Source of the DNA: Proteiniphilum sp. X52
Lineage (GTDB): Bacteria; Bacteroidota; Bacteroidia; Bacteroidales; Dysgonomonadaceae
NCBI RefSeq assembly: GCF_003712195.1
Contig: NZ_RDSD01000027.1
Coordinates: 1-55,652, forward strand
Length of the DNA stretch: 55,652 nucleotides
Direction: 5' to 3'
Shown here piece after piece: positions 1 to 55,652 of the stretch. The notes below the pieces were generated by a model. It did no database searches, was not told the DNA's origin, and worked only from the letters and a program-made list of their open reading frames with translations. Each line of letters starts with the position of its first letter. The stretch's first letter is position 1. Position numbers and translations under genes: made by a program.

Positions 1-60
1 AAAGTGGCACGGTTTGAACCGAAAAAGGTGGCACACATAGACCGAAATCACTGGCACAAA
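1..60. mobile_element. Probable terminal repeats of an IS21-like element (partial)
   Basis: Three imperfect copies of a roughly 22-23 bp unit lie head to tail, each carrying GTGGCAC or CTGGCAC (at 4, 28 and 50) together with a GACCGAAA/GAACCGAAA block. Multiple subterminal direct repeats of this kind are known at the ends of IS21-family elements, where they bind the transposase. No transposase is in the window, so only the edge of an element, or a relic of one, can be claimed. The family assignment is by resemblance only. Confidence 0.4.
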
Positions 61-335
61 TCAAACCGTTTTATCCAAATTGGGAAGAAGTGGTGGATTT
101 TTATTCTACCGAAGAAGCGCACAAAAAATTTAATGCTGATTCCGCGATGAAACTTTCAATTTCCCTTGCGCCGGAAGATTATTATAAAAATGATTATAAA
201 TATGTTGATGTTTTGTTTTTTCAGAAAAAAGAAAGAGGCTTCATAAGTTTCTTCTGTTTTTATACTGATAGAGCGCGTGGAAATTTTAATCATTATTGGA
301 AAAAGATAGAAGAAGCATTCTATTATGAAGATTAG
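58..335 (+). pseudogene. 3' remnant of a gene of unknown function
   Basis: This reading frame stays open from position 18 to the stop at 333-335 and has no good ATG; the first possible start is a GTG at 90, giving 81 residues. The product is charged and aromatic-rich (it contains YYKNDYKYVDVLFFQKKERG) and shows no motif I recognise. The frame runs back into the IS-like repeats at the left edge, so the likeliest reading is the C-terminal part of a gene whose 5' end was lost to an insertion or deletion. It is A+T rich compared with the next gene. A small intact protein starting at the GTG cannot be excluded. Confidence 0.4.
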
Positions 336-427
336 CATACTTTCTCGTTGATGAGGTAGTACAAAAAATTAAATTTATGTCGAAATACATGATGGCAGGG
401 TCAAAAGAGGTGCACCCAAAATCAGGC
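336..427. other. Short gene-free stretch
   Basis: These 92 bases separate the broken gene from the convergent GH123-like gene. I see no convincing terminator, promoter or small gene here. Confidence 0.5.
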
Positions 428-2203
428 TTAATTCAGCAATTTCTTGGCATCGTTCAACTTTTCCTGCCAGTCGGAAGACGGTTCCAGTGTGTTGAAATAC
501 TCGATAGCCTCTTCCAGTCGATTCAATTTTGCCAGTGATTCAGGCGTATTCTCCTGGGTGTATTGTCCCCGCAACACCCGGATCTTTTCCGCATCCTGAA
601 TCCCTTCCACCAGGCGTTCGAAACGGATAGAGCTACGGGCGTCGGGATAAACCATATAGGTGTCTCCGGCCGGCCATGTCCTGAAACGCGAATCGGTGAG
701 CGGATTTTCAACCCATGAGTTGTAGGCCCAACGCAGGAAGCCATCAAAATCGGCAGCTACGGCATACCATGCGGCATAGACAGATTCGGCCGGTGCGGAG
801 AAGGTAAACATATTGGGAAACTTATCGGAACAGCAAACATAATAGGTGGTGATCAGCCCTTTGCCCCTTCGCGCGGCGATCTCCTCTTTGGTCACCTCAT
901 TACCGGCCCCGACACAAATATCCTTTATCCACGGGTAATCCCTGTAACTCTTATGGTTGTCGGCCAAAGAAACACCCAGCTCGGGAGCCACGCTCTCCAA
1001 TACCTTCAACGCCGCCTGCATATCTGCCGGTGCGCGCTCATCCATGGCTATATTGGTTATCTCCAACCATCCTTTTTCGCGTAAGTGGCTGGTAAAATCT
1101 TTCAGGAAGACGCTCCACATCTCCACGTATTCTTTCGACTGGGCTTTCAGCTCCACGGTGACCAACTCTCTCTTTCCCATATCATTATAGTGCAGCTTGT
1201 TATTCCAAGTGAGCAAAGAGTAGCAATTGATCATCTTGTCGATACCCAGCTCCATCATATACTCCACCCATTTATCGAAGATGGTATAGTCGAAAGTCCA
1301 GCTTTGGTCTTCATGTTTTGTCCAGACGATCATGTCGGCGTACGCATCATAACACTGATTATTCCACGGATCCATATTCAGGGTAGCGGTGATCACTTTC
1401 TGTCCCGCATCGACCAGCATCTTCATCAGTGGTTTCATTTTCTCGAAATGGGCATCGCTCCACACTTCCAGGTTATGCACCCTTGCCACGGCCGAAGGAT
1501 GTTGCCACAGGTCGAGATGATAGCGCCACTCCGACGGTTCGGGCAGCACCTGGTCCACCACATTCAACGTTATTTCAAAATCCTCCACCTTACTTCCTCC
1601 CGCATACAGTTTCAGGGTAGTCTTATAGTCCCCGGCAACAGCATCGGAGGGAATGGCAAAAGTCAGCCACACCGGCCTGACGCTCTTGGCTTCTATATTG
1701 AAGCACTCCAGGTTATCCAACATGTCCGCTGCCAGTGATGACGGAAAATCTTCAGGTTTGCGGTATCCGCAACCGGGGCCGAACTCATCGGTCATCACGT
1801 AGCGGACAAACCTTGCCTGCGCGACAGATGCAGGCAGTTTAGCTCCCGGTGCCTGAAAGTCGGTGAATTCAAATTCTACCTGATCGGCATTCGAAAGCGA
1901 CCATAAAAGCAGTTGGGCTGATACTTTTTCCCCTTTCCAGCCTGTAACCGTCACGCTCTTATTGAGAGGCACCTGGGGCGCCGCCGATTTCGGCAGTTTG
2001 TCGTCAATCGAAATAAAGGATGCCTGTAACCCCGCGGGCACGCTCGACCAGTCGGATAATGTATCGTTTGCCGGATCCCGCATCTCTTCAAAAGTGTCAC
2101 ACTCCTTTTTCGGACGCTTGCTTTCGCATGAGAAAAAGGTCAAAACCTGTAACCCTATCAACATGGATAGGGATAATCGTAAAATAGTGGATGAAATACT
2201 CAT
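428..2203 (-). CDS. GH123-like / DUF4091 glycosidase lipoprotein
   Basis: The 591-residue product begins with a lipoprotein signal whose lipobox cysteine is Cys26 (TFFSCES), so it is probably anchored to the outer membrane. An N-terminal beta-sandwich region (about 60-220) precedes a TIM-barrel-like region (about 225-540). The barrel carries an adjacent Asp-Glu pair, D388-E389, in NIAMDERAP. GH123 beta-N-acetylgalactosaminidases use such an Asp-Glu pair for substrate-assisted catalysis, so a role in cleaving N-acetylhexosamines from glycans is plausible. The gene stands alone, without SusCD partners next to it. A minus-strand -7-like box (TATTTTTG) lies at 2462-2469, leaving a long upstream region. 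The family is assigned by fold and motif; the substrate is inferred. Confidence 0.75.
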   Translation of the reverse strand: MSISSTILRLSLSMLIGLQVLTFFSCESKRPKKECDTFEEMRDPANDTLSDWSSVPAGLQASFISIDDKLPKSAAPQVPLNKSVTVTGWKGEKVSAQLLLWSLSNADQVEFEFTDFQAPGAKLPASVAQARFVRYVMTDEFGPGCGYRKPEDFPSSLAADMLDNLECFNIEAKSVRPVWLTFAIPSDAVAGDYKTTLKLYAGGSKVEDFEITLNVVDQVLPEPSEWRYHLDLWQHPSAVARVHNLEVWSDAHFEKMKPLMKMLVDAGQKVITATLNMDPWNNQCYDAYADMIVWTKHEDQSWTFDYTIFDKWVEYMMELGIDKMINCYSLLTWNNKLHYNDMGKRELVTVELKAQSKEYVEMWSVFLKDFTSHLREKGWLEITNIAMDERAPADMQAALKVLESVAPELGVSLADNHKSYRDYPWIKDICVGAGNEVTKEEIAARRGKGLITTYYVCCSDKFPNMFTFSAPAESVYAAWYAVAADFDGFLRWAYNSWVENPLTDSRFRTWPAGDTYMVYPDARSSIRFERLVEGIQDAEKIRVLRGQYTQENTPESLAKLNRLEEAIEYFNTLEPSSDWQEKLNDAKKLLN

Positions 2204-2522
2204 AGGAAATAAGATAATAGATATATTCTGTTATTGCAAGTCCAAGATTCCCCATCGCCACCGTAGGAAAACGTGAGGAAGCGTCGCCCGTCTGATATCC
2301 GTGACTCAGATGGAAATTCCGGATAAAAGGGAGCCCATTCGGAAGATGTCGCTGTCGCATGATAGGAATCTTCCACCCTGATTGACGGAAGGGTCATTCA
2401 TATCACCTAAATAACAGGATCATTAAAAGAGAATCCTCCCGACACCCGCAATTACAGCAGGCAAAAATAATCATTATTTCCGTAGCAAAAAATTAAATAC
2501 AACCGCCATATTCTGTATTTTT
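2204..2522. other. Upstream region of the GH123-like gene
   Basis: These 319 bases lie between divergent genes. The only element I can point to is CAAAAATA at 2462-2469, which reads as a TATTTTTG -7 box on the minus strand; no TTG lies at the usual 19-21 base spacing. No known riboswitch core or small gene was recognised. Confidence 0.3.
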
Positions 2523-2554
2523 ATTGCATTTTGTCAATTATTCCGCTATCTTTG
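2523..2554 (+). promoter_or_regulatory. Promoter of the threonine operon
   Basis: ATTG at 2523-2526 and TATCTTTG at 2547-2554 are separated by 20 bases. This matches the Bacteroidota sigma consensus (TTTG, 19-21 bases, TAnnTTTG). Transcription would start near 2561, about 15 bases before the leader-peptide ATG. Confidence 0.7.
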
Positions 2555-2575
2555 CAATAAATTCAAATGTTAGCA

Positions 2576-2635
2576 ATGCAGAGATTGTATTCAACATACC
2601 TCCACACGACCACTACTATGACCATGACCCCTTAG
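2576..2635 (+). CDS. thrL: Threonine leader peptide
   Basis: A 19-codon gene starts at ATG 2576 and stops at TAG 2633-2635. Its product is MQRLYSTYLHTTTTMTMTP, in which seven of 19 residues are threonine, four of them consecutive. It lies just after a good promoter and 227 bases before thrA. This is the architecture of the E. coli thrL leader, where ribosome stalling at Thr codons under threonine shortage prevents termination and lets transcription reach thrA. The stop codon sits inside the small hairpin ACCCCTTAGGGGGT. The name is by analogy; this peptide is not homologous to E. coli thrL in any sense I can show. Confidence 0.75.
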   Translation: MQRLYSTYLHTTTTMTMTP

Positions 2636-2728
2636 GGGGTTATGTAAATTCTTCGCACCCGGCCTCGACCGTTATTATTTGATGAGTTCATTCATGAATG
2701 TGTTGATTTGCTGATTAAATTATCACTC

Positions 2729-2779
2729 CTTGTCCCGTCTTCCCTGAAAATCGGGACAAGTTCCCGAAGGATCGGGACA
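2729..2779 (+). promoter_or_regulatory. Competing hairpins of the thr attenuator
   Basis: Four segments are mutually complementary: 1 at 2729-2737 (CTTGTCCCG), 2 at 2752-2760 (CGGGACAAG), 3 at 2762-2766 (TCCCG) and 4 at 2773-2779 (CGGGACA). Pairings 1:2, 2:3, 3:4 and 1:4 are all possible, which is the topology of classical attenuators. The 1:2 stem is a perfect 9 bp. No clear run of T follows, so which hairpin would terminate is uncertain. The block begins 94 bases after the leader stop codon, further than is usual in enterobacteria. Confidence 0.5.
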
Positions 2780-2862
2780 CGTTGTCGCGATCAACCAATG
2801 AGTCTTTCAATTCCAATTCCAAAAATGTTTCATATAACCTCAAGGTTAAAAATATAATCAAT

Positions 2863-5307
2863 ATGAAGGTGATGAAATTCGGGGGAACATCCGTAGGTGA
2901 TCCCGATAGTTTACAACGAGTCAAGAAGATCATAGAAAGAGAGAGGGAGCCTGTCATTGTGATAGTTTCCGCACTGGGCGGTGTAACAGACCGCCTGTTA
3001 CTGTCTGCCGATTTCGCCTTGAACGGCAACCCCGGTTATAAGCCCCTGATCGACGAAATAATTCTGCGCCATGAGGAATTGATCGAAAAGATGATCTCTT
3101 CTGCTGACGATAAAAAAGAATTAAAACAAAAGACGGGGCAGTTATTCGAAGAGTTACGCAATATTTTACAAGGAGTATTCCTTATTGGCGATCTGTCACA
3201 GAAGACCTCCGACAAAATCGTCAGCTACGGAGAGCGCCTTTCCTCGCTTATTATCAGCAAGATAATCGACATGGCCCAGCTATACGATGCCACAAATTTC
3301 ATTAAAACCGATAAACAATTCCGTAATCATATCCCCGATCTGGCACGTTCAAATGAATTGATCCGGAAAACTTTTTCCGAAATGCCGCCCCCTCGTGTGG
3401 CAATCGTCCCCGGATTTATCTCTTCGAGCAACGACAATAATGATATCACGAACCTGGGACGGGGTGGGTCGGACTATACGGCCGCTATCATCGCGGCAGC
3501 GATGGATGCTTCGGTGCTGGAGATATGGACGGATGTGGACGGGTTTATGACAGCCGATCCAAAAATCATCAATTCAGCCTATGTCATCGAGGAGTTGTCG
3601 TTTACCGAAGCGATAGAGTTGTCCAATTTCGGAGCAAAGGTCATCTATCCCCCCACCATTTTCCCTGTTTACCATAAGAATATCCCCATACGAGTCAAAA
3701 ACACGTTTCATCCGGAAACGGAAGGCACACTAATCCGAAATATTCAACCCACACGGAACGGAAAAATCATCAAAGGTATCTCGTCGATCAACGATACCGC
3801 CCTGATCACCATTCAGGGATTAGGTATGGTAGGTGTGATTGGAGTAAACAAACGCATCTTTTCCGCACTGGCCGATAACGGCATCAGCGTCTTTATCGTT
3901 TCACAGGCATCGTCGGAGAACAGTTCCTCCATTGGAGTGCGATCGCAGGATGCCCTCCTTTCACAACAAGTGCTTAGAAAAGAATTTGCCCATGAGATAG
4001 GAATGGGAAGCATCAACGATATCATAGTGGAATATGATCTGGCGACCATTGCCATTGTCGGGCAAAACATGAAACATGTGCCCGGTATTGCAGGGAAATT
4101 TTTCGGTGCTTTGGGACGGAATGGCATCAGTATTGTGGCGCTGGCACAGGGAGGAGGTGAGACCAATATCTCCTGTGTAATTGCCAAATCAGACCTGAAG
4201 AAGTCGCTCAACGTGATTCACGACTCCTTCTTCCTGTCGCCGTACCAGGAGTTGAACCTGTTCATCGTGGGTACCGGCACCGTGGGTGGCAACCTGCTGG
4301 AACAAATCAAACAGCAGCAACACACACTCAAGGAGCACAACAAATTACGGATCAATATAGTAGGTATCGCCAACGGCCGCAGGGCATTGTTCACCAGGGA
4401 GGGTATTCCATTGGACGGATACTTTGATAACCTGATGAAAAACGGCGTACCAAGTTCACCGGAACGGATCCGTGATGAGATCATCAAAATGAATATATTT
4501 AACTCCGTGTTTGTCGATTGCACGGCAAGTCCGGAGATAGCAAAGCTCTATGGCGAGCTGATGGCGAAAAACATTTCGGTGGTCACCGCCAACAAGATCG
4601 CAGCCTCGTCCGACTATGAGAGTTATCGTCATCTGAAAGAAACTGCCCGCAAAGCGGGTGTGAAATTCCTGTTCGAAACAAATGTAGGAGCGGGACTTCC
4701 TATCATCAACACAATGAACTCCCTGACCAACTCGGGTGATAAGATCGTGAAACTGGAAGCAGTACTCTCCGGCACGTTGAATTTTATCTTCAACACATTG
4801 AGTGAAGATATCCCGTTCAGTAAAGCAATACGGATGGCAGTGGAGGCGCAGTTCGCCGAACCTGACCCGCGTATAGACCTGAGTGGCCTGGATGTAACGC
4901 GGAAGCTGGTAATTCTCTCCCGCGAGGCAGGTGCCCGCGTAAATCAAACCGATGTAAGGAAAAACCTCTTTGTGCCCCAGAAATATTTTGACGGTTCACT
5001 GGAAGAGTTCTGGAAGAGTATTCCTGAGATGGATACATCGTTCGAGGCACGCCGGCAGGAACTGGCGAAAGAGGGAAAACGACTCCGGTTCGTGGCATCG
5101 TATGATAACGGCAATTGTGAAGTAGGCCTGCGGGAGGTGGAACAGGGACATCCTTTCTATGACCTGGAAGGCAGCAACAACATCATCATGATCACTACCG
5201 AGCGGTATAATGAATATCCCATGGTGATCAAAGGGTATGGCGCCGGAGCCGGCGTAACGGCCGCGGGCGTATTTGCAGACATCATCTCAATTGCAAATAT
5301 CAGGTAG
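2863..5307 (+). CDS. thrA: Bifunctional aspartokinase / homoserine dehydrogenase
   Basis: The 814-residue enzyme catalyses the first and third steps from aspartate to homoserine, the branch leading to threonine and methionine. The N-terminal aspartokinase domain opens with KFGGTSVG and is followed by tandem ACT-type regulatory sequence up to about residue 460. A homoserine dehydrogenase with the NAD(P)-binding loop GTGTVGGN fills the C-terminal half. Length matches ThrA/MetL fusions. I chose ATG 2863 because it places KFGGTSVG at the expected position; an upstream TTG at 2782 would start inside the attenuator. The gene follows the threonine leader peptide, so control by threonyl-tRNA charging is likely. 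Feedback inhibition through the ACT domains is known for the family but not shown here. Confidence 0.95.
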   Translation: MKVMKFGGTSVGDPDSLQRVKKIIEREREPVIVIVSALGGVTDRLLLSADFALNGNPGYKPLIDEIILRHEELIEKMISSADDKKELKQKTGQLFEELRNILQGVFLIGDLSQKTSDKIVSYGERLSSLIISKIIDMAQLYDATNFIKTDKQFRNHIPDLARSNELIRKTFSEMPPPRVAIVPGFISSSNDNNDITNLGRGGSDYTAAIIAAAMDASVLEIWTDVDGFMTADPKIINSAYVIEELSFTEAIELSNFGAKVIYPPTIFPVYHKNIPIRVKNTFHPETEGTLIRNIQPTRNGKIIKGISSINDTALITIQGLGMVGVIGVNKRIFSALADNGISVFIVSQASSENSSSIGVRSQDALLSQQVLRKEFAHEIGMGSINDIIVEYDLATIAIVGQNMKHVPGIAGKFFGALGRNGISIVALAQGGGETNISCVIAKSDLKKSLNVIHDSFFLSPYQELNLFIVGTGTVGGNLLEQIKQQQHTLKEHNKLRINIVGIANGRRALFTREGIPLDGYFDNLMKNGVPSSPERIRDEIIKMNIFNSVFVDCTASPEIAKLYGELMAKNISVVTANKIAASSDYESYRHLKETARKAGVKFLFETNVGAGLPIINTMNSLTNSGDKIVKLEAVLSGTLNFIFNTLSEDIPFSKAIRMAVEAQFAEPDPRIDLSGLDVTRKLVILSREAGARVNQTDVRKNLFVPQKYFDGSLEEFWKSIPEMDTSFEARRQELAKEGKRLRFVASYDNGNCEVGLREVEQGHPFYDLEGSNNIIMITTERYNEYPMVIKGYGAGAGVTAAGVFADIISIANIR

Positions 5308-5673
5308 CGTCCGCTGCGTTCGTAAATAGAACTCGGATCTTAATTATGAATTATAAGTGAGGAATTCTCACTGAAGGCATTTTCAATTATCAAATCTCAA
5401 GCAAATGAAACCGACATGTTTACAATAATCATTACCCACCCGAAGGGAATGAATATTTCCGTTAAGCTAAATGAGCAAAGGACAAACTTGTTTGGACTAT
5501 GCCATAGCGAGGAAATATCTAACTTTAGTGAATATTTTGAACATCAAAGGTTCCATATACCGAAATAAAACAATAAAATAATCATATGAAACGAGCGTGA
5601 TAATCAATATTACACAAGATCATGACTAAAGCGAGTTCCATATGACACCATTGAAAATAAATATTTTAGTCAT
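5308..5673. other. 366-bp gap inside the threonine operon
   Basis: This gap separates thrA from the next pathway gene, which is unusually long for a tight operon. It holds a 6-bp stem hairpin (AGTGAG, GAATT loop, CTCACT) at 5356-5372. It also holds a 50-codon ORF at 5416-5568 without recognisable family features, and two copies of TCATATGAAA (at 5583 and 5670), the second overlapping the next start codon. No TAnnTTTG promoter box was found. Confidence 0.4.
5416..5568 (+). CDS. Possible 50-residue protein, unknown
   Basis: An ATG at 5416 opens 50 codons ending in TAA at 5568. The product begins MFTIIITHPKGMNISVK and has no signal peptide, membrane segment or motif that I recognise. No ribosome-binding site is evident. 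It could be chance coding in an A+T-rich gap; it is listed because it is the only sizeable ATG-started frame in the thrA downstream gap. Confidence 0.15.
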   Translation: MFTIIITHPKGMNISVKLNEQRTNLFGLCHSEEISNFSEYFEHQRFHIPK

Positions 5674-6882
5674 ATGAAATATATAATAATTCTTGGCGAC
5701 GGCATGGCCGACGAACCCATTGCCTCATTGGGAAATAAGACAACTATACAGGCTGCCGCCACACCCTACATGGATCTATTGGCACGAAAAGGCAGAAACG
5801 GACTGTTACACACTGTTCCCGAAGGGTTTGCCCCAGGCAGCGAGATCGCCAACCTCTCGGTCATGGGATACGATGTCGCTTCGGTATACGAGGGCCGCGG
5901 CGTACTGGAAGCAGCCAGCATGGGCGTGGATATCATGTCGGGAGAGATGGGGATGCGCTGCAACCTGGTCTGTCTCGACGGCGACCTGTTGAAAAATCAT
6001 TCGGCGGGACATATCTCCACTACCGAATCAGCCGAACTGATCCGGTTCCTCGACGAGAGATTGGGAAACGGCGTATTTAGTTTCTACCCTGGCGTTTCCT
6101 ATCGTCATCTGCTGAAAATGAAAGGTGGCGACAAGAGACTCCGCTGCACTCCTCCCCACGATATTCCGGAACAACCGTTCCGGCCGCACCTGGTGCAACC
6201 CGATGACGATGAGGCAAGGCCGACCGCCGAAGCTTTGAACCGGTTGATCTTTACTTCCCAGCAGATACTGGCAGATCATCCCATCAACAAAAAGAGAATA
6301 GCGGAAGGAAAAGCCCCTGCCAACAGTATCTGGCCCTGGTCGCCCGGATTTCGTCCTAAGATGAGGCCGCTCAATGAGATGTTCCCGATCCGAAGTGGCG
6401 CCGTGATCTCGGCGGTAGACCTGATCCGGGGGATCGGCGTATATGCCGGCCTGGAAGTGATCATGGTGGAAGGAGCCACGGGCCTTTACGACACCAATTA
6501 CGAAGGCAAAGCAGAGGCAGCACTGAAAGCCTTGAAAGAAAAAGATTTTGTATATCTACACATTGAAGCCAGCGACGAGGCAGGGCATGAAGGCGACGCA
6601 TCCTTGAAAGTGAAAACCATCGAGTATTTGGATGCACGCATAGTAAAGACCATTTATGAGGAGACTTTACAATGGGACGAACCAGTCACTATCGCCATCC
6701 TGCCCGATCATCCCACCCCCTGCGCCATACGCACACATACACGCGAGCCTATTCCTTTCCTGATCTATCACCGGGACATTGAACCCGACAGCGTGCAGAT
6801 ATATGATGAGTTCGCCGCAAAAGAGGGAAGTTACGGATTGCTCCACGGCGATCAGTTCATGAAAGCCCTCTTTGCAAGATAA
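5674..6882 (+). CDS. ApgM-like protein, proposed homoserine kinase
   Basis: The 402-residue product belongs to the archaeal-type cofactor-independent phosphoglycerate mutase family of the alkaline phosphatase superfamily. The N-terminal metal site is IILGDGMADEP, with Asp9. The likely phosphate-accepting serine is Ser62 in EIANLSVMGYD, and the C-terminal metal ligands include DEAGHEGD and LPDHPTPC. Alkaline phosphatase superfamily members isomerise or transfer phosphate. Because this copy sits between thrA and thrC and no ThrB-type kinase is present, it fits the subfamily proposed as a homoserine kinase from the same gene order in Bacteroides (TIGR02535). The family call is secure; the kinase role is inferred from context. 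It may instead be a glycolytic mutase that happens to lie here. Confidence 0.8.
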   Translation: MKYIIILGDGMADEPIASLGNKTTIQAAATPYMDLLARKGRNGLLHTVPEGFAPGSEIANLSVMGYDVASVYEGRGVLEAASMGVDIMSGEMGMRCNLVCLDGDLLKNHSAGHISTTESAELIRFLDERLGNGVFSFYPGVSYRHLLKMKGGDKRLRCTPPHDIPEQPFRPHLVQPDDDEARPTAEALNRLIFTSQQILADHPINKKRIAEGKAPANSIWPWSPGFRPKMRPLNEMFPIRSGAVISAVDLIRGIGVYAGLEVIMVEGATGLYDTNYEGKAEAALKALKEKDFVYLHIEASDEAGHEGDASLKVKTIEYLDARIVKTIYEETLQWDEPVTIAILPDHPTPCAIRTHTREPIPFLIYHRDIEPDSVQIYDEFAAKEGSYGLLHGDQFMKALFAR

Positions 6883-6962
6883 GCGCCACGGTGGGAAAGA
6901 GGGCCCAATAACGACATACCCAGATTTTCATTGTAACAATGTGACGACTCGATGATCATTCT

Positions 6963-7106
6963 CATTGGCACATTAGCACATTGACACATTAGCACATTGG
7001 CACATTAGCACATTAGCACATTAGTACATTAGTACATTAGTACATTAGCACATTAGCACATTGGCACATTGGCACATTGGCACATTGACACATTGACACA
7101 TTAGTA
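6963..7106 (+). repeat. Eighteen 8-bp tandem repeats (CATTAGCA family)
   Basis: Eighteen uninterrupted 8-bp units follow the pattern CATT-RR-YA, mostly CATTAGCA, CATTGGCA, CATTAGTA and CATTGACA. The array ends four bases (AATT) before the thrC start codon, so it occupies the position where a ribosome-binding site would be. Unit variants are clustered (three CATTAGTA in a row, three CATTGGCA in a row), as expected from slippage or unequal exchange. Confidence 0.95.
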
Positions 7107-7110
7107 AATT

Positions 7111-8412
7111 ATGAAATATTACAGCACAAATAAAAAGGCACCGGCAGTTTCCCTGCGGGAAGCGGTGGTAAAAGGGTTGGCTCCGGATAGGGGGCTTTAT
7201 ATGCCCGAGAGGATTGCGCGGCTTTCTGAGACCTTTTTCGCCGAGATGGGAAATTCCGGGTTGCAGGAAATCTCCAAAATTGTCGCGGAGGCGTTTTTCG
7301 GGGAGGATATTCCAAAAGATAAGCTGGACGCCATTGTGGAGGGCACATTGAATTTTGAGATACCACTCAAAAAAGTGGAAGAGGGGATTTATGCGCTAGA
7401 ACTGTTTCATGGCCCCACTTTCGCTTTCAAAGATGTGGGAGCCCGCTTTATGGCGCGGATGCTTTCCCATTTCGTGCAGGAACGGCAGGAAGAGGTGAAC
7501 GTACTCGTGGCTACTTCCGGAGATACCGGCAGCGCCGTTGCCAATGGTTTTCTGGGTGTGAAAGGGATCAACGTCTTTGTATTGTATCCCTCCGGAAAGG
7601 TAAGCAAGATGCAGGAGGCCCAGTTCACCACACTGGGAGAAAATATTGTCGCGCTGGAGGTAGAAGGCACATTCGACGACTGCCAGGCTCTGGTGAAGTC
7701 GGCATTTATGGATGAGGGGTTGAACAGGCTGTTCAACCTGACCTCTGCCAATTCAATCAATGTGGCCCGTTTCCTGCCGCAATCATTTTATTACTTCTGG
7801 GCCTATGCGCAATTGGCACGGCAGGCACAGTTCACAAAGACAGTGATATCCGTTCCGAGCGGAAATCTGGGGAATCTCACCGCGGGGCTTTTCGCCAAAC
7901 GGATGGGATTGCCGGTCGACCGGTTTATCGCCGCCAACAACCGGAATGATGTTTTCAGGGAATATATCCAAACCGGGCACTATAACCCAAAAGCATCGCT
8001 GCAGACCATTGCCAATGCCATGGATGTGGGAGCCCCCAGTAATTTCGACAGGATCCTCGACCTCTACGGGCATTCGCACGCGGCCATCACTGGCGATATT
8101 TCAGCATACCGATATAATGACGAAGAGATCAGGGCAACCATCAATAAAGTCAATCGTCAGTCAGGATACCTTCTTGATCCGCACGGAGCATGCGCTTATA
8201 TGGCACTGAAAGAAGGGAAAAAAGAGGACGAAACGGGGATATTCCTCGCCACCGCACACCCGGCCAAATTCGGTGAGACGGTCGAGGCATGCACCGGAAT
8301 CCCCGTACAAATACCGGATGCCCTGGCCTTGTTTATGCAGCACACAAAACAATCACTTCCTTTACCCAATGACTTCAATCTGTTTAAAAAGAAGCTCATC
8401 GGCCAGTCTTAA
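7111..8412 (+). CDS. thrC: Threonine synthase
   Basis: The 433-residue PLP enzyme converts O-phosphohomoserine to threonine, the last step of the pathway. The N-terminal Thr_synth_N region (1-80) precedes the PLP lysine, Lys107, in GPTFAFKDVGARF. The phosphate-binding TSGDTGSA motif is at about 134-141. Length matches the bacterial enzyme. It closes the thrA, homoserine-kinase candidate and thrC series, so all steps from aspartyl-phosphate formation onward, except aspartate-semialdehyde dehydrogenase, are encoded here. Its start codon is preceded by an 8-bp repeat array rather than by ordinary leader sequence. Confidence 0.95.
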   Translation: MKYYSTNKKAPAVSLREAVVKGLAPDRGLYMPERIARLSETFFAEMGNSGLQEISKIVAEAFFGEDIPKDKLDAIVEGTLNFEIPLKKVEEGIYALELFHGPTFAFKDVGARFMARMLSHFVQERQEEVNVLVATSGDTGSAVANGFLGVKGINVFVLYPSGKVSKMQEAQFTTLGENIVALEVEGTFDDCQALVKSAFMDEGLNRLFNLTSANSINVARFLPQSFYYFWAYAQLARQAQFTKTVISVPSGNLGNLTAGLFAKRMGLPVDRFIAANNRNDVFREYIQTGHYNPKASLQTIANAMDVGAPSNFDRILDLYGHSHAAITGDISAYRYNDEEIRATINKVNRQSGYLLDPHGACAYMALKEGKKEDETGIFLATAHPAKFGETVEACTGIPVQIPDALALFMQHTKQSLPLPNDFNLFKKKLIGQS

Positions 8413-8455
8413 GTTTCTTTTTATTATTTTTGCTGCGAATTAATCCATTAATGTG

Positions 8456-8463
8456 TAGTTTTG
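8456..8463 (+). promoter_or_regulatory. Possible -7 box for lptD
   Basis: TAGTTTTG matches TAnnTTTG and lies 33 bases before the lptD start. The nearest upstream TTTG (8429-8432) is 23 bases away, slightly longer than the usual 19-21, so this is a moderate candidate. Confidence 0.4.
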
Positions 8464-8496
8464 CGTTCAAAACCATACGCTAACTGCTGATTCCGC

Positions 8497-11283
8497 ATGA
8501 GGCAACTATTACGATATATATTTTTATATTTTATGCTGGCCATCCCTTTGCAAGGTTTCTTTGTCCGCAAAGCAACTGCAGCAACAGATCCGACAGTATG
8601 GAAGGCCGCCTCCGCCGACCCCGCAGCCCTCACCCAACGGCAGGATTCCGCAGCCCTCATCCAACCACCGGATTCCCTCCCGGCACATCGCGACACTGTC
8701 TCCACCAAACAGGTATTGGAAACTGCGGTATTTTATAACGCAAAAGATTCCACGGTATTTACCGGCACCAATATGGGCTACCTTTACGGGGATGCAGATG
8801 TCAAATATGGGAATTTGGCCATCAAAGGTGAGTATATCACCGTGGATCTGGACAGTAGTATTATCTCATCTACTTTCGGACTCGATTCGGCAGGAAAAGA
8901 GTTTGGCTACCCTGTTTTCTCGGAAGGGGGCATGGAGTATGAGATGAAGAAAGTACGCTACAATTTCGATACCCGCAAAGCATTCATCACTAATGTTGTC
9001 ACACAGCAGGGAGAGGGGCATATCGTGGCCAATGAGGCGAAGATGAACCCCGACAACTCTTTCTATATGCGGAATGCGAAATATACCACATGTGACCGGC
9101 ACGACCATCCCCACTTCTACCTCAACCTCTCGAAAGCAAAAGTGCGTCCCGAGAAGGATGTCGTTACCGGACCGGCATGGTTGGTAGTGGCCGATGTGCC
9201 GCTATTTCCCATCGTGCTGCCTTTTGCTTTCTTCCCCTTTACTAAAACCTATTCCTCGGGTATTATCATGCCCAGTTACGGCGATGAGATGACACGGGGG
9301 TTCTACCTTCACAACGGCGGATATTATTTTGCATTGAGCGATTATATTGATCTGGCTGTCACGGGAGAGATCTACACAAAAGGCTCATGGGGTATTGGCG
9401 CGCGCTCCAACTATCGTAAACGATATAAATTCTCCGGGAATTTCAATGTATACTACCTCAACACCGTCACCGGGGAGAAAGAACTCAAAGATGTGGTACC
9501 CGAGGCCTATTCCGTGGCGCAAGACCTCCGCATCAACTGGACTCACTCGCAGGATCCGAAAGCCAACATGTATCGCACCCTGTCGGCCAGTGTGAACTTT
9601 TCCACCAGCAGGAATAACCACAGGGACCTCAGCCGCCTCTACCAGCGGGAAGCCTCCCAAAACACCAAAAGTTCGAGCGTAAACATCACGCAACGTTTCC
9701 CTGATTCACCATGGAGCCTCTCGGCCACCATGACCATCAACCAGGTGTCACGCGACTCTACCATTGCCGCCACATTGCCCAACCTCACCCTCAACATGAG
9801 TCGGATAAACCCTTTTAAGAGGAAAAATGCAATAGGCAGTGAACGGTGGTACGAAAAAATATCGATGAGTTACTCCGGAGAGTTCCGCAACTCCATCACG
9901 ACAAAAGAAGACCGGTTTCTGAAATCGAATCTGATACACGACTGGACAAACGGCATGCGTCATAACATTCCCGTGAGCGCGACCTTTACCCTGTTCGATT
10001 TCATTCAGGTATCCCCATCGTTCAATTACACAGAGCGCTGGTATACCGGCGCACACAAGCAAGCCTGGGATCCTGTCGCCAAGAGGCATGTTCCGGTGGA
10101 TACCATACACGGATTGAAGCGTGTATATAATTACAGCACTTCGATCAGCGCACAGACTAAAGTGTATGGGATGTACACTCCCTGGAAAGTTTTCGGGGAC
10201 AAGGTGCAGGCAATCCGGCATGTATTTTCTCCCAGCATCAGCCTGAGTTACCAACCGGACTTCGGTGATCCCAGATACAATTTTTATGAAACATACACCT
10301 ACAGGAACGAGTATGGCGAAGATGTGGAATACACCTATTCGCCCTATTCCAACATGATGTTCGGAACCGCTCCCCGAGGTGAGAGCGGAAGTATCGGCTT
10401 CGATTTCAAGAACAACGTCGAAATGAAAGTACTGAACGATAAAGATTCTACCGGAGTTCGAAAGATAAGTTTGATCGACGACCTGGGGATCAACTTCAGT
10501 TACAACATGATGGCCGATTCGATGAAGTGGAGCAACATCAATACAAATATCCGCCTGAAGTTGTCAAAATCATACACCCTCAGCCTGAATGCCACCTGGG
10601 ATCCCTATCTGTATGAACTGGATCATAACAACAGCCCCCGCAGGGTAGACAAACTCAGGGTATTGAACGGCAAAGGATTCGGCAAACTGATGAATACCGG
10701 CACCTCTTTCTCCTACTCTCTGAATCAGGATACTTTTAAAAAATGGTTCGGCCGCGACAATGATAGTTCCGGGAAGAATAAAAACGAGCCGGATCCGAAT
10801 TTGCCGGATGACGGTACAATAGGAGCAAACCCGTATGAAGAAGCCGAAAAAAGAAGAGGTGCATTCGATCAACCCGACAGCTCTATGGGTGAATTCGACA
10901 GCGACGGTTATCTGAAGAATCCTGTGAATTGGAACCTCTCGTTTAATTATTCGTTGCGGTACGGATACGGGAACTTTAATACCGATCGGATGGAGTATGA
11001 GGGAAAACTCACCCATAATTTCGGGCTGAGCGGTTCTATCCAACCCACCAAGAACTGGAATTTCACTTTCAATACCGATTACAATTTCGATCAGAAGAAA
11101 TTCACCAATATCAACTGCACACTCACACGGAATCTGCATTGTTGGAGCATGTCCGCCAGTTTTATCCCTATCGGTCCCTATAAATCCTATAATTTCACCA
11201 TCCGTGCCAACTCCTCACTGCTCCAGGATTTGAAGTGGGACGAACGCAGCTCTCCCTATGACCAGGGAGTAAGTTGGTACTGA
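8497..11283 (+). CDS. lptD: LPS-assembly outer-membrane protein LptD
   Basis: The 928-residue protein is the likely outer-membrane barrel that inserts lipopolysaccharide into the outer leaflet together with LptE. A signal peptide covers residues 1-30 (LFYMLAIPLQ-like core, cleaved near KATAA). A proline/glutamine-rich linker follows, then an OstA/LptA-like periplasmic jelly-roll (about 70-230; for example GNLAIKGEYITVDLDSS and NEAKMNPDNSFYMRNAKYT). The rest is a long barrel of alternating aromatic strands. The conserved YSSGIIMPSYGD stretch starts the barrel. It is longer than the 784-residue E. coli protein, as is common in Bacteroidota. It appears to have its own promoter and is not coupled to thrC. 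Confidence 0.88.
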   Translation: MRQLLRYIFLYFMLAIPLQGFFVRKATAATDPTVWKAASADPAALTQRQDSAALIQPPDSLPAHRDTVSTKQVLETAVFYNAKDSTVFTGTNMGYLYGDADVKYGNLAIKGEYITVDLDSSIISSTFGLDSAGKEFGYPVFSEGGMEYEMKKVRYNFDTRKAFITNVVTQQGEGHIVANEAKMNPDNSFYMRNAKYTTCDRHDHPHFYLNLSKAKVRPEKDVVTGPAWLVVADVPLFPIVLPFAFFPFTKTYSSGIIMPSYGDEMTRGFYLHNGGYYFALSDYIDLAVTGEIYTKGSWGIGARSNYRKRYKFSGNFNVYYLNTVTGEKELKDVVPEAYSVAQDLRINWTHSQDPKANMYRTLSASVNFSTSRNNHRDLSRLYQREASQNTKSSSVNITQRFPDSPWSLSATMTINQVSRDSTIAATLPNLTLNMSRINPFKRKNAIGSERWYEKISMSYSGEFRNSITTKEDRFLKSNLIHDWTNGMRHNIPVSATFTLFDFIQVSPSFNYTERWYTGAHKQAWDPVAKRHVPVDTIHGLKRVYNYSTSISAQTKVYGMYTPWKVFGDKVQAIRHVFSPSISLSYQPDFGDPRYNFYETYTYRNEYGEDVEYTYSPYSNMMFGTAPRGESGSIGFDFKNNVEMKVLNDKDSTGVRKISLIDDLGINFSYNMMADSMKWSNINTNIRLKLSKSYTLSLNATWDPYLYELDHNNSPRRVDKLRVLNGKGFGKLMNTGTSFSYSLNQDTFKKWFGRDNDSSGKNKNEPDPNLPDDGTIGANPYEEAEKRRGAFDQPDSSMGEFDSDGYLKNPVNWNLSFNYSLRYGYGNFNTDRMEYEGKLTHNFGLSGSIQPTKNWNFTFNTDYNFDQKKFTNINCTLTRNLHCWSMSASFIPIGPYKSYNFTIRANSSLLQDLKWDERSSPYDQGVSWY

Positions 11284-11405
11284 TAACGTGGAAAGGAGGG
11301 AAAGACGGAAAGAGGGAGGGTGGAAGGTGGAAGGTGGAAACGTGGGAAGGTGGAAAGATGATCAGGTGATCAGGTGCGAAGGGAGCTTTCCCGGCGGTAA
11401 GCGTA
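11284..11405. repeat. Purine-rich GGTGGAA repeats between lptD and rarA
   Basis: The gap between the convergent lptD and rarA genes is almost pure purine on the plus strand. Several GGTGGAA/GGTGGGAA units lie at about 11318-11358, followed by a doubled ATCAGGTG. No clear terminator stem was seen. Confidence 0.6.
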
Positions 11406-12674
11406 TTATTTCTTATCACCCCAGCGCTTTCTCATAAGTTCATTCATTTTCGATTCGGCGGGATTGGGCTGAGGATCCCAAAACCGACTATTCTTTAACT
11501 CTTTGGGTAAATACTCCTGCCTCACAAAATTATTCTCGTAATCGTGCGCGTATTTGTATTCCTTCCCGTAATCGAGTTCCTTCATCAGCGAAGTGGGAGC
11601 ATTGCGCAAATGTAACGGTACGGGCAGGTTACCGGTGTTCTCCACTTTCGCCATAGCGCTGTCAATAGCCAGGTAGGCTGAATTGCTTTTGGGAGATGCG
11701 GCCAAATAGATGGTAGCCTCTGCCAATACGATACGTCCTTCCGGCCAACCGATCTTCTGTAATGTGTCGAAGCAAGCATTGGCCAGCAACAGCGCATTGG
11801 GATTCGCCAGACCGATATCCTCGGCTGCCGAGATAACCAGCCTCCGGGCGATAAATTTGGGATCTTCCCCACCCGCCACCATCCGGGCCAGCCAGTAGAT
11901 CGCCGCATCGGGATCACTGCCCCTTATCGATTTGATGAAAGCGGAAATGATATCATAATGCATCTCCCCCCCTTTGTCGTAAGCCGCCGGATTCTCCTGC
12001 AAACGCTCGGTGACCATCTTGTCAGTAACCACGATTGCCTCCTCACTGCCGGAAGCCACCGTCAGATCCAGGATATTGAGTAGTTTCCGGGCATCCCCGC
12101 CTGAGAAACGGAACAACGCATCGGTTTCTTTAATTTCTATTTTCCGCTCCTTGAGAATGAGATCCTCCGTAAGCGCGCGATTCAATAATTGTTCCAGCTC
12201 TTTCTTCTCTAACGGTTTCAACACATACACCTGGCAACGGGAAAGCAACGGGCGGATCACCTCGAACGAAGGATTCTCGGTGGTAGCGCCGATCAGCGTG
12301 ACAATACCCGTCTCCACGGCATTCAACAGTGAATCCTGCTGTGACTTGCTAAAACGGTGGATCTCGTCGATAAACAAGATAGGTGCCGAGGCTTCGAAAA
12401 AACGGTTGTTCCTGGCCTTCTCAATCACTTCACGCACATCCTTCACGCCGGAATTGATAGCGCTCAATTTGTAAAAAGGGGCATTCAACGTTTTGGCGAT
12501 GATATTTGCAAGGGTGGTTTTGCCCACGCCGGGAGGGCCCCAGAGAATGATGGAAGGTATCCTTCCCGAGTCGATCATCCGGCGCAATACAGCTCCCTTG
12601 CCGATCAGGTGCGATTGCCCGATCAGTTCATCAAGGTGTTGCGGCCGGAGCCGTTCGGCAAGCGGTGTACTCAT
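11406..12674 (-). CDS. rarA: Replication-associated recombination ATPase RarA
   Basis: The 422-residue AAA+ protein is a clamp-loader-like ATPase that acts at stalled replication forks (MgsA/RarA, relative of eukaryotic WRNIP1). It shows Walker A GPPGVGKT (46-53), Walker B FIDEIHRF (101-108), sensor 1 GATTENPSF and an arginine finger in LLSRC. A C-terminal tetramerisation/helical region with the family motif GEDPKFIARRLVISAAEDIGLANP completes it. Length and motif order fit the family. It is transcribed divergently from the BASS transporter through a shared palindromic promoter. Confidence 0.93.
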   Translation of the reverse strand: MSTPLAERLRPQHLDELIGQSHLIGKGAVLRRMIDSGRIPSIILWGPPGVGKTTLANIIAKTLNAPFYKLSAINSGVKDVREVIEKARNNRFFEASAPILFIDEIHRFSKSQQDSLLNAVETGIVTLIGATTENPSFEVIRPLLSRCQVYVLKPLEKKELEQLLNRALTEDLILKERKIEIKETDALFRFSGGDARKLLNILDLTVASGSEEAIVVTDKMVTERLQENPAAYDKGGEMHYDIISAFIKSIRGSDPDAAIYWLARMVAGGEDPKFIARRLVISAAEDIGLANPNALLLANACFDTLQKIGWPEGRIVLAEATIYLAASPKSNSAYLAIDSAMAKVENTGNLPVPLHLRNAPTSLMKELDYGKEYKYAHDYENNFVRQEYLPKELKNSRFWDPQPNPAESKMNELMRKRWGDKK

Positions 12675-12697
12675 AGAATTTCTGTTTAGATGTTTTA

Positions 12698-12733
12698 CAA
12701 AGTTAGCATTTCTTACAGGAAATGCTAACTTTG
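12698..12733. promoter_or_regulatory. Symmetric divergent promoter with perfect 15-bp inverted repeat
   Basis: Arms at 12698-12712 and 12719-12733 are perfectly complementary (CAAAGTTAGCATTTC and its reverse complement) around a 6-base centre. Each arm contains TAACTTTG, a match to TAnnTTTG, one facing rarA on the minus strand and one facing the BASS gene on the plus strand. The structure could be two overlapping promoters, an operator covering both, or a hairpin in either transcript. Confidence 0.65.
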
Positions 12734-12758
12734 CAACTTAAAATCAATCAGTCATCCA

Positions 12759-13724
12759 ATGCAATTGACTCCATTACTATCCCTTTTCGGGGATCTAGAA
12801 CAGCTTGACACGATCCGGCTGAACTTTAACCAGGAAAGTGTCCACCTGATGAATATCGCCATCGCCTTCATCATGTTCGGCGTGGCACTAAGCATCAAAC
12901 CCCGGCATTTTAAAACACTGATATTCCATCCCAAGCCGGTATTGCTGGGTGTCATTTCACAATATATGCTTCTTCCGGCACTTACTTTTGCACTGGTGAT
13001 CCTGCTGCGTCCCAGTACCGCCGTGGCCATGGGGATGATATTGGTAGCGGCCTGCCCCGGCGGCAACGTATCTAACCTGATCTCCTCCATATCGCGATCG
13101 AATATCACCCTTTCAGTAAGTCTCACGGCCATCACAACCGTGATAAGCCTCTTCATGACACCGTTCAATTTCGCCTTCTGGGGTGGCCTCTATGCGAAGC
13201 ATTCACCCTTGCTGGTTCCTATCACAATTGATCCAGTAGAGATGTTCCGGACGGTCTTCCTGATCTTGGGTATCCCGGTGATTTTGGGAATGTTCGTGGG
13301 GATAAAATTCCCGGCATTCGCGAGAAAAATCGACAGAAGTGTGCAGGCCGCCTCTATCATCTTTTTTGTGGGTTTCATCGTGGCAGCCCTGGCAGGAAAT
13401 TTTGATCTCTTCCTACGCTATATCCATTCGATATTCTTTCTGGTACTTATCCATAACGGATTGGCATTTTTAAGCGGATATTTCTTACCGAAAACATTCA
13501 AAGTAAGCGAAATCAACTGCAGAACCATTTCCATAGAGACCGGTATTCAGAACTCGGGACTGGGACTTGCACTGATCTTTAATCCAAGGATATTCCCACC
13601 CGAATTACACCTGGGAGGGATGGCCTTCATCGCCGCATGGTGGGGAATATGGCATATCGTTGCCGGGCTCTTGCTGGCTTTTTTCTGGAGAAGACGTTCG
13701 ATTACTCCCGCGGTAACACCTTAA
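12759..13724 (+). CDS. Bile acid:sodium symporter family transporter
   Basis: The 321-residue membrane protein has about nine or ten hydrophobic segments spread over its length and the BASS-family signature VAACPGGNVSN (about 105-115), with a second crossover region in ISIETGIQNSGLGLAL (about 245-260). Family members import organic anions such as bile acids, pantothenate or 2-keto acids with Na+. The substrate here cannot be read from sequence. It diverges from rarA and is followed after 43 bases by the acyltransferase gene on the same strand, so the two may be co-transcribed. Confidence 0.85.
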   Translation: MQLTPLLSLFGDLEQLDTIRLNFNQESVHLMNIAIAFIMFGVALSIKPRHFKTLIFHPKPVLLGVISQYMLLPALTFALVILLRPSTAVAMGMILVAACPGGNVSNLISSISRSNITLSVSLTAITTVISLFMTPFNFAFWGGLYAKHSPLLVPITIDPVEMFRTVFLILGIPVILGMFVGIKFPAFARKIDRSVQAASIIFFVGFIVAALAGNFDLFLRYIHSIFFLVLIHNGLAFLSGYFLPKTFKVSEINCRTISIETGIQNSGLGLALIFNPRIFPPELHLGGMAFIAAWWGIWHIVAGLLLAFFWRRRSITPAVTP

Positions 13725-13767
13725 ACCACTCCTGTTCCCTGATATTATCGGTCAACACGTCCCAGAT

Positions 13768-15078
13768 ATGATATACCGTTACGATTTTCGTTATGCATTG
13801 GCAAAGATACCGGTGAATACCGCCCTGAGATTAAGCTTCAGGAAACTGGTATTTGTCGGGAAGAAGGAAAATGTGTCCAAAAAAAGAGCGATCATCTTCG
13901 CCTCCAACCACCGCAACGCACTCATCGACGCGCTGATACTGGTCCTGGCCAGCTACCACCGTAAACAGATTGTATTTCTGGCGCGTGCCGATATTTTCAA
14001 AAAGAGCTTTGTAGCATGGCTGCTGAGAGGAATGCGTATCATGCCGGTCTTCCGCATCCGCGACGGCAAAGACAATCTCGACAAAAATAACGAGATCTTC
14101 GTCAACGCCGCCCGTATCCTGCGCAAGAACAACCCTATCGCGCTCTTTCCCGAAGCAAAACATAACCCTAAGCAATCGCTTTTACCGATACAAAAGGCTG
14201 TCCCCCGCATCGTATTACCTGCCGAAGCATCGGTCGACTTTCAACTCCGGAGCCAGATCGTTCCCGTATCTATCTACTACAGGGACCTGTTCGGTTTTTT
14301 ATCGGATGCCTATATCACTTTCGGCACACCCATTGAAGTTGCCGATTACAAGGATATGTATGATGAGAATCCCGTCATGGCGATCAATCAGTTGAGGCAG
14401 GAGCTGGAAAAACGGCTCAAATCGATGGTAGTAAACATATGGAATGATGAATTTTACGATGAATACTGCCATGCTATTGACTGGAACGGGAAGCTGATCG
14501 CAAGGGAAAAATTCTCAGAGAGAAAAGACGATTTTCTACAGGCATCCCTCCATATCGTGAACAAGCTGGATGAGACATATGAAAACAACCGTCTGGAATT
14601 CGACCGAAAAATGGCAGGGTTCCGTGAGGCCCGCACCCTATTGAAAAAACATGGACTTACGTCAAAAGACCGGTTGGGGAATCCTTCTTCCGGATGGGGC
14701 CTTTTCGCCCGTCTTGCCGCTCTTATCCTGAGCGCGCCGGTGGCATTTTTCGGATTTCTGAACGGCATCTTTCCCATCGTTATCAATAAAAAGTTATCAA
14801 GCCTGTTCAAGGACAAGCAGTTTATCCCTTCCGCGAGATATGCGTCGGGGCTCTTTTTTGTACCTCTATTCGACCTGATCCAGTCTCTTGTTGTGGGGGC
14901 TGTCACAAAGAACTGGCTCCCGGCACTCGCCTACTTTATCCTGATGCCGTTGACTTTCTATTTCGCCCTCTACTGGCGCAAATGGCTCAAATCAGTGCGA
15001 CGGGATTGTATAGTACGCCAATTCGCAAAACAGCACCCGAATACTTGGAAACGGGTGCTGGAACTTATTCGATTGTAA
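13768..15078 (+). CDS. PlsC-type 1-acyl-glycerol-3-phosphate acyltransferase family protein
   Basis: The 436-residue protein carries an N-terminal acyltransferase domain with the acceptor motif SNHRNALID (catalytic His48, Asp54) and the substrate motif FPEAKHNPK (about 132-140). Two hydrophobic stretches near residues 300-390 suggest membrane anchoring. PlsC enzymes acylate lysophosphatidate in phospholipid synthesis at the inner membrane. The spacing His-x5-Asp differs from the usual His-x4-Asp, and the C-terminal 200 residues are extra compared with the roughly 245-residue E. coli enzyme. Related lipid acyltransferase activity is therefore equally possible. A 9-bp stem (15031-15039 with 15052-15060) lies at its 3' end. 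Confidence 0.8.
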   Translation: MIYRYDFRYALAKIPVNTALRLSFRKLVFVGKKENVSKKRAIIFASNHRNALIDALILVLASYHRKQIVFLARADIFKKSFVAWLLRGMRIMPVFRIRDGKDNLDKNNEIFVNAARILRKNNPIALFPEAKHNPKQSLLPIQKAVPRIVLPAEASVDFQLRSQIVPVSIYYRDLFGFLSDAYITFGTPIEVADYKDMYDENPVMAINQLRQELEKRLKSMVVNIWNDEFYDEYCHAIDWNGKLIAREKFSERKDDFLQASLHIVNKLDETYENNRLEFDRKMAGFREARTLLKKHGLTSKDRLGNPSSGWGLFARLAALILSAPVAFFGFLNGIFPIVINKKLSSLFKDKQFIPSARYASGLFFVPLFDLIQSLVVGAVTKNWLPALAYFILMPLTFYFALYWRKWLKSVRRDCIVRQFAKQHPNTWKRVLELIRL

Positions 15079-15104
15079 TGGATAACTAATTACCAATCAG
15101 TAAA

Positions 15105-17723
15105 TCAATAATCATTCAATTTCTGTATAATTGAGTCTACAGCCGCGATCAACCCATCGGCGTTCTTGCCGCCCGCGGTAGCGAAATGGGGTTGTCCGCC
15201 TCCACCTCCCTGGATATGTCCGGCGGCTTCACGTATCATATTTGCGGCGTGCAACCCTCCGGCCACCAGGTCGTCTGTGAGCATGACGGTAAGGCTGGGC
15301 TTTCCACCTGTAGTCGTTCCAGCTACAAACATCATCTTCTCGGGGAATTGGCCTTTCAGTTGGTAAGCGATATCTTTCACCACGTCAACCGAACCCATCG
15401 GCATGATCACCTTAAAGAGGGTGACACCATTCACATCCTGTTTCTTCTCAATGATCCGCTGTTTCAACTGTTCGGTCTTTTCCCTCACATACTCCCGCAG
15501 CTCCCTCTCCTTCTCCTCATTGTCAGCAAGCAAACGCCGGATTCCCTGCATCACATCAGGCACATTATTGAACATACTCTTTATTTCGAGCAAGAGGTCC
15601 TCTTTGGCGTAGAGATACTCTTCGCACACCTTTGCCGTCACCGCTTCAATACGGCGCACACCGGCAGAAATAGCGCTTTCGGTAATAATACGGAACGTGC
15701 CGATACGTCCGGTAGAGGAGATATGGGTGCCACCGCACAATTCAATGGACGAACCGAAACGGACGGTACGCACGTCATCACCGTATTTCTCACCGAACAA
15801 GGCCATGGCTCCCCGGGCTTTTGCCTCTTCAATGGGTACATGGCGATGCTCTTCAATCGGATAATCGCTCCGTATCTTTGCCGTCACCCGTCTCTCCACT
15901 TCACGGATCTCTTCGGGAGTCATCTTCCCGAAGTGGGAGAAGTCGAATCGCAATAGTTCCGGAGACACATACGACCCTTTCTGTTCCACATGCGTGCCCA
16001 ACACCTCGCGAAGTGCCTCGTGCATCAGGTGGGTGGCAGTATGGTTACATTCGGTGGCCGTCCGCTTTTCCGTATCGATCCGGGCAGTAAAGGATCCTTC
16101 CATGTTTGCCGGTAATTTCCGGGTAAGATGCACTGCCAGGTTATTTTCCCGCTTGGTATCGAAAATATCGATCTTGTCGCCTTCCTCGGGAATCAGCCAG
16201 CCGGTATCTCCCACCTGTCCACCCATTTCGGCATAAAAGGGTGAGCGGGAAAGTACAATCTGAAAGAATTCCCTGTGCTTTTGTTTTACAGCACGATAAC
16301 GCAGTATACGGGTTTCGGTTTCGGTTTCGTCATATCCTGTAAACTCCGGTTCACCCTCACGTACTTTGGTCCAATCGCCGGTCTCTACCGCAGCGGCATC
16401 GCGGGCACGTTGTTTCTGTTTCTCCATTTCGGTATTGAAACCGCCCACGTCGACCCTCATTCCGTGTTCGCGCAGGATCAGTTCTGTCAAATCCAGCGGG
16501 AAACCAAAAGTGTCATAGAGCTGGAAAGCCACTTCGCCGCTTAACACCCCACCCTCCTGTTCGGGCAGGTTTTTCTCCAGGAGACGGATACCGGTCTCCA
16601 GCGTCCGCAGGAACGACTCTTCCTCCTCCTTTATTACCTTCTCAATAAGTATCTGTTGCGCCGCCAGCTCGGGATAAGCATCACCCATCACATCAATAAG
16701 CGTGGGGACCAGCCTGTGGATAAATGACTCATGCATTCCCAGGAAAGTGTAACCATAACGTACTGCCCGACGCAGGATACGACGGATCACATAACCCGCC
16801 TTGGCATTCGAGGGAAGTTGTCCGTCGGTAATGGAGAAAGCGATGGTACGCAGATGGTCGGCAACGACGCGCATTGCCACATCTCTCGCAGTATCTTCGC
16901 CATAAAGCGAGTCACTTATCTCTCCTATTTTCCGGATTATAGGTTGAAAAAGGTCGGTATCATAATTCGACAGTTTACCCTGTACAGCCATACAGAGCCG
17001 TTCAAATCCCATTCCGGTATCGATCACTTTAGCGGGCAGCGGCTCCAGTGAACCATCTGCCTTACGGTTATACTGCATAAACACCAGGTTCCATATCTCA
17101 ATTACCTGAGGATGGCCCTGATTCACGAGCGACAATCCATCTATTCTGACCCGATCCTCTTCGGGACGAATATCGATATGGATCTCGGAGCAAGGGCCAC
17201 AGGGGCCTGTGTCACCCATCTCCCAGAAATTATCGTGCTTGTTACCGTTAATAATCCGTTCTTTGGATAAATATTGTTCCCAATAGGCGGCGGCTTCATT
17301 GTCCCGATCCAGATTCTCCTCGGCTGCTCCTTCAAATACGGTAACGTACAACCGGTCTTTGGGTAGTTCCAACACTTCCGTCAGGTATTCCCATGCCCAG
17401 GCAATGGCCTCTTTCTTGAAGTAGTCGCCGAACGACCAGTTGCCCAGCATCTCGAACATGGTGTGATGGTAAGTATCGTGTCCCACCTCCTCGAGGTCGT
17501 TATGCTTGCCGCTCACCCGCAGGCATTTCTGGGAATCGGCCACACGAGGATACTTCACCGCGGCATTTCCCAGAATGATATCCTTGAACTGGTTCATACC
17601 GGCATTCGTAAACATCAATGTGGGGTCATCCTTTATCACCATCGGAGCCGAAGGTACGATACGATGTTCTTTTGACTGAAAGAAATCTTTAAACGACTGC
17701 CTAATCTCTTTGGAAGTGATCAT
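15105..17723 (-). CDS. alaS: Alanyl-tRNA synthetase
   Basis: The 872-residue enzyme charges tRNA-Ala. The class II catalytic core is at the N terminus ([36 protein letters not shown]). The editing domain shows [13 protein letters not shown] with its zinc partner CGGTH, and the C-terminal DHHA1/C-Ala domain ends with the glycine-rich [16 protein letters not shown] placed the start at ATG 17723 (MITSKEIRQ), which follows AAAGGAATTAT; an in-frame ATG 18 bases upstream would add six residues not typical of AlaS. The gene converges on the acyltransferase. Its leader holds a large palindrome that may serve in regulation. Confidence 0.96.
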
Positions 17724-17758
17724 ATAATTCCTTTTATGCATTCATTAAATATCCGTCA

Positions 17759-17804
17759 TCGGGGAAAAGAGTGTTATCAAATTCTCAGTCACTCTTATCC
17801 CCGA
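17759..17804 (-). promoter_or_regulatory. Large palindrome in the alaS leader
   Basis: Arms at 17759-17773 and 17790-17804 pair over 14 of 15 positions (TCGGGGAAAAGAGTG against CACTCTTATCCCCGA) around a 16-base loop. The structure lies between the predicted alaS transcription start and its start codon, 36 bases before the ATG. It could be an RNA hairpin or a protein-binding palindrome. E. coli AlaRS is known to repress its own gene through a palindrome near the transcription start. Confidence 0.55.
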
Positions 17805-17818
17805 TACCAAACAAGATG

Positions 17819-17849
17819 CAAAATTACATGAAAAACTCCGTATCCCCAA
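17819..17849 (-). promoter_or_regulatory. Promoter of alaS
   Basis: On the minus strand TAATTTTG (plus-strand 17819-17826) and TTG (17847-17849) are 20 bases apart, fitting the Bacteroidota consensus. Transcription would start near 17812, so the leader is about 90 bases long. Confidence 0.6.
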
Positions 17850-18070
17850 GTGTGTGAATAAAAACGTCTTTTTCCTTTTTAATGCGTTTCAATATAAATT
17901 TGTAACTTTTGGGGGAATACTTCGGTGGAGCTCCTTATTTTTATTTTTAAACTTTTATCAGTCAGTAGTGATAAGTTTTATAAAGAACTATTGTGAATAA
18001 CACTTAATTACATATCTGTTTAGTATGACACCATTTATTATTAATTAGTTAAAGCTGTTGAATTGAGTTT
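17850..18070. other. A+T-rich gap downstream of the lipoprotein hydrolase
   Basis: This is the remainder of a 347-bp gene-free stretch between alaS (-) and the hydrolase (-). A TAAATTTG box at about 17895-17902 faces plus, but no plus-strand gene follows. Nothing else was recognised. Confidence 0.3.
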
Positions 18071-19297
18071 TTAATGAATACTTTCTAGCCAATTCAACAT
18101 TGATTCAAAATACAACTCAGAACGTTTATTTAAAGTGTATGTCCTGCCATTTTCTTCAAAAGAGATTTTTGATCCCAAGTCATAAAATCCATGATCTACA
18201 TTTGGAATAACCACTATCGAGAAATTATTTTTTTTATATCTTTCAATAATTCGTTTAGAGTTTTCGATACTTCCTTTTGTATCAATATTTATGTCTTTCT
18301 CTGCAAACAACATCAAAGTAGGACAATTAATTTTAGGATAATAATCTTCAGGGTTCCATTTTAAATAGTCTATGTCTTGAGGTGTATACCAAAAATGAAT
18401 TAACTCGTCAATATACTCATCTACGGTGTATTCCTTTTGCACACCCGTTAAATTTAAGGTTTTTCGCTTTTCTATCTTCTCTGTTTCAAAATTTTCCTTT
18501 ATTATCTTTTTTGCATAACACTGAATAGAATCGTTGTTGTTTACTTTCTGTATTACTTCATGGTTAATTGTTCGAATACTCTCCCATGCACACTTCTCAA
18601 ATTGCGTCTCAATGGGATTTTCTTGTGAATCCATAATGATTTTACCTTTGTAAGTAAAAGTGTTATTCGGGAAAAAGGTTCTAAATTCAGCAATTAGTGA
18701 TTTGTAAAAAGGAACAGCTGATGTTTCCGGATGATTTATCCATTTATAATCCGCCTCATTAATACTTGGAGTACTTGGTGTCACAACAAGCAATGCAAAG
18801 TCAATAGAAGTATTTCTTGCTGCAACCTTTGCTGCTGCAATCCCCGTCGCACTATAACCCATTACTCCAATTGGGATACGACTAAATCGTCGTTCTTTTT
18901 TTAAATGGCGATGAGCATTATCAACATCTGTGGCAAGTGTTTCAGATGTTTGACTTTTCATCTTTTCTATATTCTCTGAAGATTGTTTAATTCTTGGAGA
19001 CAATAAACACACACCAGTTCCAGAAAATACCAACTCTAGTATATACCTATGACGAATTGAATCATTTATTGAAGTAAAATTTGGCTTTTTGAATTCTTGA
19101 TCAAAGCTAACTATTTCAATGACTAGCCTTTTCAACTCGCTTTCTGGTAGATATAATATACTCTGAATTGGAATTGAATCTTCTGTGTGGTATATGAATC
19201 TTTCAATTGATAATAATTTCTTGTTAGAAGAATGGCATGATGAAACGCATACTACAAAAAAAAGAAAAACGAGTTTTCTTCTAATATTTTTGTTCAT
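18071..19297 (-). CDS. Lipoprotein alpha/beta hydrolase (BAAT/acyl-CoA thioesterase C-terminal-like)
   Basis: The 408-residue product starts with a lipoprotein signal (FFVVCVSSCHSS). The alpha/beta-hydrolase fold shows the nucleophile elbow GVMGYSATG (about 150-158), a late acidic residue in LMLFAEKDIN and a C-terminal histidine in VIPNVDHGFYD. The arrangement resembles the C-terminal hydrolase domain of bile-acid/acyl-CoA thioesterases and dienelactone-hydrolase relatives. The gene is clearly A+T richer than its neighbours and follows a truncated Rhs-type fragment on the same strand, which suggests it came with laterally acquired DNA. Substrate is unknown; a role as an accessory or immunity partner of the lost toxin is speculation. 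Confidence 0.6.
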   Translation of the reverse strand: MNKNIRRKLVFLFFVVCVSSCHSSNKKLLSIERFIYHTEDSIPIQSILYLPESELKRLVIEIVSFDQEFKKPNFTSINDSIRHRYILELVFSGTGVCLLSPRIKQSSENIEKMKSQTSETLATDVDNAHRHLKKERRFSRIPIGVMGYSATGIAAAKVAARNTSIDFALLVVTPSTPSINEADYKWINHPETSAVPFYKSLIAEFRTFFPNNTFTYKGKIIMDSQENPIETQFEKCAWESIRTINHEVIQKVNNNDSIQCYAKKIIKENFETEKIEKRKTLNLTGVQKEYTVDEYIDELIHFWYTPQDIDYLKWNPEDYYPKINCPTLMLFAEKDINIDTKGSIENSKRIIERYKKNNFSIVVIPNVDHGFYDLGSKISFEENGRTYTLNKRSELYFESMLNWLESIH

Positions 19298-19312
19298 AGT
19301 TACAGAGATTTT

Positions 19313-19349
19313 AATTCGTATAAGGCTATTAATTTGCCTTATACGAATT
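19313..19349. terminator. 14-bp perfect inverted repeat
   Basis: Arms 19313-19326 (AATTCGTATAAGGC) and 19336-19349 are perfectly complementary around a 9-base loop. It sits directly after the stop of the metallopeptidase-like fragment and before the hydrolase gene. It has no strong T run in either direction, so it may be a terminator, an mRNA processing hairpin or the trace of an insertion. Confidence 0.5.
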
Positions 19350-19353
19350 GCTT

Positions 19354-19764
19354 TTATAAACCTTCAGATTTATACCCACTATTAGGATAGTACTGATCTA
19401 TATATTCCTGACCGCGCTCACTTGCATTTTTTTCAGAAGGTATCTCATAATAATCCACATCAGGATTTAAACGTCCGTACAAACTTCCACCCCCAGCATA
19501 TAAACCATATCTAATTGTCCCCATTTCTTCCTGTTGCAGAAAATGTCCATATTCATGAATCATCCTACCTATATCAAAATTGCTTGATGGATTATCACCG
19601 ACACATATGCCATTAAATTGATAAGCACTTCCATCGGGAGCAGAACAATTAGAGCAAGTTACTCCATAGAATACGACAGGTTCACCTCCATTGTCTGGCT
19701 GATAAACGGTTAATTTTGCAGTGCCAAGTCCTGTTCCATTTCCATGGAGGTCCGTACAGCGTAT
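19354..19764 (-). pseudogene. C-terminal fragment of an Rhs-type protein with HEYGH metallopeptidase motif
   Basis: The frame is open from 19764 to the stop at 19354 (137 codons including the stop) but is closed upstream by a stop at 19765-19767 and has no start except internal ATGs. It reads DLHGNGTGLGTAKL, later IGRMIHEYGHFLQQ, then GGGSLYGRLNPDVDYYEI. HEYGH with trailing acidic, aromatic sequence is a zinc-metallopeptidase-like signature found at the C-terminal tips of some Rhs/YD-repeat proteins of Bacteroidota, which are polymorphic toxins. Only the tip remains; no Rhs core is nearby. An ATG at 19563 could give a 69-residue product lacking half the domain, so I treat it as a pseudogene. 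Confidence 0.5.
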
Positions 19765-19910
19765 TTATTTGGTGATCGGATATGTCGTCAGGAAAAATGG
19801 CGGCACATTAGTGTACCGCAATCAGGGTGAAAAATAAAATTTTCCATCTATGGGGTCATCATCAGGAAAGAAGTATATCATGGAACTATTAAAAGCGCGC
19901 ATGATTTTAC
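19765..19910. other. Junction sequence with possible IS relic
   Basis: The Rhs-type fragment ends abruptly here. At 19801-19822 an imperfect inverted repeat (GCGGCACA, TTAG, TGTACCGC; 7 of 8 paired) resembles an insertion-sequence end. No transposase coding was found. Confidence 0.25.
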
Positions 19911-19946
19911 AGGAAAGACAACTTTAATTACAAAATTGTCTTTCCT
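19911..19946 (-). terminator. Terminator of the Gfo/Idh-isomerase operon
   Basis: AGGAAAGACAA at 19911-19921 pairs perfectly with TTGTCTTTCCT at 19936-19946 (11 bp, 14-base loop). It lies 16 bases past the stop of the isomerase-like gene on the minus strand. Confidence 0.7.
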
Positions 19947-19961
19947 CTTCAGTATGATATA

Positions 19962-20912
19962 TCACAGATAACCAATAATTTCATCCATCTGTAATGAGAT
20001 CTTTTTTAAATGATCCCTGTTTCCGCCGGGCACCTCTGCCGTAAGCCATCCACCTGTGTGACCGATCCTGCGCACAGCCTGCATCACCACCGGCCAGTTG
20101 TTATCTCCCTTCAGCAGATCGACTTTGAACCCTTCCCACAATCCTTTCGAATTCATCAGTTCACGGCTGAATTCCTTGACATGGAGCTTCATGATGCGTC
20201 GGTTCAATGTCTGGATCCAATGCTCTGGCCAACCGTATCGCAATACATTGCCGATATCGAAATACCAACCCACCAGGGGATGATTGATCTCATCCACATA
20301 ACGTTTGGCTTCCACCGGACTGAGAAGAAAATTATTCCACACATTCTCCAGGGCAATCTGCATCCCGGTCTCCTCAGCATAAGGTATCAGTTCACGGACA
20401 GCGTTTTGGGAGTTGACATATGCCTGTTCATACGACACCTTTTCGTTCACTACCCCCGGTACCACCAGCACGGTATCACCACCCAGCTCCTTTACTTCGC
20501 GCAGCGAAGCGGCTACCGACTCAATGCACTTCTTTCTCACCGCCGGATCGGGATCAGAAAGCGGTGAACTCCAGTGGTCCTTATTGACCACCGAGGGGAG
20601 CTCGATTCCCGACTTTTCTTTGGCCTCAAGGATTTCCGCTATGGGAAAATCTACCGGGCTGTTGAGTTCCACTCCATGAAAGCCCAGATCCTTGGCTAGT
20701 TTGAATTTGTCGGTCAACGACAAATCTTCATTGATCATGCCGAACCCTAAACTCTTTTTTAAAGTCACATCCCTTTCTTGCCCCACGGATTTGTCTTGCC
20801 CGACTGAAGCCGAGGCCGAAGAAGGGGTAAGAGCCGAAGAGAGGGGGGCAACTGCCGTGGCTCCTGCAATAACGGCAGCGGATTTGATAAATTCCCGTTT
20901 GTTCATATGCAT
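19962..20912 (-). CDS. Sugar phosphate isomerase/epimerase family protein, exported
   Basis: The 316-residue protein belongs to the xylose-isomerase-like TIM-barrel superfamily (AP endonuclease family 2). Recognisable blocks are GFHGVELNSP, ALENVWNNFLLSP, GWYFDIGNVLRYG and WLTAEVPGG, the last two holding metal-ligand candidates. An N-terminal Tat-like leader (NKREFIKSAAVIAGATAVAP) predicts export. A second ATG at 20906 would remove two residues and is equally good. It starts 2 bases after the stop of the Gfo/Idh gene, so the pair is one operon and probably acts on the same exported sugar or cyclitol. The reaction itself cannot be deduced. Confidence 0.8.
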   Translation of the reverse strand: MHMNKREFIKSAAVIAGATAVAPLSSALTPSSASASVGQDKSVGQERDVTLKKSLGFGMINEDLSLTDKFKLAKDLGFHGVELNSPVDFPIAEILEAKEKSGIELPSVVNKDHWSSPLSDPDPAVRKKCIESVAASLREVKELGGDTVLVVPGVVNEKVSYEQAYVNSQNAVRELIPYAEETGMQIALENVWNNFLLSPVEAKRYVDEINHPLVGWYFDIGNVLRYGWPEHWIQTLNRRIMKLHVKEFSRELMNSKGLWEGFKVDLLKGDNNWPVVMQAVRRIGHTGGWLTAEVPGGNRDHLKKISLQMDEIIGYL

Positions 20913-20914
20913 TA

Positions 20915-22237
20915 TTATTTGAATTCTGTGATACCGGGTATCGCTATCTCCACATCATACCGAGTTTCCCACGACAAGTCTGCCGGAAACAGGACTTCTT
21001 CTGAAGAGAGTGCCTGTTCCAGCGAAATGGTCTGGCCTGTATAACCCGCCATCCGTCCCGCCAAAGCGACCAGATTGGAACGTGTCATCCATTCTCCGTC
21101 GTTTATCGGCTTGTTATCACGGATAGATGCGAAAAGCTCATCATGCTCCTGCTGATACATGCTCCTGGTTTGCGATTTTTTATAGGCATTCTCATCTGTA
21201 AACTTCGTTTCATCATCATATTTCCAGGGTTTCTTACCGGTTATTTCATGTTTTCCGGTACGGCAATCCACCAGACACCGGCCTTCATCCCCGGCCAGTT
21301 CGACAGCATAAGAGGGGGCGGTGTTGTTTTGCTGACGGCAAAAGAAATAGGCTTTTACTCCTCCTTCATACTCGTACGTCAAGGCAAAATGATCGAACAC
21401 GTTCCCGTATTTGGGGTCTATTCGCTTTTGGCGTCCACCGCTACCTGTCACGCGCAAAGGAGTCACATCTCCCATTGCCCATTGAAGCATGTCCACACTA
21501 TGGATGGCCTGTTCAACAATATGGTCTCCGGAAAGCCAATTATAATAAAGCCAGTTACGCAGCTTATACTCCATGTCCGACCATCCCTTCCGGCGCTCCT
21601 TATACCATAGTTCACCCGTATTGTAAGTAGCTTCCGCAGTGAGTATTCCTCCGATTTGCCCGTTCAGCACTTTACCGAAGGTTTCTCTCTTGGGTAGATG
21701 GTAACGCCAGCAAAATCCGGAAACCAGCGACAACTGCTTTTCTTTTGCTTTTTGAGCGGCAGCCATTACCCTTCGCAGTCCGGGAGCATCCACGGCAAAA
21801 GGTTTCTCGCAGAAAACATGTTTCCCGGCATTTACCGCAGCTTCGAGATGATCAGGGCGAAAAGCGGTGGGAGCGGCCAGCAAGACCACATCGACATCGG
21901 ACTCGACAAGTCGTTGATAGGCATCGAGACCTACAAATTTATTCTTCTCCGTTACCTGTACCTTGCGAGGCTCCTTTTCTATTAATGTTTTTAAAGAGGC
22001 CTCCAGGTTATCGGCAAACGCGTCGGCCATTGCGGAGAGCACCACATTCTTATCGGCGTTTAGCGCTTCCTGAGCCGCGGCAGTTCCCCGGCCACCACAA
22101 CCTATCAATCCGACCTTCAACGTATTACTGTTGGATGTCCATGGCCTATTTGCCGCCCATGTCAAATGGGGAATAACGATGGAACCGGCGGTGGCAACTC
22201 CTGCCTTTTTAATAAATTCTCTTCTTGAATAGTGCAT
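20915..22237 (-). CDS. Gfo/Idh/MocA family oxidoreductase with Tat signal
   Basis: The 440-residue protein has an N-terminal Rossmann domain with GLIGCGGRGTAA and the family motif HVFCEKPFAVD (around residue 145), followed by the alpha/beta substrate domain with a GDHIVEQAIHSVDMLQW helix. These enzymes bind NAD(P) and oxidise or epimerise sugars and cyclitols; the GH109-type glycosidases are relatives that keep the cofactor bound. A twin-arginine leader (SRREFIKKAGVATAG) predicts export in folded form with its cofactor. It is the first gene of a two-gene operon with the isomerase-like protein and lies under one copy of the duplicated promoter-operator block. Confidence 0.88.
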   Translation of the reverse strand: MHYSRREFIKKAGVATAGSIVIPHLTWAANRPWTSNSNTLKVGLIGCGGRGTAAAQEALNADKNVVLSAMADAFADNLEASLKTLIEKEPRKVQVTEKNKFVGLDAYQRLVESDVDVVLLAAPTAFRPDHLEAAVNAGKHVFCEKPFAVDAPGLRRVMAAAQKAKEKQLSLVSGFCWRYHLPKRETFGKVLNGQIGGILTAEATYNTGELWYKERRKGWSDMEYKLRNWLYYNWLSGDHIVEQAIHSVDMLQWAMGDVTPLRVTGSGGRQKRIDPKYGNVFDHFALTYEYEGGVKAYFFCRQQNNTAPSYAVELAGDEGRCLVDCRTGKHEITGKKPWKYDDETKFTDENAYKKSQTRSMYQQEHDELFASIRDNKPINDGEWMTRSNLVALAGRMAGYTGQTISLEQALSSEEVLFPADLSWETRYDVEIAIPGITEFK

Positions 22238-22357
22238 AATGTTTATTTTTTATGTGAATGAGTAATTACTGGGATTCTGTTTTAAGTCGGGGAGCTTTAT
22301 TAACCTCTGTCCTGGATATAGGCAACTATTGCCTGTCATGCCTCCTTCTGGTATCTG

Positions 22358-22440
22358 CGTATTTTTATCGTCGCCTCTCACATCGAGAGCGATAAAGGTA
22401 AATTATTATGAATTACTAAACAAGAAAAAGGGATCTTTTC
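22358..22440 (-). promoter_or_regulatory. Promoter-operator block, copy A
   Basis: This 83-bp block aligns without gaps to 30727-30809 with 63 identical bases. Read on the minus strand it contains TTG (plus 22421-22423), a 20-base spacer and the -7-like TACCTTTA (22393-22400). The palindrome-like TAAATTATTATGAATTA (22399-22415) fills the spacer. A hairpin, CTCTC at 22375-22379 with GAGAG at 22385-22389, lies near the transcription start. It would drive the Gfo/Idh operon with a leader of about 150 bases. Confidence 0.6.
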
Positions 22441-22568
22441 GACAACCGCTATATTAAATTTGGTTAAAAGAAACAAACAAAATCAATGTCTCCAGAATGT
22501 TATCCCTCGGATCCATCCGGAATAACACTTTGGAGACACTTCTTAATATTTGAAGAAATCCCTATTGC
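22441..22568. other. Remainder of the gap between the SusCD and Gfo/Idh operons
   Basis: Together with copy A of the promoter block and the terminator at 22488-22537, this completes a 331-bp gene-free stretch. No further element was recognised. Confidence 0.4.
22488..22537 (-). terminator. Terminator of the minus-strand SusCD operon
   Basis: Three nested stems form one long hairpin: GTCTCCA/TGGAGAC (22488-22494, 22531-22537), TGTTAT/ATAACA (22498-22503, 22522-22527) and CGGAT/ATCCG (22508-22519). On the minus strand it is followed by a T-rich tract. It separates the SusCD operon from the promoter of the Gfo/Idh operon. Confidence 0.75.
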
Positions 22569-23612
22569 TTACCAGAATACAGCCTGGTCTTCATCCGGGA
22601 TCAATGTACTTACGTTACGCTGCATAAGCATGGTACCCTTACATCTATAAGGAAAATCAATATTCTCACTGGAGGCAGTGTCTTTATACCTATACTCCAT
22701 CGTCAATGTGAAGAAGCGTTTAATGATATGTGGACGGTCGATATCTAATTCTTCCTTGATCTCGTAAGTAGGCTCGCCTATAACCTCAAATTCCAAGGCA
22801 GGATTCTCGGCACTTAATACCAGCTTTCCCCTTTTCAGATAAAGAGGGGTCCCGTCCTCTGGGCGCGTATCCTCCATTTCAGACACTTCATCAGGCTCCA
22901 GAAATTCACACTTCACTTTAAAATCGCCCCTGTTTTCAGCCAACTCTTCGGTAATACCGGCATAAAAGAAAATGGTATTCTCATCCACCACCCTCGCCTC
23001 ACGGCTGCTGGCTGTCATATACTTGGTGGTATTGTCCCCAAAGTACACATACATACTCGCAGCATTATAAGTTCCGGAGTAATCGTTAAAGGGCATCACC
23101 CAGAGTAACGCTTTCTGCCTCCCTTTATAAGTATTCAGCGTGTAGGAAGGATCGGGCAAGACGGTCAACGGTAAAACCCATTTATCCACAAGATCCAGTC
23201 CTGAAAATTTAAAGTCAATGTCGAAGTGAGCCACATCGGTGCCGGCCGGAATATGGCAGGTCTGTGACGGAAATTCATAGAAGTTCGCAGGTAACTGCTT
23301 ATAATACAAATCGGTCCGTTCCGTATATTTATCAATATTCAAAAAATTCAATGTATCGTTATCCACATCAATACGGACAATATAATCGCGGTCATTGGTG
23401 CGTGATCCGCTTACAATCACCGGAAGTTTAAAAGTGACCTTTTCGTCATCGGGTTTATATCTCAAATAGATAACCGACACATCGTCTCTGTTGATGGGCG
23501 CCTTCAATGATATCATCCGGGTATATAGTTCACTTTCCCACTCATCATTACAACCGGAAAGAATAAAAAGTGTACCAATCAGTACAGTCAAATAAAAATA
23601 TAAATGTTTCAT
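22569..23612 (-). CDS. SusE/F-position lipoprotein, DUF1735/DUF4973-like
   Basis: The product (347 residues from ATG 23612) begins MKHLYFYLTVLIG and has a lipobox cysteine in LFILSGCNDEWES, so it should be anchored to the outer membrane. The N-terminal part (about 20-170) resembles the BT_3987-type DUF1735 fold. The C-terminal half resembles DUF4973, which ends in a short W/F motif (AVFW here). Proteins in this position next to SusD bind glycan at the cell surface. An upstream in-frame ATG at 23642 would add ten residues before the signal peptide and overlap susD, so I prefer 23612. It is the last gene of the operon, just before a strong terminator. Confidence 0.7.
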   Translation of the reverse strand: MKHLYFYLTVLIGTLFILSGCNDEWESELYTRMISLKAPINRDDVSVIYLRYKPDDEKVTFKLPVIVSGSRTNDRDYIVRIDVDNDTLNFLNIDKYTERTDLYYKQLPANFYEFPSQTCHIPAGTDVAHFDIDFKFSGLDLVDKWVLPLTVLPDPSYTLNTYKGRQKALLWVMPFNDYSGTYNAASMYVYFGDNTTKYMTASSREARVVDENTIFFYAGITEELAENRGDFKVKCEFLEPDEVSEMEDTRPEDGTPLYLKRGKLVLSAENPALEFEVIGEPTYEIKEELDIDRPHIIKRFFTLTMEYRYKDTASSENIDFPYRCKGTMLMQRNVSTLIPDEDQAVFW

Positions 23613-23634
23613 ACTATAATTTTTTATTGCTGAA

Positions 23635-25662
23635 TTAATCAAATGAAGGCCATCCGGGTGCCTGGGTCAGGCGGGCATTCCTTTTCAATTCTTCGTAAGC
23701 AACCGGCCAGAAATATTTTTTCATTGACCATGATGTTTGTACACTGGGTACCACTACTTGTTCATAGAAAAATTCCCGATATTCTTTCGGAACGGTGGTG
23801 TTACAGCCGTAAATCATCTGGCTCTCTTCCTCCGGCGCATCTTTCCAGCGGCGAAGGTCGTAATAGCGTTGGTTTTCTCCCAAAAATTCAATCTGGCGTT
23901 CACGTTTGATCTCTCTTCTCAACGCATCAGGATTATGATAAGGATCACCAATACCTATTTCATCGAAATTGGGTAATCCAGCCCGTAAACGTACGGGAAG
24001 AACGGCTGCCTTCATAGCCGCCACATCACGCGAGATAGCATGGGTTTCACTTCCATCCCATGACGCAATCTGATAAGTAGTTGTCAACTCGTTCAATGCT
24101 TCGGCATACATCAACAGAATATCGGCATAACGGATGGCAGGATCCACTTTAGGATATACGGTCCCGTCCTTGTAACTCTCTTTCGGGTTAACATACTTCA
24201 TCATGCCAATTCCTGTAGGAATCCAGCGGTCATCGGTACTTACAATTTTCCTTCCGTCATTTTCACCATAATAATAGAACGTCTGGAAATCACGATTGTT
24301 AGCATCCCTGGCACTGGTACATGCCCAATGGGCGCCGCTGAAAGCCACCGAAGCATAGAAACGGGGCTCCCGGTTGGCATATTCCAACCATACATCTTTT
24401 CTCAGATAAGGATACTCCCCGTCATATTGAGTAAATCCCTTCATACTGGTACTTCTGTCGAACAGCTTTCCGTCATTCATTGCATAAGCATCAGCTTGTT
24501 TACCGGTGATCCCGTGACAGTTCCATCCCCCCGCTTTGTCAACAGGCATCTGATGGCGCGACATGGAGGTGATTCCATATTCATCATTCAACTGGTTATC
24601 TCCACGGGAAAAAATCAATTCCGGATTTTCTGAAACGTAAAGATCCCCATTAAACAAGGCACGATAAGAATCCAACGGATCAATATCCTTCCATCCTCCT
24701 TCTTTCCATGTCTTCTCCGAATATACCGGGTGATAAGGCGGGTCTATAGTCTTGGGATAAGCTCCCCAAAGTCCTCCGGTGCTGCGTTTAGGAGCCACAT
24801 AAATCTCGTATTTGCCTAACTTTATCACATCCAGCGCTGCCGCTGCTGCTTTGGCCCATTTCTCCTCATCATAGTCCCGGGAAATAAGTTGTCTTCCCTG
24901 ATCGTCCAAAAAAGAGGCCATTTCCGGATTCCCGTTCATTAACGGGCTTGCTCCATAGAGATATGCCTTTGCACGCACTGCCAATGCAGCTCCTTTTGTC
25001 GGACGTGAAGCATCGCGAGTACTCCGGTTACTCTCTAACAGTTCTGCAGCCAAAAGCATCTGTTCGGAGATATATTCAACGCATTCATCGTATGTATTCC
25101 TTGGATAAGCCAAGTCAGAGTATGGCGCCTCATAATCAATCCCCTCATCGGGCAGGATGGGCACAGGACCATATTTCCTCAACAACAACCAATAGAGGTA
25201 ACCCCGGATGAAATAGGCTTGTCCCTTGAGATCCCTGTACATCTCCTCGGTAATTTCAGGTCCGGGATGGACATGTTGCAGAAAGATAGAAGCCTGACGG
25301 ATACCTTCATAGGATTGATCCCAGGGGCGGGAAACAAGTGCGCCGGCATTACCACCATACTGCGGGCCGTACTGACCGAATTTGTAGTTCGAGTATGATA
25401 TACCGGCACCTCCTTCGGTAAAAATCATGTCATCCGAGTAATTCGTAAGCGTAAACCGTACATGCCCTATTTCAAGATTAAAGGAAAGTAACTGATAGTA
25501 GGCATTGGCCAGCCACTGCTCGGCATAATCCCTGCTGTTGAATATGCGCTCCAGATCCTGCCTGTCATTAAAATATCGTTCTACATTCAGATAGTCGGAA
25601 CAGGACTGGAAAAATGTTCCCAGGCTGATTATAATGCTCAATAAAATATATTTTTTCTTCAT
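23635..25662 (-). CDS. SusD-like outer-membrane glycan-binding lipoprotein
   Basis: The 675-residue RagB/SusD family protein forms the lid of the SusC transporter. A lipoprotein signal ends at the cysteine in GTFFQSCSDYLN. The TPR-containing SusD fold is recognisable from LKGQAYFIRGYLYWLLLRKY (about 165-185), the RAKAYLYGASPLMN block and the C-terminal RLRAGLPNFDEI and REIKRERQIEFLGENQRYYDLRRW motifs. It is larger than the classical 551-residue SusD because of insertions in the middle. It lies 27 bases downstream of its SusC partner. Confidence 0.92.
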   Translation of the reverse strand: MKKKYILLSIIISLGTFFQSCSDYLNVERYFNDRQDLERIFNSRDYAEQWLANAYYQLLSFNLEIGHVRFTLTNYSDDMIFTEGGAGISYSNYKFGQYGPQYGGNAGALVSRPWDQSYEGIRQASIFLQHVHPGPEITEEMYRDLKGQAYFIRGYLYWLLLRKYGPVPILPDEGIDYEAPYSDLAYPRNTYDECVEYISEQMLLAAELLESNRSTRDASRPTKGAALAVRAKAYLYGASPLMNGNPEMASFLDDQGRQLISRDYDEEKWAKAAAAALDVIKLGKYEIYVAPKRSTGGLWGAYPKTIDPPYHPVYSEKTWKEGGWKDIDPLDSYRALFNGDLYVSENPELIFSRGDNQLNDEYGITSMSRHQMPVDKAGGWNCHGITGKQADAYAMNDGKLFDRSTSMKGFTQYDGEYPYLRKDVWLEYANREPRFYASVAFSGAHWACTSARDANNRDFQTFYYYGENDGRKIVSTDDRWIPTGIGMMKYVNPKESYKDGTVYPKVDPAIRYADILLMYAEALNELTTTYQIASWDGSETHAISRDVAAMKAAVLPVRLRAGLPNFDEIGIGDPYHNPDALRREIKRERQIEFLGENQRYYDLRRWKDAPEEESQMIYGCNTTVPKEYREFFYEQVVVPSVQTSWSMKKYFWPVAYEELKRNARLTQAPGWPSFD

Positions 25663-25689
25663 CTCATTAAATTTATTTGTTTTCTGATT

Positions 25690-28600
25690 TTAAATATTGA
25701 CAGTCAATCCAAACGTCACAGTTTTCCCCAACGGATATTTCATCCCGTTGGAACTGCCCATTTCCGGATCCCATAATTTGAATTTGGAGAATGTCAATAA
25801 ATTCTGACCTATAATATGCAACCGTAATTTTTCCAGACGCAACCTGGTGGTAAGCGCCTTTGGCAATGAATAACCCATTTCCAGCGTTTTCAGACGGAGG
25901 TAGGAACCATCGCGTAACCAATAAGTGGATGGGCGGTAATTGTTGGCGTTCCCGCCATAGCTCAATCGCGGGTATTCGGCATTCGGGTCTTCATTGACGC
26001 CCAAAATCCAGCGGTTGGCATTTGCCATCTCTTCTAGTATATTTCCCCATTCCCCGTTGACGAATGGGTATACAGTAAATCCATCGATAAAGAAATGGGA
26101 TTTTCCTGCACCCTGGAAATGGAGGTTAAAATCAAATCCTTTCCAGGTAGCTGACAAACCCAGGCCATAGATAAGATTCGGACGTGTTGTAGCTCCAATC
26201 GGCACAATATCATCATTATTAATGATTCCATCTCCATTTATATCTTTGTATTTGATATCACCCGGCATTACGTCCCTTTGATCACCGAAATCCTGACGGG
26301 GACTGTTCCGTATGTCTTCATAATCCTTGAAAAGACCCAATGCTACCAGACCTTTTGCCTGATCGACACGGAAACCGGTACGGCGCAGGTATGGATAACG
26401 GTTTACCATTTCATCTGCCTCGGTAATTTCATTTTTACTGTAGGTAAAGTTTCCACGTAACTGTAAAGCCACATCTCCTACCCTTTGATCCAATTTAAAG
26501 TTACCGTCAAACCCCTTTGTTTTGACACTTCCCACATTTGCCGAAGGGTTCTGACCCTGTATACCGACCATATCCGGCAAGAAATCTCTCCTCATATAGA
26601 TTCCTTCGCGCTTTTCATCAAAATAGTCCACTGTCAGACCAAATTTATCGCCCCATAGATACAGGTCTAACCCCAAATCATGTTTCTTGGCAATTTCCCA
26701 GGTTACATTATTGGAAGAGACACGCGTATAGGTCAGCCCGTCATATCCGAATGCGCTGTTCAGGTCGCCCCAGTTATAATATACCGGCTGATTTCCTGCG
26801 CCTGTATTGCGCTCGTAATTGCCGAAATCGGCCAGATAAGGAAAACGTGAAGAAGAGTTGTCTGTCCCTACTTCCCCGTATGAATAACGGATCTTAAACA
26901 TGCCCAACCAGTCAAGATTATCCTTTACAAAACTCTCTTCTGCTATGTTCCAGGCGGCTGAATAAGCGGGGAAGAAGCCAAATTGGTGTCCTTTGGCAAA
27001 GTTTTCCGAGCCGTTGTAACCAAAATTGAAATTGAGTAAATAACGATTCATATAACCGTAAGAGAAATTACCTGCCAATCCCTGATGGCGGCGGGCGATG
27101 CCTTGCATGATATCACTACCGATGCTGGAAGTATTTACATAATTATCTTGTGTATATTTGAGGACACTGCCAATGTTGTGATTCCCGAAAGCTCTCCCGT
27201 AGGAAAGTTCTGCTTCAAGAAATTCCTTTCTATCGCCTGACGCTGATGAGCCCTGGGACATTAAACGCTCCGGCACCAACCGGTTAAATACAATTTTCCC
27301 GTCCGAATCACGTTGACGTTCGGCTCTCCACATCTCCGGGTTTTTTCGTCGTTGTATATAATTGTAATTATACGTATCGTAGCCGAAACGCCCTGTAAAT
27401 TTCAACCCCTCGGTTATGAAATCCAGTTTTTGCTCTAAGGTGATATTGGAATTGATGGTATTTTCCCATATCTCGGAATATCCCGTTTGCGTAGCGGATG
27501 TCCATGGATTATATATAGCTTCCCACGATGATGTTATCGTACCTTCTCTCACCATGACAGGCACATACCCGTTCGAATACATCACCGGCATCGTAACAGG
27601 ATTATAGCCGAATACCGAATACCATATATCGTCAGTGTTGATCGCACCGGAACGATTCGCTTTTTCCAACGCTCCGCCGATACCTACCTGGACCAGGGTC
27701 GACTCCGTTATATTCATGTCCATATTCAGACGATAGTTATAACGCTGGTAATTGGCATTGGTATCATATTCTTTCATCGTTTTGTCCACATGATACATTC
27801 CTCCTTCATCAAGGAAGCTTCCGGATAGATAATACCGGGCTTTCGATCCTCCCCCTTTCACACTCACGGAAGTGCGGTACGTAGGAGCGCCGTCCTTTAA
27901 TAAAAGATCCATCCAGTCCACATTCGGATAAATATCAGGATCCAACTGTTCCTCGATCATCATTAACTCCTGATCGGAATAAACAGGCCTTTGATTGCGG
28001 GTAGTACGCGCCTCGTTCGCCATGGAAGCATACCTTAAACCATCCACGAATTTAGGTGTCCGGGTACGGGTGGTCCAGGTATATTCCGATTTGGCATTCA
28101 CTTCCACTTTTCCTTCACTCCCTCTTTTTGTGTTGATCAGTATAACCCCGTTCGCACCACGTGAACCGTAGATTGCTGTGGCTGAGGCATCCTTCAGTAC
28201 CGAGAAAGATTCGATATCTTCTATATTGAGTTCATCCATACTCCGTTCAAAACCGTCCACCAGGATCAAAGCGCTGGAACTGCCTCCGAATGTGGAAATT
28301 CCACGTATCCAGAATTCGGAAGTATTGTCTCCCGGCTGCCCTGAGCGCTGCATGGCCAGAACCCCGGCCACATTCCCGGCTAAAGCATTGGTAATGCTGG
28401 AAACCGGAGTCCTCAAAGTCCCCACCTCCACGGTGGTGATTGCTCCTGTTACGGTCACCTTCTTCTGCGGCCCCATGCCCGTAATGGTTACTTCATCAAG
28501 TATAGTAGATTTTGATTCCCGCATCGTGACATCCAGTATGAGATCTTCGTCCTTTACCAAATGTTCCTGGCTTTCGTAGCCAAGGTAAGAGAACACTAAA

Positions 28601-28812
28601 TATTGAAAGGATTCAAGCCTTATTTTGTATTTTCCGTCAATATCGGAAGCCACACCCAATCCTGGCTTATCCTTTACGGTAACGGTCGCGCCAATCAGCG
28701 GAAGACCTTCCGAGTCAACAATGGTGCCGGAAACCTCGACAGTCTTTGGTTGGGCAAATACGCCCATTGCATATATCATCAAGCATAAAACGGATAGGAT
28801 ATATTTCTTCAT
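25690..28812 (-). CDS. SusC-like TonB-dependent outer-membrane transporter
   Basis: The 1040-residue SusC/RagA protein imports oligosaccharides (or peptides) with TonB energy. A signal peptide (residues 1-20, AMGVFAQ) is followed by a carboxypeptidase-regulatory-like domain (about 25-110; GTIVDSEGLPLIGATV). The plug follows (TNALAGNVAGVLAMQRSGQPG, LILVDGFER, YGSRGANGVILINTKRG) with the 22-strand barrel after it. There is no sigma/anti-sigma N-terminal extension. It pairs with the SusD downstream and follows the TIG/NHL lipoprotein in the same direction, 27 bases away. Confidence 0.95.
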   Translation of the reverse strand: MKKYILSVLCLMIYAMGVFAQPKTVEVSGTIVDSEGLPLIGATVTVKDKPGLGVASDIDGKYKIRLESFQYLVFSYLGYESQEHLVKDEDLILDVTMRESKSTILDEVTITGMGPQKKVTVTGAITTVEVGTLRTPVSSITNALAGNVAGVLAMQRSGQPGDNTSEFWIRGISTFGGSSSALILVDGFERSMDELNIEDIESFSVLKDASATAIYGSRGANGVILINTKRGSEGKVEVNAKSEYTWTTRTRTPKFVDGLRYASMANEARTTRNQRPVYSDQELMMIEEQLDPDIYPNVDWMDLLLKDGAPTYRTSVSVKGGGSKARYYLSGSFLDEGGMYHVDKTMKEYDTNANYQRYNYRLNMDMNITESTLVQVGIGGALEKANRSGAINTDDIWYSVFGYNPVTMPVMYSNGYVPVMVREGTITSSWEAIYNPWTSATQTGYSEIWENTINSNITLEQKLDFITEGLKFTGRFGYDTYNYNYIQRRKNPEMWRAERQRDSDGKIVFNRLVPERLMSQGSSASGDRKEFLEAELSYGRAFGNHNIGSVLKYTQDNYVNTSSIGSDIMQGIARRHQGLAGNFSYGYMNRYLLNFNFGYNGSENFAKGHQFGFFPAYSAAWNIAEESFVKDNLDWLGMFKIRYSYGEVGTDNSSSRFPYLADFGNYERNTGAGNQPVYYNWGDLNSAFGYDGLTYTRVSSNNVTWEIAKKHDLGLDLYLWGDKFGLTVDYFDEKREGIYMRRDFLPDMVGIQGQNPSANVGSVKTKGFDGNFKLDQRVGDVALQLRGNFTYSKNEITEADEMVNRYPYLRRTGFRVDQAKGLVALGLFKDYEDIRNSPRQDFGDQRDVMPGDIKYKDINGDGIINNDDIVPIGATTRPNLIYGLGLSATWKGFDFNLHFQGAGKSHFFIDGFTVYPFVNGEWGNILEEMANANRWILGVNEDPNAEYPRLSYGGNANNYRPSTYWLRDGSYLRLKTLEMGYSLPKALTTRLRLEKLRLHIIGQNLLTFSKFKLWDPEMGSSNGMKYPLGKTVTFGLTVNI

Positions 28813-28838
28813 CTTGTTGTGTTTTTTATTCCTTTGAT

Positions 28839-30293
28839 TTATTCCACGGAAATGGTACGTATACGTTTGTTTTCACGGTCTGCCACATAGAAGACTTCTT
28901 CCTCCTCGTCATAACAGATGCCGGTAGGCTCCCTGAAACGGGCCGTTTCACGGGCTTCCCCGTCTATCCAGCCCCATACCTGACCGTCAATGCCCACACT
29001 ACCCCGTCCGGCAAATGTGCTGACTTCTCCCTCCGGGGTTACTTTGCGTATACAGTTATTATTGTGGTCACACACATAGAAGTCATATAGATCCGCCTTG
29101 CCTTGCGCCACATACTCTTTATTCTTCACAAATACCCCCTGACGCGGACGATTGAAACGGGCAGAGGTTCCCGGTGCATCAGCATATCCCGATCCTCCGC
29201 CTATATCTCCTACATGGAGTACAGATGAAACCAGTTCTTTCGTTGTTTTATCGTAAGCACACCTGTACACGCCGTTGAATCCGGTCATATATACATACAG
29301 ATCTTCCGGATGCCTGAACATAAACACATGGTCACTGGAATTGGCTTTCACGCTAAACAGCGCTTTTCCATCCCACATCTGGGCGGTTTCATCCCACACC
29401 TGCTTGGCCTTATAGACCTCCGAGGATGTCCATGTATTGTAAAAAATCGTACCGTCATGCATCGATACTGCAGAATAAGAGCATTGGGCATAGAGGTAAG
29501 GATATACCTTTCTGAAACTTTCGTTACGAAGGGCATAAAACATATTCGGCATCTGATGCCTGTCGTTCCAGTTCCCTCGCCCGTTGTCATCCACAAGGAA
29601 AAGGGTATCCCTCGTAGGCGTGTCGAACAACATCGATTTCACCTGATGGACACCTGCCTGTCCTTTCATAAACACGGTAGAAACTTCTCTTGCAGTCAGG
29701 TTGATCTTCCGTAGTGCCGCCAGATTTTCGGCATCAATACAATAAATAATCTTATTCCCTTCTTCGTCTATATCGAATTCCAGCCACCAGGGATTTTGAA
29801 ACTCAGCTTCCTCAAATGATCCGTTGATAATACTGGAAGCGTTGGTTTGCGGATCCACCTTACCGGTCAATGTATTTACCTGCAAAGCTGATTGAAGGGT
29901 AAAGAGTTCTTCAAACTGGTGTTCTTTTACAACTTTACCACCTTCATCCATAATCCGCACAATAACATCCCCCCTGTTGGAACGCCTTGGAGCCATCGCA
30001 CATATTTTCGTACCCGAAGAACCAATAACAGGAGCTGATACGCCTCCAATGATTACTTCTATTTTCGAAACATCTGTTCCGAAATTTGATCCTTCAATGA
30101 ATACTAAAGTACGCACAGGACCCTCTTTTGGGGAAAAATCGGTAAAAGTTACCGGCTTCGAAGGATCAGTAGGTATAACAGGCTTGGCACCCTGATACCC
30201 TCCATCCAGACTACAACTTGTAGCGGCAAGGGCTATCGCAAGTAAAATTGCAATAAATCCCCGCTGAGAATTTTTTTTGATTTCTTTTAGCAT
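28839..30293 (-). CDS. IPT/TIG and NHL-repeat surface lipoprotein
   Basis: The 484-residue product has a lipoprotein signal with cysteine in ALAATSCSLDGG. An IPT/TIG immunoglobulin-like domain (about 45-130; FTDFSPKEGPVRTLVFIEGSNFG) precedes a region with NHL-type beta-propeller repeats, best seen near the end (PEGEVSTFAGRGSVG, EPTGICYDEEEEVFYVADRENKRIR). Such lipoproteins often occupy the surface glycan-binding slot in SusCD operons. It is the first gene of this operon. Binding specificity is unknown and no glycosidase accompanies it. Confidence 0.8.
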   Translation of the reverse strand: MLKEIKKNSQRGFIAILLAIALAATSCSLDGGYQGAKPVIPTDPSKPVTFTDFSPKEGPVRTLVFIEGSNFGTDVSKIEVIIGGVSAPVIGSSGTKICAMAPRRSNRGDVIVRIMDEGGKVVKEHQFEELFTLQSALQVNTLTGKVDPQTNASSIINGSFEEAEFQNPWWLEFDIDEEGNKIIYCIDAENLAALRKINLTAREVSTVFMKGQAGVHQVKSMLFDTPTRDTLFLVDDNGRGNWNDRHQMPNMFYALRNESFRKVYPYLYAQCSYSAVSMHDGTIFYNTWTSSEVYKAKQVWDETAQMWDGKALFSVKANSSDHVFMFRHPEDLYVYMTGFNGVYRCAYDKTTKELVSSVLHVGDIGGGSGYADAPGTSARFNRPRQGVFVKNKEYVAQGKADLYDFYVCDHNNNCIRKVTPEGEVSTFAGRGSVGIDGQVWGWIDGEARETARFREPTGICYDEEEEVFYVADRENKRIRTISVE

Positions 30294-30520
30294 TTCTGGT
30301 TACAATTAGATTATTAAATATTTGAAAATAACACACTTAGATGTGTTAATATTTTTTAGCAACATATTCCTCGAAGTGGAACCCAAACAAACAGGCAAAA
30401 CATAAATTAGAGGGTTAATCAACGTTTAAAACAATGAGAGTCATCAATATAAAAAATCGGTTGATTAACAATCAATTAAATGGAATTGGATTGTATTTAA
30501 ACAATGCTATATAAAATCAT
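30294..30520. promoter_or_regulatory. Upstream region of the SusCD operon with inverted repeat
   Basis: TAACACA (30329-30335) and TGTGTTA (30342-30348) form a perfect 7-bp inverted repeat with a 6-base centre, 36 bases before the first gene of the minus-strand SusCD operon. I found no good TAnnTTTG box here on the minus strand. The repeat is an operator candidate only. Confidence 0.35.
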
Positions 30521-30706
30521 CTATATATCTGAATTTTTTGTATTATTCACCTCAATGCCTCCTCTCTGAATAGCAAGCCTTCTTATTCGCTCCGATAATT
30601 CACTCTGTGTGCGGTCTTTCAATGCATTCCGGACAGTTACCTCGCTAACATTAAGCATTTTAGCAATATCCCTCCGTTCTCCGTGTTTCATTAGTATCTC
30701 TCCCAT
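30521..30706 (-). CDS. 61-residue helix-turn-helix protein
   Basis: The product reads RDIAKMLNVSEVTVRNALKDRT at residues 12-33, a clear helix-turn-helix (DIAKMLNVS then TVRNAL) resembling Cro-like or LacI-type heads. A basic tail, ERIRRLAIQRGG, follows. With only 61 residues it has no effector domain. It is transcribed from copy B of the promoter-operator block, divergently from the S24-type repressor gene. A Cro-CI-like pair is a reasonable comparison, but the target sites are inferred. Its 3' end faces the SusCD operon. Confidence 0.7.
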   Translation of the reverse strand: MGEILMKHGERRDIAKMLNVSEVTVRNALKDRTQSELSERIRRLAIQRGGIEVNNTKNSDI

Positions 30707-30726
30707 ATACTTTTTCTTAAAACTTT

Positions 30727-30809
30727 TGTATCTTTATCGTCGCTTTCTAAATCGAAAGCTACAAAGATAAATCATTACGATTTATTAAACAAGGAAAACA
30801 TATCTTTTT
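30727..30809. promoter_or_regulatory. Promoter-operator block, copy B
   Basis: On the minus strand TTG (plus 30790-30792), a 20-base spacer and a perfect TATCTTTG (30762-30769) form the promoter of the 61-residue HTH gene. The palindrome TAAATCATTACGATTTA (30768-30784) occupies the spacer, and the hairpin GCTTTC/GAAAGC (30742-30747, 30754-30759) lies at the transcription start. On the plus strand a -7-like TATCTTTT at 30801-30808 could serve the S24 gene, so one operator could control both directions. The block aligns without gaps to 22358-22440. Confidence 0.65.
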
Positions 30810-30820
30810 GATTTATTTTT

Positions 30821-31558
30821 ATGTTAAATATTGCGAAAATACGAAAAGAATGGTTCATAAGGCAAATAGAAGGTCTAAAAGAGAGGGGCATTCCATACAA
30901 TGAAATAGCCAATTCTTTAGGAGTTAAACCTCAATATCTAAACCTGATAAAGAACTCGGAAAGGGGAGCCTCAGAAAAATTGACGCTTAAACTCTGCGAA
31001 ACATTCAATATAAATCATAATGATTTATTAGATCATATCCGATCATATGAAAAACAGAATCCGGAAGGATCTTCAGCAAATGAACCGACCACGGAAATAT
31101 CGCCTCAAAAAAAAATCCCACTGCAAGATAATGCTACCGGGGGTAGCAGAGGTATTACCACAAAGTGGTCCCACAACAGGGAAGATGGATGGATTGATAC
31201 CGGAGAATTGTTTCCGGAAGCCACATCAGCCATCCGTCACTATGGTGACAGCATGTCCGAATATCCATCCGGTTCTATCCTCATACTCAAAAGCGTAATC
31301 GATTTAGGGCTTATTGTATGGGGACGAAACTATTATGTGGAGACAAAAGAAATTGCAATTACAAAACGATTGCAGGATGGAGGTAAAGACCATATCATCG
31401 GCTACAGTTCGAACCTGAAAACATACCCGGACGGACGGCTTATACATGAACCCGTGAAAATCCCCAAGAAAGATATTCGCCACATCCACATTGTTCTGGG
31501 ATGTGTCACCAGGGAGTTTGGCGAAGGTGTGATTCCAACCGTTACCCCGGCTATTTAA
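30821..31558 (+). CDS. HTH repressor with S24 (LexA/CI-like) peptidase domain
   Basis: The 245-residue protein has an N-terminal XRE-like helix-turn-helix (about 25-50; YNEIANSLGVKPQYLNLIKN) and a Ser/Thr-rich linker. The C-terminal S24 domain shows the nucleophile in HYGDSMSEY (Ser144) and the lysine of the dyad in AITKRL (Lys182). The 38-residue spacing is close to LexA (Ser119, Lys156). Proteins of this type dimerise on operators and can cleave themselves when RecA filaments form. No phage structural or integrase gene is nearby, so it appears to act as a chromosomal regulator. Its most obvious target is the palindrome in the shared upstream region. Confidence 0.8.
   Translation: MLNIAKIRKEWFIRQIEGLKERGIPYNEIANSLGVKPQYLNLIKNSERGASEKLTLKLCETFNINHNDLLDHIRSYEKQNPEGSSANEPTTEISPQKKIPLQDNATGGSRGITTKWSHNREDGWIDTGELFPEATSAIRHYGDSMSEYPSGSILILKSVIDLGLIVWGRNYYVETKEIAITKRLQDGGKDHIIGYSSNLKTYPDGRLIHEPVKIPKKDIRHIHIVLGCVTREFGEGVIPTVTPAI
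31011..31027. promoter_or_regulatory. Operator-like palindrome inside the S24 gene
   Basis: TAAATCATAATGATTTA has perfect 8-bp arms around a single central base and differs by only two bases from the palindrome in copy B. It lies 190 bases into the S24 coding region. It may be an auxiliary operator for looping, or a coincidence of the codons for NINHNDLL. Confidence 0.4.
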
Positions 31559-31642
31559 AAAAGCTTCATCCAATTATCTCACTCACTATGACATAGACTA
31601 ACGTAAGCTACGAGTGAAAATGAATGTTGTATCGATAAAAAA

Positions 31643-31674
31643 TTTGTCATTCCTCTTGAATAATCGTACTTTTG
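31643..31674 (+). promoter_or_regulatory. Promoter of the methyltransferase gene
   Basis: TTTG (31643-31646), 20 bases, then TACTTTTG (31667-31674) is a full match to the Bacteroidota consensus. It leaves a leader of about 65 bases before the ATG at 31746. Confidence 0.75.
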
Positions 31675-31745
31675 AACTATTTCGTCATGCGAGCGAGTGC
31701 AAAATGAATTTATTTATTGTAATTGAAATAGTTTAATCCGGGTAT

Positions 31746-32654
31746 ATGTCAATCATCACCATTACCAGTTGCCCTGTTTGCGGCGGTAACGATTTGAAAA
31801 AAACTTTTGACGGTGTCGATCACTTCTCAAGCGGAGAGGTGTTTCCCGTCTGTGATTGTGCCCGTTGTGGGTTTCGCTTCACCAATGATTTTCCTTCGGA
31901 AGATGCTATCGGGAGATATTATGACTCACCGGACTATATCTCCCACTCCGATTCAGACAAAGGGCTGATCAACCGGTTATATCACCACTTCCGGAAAAAG
32001 ATGCTGAGAAAAAAAGTGGGACTGGTAGCAGCTCATGCGACCCAGTCCCCCATCCGGTTACTGGATATCGGCTGCGGCACGGGTTATTTCCTGCAGGCGG
32101 CAAAGAAGCGGGGATGGGTTGTTTCAGGTATCGAGAAAGATAAAAAAGCCCGGGAAAGGGCCACCCTCCGCTCCGGCCTGTCGGTAAACGACGAGAATTT
32201 TTTTTGGGAGATAGGGAGCTCCTCATTCAATGTCGTAACGCTGTGGCACGTACTGGAACATCTGGAAAAGCTAAATGAAACTATCCACAAAATAACGGAG
32301 ATCACCACCCCGGAAGGAATTATCCTACTTGCACTCCCTAATTGCCACTCTCACGATGCCGGATTTTACAAAGAGCTGTGGGCTGCCTACGATATTCCAC
32401 GGCACCTCTGGCATTTCTCACCCGGCACCGTCGACAAACTACTTGCCAAACACCATCTGAAAATAATTAAGAGAATACGCATGCCTTTGGATGCCTTTTA
32501 TATCTCCCTGCTAAGTGAAAAATACAGGGGGAGCAACCGATTAACAGGATACGCCCGGGCATTCGGAGTGGGCACAATGGGCTTTATACGCTCCTTATCT
32601 GATCCGGAGCGAGCAAGTTCCATCATTTATATTGCCAAAAAAAACGGGAGATAA
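31746..32654 (+). CDS. Class I SAM-dependent methyltransferase with zinc-ribbon N terminus
   Basis: The 302-residue protein starts with a cysteine cluster (CPVCGG at 9-14 and CDCARCG at 36-42) that probably binds zinc. The SAM-binding motif LLDIGCGTGYF and the post-motif VVTLWHVLEHL follow. This architecture is common in methyltransferases acting on quinones, sugars or cell-envelope precursors (UbiG/COG2227-like). Substrate cannot be told. It stands in its own unit with a consensus promoter and is followed by merR on the same strand. Confidence 0.85.
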   Translation: MSIITITSCPVCGGNDLKKTFDGVDHFSSGEVFPVCDCARCGFRFTNDFPSEDAIGRYYDSPDYISHSDSDKGLINRLYHHFRKKMLRKKVGLVAAHATQSPIRLLDIGCGTGYFLQAAKKRGWVVSGIEKDKKARERATLRSGLSVNDENFFWEIGSSSFNVVTLWHVLEHLEKLNETIHKITEITTPEGIILLALPNCHSHDAGFYKELWAAYDIPRHLWHFSPGTVDKLLAKHHLKIIKRIRMPLDAFYISLLSEKYRGSNRLTGYARAFGVGTMGFIRSLSDPERASSIIYIAKKNGR

Positions 32655-32684
32655 ACAAAAATCAGGCGAATAATAGCGAAAAAC

Positions 32685-32715
32685 TTGCTCCTCCTGACGG
32701 AAAGTATTATTTTTG
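32685..32715 (+). promoter_or_regulatory. Promoter of the merR-like gene
   Basis: TTG at 32685-32687, a 20-base spacer and TATTTTTG at 32708-32715 fit the Bacteroidota promoter consensus. Confidence 0.65.
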
Positions 32716-32769
32716 AAATGAATAACATTTACACGGTCAATTATTCCAACCGACACCACTCACACAGAG

Positions 32770-33168
32770 ATGATCATGGGAAAAAGAAAGAAACCGATCC
32801 ATTTCGACGACAAGCGCCTCTTCTATTCCATTCAGGAGGTGGCTGACCATTTTGCGGTCAACGTGTCTCTTTTACGTTTCTGGGAAAAGGAGTTCGAGAA
32901 TATCAATCCCAAAAAAACGGCCGGAGGTACTCGCCAGTACACCCGGGAAGACATACAACAGTTGGAGATCGTGTACCATCTGGTAAAAGAGAAAGGGATG
33001 ACGTTGGAAGGCGCCCGCCAGACACTGAAATCCAAAAAAGATGAGGAGGAGAAACGGGTGGAAATTCTTTCCAGGCTTACAGAAATCAAAAAAGAACTGC
33101 TATCGCTGGAGACGGAATTCGACCGGCTCCATGAACAGCAGAAATACGCCAGAACAAAAACGGAATAA
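32770..33168 (+). CDS. MerR family transcriptional regulator
   Basis: The 132-residue protein carries a MerR-type winged helix at its N terminus (YSIQEVADHFAVNVSLLRFWEKEF, then GGTRQYTREDIQQLEIVYHLVKEKGMTL). A short coiled coil follows, without cysteines or an effector domain. Proteins of this length and type in Bacteroidota lack an obvious ligand. A second ATG at 32776 would remove two residues. The gene ends just before a repeat-filled gap. Confidence 0.88.
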   Translation: MIMGKRKKPIHFDDKRLFYSIQEVADHFAVNVSLLRFWEKEFENINPKKTAGGTRQYTREDIQQLEIVYHLVKEKGMTLEGARQTLKSKKDEEEKRVEILSRLTEIKKELLSLETEFDRLHEQQKYARTKTE

Positions 33169-33170
33169 TC

Positions 33171-33312
33171 AATGGGAATAATGAGAATAATGTGCCAATG
33201 TGAATAATGGGAATAATATGACTAATGGGATAATGTGAATAATGTGCTAATGTGAATAATGTGCTAATGTGAATAATGTGCTAATGTGACTAATGGGACT
33301 AATGGGACAATG
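33171..33312 (+). repeat. Tandem TGCTAATG-type repeats
   Basis: A run of 6-9 bp units built on TAATGTG(C/A) and TAATGGGA fills this stretch, the most regular part being at about 33230-33290. TGCTAATG is the reverse complement of CATTAGCA, the unit of the array before thrC, so the two arrays belong to one family in opposite orientation. Confidence 0.85.
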
Positions 33313-33346
33313 TACTTCGTACGATAATCCCTTCGGCGATAGTTCT

Positions 33347-33410
33347 CTTAATTCTTAATTTTTCATTCTTAATTCTTAATTTTTCATTCTTAATTCTTAA
33401 TTCTTAATTT
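33347..33410 (+). repeat. 21-bp tandem repeat of TTCTTAAT type
   Basis: Two perfect copies of a 21-bp A+T-rich unit (33347-33367 and 33368-33388) are followed by a partial third. Each unit contains CTTAATTCTTAATTTTTC. The array ends 28 bases before the NamZ start codon. Confidence 0.9.
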
Positions 33411-33438
33411 AAAAAGTCTTATTTCTAAATAAATAATT

Positions 33439-34605
33439 ATGCAAAAATATATATTCCTGCCGATCTTATTTTTCTCTGTTTTTATATCCGCTCAGCATGA
33501 AGCGCCCGTAAAGGTGGGTGCCGAACGTACCAATGTCTATTTTCCGCTGCTGGAAGGGAAACGGGTTGCAGTAATGACCAACCAGACAGGGATCGCCGGA
33601 GAGGAGCACTTGGTGGATATGCTGGTCAGACACCGGTTTAATGTGGTGGGTATCTTTTCTCCTGAACATGGCTTTCGCGGCACGGCCGATGCGGGGGAAC
33701 ACGTAGCCAGTTCAATCGACGAGAAAACGGGTGTTCCTATCTGGTCGCTTTACGGCAGTGGAAGCGGCAAACCGTCACCGGACAAGATGAAACAGTTCGA
33801 TGTGCTGCTGTTCGACCTGCAGGATGTGGGGCTCCGCTTCTATACCTATTACGCCAGCATGGCCCGCCTGATGGACGCCTGCGCGGACCACGAAAAAAAG
33901 ATGGTGGTGTTGGATCGTCCCAACCCCAACGGATTCTATGTGGACGGCCCGATCCTCGATATGAAACATAAGTCGGGTGTAGGATGGCTGCCTATTCCGG
34001 TGGTGCACGGCATGACACTCGGTGAGCTGGCGCGGATGGTCAACGGTGAGAAATGGCTTCCGGAAGGCAAGGTGTGTGATGTGACGGTCGTTCCCTGCGA
34101 AAACTACACCCATCAAACCCGTTATGAGCTGCCCATCGCCCCGTCCCCCAACCTCCCCAATATCCACTCGATCTACCTGTATCCTTCCACCTGTCTTTTC
34201 GAAGGGACGGTGATGAGCCTGGGGCGCGGCACATCATTCCCTTTTGAAGTATACGGACATCCGCAGTATAAAGGATCTGACTTTTCATTCACTCCACGAA
34301 GTGTGCCCGGCGCCAAGAATCCGCCACTGCTCAATACAAAATGCTACGGAGTGGATCTGCGGCAGGTTCCCAATCAACTAATATGGGAAAACGGATTCGA
34401 CCTGTCCCATATCATCGACGCCTATAATAACCTGAATATGGGGGAGAAATTCTTCACCTCCTTCTTCGAAAAACTGGTCGGAGTAGATTATATCCGCAAA
34501 GATATTATCGCGGGAAAACCGGCCGGAGAGATCAGGAAAAAATGGTCCGCCGACGTGGAGGCATTTAAACGGCAACGAAAACCTTATCTTCTCTATCCGG
34601 AGTAA
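33439..34605 (+). CDS. namZ: Exo-beta-N-acetylmuramidase (NamZ / DUF1343 family)
   Basis: The 388-residue protein starts with a signal peptide (FLPILFFSVFISAQ) and shows the DUF1343 hallmarks GKRVAVMTNQTGI, GIFSPEHGFRG, DLQDVGLRFYTY, LDRPNPNG and LPNIHSIYLYPSTCLFEGT. Family members (GH171) release N-acetylmuramic acid from the non-reducing end of peptidoglycan fragments in the periplasm. Length fits a single-domain NamZ. Its start lies beyond two successive repeat arrays, so its own promoter is not evident. A MurNAc uptake or kinase gene is not in the window. Confidence 0.88.
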   Translation: MQKYIFLPILFFSVFISAQHEAPVKVGAERTNVYFPLLEGKRVAVMTNQTGIAGEEHLVDMLVRHRFNVVGIFSPEHGFRGTADAGEHVASSIDEKTGVPIWSLYGSGSGKPSPDKMKQFDVLLFDLQDVGLRFYTYYASMARLMDACADHEKKMVVLDRPNPNGFYVDGPILDMKHKSGVGWLPIPVVHGMTLGELARMVNGEKWLPEGKVCDVTVVPCENYTHQTRYELPIAPSPNLPNIHSIYLYPSTCLFEGTVMSLGRGTSFPFEVYGHPQYKGSDFSFTPRSVPGAKNPPLLNTKCYGVDLRQVPNQLIWENGFDLSHIIDAYNNLNMGEKFFTSFFEKLVGVDYIRKDIIAGKPAGEIRKKWSADVEAFKRQRKPYLLYPE

Positions 34606-34629
34606 GTGGAAAAATGATATCCCCGGATA

Positions 34630-35556
34630 TTAAAATTTCGTCATTATTTTTTGAATATTTATCCTATACTCTGAGGGTGTTTGTCCTTTTTTCTTCTTGA
34701 ATAGCCGGTTAAAATTGGATATATTATTGAAGCCAGAGGCGTAGCATACTTCGGCAATCGTGTGCGACGTCTCATAAAGAATTTTGGACGCGTGTCCTAT
34801 ACGTATGTCATTCAGGTAGTCTATGAAATTTCTGTTTGTCCTTTTCTTGAAGAAATGGCTGAACGCCGATTCGGACATGCCCACACTTTTGGAGACAGAT
34901 GATAATGTGATGTTTTCCTGAAAGTGCTCCTGTATATAGGTTATTACTTTATTTATTCTTCTGCTTTTTGACTCTCTGATGACAGAATCCAGCCTGTTAT
35001 CACCTTCCAGGAGAAATTTCTGGTCGGGTGAAATCGAGAGAAGATAGAGTATCCTGAAAAACTCAAGCGCTGATTCCACGCCTTGTTTATGGGAAAGATT
35101 AAGCAACAAATCTTTTACATTCCTCTTTGTCTCCCCTGAGAATTCGATCCCATAGGCCGAATTCTTGAAAAGCTCCCGGACAGGATGAAAGATTTTCTTG
35201 TTGAAAATAGGATATTCAAGCGCTTCTTTGTGAAATTGTATCGTCACCACATGGGCATCGCCGTTATCGTTGTCGGATATCCAACGATGGGCTATATTGG
35301 GGCCTATCATGACCAAGTCAAGGTCATTGTATGCATCCACGCAATCACCCACAATGCGTTTCCCTTTGCTGTTTAGAACGAGGTTTATTTCATAATCGGA
35401 ATGGAAATGCGCGGCATAATCGAATCGAGCCTGAGGATGATCCAGCACAATAAACAGATCCTCATTATTTATCGGGGTGATTTCTCTTTGTATATATTCC
35501 ATGATTTTTACAAATATGGGTGATAGAGGATGAAAACTTTGTTTATTTATTTTCAT
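34630..35556 (-). CDS. AraC family transcriptional regulator
   Basis: The 308-residue protein has a cupin-like N-terminal sensing domain (about 40-130; HFHSDYEINLVLNSKG). A C-terminal AraC double helix-turn-helix follows (about 210-305; ITLSSVSKSVGMSESAFSHFFKKRT and CYASGFNNISNFNRLFKKKKGQTPSEYR). It is transcribed divergently from the large SusCD locus and is the natural candidate for its sugar-responsive activator. The promoter at 35587-35618 allows the start at 35556; an in-frame ATG at 35502 (MEYIQREI) is closer to typical family starts. Confidence 0.9.
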   Translation of the reverse strand: MKINKQSFHPLSPIFVKIMEYIQREITPINNEDLFIVLDHPQARFDYAAHFHSDYEINLVLNSKGKRIVGDCVDAYNDLDLVMIGPNIAHRWISDNDNGDAHVVTIQFHKEALEYPIFNKKIFHPVRELFKNSAYGIEFSGETKRNVKDLLLNLSHKQGVESALEFFRILYLLSISPDQKFLLEGDNRLDSVIRESKSRRINKVITYIQEHFQENITLSSVSKSVGMSESAFSHFFKKRTNRNFIDYLNDIRIGHASKILYETSHTIAEVCYASGFNNISNFNRLFKKKKGQTPSEYRINIQKIMTKF

Positions 35557-35586
35557 GGTCCTCTAACAGAAGTCATAAACGTTTCG

Positions 35587-35618
35587 CAAACATACACAAA
35601 ACATTCAAAAAAACACAA
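35587..35618 (-). promoter_or_regulatory. Promoter of the AraC-type regulator
   Basis: On the minus strand TATGTTTG (plus 35587-35594) and TTG (35616-35618) are separated by 21 bases, matching the consensus. Confidence 0.55.
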
Positions 35619-35927
35619 CAATTTGTGAAAATAATACATACACAAATAATATTGATTCTGAGCCATATAGTTATTTTACCCTTCATGAAGTTCAAAATAA
35701 TATCACATCTTAGTGATATTGTATTACAATTAGTATAAATACTGTCTTAAGTTTGCAGCCTGAAAAGAATGGATTTATTCACGTATTTTCATTTTCCCAG
35801 CATAAGACATTGAATGTATCTAAACCAAGTTTGATTATTGACGACACTGATCTGCAATACTTAAATTTTGAAAGCCTATCGCAGGCAGGCTGATGGAGCG
35901 TGCGAAAGTTGAATTATTTGATATGTC
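35619..35927 (+). promoter_or_regulatory. Regulatory region of the large polysaccharide utilisation locus
   Basis: This region holds a perfect 8-bp inverted repeat with a 6-base centre at 35699-35720 (AATATCAC, ATCTTA, GTGATATT). A -7 box, TAAGTTTG, lies at 35748-35755, 27 bases downstream. The repeat overlaps the place where -33 contacts would be made and is the best operator candidate for the divergent AraC regulator. No TTG at proper spacing was found, as expected for an activated promoter. The untranslated leader would be about 165 bases. Confidence 0.5.
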
Positions 35928-38900
35928 ATGAATTTAAAAAGATTTTTCACTCTAATTTTACTCGTCCTTCCTGTGATTCTAATCGCTCAGGAAATAGAGA
36001 TCAAAGGACGGGTCACCTCTTCTGATGGTATGCCTTTGGCCGGTACAACCGTCTTGATAAAAGGTGGAAATGTGGGAACCGTTACAGATATAGATGGGGG
36101 GTTCTCGCTTAACGCGTCCCGAAACGACATTATTCTATTCTCGTTTCTGGGTTTTAAAACCATTGAACGACAAGCGAGTTTGTCTTTTATGGAGATAATT
36201 CTCGAAGAAGATTATGTTTTAACGGAAGAGATCGTTGTCGTGGGTTATGGAACACAACGTAAAATTGACATGACAGGTTCAGTCTCCTCCCTTAGCGGAG
36301 ATGCTTTGTTAACCGCTCCAACACCAAATCTCACGAATACTCTTACAGGTAAAATGACCGGAGTTATCACCTCTCAACAGTCGGGAAAACCGGGAGATGA
36401 CGCCCCTCTATTCTATATCCGGGGAAAAAGCACTTGGGGAGATAATGCCACACTCACCATTGTCGACGGGGTTGAGCGACCTATAAACCAGGTCGATCCC
36501 AATGACATTGAGAGTATAAGCATACTCAAAGACGCAGCATCAGCCGCAATTTATGGGGCGCGTGCTGCCAATGGTGTAATTCTGATCACAACAAAACGGG
36601 GTTCGGGAAAAGAAACCCGCTTAAATTATTCGGCGTCGTTCGGAGTACAGACTCCGACAATAATCCCGAAAATGATGAATTCCTATCAATATGCCAAATA
36701 TCTGAATCTTGCCAGGTATAATATTGGTAGCCAGTTATTGTTTACCCAGGATCAAATAGACGGATACCAAAATGGCACATTGCCGAATACAGATTGGTGG
36801 GATGCATCATTGCACAAATATGCCCCGATGCATCAACATAGTGTCACCATAGATGGAGGTGTCGACAAGACCAAGTACTTCATTTCCGGAGGATTTCTTG
36901 ATCAGAAGGGTTTATATGATTTGGCCTCATTTCAACGTTATAATGTTCGTTCTAATATTGATACAAAGATTGGCAGTTACTTCTCCTTAGGGTTTGATTT
37001 GTCAGGCCGATTAGAAGATATCAGCGATGCGGCTTCAGGTGATGGCGTTTTCAGTACTGTACTCAACTCGGCCCCCACAGAAGCGCCTTATGTCCCGGCT
37101 CATATTGCCGAGAGGGGTTTACAGGCAAACGGGCAAAATGTTTCGCCCATAGGAGTTGCCGACCACTCGGGATATGCTAAGCGTAAGATTTCGTCTTTCA
37201 ACAGTAGCTTTAAAGCAACATACGATGTCCCCTGGATTGATGGACTGGAGGCAAATTTCTCCTATTCCTATGACCGGGCTTATGCCAGGAATAAGACATT
37301 TACGGATGTGTATGATTATTATATACACGATCGGCTGACAGACACCTATGAGAAAAAAACATCCGGAGGAGGTAAAAATCTACATGAAATAGCCGGAGAT
37401 GAGACCCGTACAACGTTACAGACTTCATTAAACTACCAAACTACATTAGCGGAAAAACACAATATATCTGCAGTACTTGTCTATGAAGAATCGACATACA
37501 CAGGAACGAACCTGTCGGCAAGCCGCTATAGCTACTATTCCTCTTCTATTCCCGAAATATTTGCCGGCCCCGAAAAAGATCAGAAAATGGGTGGATATAG
37601 ATGGAACAACGCGCGCAGAGGCTATGCAGGACGTGTAAACTATGGTTACATGGGTAAATATCTACTCCAGGCCAATTTCCGTGTCGATGGCTCATACAAT
37701 TTTCACCCGGATAATCGTTGGGGCTTCTTTCCTGCCATATCTGCAGGTTGGAGAGTCAGTGAAGAAAATTTTATTAAAGACCTCAATATATTCGACAATC
37801 TTAAGTTCCGTGTTTCATACGGAGAGTTTGGAAACGACCGTATAGAACAATTTCAGTACCTATCCGCATTCGTCGTGGGGCCAAGTTCTGTGATAGGAGG
37901 CTCATACATACCAGGACTCCAGGAGAGCGTGCTGCCGAATCCGAAGGTGACCTGGGAAACCGCCCGCAATACAGATATAGGCCTTGACTGGAGTATCCTG
38001 AGAGGCAAATTATCGGGAGAATTCACTTACTTCAGGAAAAACACCCGCGATATACTCATGGTTCGTGATGCTGTGGTTCCTGAATCGGCCGGAGTTTCAG
38101 GCTTGTTGCCACAGGAAAATCATGGCGAAGTAGATAATTATGGTTTTGAGGCACTGCTGCGCTATACCGACAAGTGGGGCGATTTTGGAGTAACGGTTGA
38201 GGGCAATACAACTTTTGCGCGCAGCAAAATCGTTTATATCGGCGAAGCTGACGGTATAAATGATCTCCAACGCCGCACGGGACGTCCCTTCGACCAGTTC
38301 TTTGGTTATAAGGCTGTCGGCATTTTTAAAACGCAGGAAGAGGTTGATACATGGGCCGATCAATCAGGATTTGGCGCTTATGGAATCGGTGATATTAAAT
38401 ATGCCAATATTGATGATCGTGATGGTAAAAATGTAATTGACGGCAACGACATTACCGCCATTGGACGAAGCCAGGTACCTGAGCTTGTGTATGGTTTGAA
38501 TTTAAATCTTAGTTATAAGCGTTTCAGTCTTACTACGAATTGGCAGGGTGCGGCCATGTTTGACCAGATGTTGCGTTGGGATCCCTTCAACCTGGATGCG
38601 AATGCATTGGCTATCTTCATGGATTCGTGGAGCACCGACAATCCGGATGCGAAATATCCAAAACTATACGCCGGCATGAGGCCGAACAATCGCGTAAATT
38701 CTTCACTCTGGCTATATGATGGGACCTATGTACGCCTGCGCAATCTTGAACTGGCATATTCGTTCGATTGCAATCAGGAATGGCTGAAAAGGGCAAATAT
38801 AAACGGGTTACGCCTTTTTGTCTCCGGGAACAACCTCCTGACCTTCTCTGCGATGAAAGATTTTGACCCTGAATCACCACAGATCGAACCAGGGCACAGG

Positions 38901-38957
38901 AGCTATTTTTATCCTCAAATGAGGACATACAATTTGGGGGTAAATATTCAATTCTAA
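35928..38957 (+). CDS. SusC-like TonB-dependent transporter of the large locus
   Basis: The 1009-residue protein has a signal peptide (LLVLPVILIAQ) and a carboxypeptidase-regulatory-like domain (about 25-105; GRVTSSDGMPLAGTTVLIKG). The plug follows with VVVGYGTQRKIDMTGSV, LTIVDGVER and YGARAANGVILITTKRG, and then the barrel, which ends in an aromatic strand (LGVNIQF). It should import the oligosaccharide substrate of this locus. Its SusD partner starts 13 bases later. It is a clear relative of the 1040-residue SusC on the other strand but not a recent duplicate. Confidence 0.95.
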   Translation: MNLKRFFTLILLVLPVILIAQEIEIKGRVTSSDGMPLAGTTVLIKGGNVGTVTDIDGGFSLNASRNDIILFSFLGFKTIERQASLSFMEIILEEDYVLTEEIVVVGYGTQRKIDMTGSVSSLSGDALLTAPTPNLTNTLTGKMTGVITSQQSGKPGDDAPLFYIRGKSTWGDNATLTIVDGVERPINQVDPNDIESISILKDAASAAIYGARAANGVILITTKRGSGKETRLNYSASFGVQTPTIIPKMMNSYQYAKYLNLARYNIGSQLLFTQDQIDGYQNGTLPNTDWWDASLHKYAPMHQHSVTIDGGVDKTKYFISGGFLDQKGLYDLASFQRYNVRSNIDTKIGSYFSLGFDLSGRLEDISDAASGDGVFSTVLNSAPTEAPYVPAHIAERGLQANGQNVSPIGVADHSGYAKRKISSFNSSFKATYDVPWIDGLEANFSYSYDRAYARNKTFTDVYDYYIHDRLTDTYEKKTSGGGKNLHEIAGDETRTTLQTSLNYQTTLAEKHNISAVLVYEESTYTGTNLSASRYSYYSSSIPEIFAGPEKDQKMGGYRWNNARRGYAGRVNYGYMGKYLLQANFRVDGSYNFHPDNRWGFFPAISAGWRVSEENFIKDLNIFDNLKFRVSYGEFGNDRIEQFQYLSAFVVGPSSVIGGSYIPGLQESVLPNPKVTWETARNTDIGLDWSILRGKLSGEFTYFRKNTRDILMVRDAVVPESAGVSGLLPQENHGEVDNYGFEALLRYTDKWGDFGVTVEGNTTFARSKIVYIGEADGINDLQRRTGRPFDQFFGYKAVGIFKTQEEVDTWADQSGFGAYGIGDIKYANIDDRDGKNVIDGNDITAIGRSQVPELVYGLNLNLSYKRFSLTTNWQGAAMFDQMLRWDPFNLDANALAIFMDSWSTDNPDAKYPKLYAGMRPNNRVNSSLWLYDGTYVRLRNLELAYSFDCNQEWLKRANINGLRLFVSGNNLLTFSAMKDFDPESPQIEPGHRSYFYPQMRTYNLGVNIQF

Positions 38958-38970
38958 CAATTTGACGACA

Positions 38971-40638
38971 ATGAAATCATTCACAATATATATATACGCG
39001 GCATTTCTTGCCCTTCTGGCATTTAGTTGTGCTGATCTCGATGAGGCACCCAAGGACAGGATTGTAAGTTCATCGATATTCCAAGACCAGGAGTTGGTGC
39101 TTCAATATCTTTATCATATCTATTCTTCCATGCCATGTGGTTATGGAGCCATGGCTTTTGGAACGGCTCCTCACAATGCGATAAACACAGGAATGGGGAT
39201 CACGGACCTGCTCGATGGAAGTACGGACCTTCTTCGCTCCAGAGCCGGCTGGAATGAAAGTAACAGCGTGATCATACCCGGAGGAATGTCTGCCCAGTGG
39301 AATCCGCATGACGTATGGGGACAACGTTATTCTGCTATCCGCAAATGCAACCACATGCTGGTCAATCTGGCTGCATCCGGTTTTACTGATGATTTTAAAA
39401 ACAGGATTGCGGCTGAAGTCCGGTTCCTGCGGGCCTATATGTATTCAGACCTGGTTCGACGATATGGAGACGTACCGCTGATTGTAGAATTACAGGATGT
39501 CAACAATCTGGAAGAGATGCAGGTTCCCCGTGATCCGGTATCTGATATATATGACTTTATTGAAAGGGAATTAGAAGCCATAGGTGCTGAGCATGGAGGC
39601 TTGCCTTCCGCAGAGAATCTACCTCCGTCACAACTTGGTCGCGTTACACGGGAAGCAGCATTGGCGCTTGGCGGACGTGCAATGTTATATGCAGAGCGTT
39701 ACGAAAAATCGGCATGGTTCTCAAAACAGGTCATTGATAGAGGGATTTTCTCTCTTGTCGATAATTACAATGCCTTATTTCAATCTAAAGGAGGGGAAAC
39801 AAGCGAGGTTTTGTTTGAAGTCCTTTACGATGGCGTGAATAAAGGGCATTCGGCTGACTTTTTATATATGCCTTTCAGCCTGGACAATGGTTGGGGAAAC
39901 CAGACCTGTCCGACGCAAGAACTGGTCGATTCTTACGAGATGCTGGATGGTTCCCCTTTCGACTGGAGCAACCCGCAACATGCGGCCAATCCATATGAAA
40001 ATAGGGATAAGAGATTACAGTGGAGTATTATTGTAGATGGCGCTACATTTAAAAATACAGTTATCCGCACTGCATACAGGACTACATCCGATGGATTAGG
40101 AATGAATGAGGGAACAAATACAGGCTATATCCTGCGCAAATTTTTAGATGAGACAATACCTTTCGAGAAACTGGCTATTAACTATTTGGGAAGTTCAACA
40201 AGCTGGAAGGAAATCCGCTATGCCGAAGTATTGCTCAACTATGCGGAAGCCCAAAATGAAGCTGTCGGAGCAGACGAATCGGTTTACAACGCCATGGAAG
40301 TCGTTCGCCGGCGCGCCGGATTGGGGGGCACACTGCCTGCAGGACTCGACCAGACAGGAATGCGTGAAAGAATACGCCACGAACGTAAAGTAGAGCTCGC
40401 TTTTGAAGGACATCGTTTCTGGGATATACGCCGTTGGCGTATTGCCGAAGAACTTTTGCACGGGAAACGTTTTCATGGAATAAAAATTACAGAGAATGAT
40501 AATGTGAAAAACTATGAGGTTTTTGAGATTACCACTTCTCCTGTACAGGTATTCCTCCCGAAACATTATTTGATGCCAATAAACTTCAATGAACTGGCAA
40601 AGAATCCTAAATTGGGACCGAACAATGAAGGTTATTAA
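38971..40638 (+). CDS. SusD-like lipoprotein of the large locus
   Basis: The 555-residue RagB/SusD protein has a lipoprotein signal (AFLALLAFSCADLDEA) and the family blocks RFLRAYMYSDLVRRYGDVPLI, ALALGGRAMLYAERY and RIRHERKVELAFEGHRFWDIRRW. I start it at ATG 38971 rather than at an in-frame TTG nine bases upstream, because the signal peptide begins there. It forms a lid on the preceding SusC. Its stop codon overlaps the next ATG (TAATG), so translation of the esterase is coupled. Confidence 0.94.
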   Translation: MKSFTIYIYAAFLALLAFSCADLDEAPKDRIVSSSIFQDQELVLQYLYHIYSSMPCGYGAMAFGTAPHNAINTGMGITDLLDGSTDLLRSRAGWNESNSVIIPGGMSAQWNPHDVWGQRYSAIRKCNHMLVNLAASGFTDDFKNRIAAEVRFLRAYMYSDLVRRYGDVPLIVELQDVNNLEEMQVPRDPVSDIYDFIERELEAIGAEHGGLPSAENLPPSQLGRVTREAALALGGRAMLYAERYEKSAWFSKQVIDRGIFSLVDNYNALFQSKGGETSEVLFEVLYDGVNKGHSADFLYMPFSLDNGWGNQTCPTQELVDSYEMLDGSPFDWSNPQHAANPYENRDKRLQWSIIVDGATFKNTVIRTAYRTTSDGLGMNEGTNTGYILRKFLDETIPFEKLAINYLGSSTSWKEIRYAEVLLNYAEAQNEAVGADESVYNAMEVVRRRAGLGGTLPAGLDQTGMRERIRHERKVELAFEGHRFWDIRRWRIAEELLHGKRFHGIKITENDNVKNYEVFEITTSPVQVFLPKHYLMPINFNELAKNPKLGPNNEGY

Positions 40639-41513
40639 TGATGAAACGCAGAAGATTTGAACTTATAGCCATAAGCCTGTTCCTGTTATCAGCCACAATA
40701 GGTTGTTTTGCAGATTCAAAAAAGAAGGAGTTGAGGTCGCATGACATTGCTTATGGGAAAGACGCTCTCCACAAGATGGATGTGGATCTTATTGCTGGCA
40801 GAACACCGCAGACCCCTCTTGTGATACTTATTCATGGAGGAGGATGGATGGCAGGCGATAAAAAAGATGCCTATTTTATGCGTGACGGTCTGCTGGCGGC
40901 AGGTATCAACGTAATCAATATCAATTATAGGTTAGCTTCCCCCGGGAATAACATTCATTATAAAGAGATGATGGCAGATATTGATGAAGCATTAAGCTTT
41001 ATAAGAGCCAACGCGAAAAAATGGAATATCAGGGATTCCCGGTTCATCTTCTGGGGAGGTAGTGCCGGCGCACATTTAGCGCTACTCTATGCTTACAGGT
41101 ATGACAAGCAAGATGTTATTTCCTCTGTCATTACTCTTGGCGCACCTACCGTATTAGATACGTTCTTTTCAATGGAAGGAGCAAAACCCCAGGACGTAGA
41201 AAGATTATTACCCCTGGTCACAGGTAAGCCCTGGAGTTACGACCCTTCAAAACTTGCCAGAGAATACAAGGATGCAAGCCCCTATTATAGTCCAAATTAC
41301 AAACCTACCATGTTGATCCACGGAGAAGCGGATGATATCGTACCGGTAGGGCAATCACGGATGATGCAGCAAAAACTCAAAGATGAGAACGTTGCGGACA
41401 CGCTGATTATCATTCCCGGTGGCGGACATGGTGGCGAGGGTGCCTCACAGGAGTTTTCTCATCGCCTGAATATCGCTATGCTGGAGTGGATTATCAAATA
41501 CAGTCAGAATTAG
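40638..41513 (+). CDS. Carbohydrate-esterase-like alpha/beta hydrolase lipoprotein
   Basis: The 291-residue protein shows the hormone-sensitive-lipase-like oxyanion motif HGGGW (66-70), nucleophile elbow GGSAG (Ser142), acid in GEADD (232-233) and catalytic histidine in GGGHGG (His264). A lipoprotein-like signal with Cys23 (SATIGCFAD) suggests a cell-envelope location. In a SusCD locus such enzymes usually remove acetyl or other acyl groups from the glycan. The start codon overlaps the susD stop. Confidence 0.85.
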   Translation: MMKRRRFELIAISLFLLSATIGCFADSKKKELRSHDIAYGKDALHKMDVDLIAGRTPQTPLVILIHGGGWMAGDKKDAYFMRDGLLAAGINVININYRLASPGNNIHYKEMMADIDEALSFIRANAKKWNIRDSRFIFWGGSAGAHLALLYAYRYDKQDVISSVITLGAPTVLDTFFSMEGAKPQDVERLLPLVTGKPWSYDPSKLAREYKDASPYYSPNYKPTMLIHGEADDIVPVGQSRMMQQKLKDENVADTLIIIPGGGHGGEGASQEFSHRLNIAMLEWIIKYSQN

Positions 41514-41528
41514 TAAAACAATATTATC

Positions 41529-44039
41529 ATGATAAAAAATATATTACATTTAGCAACTATTGCATCCATATGCTGTATCATTTTTTCATGTAGTAACGTG
41601 GAAGATCTGCTTAGGAATTATCCAACCTTGGCCGAGAGTGGAGCCACCTATTACATTGACTCAGAATCGGGAGACGACACGAATAAGGGAACTTCCCCCG
41701 AAGCCCCCTGGAAAACTCTTGAAAAAATCAATCAACAGACTTTTGTAGAGGGCAATACAATTGCCCTTAAGGCCGGAAGCAGTTTTGAAGGCATGATAGC
41801 TCCCGGTGGATCCGGAACGGCCTCAAAGCCTATCATCATCACTTCGTACGGTGAAGGAGCAAAACCCATAATCAATGCCAATGGAGCGGATGCGGGTGTA
41901 AAACTTGTCAACCAATCCAACTGGGTAATCGATGGACTGGAAATTACCAACACGGCTGCACAACGCGATGCTTACCACAGTGGAATTCTTGTCCTTAACG
42001 AAAACGGAGGAGTGGTCAGCAATATTACAATCAAGAATAACAAAATTCACGATGTTTTCGGCTCGTTTGGTTATGCCGGTATTTACCACCCCCATTCATT
42101 CGGTGGCATTGCCGTGTCAACCTACAGCGTAGCTGCTACCGATAAATTCGACAAAGTATTGATCGAAAACAACGAAGTCGAAAAAGTGGGTCGAAGCGGA
42201 ATTGTTGTATGGGACTACATATGGGGTAGTAATGCAGAATCTTCCACGAATGTAGTGATTCGTCACAACTCGGTGAAACAGAGTGACTCGGATGGCATCC
42301 TCACCTATGGTTGTAATGGAGCACTGATAGAGTATAATGTCTGTGAGGCGGCAGGCTCATACAGGGAAGATAATCAATTCAATGGTTCGGCAGGTATATG
42401 GTGTACCCGCGGGCGGGGTTGTATCATTCAACACAACGAAGCATTTAACACCCGTGCCCTGGAAGGCAATACAGACGGCACAGGTTTCGATATCGATATG
42501 GAATCATACGATTGTATTGTGCAGTACAATTACAGCCACGACAACGATGGAGGTTTTATGCTATTTGTGGACGGACATAAAGAGGCAGGAGGTGAAGGCT
42601 CGAAAAATAACATCGTCCGCTACAATATCTCCCAAAACGATAAAGAACGAATTTTTTTGTTTGGAGGAGGGGTTCCTGCTTCAACCCAAATCTATGGCAA
42701 TACAATCTACATCAAAGAAGGATTGGATACCAAAATTTTTGACCATAGTTGGGAAACGGGCGGAAACATCAATGCCAGATGGAGTTTCCAGAATAATATC
42801 ATTGTCAATTATGGAAGTGGCGGATACAATATTCCCGGTACAGGAGGAGGTTTTGCCGGTAATATTTATTATGGCAACCATCCGGCAAGCGAACCCGGGG
42901 AGGAAAATAAACGGACATATGATCCCATGTTCGTATCTCCCGGCAACGGGACATTAGGAATTGCAAGCCTTGAGGGATACAAACTGCAAGAAGACTCTCC
43001 TGCAATAAACGATGGCGTGGAAATTCGTAAAAACGGGGGTAAAGACTTTTGGGGTAATCCTGTATCAAGCAAAGGTGCGTTAACCATAGGTGCTCACGAA
43101 CCAAACGGGAATGACGATCCTGACACTGTGTTGTTTGATCCGCTTGAAGATTGGAGTGTTGCAGACTCACATTCCTCTCATTTTGCATTCGATTCCTCGA
43201 ACCCGCAATATTTCAACGGTGATGATTCGCGTATCGTCAGATCAGCAAACCATGATGCCAATATAGTGTATAAATATGAAGGCTTTAAGTCGGCAACAGT
43301 GACATTCTCAATAGGTAAATATACTTCACTCGGCATCACCGACGTAAGCGATTTACAACTATTCGAGGCCGAATGGGCAGAAGGCCCATGGAGTCCTTTA
43401 TCGGTTCAATATTCAAAAGTTGGCAAAGAAATAGATGGTTGGCAAACCTATGAAGCCAAGATCAATTCGGTGGTATCAGCCGGAGCCAGATATCTGAAAA
43501 TAGAAGTAAAGGAAAAAGGAGACGACGTATGGGGACTTCAGGTAGGATCGGTTGAAATCGACAGTGAAGAGCCAATAATTATTCCGGTTGAGAATTTCCT
43601 GTTCGATGATTTTGAAGATGCATCAAAAATTGCAGGCGCTTCCGCGAATATGACAATTATTTACGAATCTCCTGCTGAGGCATTCAATGGAGATGCTACC
43701 CGCGCCACAAGGACGAATATTGCCGAAGGATATGTCGTATATAACCTCCCGGAAGATATTACCGGCTTTGCAGTTACCTCATTTGTAAGCATGTGGGCTC
43801 CGGTGGATGAGTACGTGGAGATCCTCTGCGGAACCACAAGTGATCCCGCACAAATGACCTCAATCCCATTCACACGACAGGATATGGGAGGAACAGAATG
43901 GCTGGGTTACAGATACATTCCGGCAAACCCACTAGCCCCGGGTTACAGGTACTTTGCTATCAGGCTGAAAAAGCTTGAAGTTCCCGAAGGCAATGGCTGG
44001 TTAGTACAACTTGGAAGCGTAAAAATAGAATTTGAATAA
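41529..44039 (+). CDS. Parallel beta-helix lipoprotein with duplicated C-terminal domain
   Basis: The 836-residue product has a lipoprotein signal (ICCIIFSCSNVE). A right-handed parallel beta-helix follows (about 35-530; it opens with ATYYIDSESGDDTNKGTS and has repeated N-rich turns such as VLIENNEVEKVGRSGIVVWDY and IIQHNEAFNT). Two similar domains of about 145 residues complete it; each contains FNGD..R..R early and a GSVxIE/D end (QVGSVEIDSE, QLGSVKIEFE). Beta-helix proteins of this style are polysaccharide lyases, epimerases or glycosidases, and catalytic residues could not be picked. The C-terminal pair is probably carbohydrate-binding. Confidence 0.75.
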   Translation: MIKNILHLATIASICCIIFSCSNVEDLLRNYPTLAESGATYYIDSESGDDTNKGTSPEAPWKTLEKINQQTFVEGNTIALKAGSSFEGMIAPGGSGTASKPIIITSYGEGAKPIINANGADAGVKLVNQSNWVIDGLEITNTAAQRDAYHSGILVLNENGGVVSNITIKNNKIHDVFGSFGYAGIYHPHSFGGIAVSTYSVAATDKFDKVLIENNEVEKVGRSGIVVWDYIWGSNAESSTNVVIRHNSVKQSDSDGILTYGCNGALIEYNVCEAAGSYREDNQFNGSAGIWCTRGRGCIIQHNEAFNTRALEGNTDGTGFDIDMESYDCIVQYNYSHDNDGGFMLFVDGHKEAGGEGSKNNIVRYNISQNDKERIFLFGGGVPASTQIYGNTIYIKEGLDTKIFDHSWETGGNINARWSFQNNIIVNYGSGGYNIPGTGGGFAGNIYYGNHPASEPGEENKRTYDPMFVSPGNGTLGIASLEGYKLQEDSPAINDGVEIRKNGGKDFWGNPVSSKGALTIGAHEPNGNDDPDTVLFDPLEDWSVADSHSSHFAFDSSNPQYFNGDDSRIVRSANHDANIVYKYEGFKSATVTFSIGKYTSLGITDVSDLQLFEAEWAEGPWSPLSVQYSKVGKEIDGWQTYEAKINSVVSAGARYLKIEVKEKGDDVWGLQVGSVEIDSEEPIIIPVENFLFDDFEDASKIAGASANMTIIYESPAEAFNGDATRATRTNIAEGYVVYNLPEDITGFAVTSFVSMWAPVDEYVEILCGTTSDPAQMTSIPFTRQDMGGTEWLGYRYIPANPLAPGYRYFAIRLKKLEVPEGNGWLVQLGSVKIEFE

Positions 44040-44056
44040 TAATCTCAGTGAATTAG

Positions 44057-44095
44057 ACATTGCCTGTACGATAATCGGTATTGTATGGGCAATGT
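44057..44095 (+). promoter_or_regulatory. Intercistronic hairpin between the two beta-helix genes
   Basis: ACATTGCC (44057-44064) pairs with GGCAATGT (44088-44095), and TACGATA (44067-44073) pairs with TATTGTA (44079-44085, one G-T pair), leaving a 5-base loop and one 2x2 internal loop. It has no T tail. In a long operon it could act as an RNA-processing or stability element or a partial terminator. Confidence 0.5.
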
Positions 44096-44115
44096 TTACA
44101 CAATAACAATCAGAA

Positions 44116-45633
44116 ATGAAACGACATCTTTTAACAACTCTCTTTATTTGCTTTTGCATTATTGCAAATGCCACAGACTATTACATCGACTCCCAAAAGG
44201 GGAATGATAATAATGCCGGGACATCGGAAGATGCAGCATGGAAAACATTTGCCAATGTCAACGATAAATTATTTAATCCGGGAGATAAAATACTATTACG
44301 AAAAAATGGAGTATGGGAAGACTCATTAGCGCCCAAAGGCTCCGGAACAAAAGAAAACCCCATCACAATAGGAGTTTGGGGCGAAGGCGGGCGTCCAAGA
44401 ATCAACGGTAATGGCCAGGTAAATGCCACAATATATATCCGTAATGCCTCATACTGGATTGTCCAGGGTTTGGAAATCACGAACACAGCCCCCGGGAGGG
44501 GCAATACATATCGCAATGGCATACTTTTCGAGAACGATGGCGCGGGCGAATTGTACGGCATTGTCATCCGGGATAATCACGTACATCATGTGTCATGTTC
44601 ATTCCGTTATTTAAATGGTGTCGATCCACATCAATATGGAGGTATCTCGGTTAGCGTAAGCCATACATCAAAAGGGACTGATAAATACCGGGATGTTTTG
44701 ATTGAGAATAATACTGTCGAGTATTCAGGTCGTACAGGTATTGTTGTCTGGGACTACACTTGGGCTGAACCTGGTCAATCTACAACAGGGGTTGTGATCC
44801 GGGGAAATACAGTGCGTGAGATAGATTCGGATGGCATTTTAACCTTTGGTTGTGACGGAGCACTCATAGAATCTAATTATGCCGAGGGTTGTGGTGCTTA
44901 CCGGGAGGATGATGGCTTCAACGGGGCGGCAGCCATCTGGTCTACCCGTGGGCGTAACTGCATTATTCAGTACAATGAGGCATGCCATACCTATAAGCTT
45001 GAAGGAAATGCCGATGGAATGGGATTTGATCACGACTTGGACTGTTTTGACTGTGTGATCCAATATAACTACAGTCACGATAACGAAGGCGGATTTGTGT
45101 TGGTCATAGATGCGTCAAATTCCACCAATAACATCGTGAGATACAATATATCGCAAAATGACAAGGAACGTGTGATAATGATTGCAGGAGGAATGACTCC
45201 CCACACTCAGATTTACAATAATGTGTTTTATATTGGCGATGGGTTAGACACCAAAATAATAGACCACTTGTGGGACGAAGGGGGTGATGTAAACGCTCCA
45301 TGGATATTTAAAAATAACATTATAATAAATCACGGCACGGGAGGATATTCTATTCCGGGTACAGGTGGTATATTCCTCAACAACCTTTATTGGGAGAATC
45401 ATCACCCAACCGAACCTGATGAGATAAATAAAATAACGAGAGATCCGATGTTGATGGCTCCCGGAACAGGAAAAAAAGGACTTGAATCACTTGAAGGCTA
45501 CAAACTTCACAAAAAATCTCCGGCCCGGAAAGCAGGAGTTGTCATAGATCATAACGGAGGAAAGGATTTCTGGGGTAATAAACTTCCTGTAAATGAAGCC
45601 CCTTCCATAGGAGTTCATCAAGTAGACAAGTAA
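44116..45633 (+). CDS. Parallel beta-helix protein, paralogue of the preceding gene
   Basis: The 505-residue protein has a cleavable signal peptide (TTLFICFCIIANA) without a lipobox. Its beta-helix aligns along its whole length with residues 35-530 of the preceding gene (shared YYIDS, DSDGILT.GC.GALIE, YNYSHDN.GGF, NIVRYNISQNDKER and KDFWGN blocks). It lacks the two C-terminal domains, so it is probably periplasmic while its paralogue sits on the membrane. Lyase or hydrolase activity on the target polysaccharide is likely but not proven by motif. It may cleave a fragment released by the surface paralogue. Confidence 0.75.
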   Translation: MKRHLLTTLFICFCIIANATDYYIDSQKGNDNNAGTSEDAAWKTFANVNDKLFNPGDKILLRKNGVWEDSLAPKGSGTKENPITIGVWGEGGRPRINGNGQVNATIYIRNASYWIVQGLEITNTAPGRGNTYRNGILFENDGAGELYGIVIRDNHVHHVSCSFRYLNGVDPHQYGGISVSVSHTSKGTDKYRDVLIENNTVEYSGRTGIVVWDYTWAEPGQSTTGVVIRGNTVREIDSDGILTFGCDGALIESNYAEGCGAYREDDGFNGAAAIWSTRGRNCIIQYNEACHTYKLEGNADGMGFDHDLDCFDCVIQYNYSHDNEGGFVLVIDASNSTNNIVRYNISQNDKERVIMIAGGMTPHTQIYNNVFYIGDGLDTKIIDHLWDEGGDVNAPWIFKNNIIINHGTGGYSIPGTGGIFLNNLYWENHHPTEPDEINKITRDPMLMAPGTGKKGLESLEGYKLHKKSPARKAGVVIDHNGGKDFWGNKLPVNEAPSIGVHQVDK

Positions 45634-45655
45634 TAGAAGACAACAAAATCAGATT

Positions 45656-46678
45656 ATGAAGCTTACAAGACATAGTGCAAACCCAATACTCTCCCCTAAC
45701 CCGAAAAACGAATGGGAAAGCCTGGTAACGTGCAACCCGGGAGTGTGGTACGAGGAAGGAAAATTCCACATGCTTTACAGGGCTGCCGGAGCAGATACAG
45801 AACATGTTATCAGATTAGGGCTGGCAATTAGTAACGACGGAGTCAACTTTGAGAGAGTCTCATCCGAACCCGTATTTTCACCTGTCCCGGGATACCCTGA
45901 TGGAGGTTGTGTGGAAGACCCCCGCATCGTAAAATTTGATGATGATTTTTATATCACCTATGCTTTTCGTCCATTTCCTCCGGGACAGTACTGGAATTTC
46001 GCACATGACGTGGTAAACCGCCCCCCTCAGGGAGAGCATGCTCCTGTCTTTATGAAGGAAAATATGGGAAATTCGGGTTTGATGCGTACAAAAGATTTTC
46101 GTACATTTGAGCGTTTGGGGCGGATTACCGATTCGCACCTCGACGACAGGGATGTGATACTTTTCCCTGAAAAAATAAATGGAAAATATGTGCTGATGCA
46201 CCGACCCAAACAATATGTGGGAGAAAACTATGGCGTGAAACATCCCTCCATCTGGCTAAAATTTTCGGATGACCTGCTGGATTGGCAAGGCAAAGAGAGT
46301 CACTTGCTGATCACGGGAATCGACGGGACCTGGGAAGAGAAAATCGGAGGCGCCACTCCTCCGCTAAGGACCAAAGATGGTTGGCTGACATTATATCATG
46401 GGGTTGATAATGGAGGGAGCGGCTATTATCGTGTAGGAGCGCTCCTGCTGGACCTTGAAGATCCCCTGAAAATTATAGGGCGGACAAGAGATTTTATTCT
46501 GGAGCCTGAGACTGACTGGGAGATGAAGGGCTATTACAATGGCTGTGTATTCCCCACGGGAAATATAATAGTGGATGATACGCTATACGTATATTATGGA
46601 GCTGCGGACAAATATGTATGCCTTGCAACATGCCCCGTACAGGAATTGGTGGATTTTATAAAAAATAATAATAAATAA
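45656..46678 (+). CDS. GH130 mannoside phosphorylase
   Basis: The 340-residue protein is a five-bladed propeller of the GH130 family. It shows NPILSPNP at the start, GGCVEDPRIVKFDDDFYITY (the general acid is expected at Asp88), LDDRDVILFPEK and the phosphate-contact region LMHRPKQYVG. There is no signal peptide, so it is cytoplasmic. GH130 enzymes phosphorolyse or hydrolyse beta-mannosides, giving mannose 1-phosphate with phosphorylases. It implies that a beta-mannosyl linkage occurs in the imported oligosaccharide. Specific linkage (1,4 to Glc, GlcNAc, Man, or 1,2) is not determined. Confidence 0.88.
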   Translation: MKLTRHSANPILSPNPKNEWESLVTCNPGVWYEEGKFHMLYRAAGADTEHVIRLGLAISNDGVNFERVSSEPVFSPVPGYPDGGCVEDPRIVKFDDDFYITYAFRPFPPGQYWNFAHDVVNRPPQGEHAPVFMKENMGNSGLMRTKDFRTFERLGRITDSHLDDRDVILFPEKINGKYVLMHRPKQYVGENYGVKHPSIWLKFSDDLLDWQGKESHLLITGIDGTWEEKIGGATPPLRTKDGWLTLYHGVDNGGSGYYRVGALLLDLEDPLKIIGRTRDFILEPETDWEMKGYYNGCVFPTGNIIVDDTLYVYYGAADKYVCLATCPVQELVDFIKNNNK

Positions 46679-46731
46679 ACTCTTTCATGTTCACAGACTT
46701 TTATCACGAATAGAGAAAAACGAATATAGAT

Positions 46732-47976
46732 ATGAGGAAATTAATTATACTGACAGGTTATTTATTTTTCATAGGATATAGCTTTGGGCAAACGGTTCAA
46801 AGCTTTTTTCCCTGTGAGAATGTGGAAAACATTGGATTCGCCGGCAATCGTATAAGCAGGATTGATTCGCTGTTATCACAATATATAAAAAACAAAAAAC
46901 TACCTAATGCAATAGCCCTGGTGATCAAAGACGGCCAAATAGTTTATCACCGAGCTTATGGATACAAAGATGTGGAAAATAAAATAATGGTAAAGTCAGA
47001 TGATATTTTCAGAAATGCATCGCAAACCAAAGCAATCACTTCTGCCGTTTTACTCTCACTATTCGAGGAAGGCAAGTTCAAACTGGATGATCCCATAGAA
47101 AAATACCTCCCGATGTTTGCTAATCCTCAAGTGTATGAATCGGGAGATGCAAAGGAGGGAACCCTGAAAACAAGACCCGCACAAAGAAGTATCACGATCC
47201 GTCACTTACTTACTCATACTGCCGGATATGATTACAACCCTCATGGGCAAAATGTGGATGGTTTTTTTTACAGATATCCGATCACATCACAAGAAGTTTT
47301 GGAAAGAATGGCCAAAATACCTTTACAACATGATCCGGGGGAGAGATTCACGTATGGATTCAGCACCGATATCGCCGGTTATTTGGCAGAGGTAATAAGT
47401 GGAAAAACATTGGATGTACTGATGAGAGAACGGATACTCGACCCTTTGGGTATGAAGGATACATACTTTGTACAACCTCAAAGGAATTATGATAGATTGG
47501 TGAAATTATATACGCAAGACACCGAGACCAATAGTTATAAACTTACGGATGATCAATTTGCGCAAGATGCTCCAAAAATCACATACAAAACAGCACTTTG
47601 TGGTGGGGCCGGGCTTTCGGGCACAATAGAAGACTATGCCAAGTTCTGCCAGATGATACTGAACGGAGGAGAATTCAATAATCAAAGAGTTTTGGGTAGG
47701 CAAACTGTCGAGCTGATGACGAGCAGTCAGATGGAAGGAGTAGAAACCTATCATGATTTCAGTATGGCTTTTGAACTAACCGACAAACACAGATATAACA
47801 AATGTATGGTACCCCCCAATTCCTTGAAATGGGGGGGAGCCTTTGGCACCGACTATATCATTGACAGAAAAAACAATATGATACTGTTGTTCTATACCAA
47901 CATAAACCAGGCATACAATGACAATGTCAGTATGCACGAAGCATTCCATATATCGGTATATCAAAGTATGAAATGA
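46732..47976 (+). CDS. Serine hydrolase (class C beta-lactamase fold)
   Basis: The 414-residue exported protein has a signal peptide (YLFFIGYSFGQ), the SxxK motif SQTK (Ser97, Lys100), the family block RHLLTHTAGYDY and a tyrosine motif in RFTYGFST. Members of this family include peptidases and esterases; few are lactamases. Within this locus an esterase or acyl-removing role on the glycan is more likely than antibiotic resistance. No lipobox was seen, so a periplasmic location is expected. Confidence 0.82.
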   Translation: MRKLIILTGYLFFIGYSFGQTVQSFFPCENVENIGFAGNRISRIDSLLSQYIKNKKLPNAIALVIKDGQIVYHRAYGYKDVENKIMVKSDDIFRNASQTKAITSAVLLSLFEEGKFKLDDPIEKYLPMFANPQVYESGDAKEGTLKTRPAQRSITIRHLLTHTAGYDYNPHGQNVDGFFYRYPITSQEVLERMAKIPLQHDPGERFTYGFSTDIAGYLAEVISGKTLDVLMRERILDPLGMKDTYFVQPQRNYDRLVKLYTQDTETNSYKLTDDQFAQDAPKITYKTALCGGAGLSGTIEDYAKFCQMILNGGEFNNQRVLGRQTVELMTSSQMEGVETYHDFSMAFELTDKHRYNKCMVPPNSLKWGGAFGTDYIIDRKNNMILLFYTNINQAYNDNVSMHEAFHISVYQSMK

Positions 47977-48008
47977 GAAAATTTCACAAATTATAAGTCC
48001 TTGAAGAT

Positions 48009-49532
48009 ATGAAAAAGAATATTATAATTCTGTTAATCAGCATAATACTAACAACTATAGGATGTACTCCCCCTGAAACTATTGAAATAGACACTCAACC
48101 CGTGTCGGAGAATTTTATTGGTCATGGCGTCGAGTGGTCGGCCTATCCACACGGTGATTCTCCGGATGCCGAGTGGGGCTATCTTATGACCGACGAGAAA
48201 CTGGAAATGGTATACAAACGTCTCGACTACATGAAACCACGTATTGTGCGTGTGATGGATGTAGCAGGATGGAGGTATTTCAAAGGGGTAAACGCAAAAG
48301 GAGAACCGATACTTGATTTCGATTGTCCTGAAGTTCAGATGGTATGTAAGATTTTAGACTATTGTCAACGCAATGGAATAGTTGTTTTACTGGGTGACTA
48401 TGGGGTGCCTGGCTTTTGGGGTTATCCGGGAAATATAGACCGGGTGGACGATCCCCGTTTTATTGAGATGACTACCCAATATGTCTCTTTTCTGGTGAAA
48501 GAAAAAGGCTTTAGTTGTATCAAATATTATATCATAACGAATGAACCCAACGGTGATTGGGCCTGTACCAGAGGCGAGTGGGATCAGTGGAAAAAAGGAG
48601 TGGAAATGATGGCAGAGGCTTTTGCCAATGAAAAACTTGATATTACCATGGCGGCACCGGATGTGGTAGAACTAAGCAATAATCATAAATCGGAATATAC
48701 CGGGTGGCAATGGGTTGAACAATCGGTGAAACAACTGGATCACTTAACAGGAGTTTATAACGTGCATTGTTATGCCGACTACCAATTTATCCGAAGCGGG
48801 GCATTCATGGAACATTATGCCGCTGTGGGAGAAACTATCCGCCCCACAGGAAAACCAATGATTTTCGGTGAGATTGGGGGCTGGTACCACACCCTGGAAT
48901 TAGGCGGAGAATACAAGAAACGGATGCAATCGACCGAATTTGCCAGCGAAGACTCACAACTATTCGTGTATGATTATCTGTATGGTGTGGATATGGCTGA
49001 TATGCTCATTCAAACAATGAAAGCCGGTTGGCATGGAGCCAGTGCTTGGATGCTGGACGACGCAATGCATACAATAGGAGACCTGGGAGATAAAGATCAG
49101 TTGAAAGTATGGGGATTTTGGAATTCACTCGGCACAGAGCTGATCGGTGATCCTAAGCACGAGGAAATACGTCCCTGGTTTTTCACATGGTCGCTCATGT
49201 CACGCTATTTTACACCCGGGATGAAGATATACAATCCTACACAGGAAGAATCATTCCACAGATTGAGGGTCGTTGCCGGAAGTTCCGGTACAGGATCCAC
49301 CATAGCAATTGTAAATGCTGATGAGGTCGATCATACATTTGACTTGAAGATGAATATAAACGGCAAAAGCGATCTGGATATTTATGACTACGTAGAGTCG
49401 GGTTACCAAACCGATGAAAATTCTTTTCCTGTACCCGTTGATAAAGTAACCACCGAAAAGGTCAAAAAAGGATTTACTGTTACAATTCCTGCGAGAAGCT
49501 TCAAACTTCTGACCAACATCCCAATAAATTAA
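48009..49532 (+). CDS. Clan GH-A glycoside hydrolase lipoprotein
   Basis: The 507-residue product has a lipobox cysteine at Cys19 (LTTIGCTPP) and a TIM barrel with the two clan GH-A glutamates. The acid/base is Glu179 in YYIITNEPNG and the nucleophile is Glu288 in PMIFGEIGG. A small C-terminal beta-sandwich (about 430-507) is typical of GH30 and GH39-like enzymes. I could not fix the family: GH5, GH30, GH39 and GH79 relatives all share this layout. It is a retaining glycosidase by motif, probably acting on the same mannose-containing glycan as the GH130 gene. Confidence 0.75.
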   Translation: MKKNIIILLISIILTTIGCTPPETIEIDTQPVSENFIGHGVEWSAYPHGDSPDAEWGYLMTDEKLEMVYKRLDYMKPRIVRVMDVAGWRYFKGVNAKGEPILDFDCPEVQMVCKILDYCQRNGIVVLLGDYGVPGFWGYPGNIDRVDDPRFIEMTTQYVSFLVKEKGFSCIKYYIITNEPNGDWACTRGEWDQWKKGVEMMAEAFANEKLDITMAAPDVVELSNNHKSEYTGWQWVEQSVKQLDHLTGVYNVHCYADYQFIRSGAFMEHYAAVGETIRPTGKPMIFGEIGGWYHTLELGGEYKKRMQSTEFASEDSQLFVYDYLYGVDMADMLIQTMKAGWHGASAWMLDDAMHTIGDLGDKDQLKVWGFWNSLGTELIGDPKHEEIRPWFFTWSLMSRYFTPGMKIYNPTQEESFHRLRVVAGSSGTGSTIAIVNADEVDHTFDLKMNINGKSDLDIYDYVESGYQTDENSFPVPVDKVTTEKVKKGFTVTIPARSFKLLTNIPIN

Positions 49533-49538
49533 GAGTGT

Positions 49539-51116
49539 ATGACAACCTCTATTTCAATGATAGATATTGCCGTGATAGCATTATCTATGGCGGTAATTGT
49601 TTGGTGGGCTTTAAAAAACGGAAAAAGCAGAGATTCTAAATCTTACTTTCTTGCCGGGCGTAGCATGTCCTGGGTAGTAGTAGGATTGTCCCTCTTTGCC
49701 GCGAGTATATCCAGCACAACCCTTATAGGACAAACAGGTGACGCCTATTCTACAGGCATAGCTGTTTTCAACTACAATCTGATGGGAGTCGTAGTGATGG
49801 TGTTCTTTGCCACTTTCCTACTCCCAATCTATATTAAAAGCGGTATTTTCACTATTCCCGAATTTTTGGAGCGCAGATTCGATGCCCGCTCCCGATATTA
49901 TTTTTCGGCTATTTGTATATTAGGGAATGTATTTTTGGACGCAGCCACAGCCTTGTATGCGAGTGCTTTGATTGTCAAGTTGCTTGTGCCATCGGTCGAA
50001 ATACAAACAATTGTCATTGTCTTTGCCCTGTTAGCCGCCTCGTATACAATTCCCGGTGGACTGTCGTCCGCCATCAACGCGGAGATCATTCAGGCTGTAA
50101 TTTTAATCGCGGGATCCATCCTTCTTGCCGTATTCGTAACCATGAGTGGTGGTTTTGAATATTTCAAAGAACTCCTTACTTCCGGTGATTATATGACCAG
50201 GCTGATCCGCCCTATAGACGACGCATCCACTCCTTGGTTAGCGCTGCTGGTAGGAATGCCTATAACAGGTTTGTACTTTTGGGCAAATAATCAAACTCTG
50301 GTGCAAAGAGTACTGAGTGCCAAAAGCCTGAATGCTGGCCGCAACGGAGTAATGCTTAACGGAGGTATCACTCTGACCACCCTGTTTCTTTTCGCCATTC
50401 CGGGAGTCATGTCCCAAAAAATATTTCCGGGATTAGAGAGTCCCGATATGGTGTACCCGGCAATGATAATAAACCTGATGCCTGTGGGTCTGCTCGGGGT
50501 TATGATTGCTGTCCTTTTTGCAGCGCTCACATCTTCCCTCAGTGCCATAATGAATTCTACATCAACCTTATTTACGATGGATTTTTACAGCAAATTGAAT
50601 AAAAAAGCAAGTGACAAACAATTGGTTAGAGTCGGAAAGATTGTAGCATTGGTCGTAATTATCATAGCTGCATTGTGGGCTCCTCAGATAGGACGTTTTG
50701 GGTCAATCTTAAAATACTATCAGGAAATGTTGGCTTATTTGTCACCTCCTATCGTGGCTTCGTTCATTGTAGGTGTCTTCTCGAAACGAGTGAACGCCCA
50801 AGGAGTATTTATCGGCTTAATCAGCGGCTTAGTGGTTGCCGTGCTATTACTTATTTTCAAAAACGATATTTTTGGAGATATGCATTTCCTGTTTATTGTC
50901 CCTCTATTATTTGTAATTAGCTTATTTGTGATGTATATATGCAGTCTGTTCTCCCCGGCTCCGGACAATAACAAACTGGAAGGAAATATTTTCACCGTAG
51001 CCCAATTTAAAGAGGAAACCCTAGAGTTGAAGAAAGTTAAGTGGCACGCTAATTATAGGGTATGGGGTTTAGTATTACTTTGTTTTTCAGCGCTAATGTT
51101 ATTTGTTTTTTCATAA
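49539..51116 (+). CDS. Sodium:solute symporter family transporter
   Basis: The 525-residue SSS/SLC5 membrane protein has about 13-14 hydrophobic segments and the family blocks KSYFLAGRSMSWVVVGLSLFA, FLERRFDARSRYY and YTIPGGLSSAINAEIIQ (about residues 165-190). It imports a sugar, uronate or similar product with Na+ across the inner membrane. Starting six bases after the glycosidase stop, it is the last gene of the locus and gives the cytoplasmic GH130 enzyme its substrate. A terminator-like hairpin follows. Confidence 0.9.
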   Translation: MTTSISMIDIAVIALSMAVIVWWALKNGKSRDSKSYFLAGRSMSWVVVGLSLFAASISSTTLIGQTGDAYSTGIAVFNYNLMGVVVMVFFATFLLPIYIKSGIFTIPEFLERRFDARSRYYFSAICILGNVFLDAATALYASALIVKLLVPSVEIQTIVIVFALLAASYTIPGGLSSAINAEIIQAVILIAGSILLAVFVTMSGGFEYFKELLTSGDYMTRLIRPIDDASTPWLALLVGMPITGLYFWANNQTLVQRVLSAKSLNAGRNGVMLNGGITLTTLFLFAIPGVMSQKIFPGLESPDMVYPAMIINLMPVGLLGVMIAVLFAALTSSLSAIMNSTSTLFTMDFYSKLNKKASDKQLVRVGKIVALVVIIIAALWAPQIGRFGSILKYYQEMLAYLSPPIVASFIVGVFSKRVNAQGVFIGLISGLVVAVLLLIFKNDIFGDMHFLFIVPLLFVISLFVMYICSLFSPAPDNNKLEGNIFTVAQFKEETLELKKVKWHANYRVWGLVLLCFSALMLFVFS

Positions 51117-51153
51117 ATCCCATTTTCGTCCCCCCTTATTATAGAAACAACTC

Positions 51154-51176
51154 AATGCTCCTGACAGGCATTTTTT
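51154..51176 (+). terminator. Terminator of the large locus
   Basis: AATGC(TC)CT pairs with AGGCATT through a bulged stem, followed by a run of six T (51171-51176). It lies 38 bases after the symporter stop codon. Confidence 0.5.
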
Positions 51177-51456
51177 CACCTGGCCGACAATCTGTTCCGC
51201 AGATACCCCGTAAAAAGACGCGCAGTGAAAAAGCCACATCCCCTCTGCCGGAAGTTCACGACAAACAAAACTCCAAGAACGTTTTGAGTTATTTTTTGTA
51301 CTTTTGCATTTTGCTTCCCTCTTTTTGACGTCACGTCCGCCAGGCAAAAAAACGGAGGTGAAGCATCATCATAAAACAGGATAAGACCGCACAAGACGAG
51401 ACAAGATGATCGTCGTTGCGTGCGGATTTCGTAGGATTAAACTCAAGTATGTTCGT
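51177..51456. promoter_or_regulatory. Upstream region of valS
   Basis: A -7 box TACTTTTG lies at 51299-51306, without a TTG at proper spacing. The leader to ATG 51457 is about 145 bases. An in-frame ATG at 51406 would add 17 residues before the conserved valS start. No T-box or leader peptide was seen. Confidence 0.4.
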
Positions 51457-54081
51457 ATGGAGATTGCAAGCAAATACAACCCCGCAGAGGTAGAAAAGAA
51501 GTGGTATCAATATTGGATGGACAACAAATTGTTCCACTCCGAACCGGATAGCCGGGAACCCTATACCATCGTTATTCCGCCACCCAATGTCACCGGCGTA
51601 TTGCACATGGGGCATATGCTCAATAACACTATCCAGGACGTGCTGGTACGCAGGGCGCGGATGCAGGGAAAAAACGCCTGCTGGGTGCCCGGCACCGATC
51701 ATGCTTCCATCGCTACCGAAGCAAAAGTGGTGGACAGGCTGGCCGCGCGGGGTATCCAAAAGAATGAACTCAGCCGGGAAGAATTTCTGAAACACGCGTG
51801 GGACTGGACTCGCGAGCATGGAGGGATCATCCTGGAACAGTTGAAGAAGCTGGGGGCTTCCTGCGATTGGGACAGGACTGCTTTCACCATGGATGAGACC
51901 CGTTCTGAGAGCGTGCTAAAAGTATTTTGTGATCTACATGACAAAGGACTCATTTACCGCGGGGTAAGGATGGTCAACTGGGATCCAAAAGCCCTTACAG
52001 CACTTTCTGACGAGGAGGTGATCCATAAGGAAGTGACCGGCAAACTCTATTATCTGCGATATAAGATTGAGGGTGATCCCCACGGGGCTTATGCGGTGGT
52101 CGCCACTACCCGCCCCGAAACTATCATGGGTGATACGGCCATGTGCATCCATCCCGATGATCCCAAAAACAGCCACCTGAAAGGGAAAAAAGTCATTATC
52201 CCCTTAGTCGGCCGCGCTATTCCCGTAATTGAAGATGACTATGTGGATATCGAATTCGGTACCGGATGCCTGAAAGTGACCCCGGCACACGATGTGAACG
52301 ACTATATGCTGGGGGAAAAGTACAACCTCCCGTCCATCGACATATTCAATCAGGACGGCACACTGAATGAAAATGGCGGCCGTTATGTGGGAATGGATCG
52401 TTTCGAGGTACGCAGGCAGATCGAAAAAGACCTGGAAGAAGCCGGACTATTGGAAAAAATGGAACCTTACACCAACAAAGTAGGCTTTTCGGAGCGCACC
52501 GACGCGATCATCGAACCGAAGCTCTCGATGCAATGGTTCCTGAAAATGGGCGACCTGGCACGCCCCGCCCTGGAAGCGGTGGAAGATGGGACCATCCGCT
52601 TCTATCCTGAAAAATATAAGAACACTTACCGCCACTGGATGGAAAACATCAAGGACTGGTGTATCAGTCGCCAGTTATGGTGGGGACACCGCATACCGGC
52701 TTACTTCCTCCCCCAGGGAGGATACGTGGTGGCCATGAGCCGGGAGGAGGCATTCGAAAAAGCGTTGGAAAGAGTGGATTATCCGCTATCGATCGACGAC
52801 TTGAAACAGGACGAGGACGCGCTCGACACCTGGTTCTCTTCATGGCTGTGGCCTATTTCGGTATTCGACGGCATCAACCACCCCGATAACAAGGAGATCG
52901 CCTACTATTATCCCACAAGTGACCTGGTGACCGCTCCCGAAATCATTTTCTTCTGGGTGGCGCGCATGATTATGGCAGGATATGAATACCGCAAGGAACC
53001 CTGCTTCCGGAATGTGTACTTCACGGGGATCGTACGCGACAAACTGGGTCGCAAGATGTCCAAATCGCTCGGCAACTCACCGGATCCTATCGAACTGATG
53101 GAGAAGTACGGGGCTGACGGCGTACGCATGGGCATGCTGCTCACTTCCCCGGCCGGGAACGACCTTCCTTTCGATGAATCGGTCTGCGAACAGGGACGTA
53201 ATTTCAACAACAAGATATGGAATGCCTTCCGCCTTATCAAAGGATGGCAGAGGGATGAGACCATCCCTCAGCCGGAAACGGCTAAGATCGCGGCTGAATG
53301 GTTCCGGAGCAAACTCTCCGAAACTATCGCCGAATTGGATGACCTCTTCTCCAAATATCGCCTTTCGGAAGCGTTGATGCTGCTTTACAAACTCTTTTGG
53401 GACGAGTTCTCCGCCTGGTACCTCGAAATGATAAAACCGGCCTATCAACAGCCTATCGACACGGAAACATATAAGATCACACTCTCTTATTTTGACGCGC
53501 TGATGCGGCTGCTGCACCCCTTCATGCCGTTTATTACCGAAGAGTTGTGGCAGGCTTTGTGCGACAGGAAGGCAGGTGAGAGCATCATGACCAGTCTTCA
53601 ACCGAAACAGACTCCGGCAGACAAGGAACTACTGAACGATTTCGAAACACTGAAAGAGGTAGTGGCCGGTGTACGTACCATCCGTCTGGAAAAGAATATC
53701 CCCAACAAGGAACAATTGGAATTGCAGGTGACCGGTCAACACAACCATCAATATGATAGTGTGATTGCCAAGATATGCCGTCTTTCCTCGGTCATTTCTG
53801 TTTCTGAAAAGCAACCCGGAGCATCGGGTTTTCTGGTAGGGACTGTCGAATACAGTATTCCCCTGGCGGATAAAATGGATGTGGAAGCTGAGCTCCAGAA
53901 GTTGAAGGTGGAACTCTCCTATACCGAAGGTTTTTTACAGTCGGTATTAAAAAAACTGGCTAACGAACGGTTTGTACAGAATGCAAAACCTGAAATCGTG
54001 GAAGGGGAGCGCAAGAAACAGGCTGACGCCGAAAGTAAAATCGCCCTGCTGAAGGAGAATATCGCGGTATTGGAGAAATAA
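51457..54081 (+). CDS. valS: Valyl-tRNA synthetase
   Basis: The 874-residue class I enzyme charges tRNA-Val. It shows the HIGH-type motif HMGHML in [15 protein letters not shown] and the editing domain CP1 ([14 protein letters not shown]). [15 protein letters not shown] and the KMSKS loop in [10 protein letters not shown] come next, then the anticodon-binding domain and a C-terminal coiled coil (about 805-870). I start it at ATG 51457 (MEIASKYNP), which matches the usual ValS beginning. A stem terminator and the fructosamine-kinase-like gene follow on the same strand. Confidence 0.96.
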
Positions 54082-54106
54082 ACAGAAGTTTACAGTTTCT
54101 ATATCC

Positions 54107-54132
54107 GGGAGACCGGCGCTGCCCGGTCTCCC
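54107..54132 (+). terminator. Strong G+C hairpin after valS
   Basis: GGGAGACCGG (54107-54116) pairs perfectly with CCGGTCTCCC (54123-54132) around a 6-base loop. No long T run follows, but its position 25 bases past the valS stop suits termination. Confidence 0.65.
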
Positions 54133-54158
54133 CCATTTAACGATAACACGGCTGAATA

Positions 54159-55028
54159 ATGAGTGAACCCTTAACATGTATTCTGCCATATATCACTTCC
54201 TGTCTGGGAGAAAAAGTGGTGAACGCCAGACCGGTTTCCGGCGGGGATATTTCTTCGGCATACCGCGTTGACACTGAAACGCGACAATATTTCCTGAAAG
54301 TAAACAGCGCCTCTTTCGCCCTGGAAATGTTCTACTCCGAACGGGAGGGATTACAAGCTATCGGAGCAACCAAAACCATCGCCGTACCGCATGTCCACCT
54401 GGTAGATTCCATAGAGGGAAAAGCCTTCCTCCTGATGGATTTAGTGGAGAGCAAACGCCCGGCTTCCTCCGATCATCAACGCTTGGGTAGTCAATTGGCC
54501 CGATTACACCAATGCTCACAAGCAGACTTTGGATTTTCCTCAGATAATTTTATCGGCAGCCTGCCCCAACAAAATAACCCCCACGCCGACTGGGCAGAAT
54601 TCTATTGGTTCGAGCGTATTCTCCCGCAGCTCCAATTGGCACTCAGAGACGGATTAATACAACGAAACATGATACCGGAAGAAGAGAGAGCCATCACCCT
54701 GTTCCGAGAAATTTCCGGCGATATAAAGCCTGCGTTGCTGCATGGCGACCTCTGGGGCGGCAACTACCTGATCGCAACGGACGGCACCCCTTACCTGATT
54801 GATCCCGCCGTATATTATGGCCACTCAATGGTTGACATTGCCATGAGCCGGCTCTTCGGCGGTTTCGGATCGGAGTTTTACGATGCCTATCACCAAATCA
54901 TCCCCCAACCCGTTCATTACGACATCCAAATCGATCTGTACCAACTCTATTACCTGCTGGTACACCTCAACCTCTTCGGCAGCGGGTATTACTCTTCCGT
55001 CTCATCCATCCTGAAAAGATTTTTTTGA
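54159..55028 (+). CDS. Fructosamine kinase family protein
   Basis: The 289-residue protein has the protein-kinase-like fold of fructosamine-3-kinase/YniA. It shows a glycine loop region VSGGDISSAYRV (26-37), nucleotide lysine in YFLKVNS, catalytic LLHGDLWGGN (193-202) and the metal-binding IDPAVYYGH (214-222). Family members phosphorylate ketosamine adducts such as ribulosamines on proteins or free sugars. Length agrees with E. coli YniA (286). It follows valS after a hairpin and precedes the IS3 element; it looks intact. Confidence 0.88.
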   Translation: MSEPLTCILPYITSCLGEKVVNARPVSGGDISSAYRVDTETRQYFLKVNSASFALEMFYSEREGLQAIGATKTIAVPHVHLVDSIEGKAFLLMDLVESKRPASSDHQRLGSQLARLHQCSQADFGFSSDNFIGSLPQQNNPHADWAEFYWFERILPQLQLALRDGLIQRNMIPEEERAITLFREISGDIKPALLHGDLWGGNYLIATDGTPYLIDPAVYYGHSMVDIAMSRLFGGFGSEFYDAYHQIIPQPVHYDIQIDLYQLYYLLVHLNLFGSGYYSSVSSILKRFF

Positions 55029-55211
55029 GATAAACATCAAATAAACTTGGTTTTCTGGCATAAAAGTAATTATTCAATAAATCAGTCAGTTTGACAACAA
55101 CTGGAATTGAGACTGTCAATGCAGCGATAAAAAAACTCATGTAGAATAAAACACCATCACATTGCCAATCGTTCATCAAGGAGGAAATGCAATAATTACC
55201 CCCAAATCTTA
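55029..55211. other. Gap between the kinase-like gene and the IS3 element
   Basis: The gene-free bases here carry no recognisable promoter or small gene. The left end of the IS is expected in this stretch but its exact border cannot be set without the other end. Confidence 0.35.
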
Positions 55212-55252
55212 GACAACAAGTATCATTAAAAAAAAGTATTAATTTTGTTGTC
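55212..55252 (+). promoter_or_regulatory. Hairpin and promoter at the transposase start
   Basis: GACAACAA (55212-55219) and TTGTTGTC (55245-55252) form a perfect 8-bp inverted repeat whose right arm touches the orfA start codon. TAATTTTG at 55240-55247 is a -7 box that would start transcription at or next to the ATG, giving a nearly leaderless transcript. Confidence 0.5.
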
Positions 55253-55528
55253 ATGGTCAAGAGAAAAAGTTACAGTTCAGGCTTCAAAACGAAAGTCGTT
55301 TTAGAAGTCCTAAAAGAAAGGGAAACAGTGCAGGAGATCGCCCGCAAATACGAACTCCACCCAAGTCAGATCTCAACATGGAAGAGTCAATTTCCATCCA
55401 ATGCGGATTCGATTTTCGCAAGGGGAGCAAGTAAACCTGAGGATGACAGGGAAAAGGACGCACTTTTCAAGAAAGTGGGCCAACTCCAGCCGAAGGTTGA
55501 TTTCTTAAAAAAAGTATTGGGGAAATAG
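55253..55528 (+). CDS. IS3-family transposase OrfA (HTH subunit)
   Basis: The 91-residue protein has the HTH_Tnp_1 layout: RKSYSSGFKTKVVLEVLK, then helix-turn-helix TVQEIARKYELHPSQISTWKSQF, and a C-terminal leucine-zipper-like segment (LFKKVGQLQPKVDFLKKVLGK). It is the DNA-binding half of an IS3/IS150-group transposase. A run of seven A precedes the stop (55507-55513), the place where frameshifting occurs in this family. The next frame is however not the -1 frame. Confidence 0.9.
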   Translation: MVKRKSYSSGFKTKVVLEVLKERETVQEIARKYELHPSQISTWKSQFPSNADSIFARGASKPEDDREKDALFKKVGQLQPKVDFLKKVLGK

Positions 55529-55541
55529 ATAAAAAAAGGGG

Positions 55542-55652
55542 ATGTCACAGATCTACAAGTCTCACCCATTGAGCTTTTCCCGCCAATGTGAGGTCTTGGA
55601 TGTTCCCCGCGGCAGCTTCTACTATTCTCCCCGTGAAGAGGGCTCGTACAAT
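55542..55652 (+). CDS. IS3-family transposase OrfB, 5' part (runs off the window)
   Basis: An ATG at 55542 opens a frame to the end of the window, reading MSQIYKSHPLSFSRQCEVLD and then VPRGSFYYSPREEG. This matches the start of IS3 OrfB proteins (a short helix-turn-helix with a GxYY motif before the DDE domain). The frame is closed just upstream by TAA at 55530, and relative to orfA it is +1, so a -1 fusion protein cannot form in this copy. OrfB may start independently, 13 bases after the orfA stop. Confidence 0.75.
   Translation, partial: MSQIYKSHPLSFSRQCEVLDVPRGSFYYSPREEGSYN

Follow-up and report, generated by a model that had tools for sequence, protein, structure and literature searches.

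The window analysed here, the 55,652-nucleotide contig C26 of a 4.43-Mb Proteiniphilum genome (G000), contains two similar copies of a short block, one between divergent genes for HTH proteins and the other upstream of a Gfo/Idh gene. This raises the question of what the blocks do and whether one regulator acts at both. The first-pass annotation had proposed that one of the two divergent proteins controls both its own gene and sugar metabolism 8 kb away. The locus is flanked by alaS (15105-17741) and a methyltransferase/MerR regulator/NamZ group, and the genes between them are given below with the basis of each assignment.

30821..31558, plus strand: S24-type CI-like repressor (245 aa); HTH_19/HTH_3 below the curated cut-off, phrog_4, relatives
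30521..30706, minus strand: small HTH protein (61 aa) in a Cro-like position; HTH-type Pfam matches below cut-off, phrog_16858, family searches
28839..30293, minus strand: IPT/TIG-NHL protein, probable next gene of the operon; domain annotation
25690..28812, minus strand: SusC; TIGR04056
23635..25662, minus strand: SusD; PF07980
22569..23642, minus strand: DUF4973/BT_3044-like protein; domain annotation
22238..22357, minus strand: Gfo/Idh leader with putative SusD' 3'-end remnant; local alignment to the SusD' 3' end of G038
20915..22237, minus strand: Gfo/Idh/MocA oxidoreductase; domain annotation
19962..20912, minus strand: AP_endonuc_2 TIM-barrel sugar isomerase/epimerase; domain annotation

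Two copies of a putative promoter-operator block

The two blocks align without gaps at 63 of 83 positions, as had been reported, and the next-best ungapped match of either block within the window reaches 44/83. A 100-bp query covering block b has 18 matches in the own genome: the query site, with an E value of 1e-46, block a, with 3e-12, and 16 others with E values of at least 0.03; with two copies in all, a dispersed repeat was rejected.

30727..30809, minus strand: block b, promoter-operator-dyad region between the small HTH and S24-type repressor genes; 63/83 against block a, with orthologous blocks in G001, G038, G034, G016 and G078
30762..30792, minus strand: predicted block b promoter, TTG-N20-TATCTTTG (TTG 30790-30792, -7 box 30762-30769); 6/6 consensus letters
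22358..22440, minus strand: block a, second copy, upstream of Gfo/Idh; 63/83 against block b, present in G001 too
22393..22423, minus strand: predicted block a promoter, TTG-N20-TACCTTTA (TTG 22421-22423, -7 box 22393-22400); 5/6 letters

Read in the minus-strand sense, both blocks present the order described in the first-pass annotation, namely TTG, a 20-nt spacer holding a palindrome, a -7 box and then a dyad. The palindrome is of the type TAAATCATnATGATTTA and extends into the -7 box in both copies. The Bacteroidota -33/-7 promoter consensus is TTG-N19..21-TAnnTTTG, and its six scored letters, on which both promoter predictions are based, are all found in block b and five of them in block a. 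These data support the proposal that both blocks are promoter-operator regions, as far as this can be read from the letters, and a divergent HTH pair does lie beside block b.

The blocks had also been placed 8 kb apart, flanking SusCD; the placement holds, but the block b promoter aims at the small HTH gene and then at the SusCD operon itself. In this direction the 61-aa HTH gene is followed by the NHL protein, SusC, SusD and the DUF4973 protein, and from block a the Gfo/Idh gene is followed by the epimerase-like gene. The gap between the small HTH and NHL genes was scanned for a separate SusCD promoter and has none at 6/6 letters, so that the blocks probably head both cassettes, despite one 5/6 candidate ahead of the NHL gene (30332-30362), which scores as the block a promoter does and could drive SusCD separately. 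The block b promoter may thus drive the SusCD operon, though it need not. A search of 22200-31600 against Rfam gave a single chance-level match (E 0.5), away from the blocks.

The divergent regulators

The repressor and small HTH genes are separated by 114 bp that hold their shared control region, an arrangement of the CI/Cro type, as is, at sequence level, the apparent repetition of a single operator-like sequence (O1, O2 and O3, below). The examined neighbours (alaS, SusCD, methyltransferase, MerR, NamZ) gave no sign of a prophage setting, no phage genes being recognised among them. The repressor matches phrog_4 (transcriptional repressor) with an E value of 3e-9 and is 98% identical to the repressor of a locus in Proteiniphilum acetatigenes DSM 18083, which we take G001 to be. 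The small HTH protein matches phrog_16858 (E 9e-10), and 16 aligned proteins of its family include sequences 33-74% identical to that of the window.

All 11 aligned repressor sequences have Ser144 and Lys182, which we take to be the catalytic Ser and Lys of the S24 autoproteolytic repressors. Pfam Peptidase_S24 was found in 4 of the 11 aligned relatives and is absent from the window protein at 0.01, so the S24 label of the latter is a putative one that derives from its relatives and the alignment. By eye the alignment of 11 sequences has no conserved Ala-Gly-like site, and a PDB search with the repressor profile gave 7 matches, mostly HTH proteins and none named S24 peptidase. A viral origin of S24-1 was rejected, since the viral contigs scanned contain no relative of it and the three phage records that match the repressor do so in the C-terminal part only, with coverage of at most 40%. 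No match to the small-HTH relative of locus L129 was found in the phages and plasmids searched.

A palindrome within the repressor gene

Three sites of the palindrome type are placed as follows.

30768..30784, unstranded: O1, operator-like palindrome TAAATCATTACGATTTA in the block b spacer; 1 mismatch to TAAATCATNATGATTTA, aligned in 11 blocks
31011..31027, unstranded: O2, palindrome TAAATCATAATGATTTA within the repressor gene; 0 mismatches, top conserved 17-mer
22399..22415, unstranded: O3, weaker palindrome in the block a spacer; 2 mismatches (1 mismatch in G001)

The intragenic palindrome O2 had been overlooked in the first-pass annotation. A search of the 4.43-Mb own genome for TAAATCATNATGATTTA with up to 2 mismatches found 9 places, against 2 matches per strand for a reversed control pattern. 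O2 is the sole exact match; O1 and one site inside a 510-aa ORF have one mismatch, and O3, the weakest of the three sites, is among the six places with two. Leaving O1 aside, two of the remaining eight places are at most 9 kb from it. The palindrome TAAATCATnATGATTTA does not match a LexA-type operator of the form CTAA-N5-TTAG or GGA-N5-TCC.

No 17-mer of the gene is better conserved among five divergent orthologues than that of O2 (15 of 17 columns invariant), which ties with its neighbour one base upstream. The codons for Ile (ATA), His (CAT), Asn67 (AAT) and Leu (TTA) within the O2 17-mer are identical in 5/5 of these orthologues, whose codon identity averages 0.51 over 103 invariant degenerate residues. 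The spacing between O1 and O2 is 243 bp in G000, G001, G038 and G034, 244 bp in G016 and 245 bp in G078.

Intragenic copies in other Bacteroidales regulators

A single protein query (1e-3) detected members of the small HTH family in 19 of 101 family genomes, and an alignment query at 1e-6 detected them in 28/393, 33/250 and 24/123 genomes of the order, in sets that overlap. Of 105 loci, 80 have a divergent ORF with a usable start, these ORFs being mostly CI/XRE-like by eye; the other 25, which include L128 (the same place as L109 and its 21-bp exact copy), were dropped before the pair test for having no divergent ORF, being short or having no small ORF. At least six loci were kept in the 80 with an ORF or start that is doubtful by eye (L126, L133, L154, L171, L177 and L185). 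Each intergenic region was compared with the first 450 nt of its own regulator gene by ungapped scoring (+1/-2), with the regulators of other clusters as control. Near-duplicates are included among the 80 pairs (6 S24-1 orthologues; L078 and L090), and counts are therefore given also for 39 clusters, which were defined on the first 85 residues because clustering on the whole protein had merged 58 of the 80 pairs.

Own pairs scored at least 15 in 18/80 cases (10/39 clusters), against 14 of 6,072 swapped pairs, and a best match of at least 12 at nt 115-215 of the regulator gene was seen in 26/80 (12/39 clusters), against 51 of 6,072. In 54/80 pairs and 27/39 clusters the best match was not of this latter kind. 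When first-listed representatives alone are counted, 9 of 39 have such a match. The mean best score of the 39 representatives is 11.26, while permutation gives 9.17 with a largest value of 9.91 in 5000 trials. The excess lies on one side of the locus: at a threshold of 14 the regulator side has matches in 21 of 79 loci and the small-HTH side in 0/79, the figures at 12 being 33 and 4. The operator sequences differ between clusters, so the pattern of intragenic copies is not one inherited sequence.

Individual loci vary. Outside the 80-pair set, L109 has a 21-bp exact intragenic copy with codon-shuffled controls scoring at most 12, and L044 and L110 score 17 and 13, each with a control of 11. 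No clear intragenic copy was seen in S24-2 of G001 and none in L045, and L046 only equals its shuffled control. Four viral contigs that encode a protein related to the L129 regulator were scored without controls of their own: the best match is at nt 154-173 in L196 (14) and at nt 154-172 in L198 (16), and elsewhere in L197 (9) and L199 (12). Two phage S24 genes, again without their own control, score 13 (BS-TP3 gp28) and 10 (Porphyromonas phage).

The centre-to-centre distances between promoter and intragenic palindromes range from 165 to 245 bp. Phased at 10.5 bp, the 12 cluster medians give R 0.62 (jitter p 0.007), and 10.5 was the best period for them in a scan of 7-16 bp, while for the 20 distinct distances 11.0 is marginally above it (0.58 versus 0.57). 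The test is exploratory and was conceived after the data had been seen, and the distance for inverted matches depends on the palindrome centre that the script chose; it is therefore only suggestive of a spacing that follows the helical repeat, which would point to looping.

The dyad after the promoters

The dyad that follows each -7 box had been presented as a hairpin maintained by selection, with stem changes that preserve pairing.

30742..30759, minus strand: GCTTTC-N6-GAAAGC, at the start of the predicted small-HTH leader; block alignment, covariation, folding
22373..22390, minus strand: its counterpart in block a; block alignment, covariation, folding

Covariation in 11 aligned relatives (10 distinct rows) lends this no support: 75.0% of the hairpin cells pair, one of the six stem pairs has a double-sided change, and no whole-structure measure is distinguishable from shuffles. 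Predicted folding of the leader is strong for block b (z -3.6) and G034 (z -5.5) and weak for block a (z -1.6) and G078 (z -0.7).

A dyad of the form TTTC-N3..8-GAAA occurs in 33 of the 80 intergenic regions (median distance to the small-HTH start 46 nt), against 4.25 in shuffles (maximum 10) and 4.0 in a repeat run (maximum 10). Among the 39 representatives other AT-rich dyads are equally frequent (AAAT 15, TATT 14, TTTT 14, TTTC 14). Compared with shuffles of the 80 regions, however, AAAT dyads are at background (27 versus 26.6), TATT (20 versus 12.3) and TTTT (30 versus 20.0) are somewhat elevated, and TTTC (33 versus 4.0), TTCA (26 versus 3.3) and CTTT (22 versus 3.0) are far elevated. The dyad of block b is flanked by the -7 box of the small-HTH promoter and by a mirrored -7-like box on the opposite strand, TATCTTTA (30729-30736, one of six 5/6 boxes there), and in this position might serve as another protein site or form a hairpin in the leader.

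Block a and the history of the cassettes

Block matches at E <= 1e-3 were found in 7 of 39 genus genomes, and two copies only in G000 and G001; block a of G001 is 85% identical to the block b query. The order S24, block, small HTH gene, NHL-SusC-SusD-DUF is common to G000, G001 and G038; after the same first three elements G034 continues with a 274-aa gene, G016 with a GH3-like gene and G078, which belongs to another genus, with SusC. The block of G003 precedes a different SusCD and that of G004 an epimerase gene, with palindromes of 15 and 13 of 16 letters, and neither genome has an S24 match at 1e-5. Throughout the relatives examined the block is at a cassette head near alaS or adjoins an S24 gene.

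By gapped local alignment, the leader between block a and the Gfo/Idh gene resembles the 3' end of SusD' of G038, with a score of 38 for G000 (best of 200 shuffles 23.5) and 40 for G001 (19.5). BLASTN aligns the G001 leader at 78% over 64 bp and finds no such remnant in G000 or G004; the SusD' gene of G038 is itself fragmented. In G034 and G087 an unbroken SusC'-SusD' pair directly precedes the Gfo/Idh orthologue. This pair, together with the remnant, suggests that block a is probably the head of a second cassette from which the SusC'D' genes have been deleted. The SusC'D'-Gfo/Idh stretches of G034, whose contig begins 162 bp before SusC', and of G038 have no palindrome at 13/16 letters or better, and that of G087 has one 13/16 site, inside the SusC' ORF. 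The window also holds a 98-bp remnant (19740-19837, 96%) of a second S24 gene that is intact in G001, and the region thus appears to be one in which S24-headed SusCD cassettes are gained and lost.

Discussion

The reading that we favour, and think rather probable from comparison of the sequences, is that a phage-like switch of the CI/Cro type heads the SusCD cassette and would regulate itself through a promoter operator and an intragenic operator, block a being the head of a neighbouring cassette with its SusC'D' genes deleted. The repressor would bind O1 and block the promoter toward the small HTH gene and SusCD. O2 would serve as an auxiliary operator that makes the switch autoregulated, either through a loop with O1 or as a block to elongation within the repressor gene; autoregulation would probably run through an O1-O2 loop. 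Deletion of SusC'D' would have put the promoter and operator of block a directly before the Gfo/Idh and epimerase genes, where this repressor might act even now. That it controls Gfo/Idh is plausible but unproven, since G003 and G004 keep the block without a detectable repressor and O3 has 2 mismatches.

This last step is where the strongest competing explanation applies. Block a may be a decaying relic, whose promoter might fire while its palindrome is out of use and Gfo/Idh is outside the control of the switch. The two mismatches of O3, the SusD' remnant in the leader and the blocks of G003 and G004 fit this account; the single mismatch of O3 in P. acetatigenes, the retained TTG and spacer length and the 5/6 -7 box speak for a site still in use, and we give the relic somewhat less than an even chance. 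It is hardly credible that the two copies belong to a dispersed or mobile repeat with no role in control, as their presence at one locus might suggest, because the genome has no further copy and the blocks of relatives sit at cassette heads near alaS or beside an S24 gene.

The partners could also be assigned otherwise, with the small HTH protein binding the palindromes and the S24-type repressor the TTTC-N-GAAA dyad, or the reverse. Both proteins have HTH-like segments, so the small HTH protein could be the palindrome binder, and the dyad is common in these intergenic regions (33/80 against about 4 in shuffles). The extra palindrome copy, however, is in the regulator gene and not on the small-HTH side, an argument tempered by the fact that the small HTH proteins vary too, and we regard the exchange of roles as unlikely. 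Protein-level or codon constraint as the only cause of the conserved intragenic palindrome is more doubtful again, and quite improbable: the motif I-N-H-N-D/E-L is conserved in 6 orthologues, but third positions are nearly all fixed at O2 and far less around it, and the excess of own over swapped pairs among the 39 representatives (11.26 versus 9.17, none of 5000 permutations exceeding 9.91) speaks against it too.

The gal OI site in galE is an intragenic auxiliary operator within a target gene. Sites of this kind, described also for lac (LacI) and for PhaR in phaP1 and phaP3, are thought to stabilise binding at the main operator, as O2 might, and differ in being in a target gene rather than in the regulator's own, as far as the parts of that report used here go (PMC12849132). 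In lambda-type CI/Cro switches, including the telomere phage and HK022 versions, the available portions of the accounts describe a divergent repressor and small HTH gene with palindromic operators between them and, in several, a distant second operator region (PMC4488713, PMC8053113). Here, unlike in those accounts as excerpted, the second operator would be within the repressor gene, in its HTH-coding part, at a distance that spans 165-245 bp across the loci compared, no phage genes are recognised around it, and the probable target is a SusCD cassette. The non-canonical S24-family LexA of Bacteroidetes, in the sections at hand, shares a CI-type HTH, an S24 C-terminus and a palindromic operator in its own promoter, but the operator here is neither CTAA-N5-TTAG nor GGA-N5-TCC; the motif search of that study spanned -250 to +2, a range outside which intragenic sites fall (PMC8565304). 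The repressor of mycobacteriophage BPs likewise has one operator that separates the -10 from the -35 of PR and another close to its own gene; the latter is, however, gene-proximal and downstream of the repressor promoter, and the excerpted text describes none in the HTH-coding segment (PMC4557955). The hankyphage RepCHP of Bacteroides is a CI-like repressor from the same bacterial order, which, according to the part of the report drawn on, where no operators are described, controls a phage (PMC12135933). Among the matches listed in the open-access literature there is no intragenic operator in a Bacteroidales repressor, which is weak evidence of novelty.

More generally, we consider it an even bet that Bacteroidales repressors of the CI/small-HTH kind commonly carry a second copy of their operator where the gene codes for the end of the HTH domain, facing the same side of the helix as the copy at the promoter. 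The gene would then be both protein code and looping partner, with an operator specific to each family, and some of these switches would have been taken over for sugar-use cassettes. To our knowledge, the known regulators of SusCD loci belong to other classes. If this is true, the operators of many uncharacterised Bacteroidales repressors could be read from sequence without a binding experiment, as whichever promoter palindrome is repeated at nt ~115-215 of the regulator gene; repression loops would be predicted to be short, about 165-245 bp, and synonymous recoding would offer a clean test of looping or road-blocking. It would also suggest that phage-like switches control SusCD loci.

Divergent genes at block b

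In the 83-bp promoter-operator-dyad region termed block b, the -7 boxes of the divergent S24-type repressor (S24) and small HTH genes may lie opposite one another on either side of the dyad, and the 5' ends of the two transcripts may therefore overlap. Inspection by eye showed similar mirrored boxes at further loci with a small HTH gene. An inverted repeat, AACACA-N6-TGTGTT, with a run of T after it on the plus strand, is a possible terminator or attenuator.

30729-30736 and 30762-30769, candidate -7 boxes of the divergent gene pair
30330-30347, inverted repeat in the stretch from the small HTH gene to the NHL gene

Blocks and switches in relatives

Two other genomes of the genus, G003 and G004, gave no S24 match at 1e-5, though both retain the block; the palindrome of the G004 copy carries a symmetrical change (TAAATT..AATTTA). 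The small HTH gene of locus L077, from genome G074, has a different XRE-like regulator as its divergent partner and is directly followed by a SusC-like gene, so that a switch of this type is paired with SusC independently here.

L036 9880-9980 (G003), block
L035 9653-9712 (G004), block
L077 1498-3159 (G074), small HTH, divergent XRE-like regulator and SusC-like gene

Cassette interval

A 3' remnant of another S24-type regulator gene, S24-2, lies in the window. Over 98 bp it shares 96% identity with the S24-2 gene of P. acetatigenes, where S24-2 is intact and divergent from another SusC gene. Between alaS and methyltransferase/MerR, the cassettes vary by Proteiniphilum species (SusCD, GH3 or Gfo/Idh); this interval looks like a cassette hot spot.

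19740-19837 (+), S24-2 remnant
15105-17741 to 31746-33168, alaS to methyltransferase/MerR, variable cassettes
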